Below are positions 1 through 6,128 of a stretch of 6,128 nt of DNA, one piece after another (positions within the stretch are counted from its first letter, which is position 1; every line of letters starts with the position of its first letter). Under the pieces are notes generated by a model that was given only the letters and a program-made list of their open reading frames with translations, searched no databases and was not told where the DNA came from. A program made the translations under genes and the position numbers. The DNA is from Candidatus Brocadiaceae bacterium (GTDB taxonomy: Bacteria; Planctomycetota; Brocadiia; SM23-32): positions 1 through 6,128 of the forward strand of contig PUNP01000580.1 in assembly GCA_003551785.1 (NCBI GenBank). Reading direction: 5' to 3'.

Positions 1-159
1 ACTGGTCATCACGAACGTTACGGCGGCGCCGAGACCAACCGCCGTGTCGATCTGGCGAGAACAGGCCAGAAATGAACACATGCCGAGGAAATTTGAAAGC
101 AAGATGTTGTTTGTGAATATGGCGGCAAACAGAATTATAAATGCTGACGTTCCTTCCAT
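1..159 (-). CDS. nqrE: Na+-translocating NADH:quinone reductase subunit E, N-terminal part (cut by window edge)
   Basis: The first 53 residues of an integral membrane subunit of Na+-NQR (the NqrE/RnfA family) are present; the gene continues past the left edge. The start ATG at 159 lies 3 bases after the nqrD stop and has a strong GGGAGGAG ribosome binding site at 175-168. A hydrophobic first helix (about residues 5-22) leads into NFLGMCSFLA at residues 23-32. Cys28 matches the NqrE cysteine that, with cysteines of NqrD, holds the iron-sulfur centre inside the membrane in Vibrio cholerae NQR (family knowledge). NqrE and RnfA are close relatives, and this stretch alone (TNN...FLGMC) resembles both. 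The name NqrE rests on the neighbours, which are clearly Nqr-type and in the order A-B-C-D-E. Confidence 0.9.
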   Translation of the reverse strand, partial: MEGTSAFIILFAAIFTNNILLSNFLGMCSFLACSRQIDTAVGLGAAVTFVMTS

Positions 160-162
160 TTT

Positions 163-825
163 TTATTCTCCTCCCGCTGCTTCAGGACCACGGGCAAAAT
201 TATACGCTGCGATCAAAAAACCCAACACCAAAAAAGCACCGGGCGCGAGGATCATCAGTTGGTTGGGACGATACCATTGCTGCGGCAGCACGACGCGGCC
301 GAAAAGTTCGCCCGCACCGAGCAGCTCGCGCGACAGTCCGACGATCGCCAGCACCGCAGCATAACCCAATCCGTTACCTATACCGTCCACGACAGCCAGC
401 ACCGGCTTGTTCTGCAATGCGAACGCCTCGGCTCTGCCCAGAACGATGCAGTTGGTTATGATAAGAGCCACGTAAGGCCCCAGACGCGCCGACATGTCCC
501 AGTAAAACGCCCGCAGGAACCGGTCAACCAGTATCACCATCGTTGCAATGATTGCCATCTCCACTATCAGGCGGATGCGGCCGGGTGTAATCTCCCGCAG
601 CAACGATACCGCCAAATTGGATGCAGCCAGGACAAATATCAGGGCGACTCCCATCACCAGCGAGTTGCTGAGCCGGCCGGTTACCGCAAGTGCTGAGCAT
701 ATACCGAGCATCTGAATAGCTACGGGGTTCTCTCCCCAAATCCCTCCGGACATGGTTTCCTTCCCCCGCCCACCAAGCAGGCCTTTGGTTCCACCACAAC
801 ACATGGTCGTGCTATCTGCCATCAT
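163..825 (-). CDS. nqrD: Na+-translocating NADH:quinone reductase subunit D
   Basis: This 220-residue polytopic membrane protein is subunit D of the sodium-pumping NADH:quinone reductase. It has the family blocks NPVAIQMLGICSALAVT (residues 33-49), LIITNCIVLGRAEAFA (121-136) and DGIGNGLGY (147-155). Cys43 and Cys126 are 83 residues apart, the same spacing as the two cysteines of Vibrio NqrD that help bind the intramembrane Fe-S centre shared with NqrE. The ATG at 825 is chosen because GGAGG at 836-832 sits 6 bases upstream. It overlaps the end of nqrC by 14 bases, suggesting coupled translation. A second ATG follows directly at 822. The protein is about 10 residues longer than the usual 208-210, with an extra N-terminal stretch holding a Cys-Cys pair (residues 9-10). 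A later start at 753 (Met25) is possible but would be short for the family. Confidence 0.95.
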   Translation of the reverse strand: MMADSTTMCCGGTKGLLGGRGKETMSGGIWGENPVAIQMLGICSALAVTGRLSNSLVMGVALIFVLAASNLAVSLLREITPGRIRLIVEMAIIATMVILVDRFLRAFYWDMSARLGPYVALIITNCIVLGRAEAFALQNKPVLAVVDGIGNGLGYAAVLAIVGLSRELLGAGELFGRVVLPQQWYRPNQLMILAPGAFLVLGFLIAAYNFARGPEAAGGE

Positions 826-1438
826 TACTTACCTCCTCAACAATACGTCTGATCGTTGCATTAATCATTTCTTCCAATCTGTTGCAAGTCATCGTGGCGC
901 CGGTTATGGCATCAACCTCATGGGACTCCTCGGCGTCGCGGTCACCAATTATTCTCAACCCGGGCCTGCCTTCGCCGTCAGTGATCGACCTGCCGCGGAA
1001 CTGGTACTGAAACCGCTCCGACGCTATTTCACCGCCCAGACCGGGGGTCTCTTCCTGTCGGTAAATAGTTATAGCGCGTATTGTATCCCAATCCGGCTCC
1101 AGAGCGAGAAAGCCCTCGATCGGCCCCCACAATCCGCTTCCTGAGAACTGAACGGCCGCCGGTGCATCTTCCGGAGCGAGGCCCTTGCTTGAATAAAATT
1201 CCAGCCCGGCGAGTTCTTCAGAACGCACCTTCTTCTGAAATATATCCAGAAGCTCTTCAGCGCCGGCATCGGTGTCGAATTCGATGCTCAGTACGTCCAT
1301 AATATGGCGAACTTTTTCCGCTTCTTCGTTCGCCCGGATATAGCCGTCGGTGAATCTGCCCCAGGCTGTTAGTACCAGAGCGCACAACAGTCCCACGGCG
1401 CCCGCATATATCAGTGAGTATGAATTGCCTTTTTTCAT
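812..1438 (-). CDS. nqrC: Na+-translocating NADH:quinone reductase subunit C (covalent FMN subunit)
   Basis: This 208-residue subunit carries covalently bound FMN in the electron path of Na+-NQR. It has one N-terminal membrane anchor (about residues 7-28) followed by a soluble FMN-binding domain. The NqrC-type blocks are GLWGPIEGF near the middle, ETPGLGGE at 130-137 and the flavin-attachment sequence D-A-I-T-G-A-T at 176-182. By family knowledge ApbE attaches FMN through a phosphoester to the last threonine, here Thr182. The protein is shorter than the roughly 255 residues of Vibrio NqrC; the shortfall lies in the region between the anchor and the GLW block. The start ATG at 1438 lies 3 bases after the nqrB stop, with GAGGAG at 1450-1445 inside the end of nqrB. 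RnfG is the related alternative, but the GLWG and ETPGLGGE context and the neighbouring nqrB and nqrA favour NqrC. No apbE gene is in the window. Confidence 0.93.
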   Translation of the reverse strand: MKKGNSYSLIYAGAVGLLCALVLTAWGRFTDGYIRANEEAEKVRHIMDVLSIEFDTDAGAEELLDIFQKKVRSEELAGLEFYSSKGLAPEDAPAAVQFSGSGLWGPIEGFLALEPDWDTIRAITIYRQEETPGLGGEIASERFQYQFRGRSITDGEGRPGLRIIGDRDAEESHEVDAITGATMTCNRLEEMINATIRRIVEEVSNDGR

Positions 1439-1441
1439 CGA

Positions 1442-2557
1442 TTACTCCTCAACCGCAGTTTCCCAATTTTTTAGTTTGATCTTGATAAGTCTTTTTTGCC
1501 GCAGTCTTAACGCGACTTCATCCATTACGGGAGCGGCGATATTACCCAGCAGGATAGCGAACATCACTCCCTCCATCCAGCCGGTGAGGTTCCTTATCAG
1601 CAGTGTAGAAATGCCGATCAGTATGCCGTACGCCCACTTTCCACCGTCGGAGACGGGGCTGGTAACCGGGTCGGTGGCCATGAAAAAAGTGCCGAAAAAC
1701 AATCCCCCCGCCAACAGGTGCCACCCAATCGGGCCAAAATCCGCCGGAGTGAGATGATTGATGAATAATCCCAGTAATGTGAAAGACCCCAATGTCGCCG
1801 CTACCGTACGCCAGTTGGCGATGCGTGTCGCTATAAGAAAAATCCCACCGGCTGCGATCAGAAGCGCCGATGTTTCACCGACACTGCCGCTGACGTTGCC
1901 CCACATCAGTGCCCCGGTATCGGCGAAAATCGCTTCCCGGGCCTCGCTCAGCGGAGTGGCGACTGTTTCGGCGTCCACTGCACCGGCAAACTGAATCAGC
2001 CGACCGACCGGCCCCGTTCCCGGCTCCATCCAGTAGTCTCTGGCCATCGCGGCGGGATAGCCGAGGAACAGAAAAGCCCTTCCGAGCAGCGCCGGGTTGA
2101 ACAGATTCCTGCCCGTACCGCCGAACAGTTCTTTCCCCACAATGACTCCGAATGCTACGCCGACAGCAACCATCCACAGCGGCAGACCGGGCGGGAGAAT
2201 GAGCGGAAAAATAAGTCCGGTCACGAGAAAACCTTCTGTTATCTCTTCCTTCCGGATAATAGCGAAAGCGGCCTCGATGCTGCCGCCCACAGCATAAGAG
2301 ACCGCGATCATCGCCAGCACCCGCAATCCGAAAAAATAGATGCCGGCAAGGGCGGCGGGGGCGATGGCTATAATAGCCATGCCCATGAACCTTTTAATGT
2401 CAAGCGGGTCGCGCAGATGCGGTGCGCCCTCGGTAGGCTCGTTGTGAAAGAAGAAAAAATTCTCCGCAGCATCAAAGACGCAGCGCAACGGCTTCATTTT
2501 GCCGCCTTCGTCGAAAAGCGGACGCAAAATGTCGAAAATTTTCATGACAGGCTTCAT
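1442..2557 (-). CDS. nqrB: Na+-translocating NADH:quinone reductase subunit B
   Basis: This 371-residue polytopic membrane protein is the large subunit of Na+-NQR, which carries covalent FMN and belongs to the sodium and quinone part of the complex (family knowledge). Blocks nearly identical to NqrB include HLRDPLDIKRFM (47-58), ITEGFLVT (106-113), FGGTGRNLFNPALLGRAFLF (145-164), GNVSGSVGETS (220-230) and FFMATDPVTSPVSDGGKWAY (291-310). The flavin-attachment site is D-A-E-T-V-A-T at 195-201, with Thr201 as likely acceptor. It has Val where Vibrio has Gly. The start ATG at 2557 directly abuts the nqrA stop (2560-2558) and is preceded by GGAGGAG at 2567-2561; an in-frame ATG at 2545 has poorer spacing. 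At 371 residues it is shorter than the roughly 415 of Vibrio NqrB, and the loop between the first membrane helices is compact. RnfD is the homologous alternative, but the long N-terminus before LRDPLDIKR is of NqrB type. Confidence 0.95.
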   Translation of the reverse strand: MKPVMKIFDILRPLFDEGGKMKPLRCVFDAAENFFFFHNEPTEGAPHLRDPLDIKRFMGMAIIAIAPAALAGIYFFGLRVLAMIAVSYAVGGSIEAAFAIIRKEEITEGFLVTGLIFPLILPPGLPLWMVAVGVAFGVIVGKELFGGTGRNLFNPALLGRAFLFLGYPAAMARDYWMEPGTGPVGRLIQFAGAVDAETVATPLSEAREAIFADTGALMWGNVSGSVGETSALLIAAGGIFLIATRIANWRTVAATLGSFTLLGLFINHLTPADFGPIGWHLLAGGLFFGTFFMATDPVTSPVSDGGKWAYGILIGISTLLIRNLTGWMEGVMFAILLGNIAAPVMDEVALRLRQKRLIKIKLKNWETAVEE

Positions 2558-3959
2558 TTACTCCTCCGCTGCATTGTTATCAGTTTGTTCTAGTTCGGAC
2601 TGCAATTCCTGAAGTCGGCGCCGAGCTTCCACAATCTCCGTCCGCAGGTCAATCTTGGAAGGGCATACATAAGTGCACAGACCGCACTCGATACATAGTT
2701 CCGTGCCGGAGCGTTCGATATCTTCGAGTGCGTCGCGGTACAGGTCCTTGTGTATCTGGTGCGGCAGTATCGGTACGGGACAGACGCGTTCGCAGTACTG
2801 GCACGCAATGCATGGCCTTTTTTCACCATTGAGGGCGGTTTCCAATTTATTTGATGTTGATGGTATCAGATTGCCGAGAAACGCCTTGCTGTAGGATTTT
2901 TTCTTCGCTCCCGGTCGCATCCACCCCAGGAAAGTGGGTTCCCCGGGTTCCTCCAGTATAGTGAGGCCGCGACATTCGCTATCGAGTCCCTGCTGCGTGC
3001 CGCTGAGTGTTTCTCCGCAGAAAACGCCGCCGTTGACCACACGTGGATGCTCGCTGGATACCTCTCCCTCCAGCAGAGACTCGAGCGGATAACCGGCGAC
3101 CGTCATGAGGTGCCGGGGGTTGGCAGCCGCCGGCCCGCCAACGGTTATTATCCTAATGGTGGAGGGCAGCGAGTGGGTGAGGCACCTGTCAACAGCCAGC
3201 ACCCCGGCGACGTCGAGAGCCCAAACCGGATGGCGCGGGGTGTGCACGGGCCCCAGCTTCCGTGCAAGCAGCGCCGCGCTGCCATTGGGATAAATCGGTT
3301 TTACGGTAATGAGACGAATGGATGCATAACCCCGAACTTGCCGGCTTATTTCTTTTGCAAAATCAGAATCTGATTCGGGCATAATAAGGTATATTGGCTG
3401 ATATTCAAGCAATGTCTGAAGATGCTCCAGACCGCGGGTAAAACTGTTCAGCCTCGTTTCAAGCTGTATTTCGCCGCGGGCCGTAAAAGGTTCCAGATTG
3501 AGAGTGGTGACTATAATACCACTCGGCTGCGCCATGGGGTCGGGAAGTGTTCCGGTATGGGCGTCGGAAAAAAAATTCCCAAACGCCCTGCTCTTTGAGC
3601 TGGAAACGTTTCATACCGCTCTCCCCCCAGCGTCCGTGTGGTACATGTCCATGATGGCTATCCGGGTCGAAAGGTTCCTCCTCGGCGGTTTCAATATCTT
3701 CGAGTGTAATATGGCCTTCATATTTGTTCAGACATACTGTTCCCCGACGCGGAGAGAGCAGCGGGATCGCAAAATTATCAGTATCTCTTGCCAAGACCTG
3801 CCCCTGCTGGACGCGATCATCTTGCGAAACTTCCAGCCGCGAGAAATGGAAACGGCGGGTGCGAAGTGGGATATGCAGTTGTCGCGGCTCCGGCAATACC
3901 GCAAGCTCGGACGAAGGACGTCCGGAAATCGAAACGTTATATCCACCGCTGAATTTCAT
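2558..3959 (-). CDS. nqrA: Na+-NQR subunit A with two ferredoxin-type 4Fe-4S motifs; reading frame broken by one base
   Basis: NqrA is the peripheral cytoplasmic subunit of Na+-NQR. The start ATG at 3959 has GAGG at 3970-3967 seven bases upstream. The opening, MKFSGGYNVSISGRPSS, matches the NqrA opening, followed by a barrel-like region (IPLLSPRRGTV). After residue 130 the frame shifts: reading the T8 run (minus strand, 3575-3568) as T7 joins EFF to SDAHTGTLPDPMAQPSG and gives one protein of about 466 residues. NqrA hallmarks follow: IIVTTLNLEPF, VWALDVAGVLAVD, the SLBB-like segment IRIITVGGPAAANPRHLMTV, and FLGWMRPGAKKKSYSKAFLGNL. The C-terminus differs from Vibrio NqrA: CIACQYCERVCP and CIECGLCTYVCP (reconstructed Cys383/386/389/393 and 422/425/428/432) are two complete 4Fe-4S motifs as in RnfC. 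The RnfC NADH/FMN domain is absent. Whether the frameshift is real, a sequencing error or bypassed by slippage cannot be told here. Confidence 0.88.
3568..3575. other. Eight-base A/T run at the nqrA frameshift point
   Basis: Eight A on the plus strand are read as T8 in nqrA. The upstream frame reads GAA TTT TTT TTC CGA and runs on to a stop at 3461-3459. The downstream NqrA frame needs GAA TTT TTT TCC GAC, that is, one T fewer. Homopolymers of this length are common sites of sequencing indels, polymerase slippage, transcriptional slippage and phase variation. Confidence 0.85.
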
Positions 3960-4023
3960 GAGCAAACCTCACATCTTATTAAATATTGCCGTTGGTTTAT
4001 GAAATGTTCAGGATTGGAAGATG

Positions 4024-4049
4024 GATATCATAGCCCATGGGCAAATATC
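4024..4049. promoter_or_regulatory. Palindrome in the nqrA leader, possible operator or hairpin
   Basis: The perfect 10-bp palindrome GCCCATGGGC (4033-4042) is flanked by the inverted pair GATAT (4024-4028) and ATATC (4045-4049). It lies 65-90 bases upstream of the nqrA start and could be a regulator site or part of a leader structure. A short direct repeat, CCGTTAA at 4050-4056 and 4059-4065, lies beside it. No regulator is identified, and chance cannot be excluded at this length. Confidence 0.25.
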
Positions 4050-4198
4050 CCGTTAAAACCGTTAATTCATATCCGACGTACTCTGTGCCGGTGAAAAAAC
4101 AGCGGATTCCACTGAGGACTTACCCCCAAGAATAAAAAAATCCAGATACACAAAAAACCAAACTTAAGCAACCTACAATGCCTATATCTACTATAGAC

Positions 4199-4228
4199 AT
4201 TCTAACTGATTTGGTACTTTCTTGTCAA
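4199..4228 (-). promoter_or_regulatory. Candidate promoter for the nqr operon
   Basis: On the minus strand a perfect -35 TTGACA (4228-4223) is followed after 18 bases by TAGAAT (4204-4199), five of six matches to the sigma-70 -10 box. Transcription would start near 4192, giving a leader of about 230 bases before nqrA. It is the best sigma-70 match I found upstream of nqrA, but the leader is long and a nearer weaker promoter is possible. Confidence 0.4.
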
Positions 4229-4250
4229 ATTAAGGGGGGGAATTCGAGTG

Positions 4251-4334
4251 ATGTTCCAGGTAGATGCTGACCTCCTGGGGGCAATCGCCACGTTTCTGGC
4301 GCGTGCTCTGGGGTTTAGGAGTCCCAAGCGATAA
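4251..4334 (+). CDS. Possible 27-residue small ORF
   Basis: This short ORF begins MFQVDADLLGAIATF and ends LGFRSPKR, with an amphipathic or hydrophobic middle. An in-frame GTG directly precedes the ATG (4248). Upstream is AAGGGGGGG (4232-4240), which could act as a poor ribosome binding site. It is followed 6 bases later by GAGGAA and another tiny ORF (4341-4364). No family is recognised. At this length an open frame is expected by chance, so it is listed mainly because it opens a chain of closely spaced small ORFs. Confidence 0.15.
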   Translation: MFQVDADLLGAIATFLARALGFRSPKR

Positions 4335-4363
4335 GAGGAAATGAAAAAGATAATAAAACATTA

Positions 4364-4549
4364 ATGTTACCCGCACTACGCCCCAGTACAAAGCGGACAG
4401 ATCGAACTGAAAAAGTGGAAATTTTAGTTCTAGATGGAAATGGCAACCGTTTGTCCCACTGTCCTGGGATAGGGTCACCGACCGCCGAATCTTCGCCGAA
4501 AGTAATGAAATTCTTAGAAGCGATTTTCGGCCTTAAAAAGCGCGTGTAA
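4364..4549 (+). CDS. Hypothetical 61-residue small protein, doubtful
   Basis: The ORF begins MLPALRPSTKRTDRTEKVEI and ends FLEAIFGLKKRV. It is basic, with a Lys/Arg-rich start and an amphipathic C-terminal segment (SPKVMKFLEAIFGLKKRV). The start overlaps the stop of a seven-codon ORF (ATG 4341, with GAGGAA upstream) in a TAATG junction at 4362-4366, an arrangement typical of translational coupling. No known family is recognised, and it may be a remnant of a longer gene or a chance ORF. The frame is open for about 15 further codons upstream without another clear start. Confidence 0.25.
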   Translation: MLPALRPSTKRTDRTEKVEILVLDGNGNRLSHCPGIGSPTAESSPKVMKFLEAIFGLKKRV

Positions 4550-4596
4550 GGGCTATTCGAGAGCAAAAACGACCTTATAGCAATGATAAACAGTCG

Positions 4597-4668
4597 CTTA
4601 TCGAGGGCCGCCCCCCACTAAAGTCCCACTAAAGTCACTCTTATCGAGGGCCGCCCCCCACTAAAGTC
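4597..4668. repeat. 29-bp perfect direct repeat, two copies 43 bp apart, with an extra partial copy
   Basis: Identical 29-bp copies lie at 4597-4625 and 4640-4668. Each begins CTTATCGAGGGCCG, contains a C6 run and ends ACTAAAGTC. Between them the end of the unit, CCCACTAAAGTC, occurs once more (4625-4636), so the last dozen bases are present three times. This looks like slippage or duplication inside non-coding DNA. Two copies with no regular spacer series do not make a CRISPR array, and no transposase or terminal inverted repeat is visible. Confidence 0.85.
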
Positions 4669-4710
4669 ACTATATATACGGATAGGGGGGAGGTATGTGT
4701 TACAGAAAAA

Positions 4711-4745
4711 ACAGCGGCGTTTGACATTGGACGCATTTGCATTAC
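4711..4745 (+). repeat. 35-bp imperfect direct repeat, copy 1
   Basis: This copy matches 4808-4842 at 32 of 35 positions, including a core of 21 identical bases (4716-4736) that contains TTTGACATTGGACGCAT. The flanks are also loosely similar (TATGTGTTACAG before this copy, TATGTATTATACAG before the other), so a longer duplicated unit of about 97 bp has probably diverged. The core has a short GCGT...ACGC inverted pair. Confidence 0.8.
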
Positions 4746-4778
4746 GGAGACTGAATGAAAATATTGAATTATTCAGGA

Positions 4779-4807
4779 TTGACTTCTGCAGAAATCTTAT
4801 GTATTAT
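4779..4807 (+). promoter_or_regulatory. Possible plus-strand sigma-70 promoter between the two repeat copies
   Basis: TTGACT (4779-4784), a 17-base spacer and TATTAT (4802-4807) make a good sigma-70 match. The start would fall near 4814, inside repeat copy 2. Downstream there is only the antisense strand of the AbiEi gene, so it may drive an antisense transcript or be fortuitous. Confidence 0.3.
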
Positions 4808-4842
4808 ACAGTGGCGTTTGACATTGGACGCATATGCATAAC
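4808..4842 (+). repeat. 35-bp imperfect direct repeat, copy 2
   Basis: Partner of 4711-4745, with three substitutions. Copy 2 contains the palindrome GCATATGC (4830-4837), which copy 1 lacks (GCATTTGC). It lies 46 bases beyond the stop codon of the minus-strand AbiEi gene, so it would be in that gene's 3' untranslated region. Confidence 0.8.
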
Positions 4843-4887
4843 TGAAAACGCGTGAAATATGCAGGCGATGCATACATCATCTTGTTT

Positions 4888-5796
4888 TTAGAGGAGAAAT
4901 GAATTTTGAATGCGAGTTTTACAGTACCGAACTGGCGACAGTGTTCGATGGACTATAATTGTCCTCATAAGGAATTGGAACCTGCCTACCTTCACCGACA
5001 GGAGCTTTTTTAATGACTCATCCCTGATGCCGGCATGTTCCAGCACCCACCCGAGCCGCCTGGCCGTGGACTTGTCAAGGCGAAGGGCGTATTCCACGAT
5101 CCTGTCGACGTCGATATCGTCCCCGCGTCTGCTGAAAGCATTAAGCACCTCGGTGAAACCGCCGCAATACTGCGGCATGGTCAGGCCGTCGATCAGTGTG
5201 CGCTCCGGATCGGTCACTGTCACCCTTGCATTCGATGAAATCCAGACCTTCTCCATGCCAAAGAAACGCTCCGGCTTGACCTGCACAAAACGATAGGTTG
5301 TGTCGCCTATCGGATAACCGCTTGATTGCCCGCCGGACCTGCGTCCCCGCAGCCTCGGCACATTAGCTTCATTTGTGGTCAGAACAAAAACCTGAGCGGG
5401 TATCTGCTCGGTCATGCCGTGATACTGCATTGCGGACCAGTGGCTGAAGCCGACCGGACTGACAAGGTGCATGGCGATTTCAAACTCATGTACGGGCGTC
5501 ATACCAGGAAGCTCCGACGAGATGGCATACAGCCCACGGCGCAGCGGTATGATCCATTCGTTGCGGACGAGGTGGTATAGCGCTTCGGGGAGATAAGACT
5601 CGCTCATACCGATGCGGGGGCAGAACTCACGCGCACGGGCGGTGGTAAATATCCTGTCACCCTCGGATGCCAGAGTGCGGATAAGCTGCACGCCGAGGTG
5701 AGATTGCTTTACCCGAACGCCGGTTTCTGTGGACTCGTCAACACCCACCTCTTCCGAATATGTGGGCTCCTGCTTTGACCTGTTGTTCTCCGACAT
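4888..5796 (-). CDS. AbiEi-family (COG5340-type) antitoxin / transcriptional regulator
   Basis: This 302-residue protein resembles type IV toxin-antitoxin AbiEi antitoxins, which bind DNA through an N-terminal winged helix, repress their own promoter and counteract an AbiEii nucleotidyltransferase toxin (family knowledge). After a polar N-terminus (1-33) comes a winged-helix region (34-92) ending RRGLYAI. Family blocks follow: FSHWSAMQYHGMTEQIP (117-133), VTDPERTLIDGL (194-205), CGGFTEVLNAF (211-221) and RLGWVLEHAGI (247-257). The start at 5796 has GGAGG at 5807-5803 six bases upstream; an ATG eight codons earlier (5820) has none. The last 35 or so residues do not look like the usual conserved end (LDPxxP...RW); the change comes just after an A6 run (5011-5006), so a small indel may have altered the tail. 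No toxin gene follows downstream, where there are only repeats. It could therefore be an orphan antitoxin or a stand-alone regulator. Confidence 0.8.
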   Translation of the reverse strand: MSENNRSKQEPTYSEEVGVDESTETGVRVKQSHLGVQLIRTLASEGDRIFTTARAREFCPRIGMSESYLPEALYHLVRNEWIIPLRRGLYAISSELPGMTPVHEFEIAMHLVSPVGFSHWSAMQYHGMTEQIPAQVFVLTTNEANVPRLRGRRSGGQSSGYPIGDTTYRFVQVKPERFFGMEKVWISSNARVTVTDPERTLIDGLTMPQYCGGFTEVLNAFSRRGDDIDVDRIVEYALRLDKSTARRLGWVLEHAGIRDESLKKLLSVKVGRFQFLMRTIIVHRTLSPVRYCKTRIQNSFLL

Positions 5797-5813
5797 ATGA
5801 TCCCTCCAAAGTT

Positions 5814-5827
5814 TATTCACTATTCAC
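5814..5827. repeat. Tandem heptamer TATTCAC x2
   Basis: Two abutting copies of TATTCAC lie at 5814-5820 and 5821-5827, in the 5' untranslated leader of the minus-strand AbiEi gene between its -10 box and ribosome binding site. It may be a minor regulatory repeat or chance. Confidence 0.4.
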
Positions 5828-5836
5828 TACATGCAT

Positions 5837-5865
5837 ATAATACGGCAAAAATTGGATGGTGTCAA
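5837..5865 (-). promoter_or_regulatory. Promoter of the minus-strand AbiEi gene, with direct repeats over the -35 box
   Basis: On the minus strand TTGACA (5865-5860), a 17-base spacer and TATTAT (5842-5837) form a near-consensus sigma-70 promoter, about 40 bases upstream of the start codon at 5796. The -35 box lies within the first of two direct repeats TGYCAAA (plus-strand 5860-5866 and 5871-5877) spaced 11 bp apart, one helical turn, which could be a repressor site. AbiEi proteins are known to autorepress, but binding here is inferred. Confidence 0.7.
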
Positions 5866-5940
5866 ATGTATGCCAAACACGTTGCATGTGCAGGGCCCGC
5901 GAAATCAAGTTGCCGGAACCTCACTTGTTGAAACATTCAC

Positions 5941-5969
5941 TTGCAAAAAAGAATCCGATGTATTAACAT
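5941..5969 (+). promoter_or_regulatory. Candidate promoter of the plus-strand AbiEi-like gene
   Basis: TTGCAA (5941-5946), a 17-base spacer and TAACAT (5964-5969) are a reasonable sigma-70 match. The start site would fall at about 5976, inside the inverted repeat at 5970-5996, with a leader of about 36 bases before the ATG at 6012. Confidence 0.45.
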
Positions 5970-5996
5970 AGTATGTCGATTTAATGTCGACATACT
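5970..5996. promoter_or_regulatory. Inverted repeat, likely autoregulatory operator of the plus-strand AbiEi-like gene
   Basis: AGTATGTCGA (5970-5979) and its exact reverse complement TCGACATACT (5987-5996) are separated by 7 bases. Nested inside is the perfect palindrome ATGTCGACAT (5984-5993), and ATGTCGA also occurs as a direct repeat 11 bp apart (5973 and 5984). The element sits directly after the -10 box. AbiEi antitoxins are known to bind inverted repeats in their own promoter, so this is a natural operator candidate. Confidence 0.65.
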
Positions 5997-6011
5997 TTAC
6001 TAAAATGAGAC

Positions 6012-6128
6012 ATGATTGAGCTAAGAAAAAAGATAGATCATGAGGTTTTCGATTACCAGGCTCTTCTGGACGCTCTGGATGGCTATGCCGCGCCACGCGA
6101 TAAAATAACGAAGCTTCTTCGTGATGAA
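6012..6128 (+). CDS. AbiEi-like antitoxin, N-terminal part (cut by window edge)
   Basis: Only the first 39 residues are inside the window. The stretch FDYQALLDALDGYAAPRDKI (residues 13-32) followed by TKLLRDE is the characteristic opening of another AbiEi branch, in which the first helices of the winged-helix domain read like DYQ-LL-AL---PRDKI-LL. The start ATG at 6012 has only a weak GAGA upstream. It differs in sequence and domain start from the minus-strand AbiEi-family protein, so the two are not recent copies. In known AbiE systems the AbiEii nucleotidyltransferase toxin follows the antitoxin, so a toxin would be expected beyond the right edge; that is inference. The operator-like repeat at 5970-5996 supports autoregulation. 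Confidence 0.7.
   Translation, partial: MIELRKKIDHEVFDYQALLDALDGYAAPRDKITKLLRDE

Follow-up and report, generated by a model that had tools for sequence, protein, structure and literature searches.

Our analysis of a 6,128-nucleotide stretch of DNA, referred to here as the window, points to a Fe-S form of the Na+-NQR, in which the clusters of NqrA were probably kept after NqrF had been gained and the FMN site lost, and in which they would serve the riboflavin as a second electron partner. We put the probability of this reading at roughly 0.6. In the overall reading, identity and history are firmer than function.

The nqr operon of the window and its split nqrA

All genes of the operon lie on the minus strand in the order nqrA-B-C-D-E (Table 1). 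A sequence-only reading of the window had named an nqrABCDE operon, and the order is confirmed with nqrB, nqrC and nqrD complete, although only 53 codons of nqrE are seen; the window ends inside this gene, so that the place of nqrF or rnfB falls beyond its left edge. Upstream of the operon, an AbiEi-type antitoxin-like gene lies at 4888-5820 on the minus strand (PF09407, E 1.6e-8; PF13338), and the intergenic stretch 4596-4835 holds short repeats, which by eye comprise one tatcgagggccgccccccactaaag pair and one gtttgacattggacgcat pair.

Table 1. Features of the window, with positions counted from its first letter.
Feature	Positions	Strand	Basis or remark
nqrA, Fe-S type	2558..3959	-	read in two frames; intact relative P0001 (90% identical)
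nqrB	1442..2557	-	NqrB-type N-terminal stretch; pocket residues aligned to V. cholerae G140, E144 and E157
nqrC (FMN_bind)	812..1438	-	complete; profile and family matches
nqrD	163..825	-	complete; PRK09292, 250.3 bits (cut-off 235); true start may be internal
nqrE, 5' end, 53 codons	1..159	-	cut by the window edge
First [4Fe-4S] motif of nqrA, CIACQYCERVCP	2777..2812	-	ligand columns aligned to RnfC
Second [4Fe-4S] motif of nqrA, CIECGLCTYVCP	2660..2695	-	ligand columns aligned to RnfC
A-run with nqrA frame break	3568..3575		frame comparison

The same reading had recognised an NqrA body that keeps two complete [4Fe-4S] motifs of the RnfC type, and both parts of this claim stand. The best models for the 325-residue piece of the window NqrA are those of NqrA (161.6 and 151.3 bits, under the cut-offs of 450 bits for NF003761 and 321 bits for TIGR01936), the fragment scores 106.5 bits against the rnfC model (under the cut-off of 245.95), and its family matches are NQRA_SLBB, NQRA_2nd and Fer4. 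Both motifs are complete with all eight cysteines kept; they fall inside the range of 2663..2812 first given for them, except that with a start at 2663 the second motif loses part of its last codon. In our alignment, all eight ligand columns hold cysteine in 45/45 Fe-S NqrA rows and 17/17 RnfC rows, and V. cholerae NqrA is left with two cysteines in this domain, in the relic LCTFVCPGK named in the sequence-only reading. Two clusters are predicted from the eight cysteines and the fold, and their binding is likewise a prediction from sequence and model.

The nqrA gene is split, with a first part at 3959-3576 and a second part in another frame down to 2558, the switch falling within the A-run. 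This break could mean that nqrA is decaying in the source organism and that the motifs are out of use there, which we regard as improbable. The genes nqrB, nqrC and nqrD are all open, and a frame break at a homopolymer in a single contig is commonly a sequencing or assembly error. In P0001, a relative of 466 aa, the frame is intact, as it is in P0003, which is 76% identical to the window NqrA and, judged by identity and length, is the protein of the locus L035. Comparison of the window with L035 gave third-position differences of 0.45 and 0.40 on the two sides of the break, against second-position differences of 0.155 and 0.083; that third codon positions account for most of the differences, before the break as well as after it, indicates that the family is under constraint and speaks against decay. 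The L035 contig is labelled Spirochaetaceae, and its NqrA groups within the Fe-S clade whose members are mainly Planctomycetota; it may be misbinned or transferred. In the trees and the fold comparison, P0001 was used in place of the frame-broken window nqrA.

Cluster-bearing NqrA in other genomes

Fe-S NqrAs are common in several phyla. Among 5371 candidates, 813 were homologues of the window NqrA at E <= 0.001, and both motifs are present in 120/120 of the homologues listed, the window piece included, in a list biased to near relatives. A chance motif is ruled out by this count, and a peculiarity of one contig was also rejected. The sequence-only reading had allowed that such proteins might prove to be common and well described already; common in databases they are, with 813 homologues, and no publication on NqrA with clusters was found in the literature searched, which omits most subscription journals. 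The homologues carry the automatic database names 'Na+-transporting NADH:ubiquinone oxidoreductase subunit A' and '4Fe-4S dicluster domain-containing protein'. A scan of genomes carrying taxon names gave at least 80 loci, whose labels, being the names of metagenome-assembled genomes, include Planctomycetota (Phycisphaerae, Sedimentisphaerales, Brocadiia), Eisenbacteria, Lentisphaerae, Kiritimatiellota and Verrucomicrobia, and further Spirochaetes, Omnitrophica, Endomicrobia, Cloacimonadota, Desulfobacteraceae and a few others. The motif patterns had at least 528 matches, which we do not take as a count of Fe-S NqrA because the patterns can also match RnfC.

A sample independent of the motifs was obtained by searching with TIGR01936 in four phylum draws, the centre genomes of which had been picked as Fe-S carriers. 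Matches were found in 24/149 genomes around G001 (Planctomycetota locus; 17 over the cut-off), 11/120 around G018 (Spirochaetes locus; 8 over), 18/115 around G014 (Kiritimatiellota locus; 17 over) and 5/118 around G020 (Desulfobacteraceae locus; 1 over), and Bacteroidota are represented in the analysis as a whole by one control genome. In the four draws, both motifs occur in 15/15 proteins under the nqrA cut-off that have the C-terminal part present, and 42/42 genes over it have neither; this split leaves out the incomplete L102, which scores under the cut-off, and one gene each of G297 and G343, which score over it. The idea that this cut-off separates the Fe-S from the canonical form everywhere holds in the four draws and fails for L079 (Cloacimonadota label), a locus from outside them, which keeps all ligands and reaches 335 bits to TIGR01936.

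Which gene follows nqrE, nqrF or rnfB, had been proposed as a check, and in the relatives the answer is an NQR-type complex. At least 6 kb of downstream sequence is available for 44 of the 86 loci with a Fe-S nqrA match (42 distinct operons, as two pairs are identical); an nqrF match was found in 44/44 of these and an rnfB match in 0/44, with an nqrF profile built from the same Fe-S loci and an RnfB profile built from 4 sequences. TIGR01941 is the best model for four representative NqrF proteins, at 272, 303, 485 and 566 bits, the first of them under the cut-off of 295. At L059, L162 and L163 the nqrF match is short, with 152-181 residues between stops, and covers the ferredoxin part only.

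Two of these short genes, L163:6119-6568 (with 470-6126) and L162:8736-9185 (with 9705-13998), belong to deep-branching Fe-S NQRs in genomes G018 and G239 of the Spirochaetes draw, and their truncated NqrF of 149 residues consists of the NqrF start and Fer2 without the FAD/NADH part. At L163 the short nqrF is followed by NuoE-like and NuoF-like genes, as if a HydABC/Nuo-type diaphorase were in charge of NADH entry. Genes of about 150 residues in the nqrF cluster are found at L059 and L063. In genome G018 some 27 kb separate two Fe-S NQR operons that differ from each other (L163, L164), and there are two rnfC genes of more than 550 bits, and G019 has a second NqrA/RnfC-like match (C49:23290-24645; 123.7 bits to TIGR01936, 134 bits to rnfC) about 5 kb from its Fe-S nqrA at L073.

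The NqrB counterparts of the V. cholerae residues G140 and E157 are present in 82/82 rows from Fe-S loci (those long enough among 84 matches, and including duplicates of one contig such as L001/L103, L053/L106 and L008/L107) and in 32/32 canonical rows, against 0/16 RnfD rows (of 17). The residue aligned to E144 is common to RnfD and is therefore non-discriminating. In the excerpt of PMC9325719 used here, E157 is described as contributing to inhibitor binding in the Vibrio structure. The NqrB N-terminal stretch is present in the window NqrB, and RnfD is mostly without it (figure of 14-39 in 13/16 RnfD).

A separate rnfC of at least 363 bits was found in 19/24 Fe-S carrier genomes; a tally of 20/24 over the cut-off includes G009, with a joined match of 253 bits, and the rows of this tally in G018, G021 and G023 are partly Fe-S NqrAs themselves. 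In G001 the rnfC lies about 0.42 Mb from nqrA. TIGR01944 (RnfB) is over its cut-off in 19/24 carrier genomes, a weak sign in that it also matches 12/14 controls, 5 of them over the cut-off, and because it matches most control genomes we took rnfC as the better sign of a separate Rnf. Among the neighbour clusters identified near the Fe-S operons, recurrent genes include a polyprenyl synthase, pairs of histidine kinase and response regulator (both by sequence reading), a UbiA prenyltransferase and heme/siroheme genes; no partner gene for a second outlet was found among these clusters, and none of them is a ferredoxin. In 12 loci the neighbourhood of nqrF includes a gene of about 150 residues (cluster c13); the L009 copy, L009:5873-6334, is without a Pfam match, and its product looks ferritin-like by eye.

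The two forms of NqrA differ in the company they keep with oxygen respiration. COX1 was found in 6/32 genomes carrying the Fe-S form and 35/43 carrying the canonical form (Fisher p 8.6e-8, a value that ignores kinship and genome incompleteness), and within the Planctomycetota draw in 2/6 against 16/17 (p 0.008). The six COX1-positive Fe-S genomes (G053, G074, G447, G483, G481, G022) all belong to deep or sister branches, and in the main Fe-S clade COX1 is present in 0/22 assigned genomes, four of which (G003, G004, G010, G013) were assigned by 52-61% identity to P0026 and not by the tree. The contrast is weaker for cytochrome bd, at 4/32 against 17/43. In none of the 32 Fe-S carrier genomes does a further gene pass the nqrA cut-off; these three counts do not include G006 (L035). 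From the association with COX1, cluster loss may have taken place in oxygen-respiring lineages.

Probable descent from RnfC and order of losses

The RnfC FMN loop, GxGGAxFP, is absent from the Fe-S NqrA of the window's clade in our alignment, and the segment that replaces it has a mean identity of 0.79 against 0.70 overall, a sign that the place where the cluster wire would end may still have a use. On deep branches (L078, L142, L105, L104, L174 and others) an eroded FMN loop is still visible. The AF2 model of P0001 matches NqrA and RnfC equally well along residues 1-453, with low confidence at 342-360 and 374-379. That the protein lacks the NADH/FMN module of RnfC, as first proposed, is thus right for the FMN loop and most RnfC-invariant residues, which are lost, but not for the fold, which is present through residues 1-453.

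For the NqrA tree we removed the ferredoxin domain and used RnfC as outgroup, with 75 rows (38 Fe-S, 23 canonical and 14 RnfC) drawn from a 94-row alignment from which 22 rows were removed, for near-copies, long branches and the share of each group, and to which 3 were added. Canonical NqrA forms a single clade (100/98) nested in a grade of Fe-S NqrA, and nearest to it stand L077 with L173, then L079, all with every ligand kept. Of 200 bootstrap trees, 0% bring the Fe-S rows together, and a single Fe-S clade, which costs 131 log units, is rejected by the AU test (p 2.46e-5). The deepest forks are modestly supported (87/93, 80/37 and 91/89), and the grade reading assumes the RnfC outgroup. The branching is almost unchanged in a tree of NqrB, which does not have these motifs, except that L079 lies inside the canonical group. 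From these trees we infer that the Fe-S NqrAs are a grade lying between RnfC and the canonical form, and that the cofactor-free NqrA would have arisen later by cluster loss. The window protein had been proposed as an evolutionary intermediate, and by the tree it does stand between RnfC and canonical NqrA; it belongs, however, to a derived Fe-S clade, with deeper branches such as L078 known.

The curated scores grade along the tree, from RnfC-like at the deep branches to NqrA-like at the sister branches, with the window's clade neither. P0001 scores 198.2 bits to NF003761 and 158.2 to TIGR01936, both under the cut-off, and 114.3 bits to the rnfC model, so by curated cut-offs it is a member of neither family. 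Three deep Fe-S members are RnfC by the curated model despite having nqrF (L078, 265.5 bits; L159, 258.1; L163, 247.7), two with a full nqrF and the third with a short one, and such deep members are called NqrA here by operon, missing FMN loop and tree, not by model. On the sister branch, L077, also of the Fe-S type, is over the NF003761 cut-off (460.7 against 450 bits).

These scores of the deep members, the two RnfC-type ferredoxin motifs and the 114.3 bits of P0001 might be taken to mean that the protein is a plain RnfC within an Rnf complex. We give this hardly any credence, since P0001 is far under 245.95 bits and scores more to the nqrA models, the FMN loop is absent, nqrF stands without rnfB at all 44 loci, a separate rnfC is present in most of the carrier genomes, and the tree groups the protein with NqrA at full support and not within RnfC, as the sequence-only reading had left for a tree to settle. 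On cut-offs, FMN loop, nqrF and tree together we rejected it. Alternatively, the clusters could have been regained or imported by a swap of the ferredoxin domain from RnfC, for which the Rnf of most carrier genomes examined would be an available donor. This is very improbable: both the NqrA tree, built without the ferredoxin domain, and the NqrB tree show a Fe-S grade with canonical NqrA nested in it, and several regains would be needed.

The reading preferred here is that the clusters were retained from RnfC. In the excerpts of PMC4014512 used here, NqrA is derived from an RnfC that gave up its sites for NAD, FMN and the clusters; the three losses together follow the loss of RnfB, after which NqrF was recruited. 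Our data agree with the descent of NqrA from RnfC and with recruitment of NqrF after RnfB loss. They differ from that scenario, so far as those excerpts give it, in that lineages bearing nqrF have lost or eroded the FMN loop and kept the ligands, which makes the losses separate events, with that of the clusters the latest. The gene nqrF is present on deep and sister branches (L078, L159, which is the locus of L105, and L077), and its presence together with a lost or eroding FMN loop and a full set of ligands indicates that the clusters outlived both the FMN site and the gain of nqrF. Lineages that combine NqrF, the NqrB quinone pocket and the RnfC cluster motifs thus fix the order of events, and judged from their sequences the carriers of Fe-S NqrA look like living stages from one ion pump to another.

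Possible function and known systems

The most likely role of the clusters, by analogy with related enzymes, would be to give the riboflavin a second electron outlet or inlet. NADH would reduce NqrF, and from there electrons would reach riboflavin by way of the [2Fe-2S] cluster of NqrD/E and the FMN groups that NqrC and NqrB carry. Riboflavin would hand them to quinone in NqrB, as it does in Vibrio. The two predicted [4Fe-4S] clusters of NqrA, at the position of the RnfC pair, would lie beside riboflavin and form a wire ending at the former FMN pocket or at a docked redox protein. In RNF, the electron route leads from riboflavin across 11.7 A to a cluster of RnfC and on through FMN to NAD+ (PMC9588780, in excerpt), and in Vibrio NQR from riboflavin to quinone in NqrB over 11.6 A (PMC10643135, in excerpt); both distances come from these other enzymes and not from a Fe-S NQR. 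As the Fe-S NQR has parts for both acceptors, riboflavin is likely the branch point.

The clusters may instead be bound in a structural role, holding the C-terminal domain, with NqrB alone feeding quinone as in Vibrio. With both pocket residues in every NqrB row, a complete NqrB route is expected, canonical NQR functions without clusters, and no redox partner was recognised near the operons, all of which fit this explanation. It accounts less well for the retained RnfC fold, for ligands that are invariant over very diverged branches and for the well conserved segment in place of the FMN loop, and on balance we think it somewhat unlikely.

For clusters acting as an electron partner of riboflavin, a more specific proposal is that the Fe-S NQR is an ancestral two-outlet enzyme, whose NqrA clusters would pass riboflavin electrons to an acceptor in the old FMN pocket; this is tentative, and we consider it somewhat unlikely. 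According to the excerpt of PMC9325719, a photoreactive ubiquinone labels two segments of Vibrio NqrA, Leu32-Met39 and Phe131-Lys138, in a cavity some 30 A distant from riboflavin, a gap in Vibrio that is too great for efficient transfer. In our alignment Phe131-Lys138 coincides with the RnfC FMN loop, where the cluster wire of Fe-S NqrA would end. If the two-outlet ancestry were true, the puzzling label site of Vibrio would be the relic of a once-wired site for quinone or another acceptor. The Fe-S NQRs are enzymes that allow a direct test of what NqrA does.

Among known systems, canonical NqrA is described in excerpts of three papers as a subunit without a cofactor that has lost its cysteines (PMC4014512, PMC12174285, PMC11889175). 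V. cholerae NqrA (7xk3, 8a1y) has no redox cofactor and two relic cysteines (PMC12174285, in excerpt), unlike the window NqrA with its eight ligands, which, judged by the intact P0001, differs from it also in falling under the curated nqrA cut-offs. RnfC (7zc6, 8ahx/8rbm, 9eri) has the GxGGAxFP loop for FMN and reduces NAD+, and the window NqrA is without the loop. Finally, RNF has RnfB where NQR has NqrF, and its RnfD lacks the G140 and E157 residues and mostly also the N-terminal stretch of NqrB.
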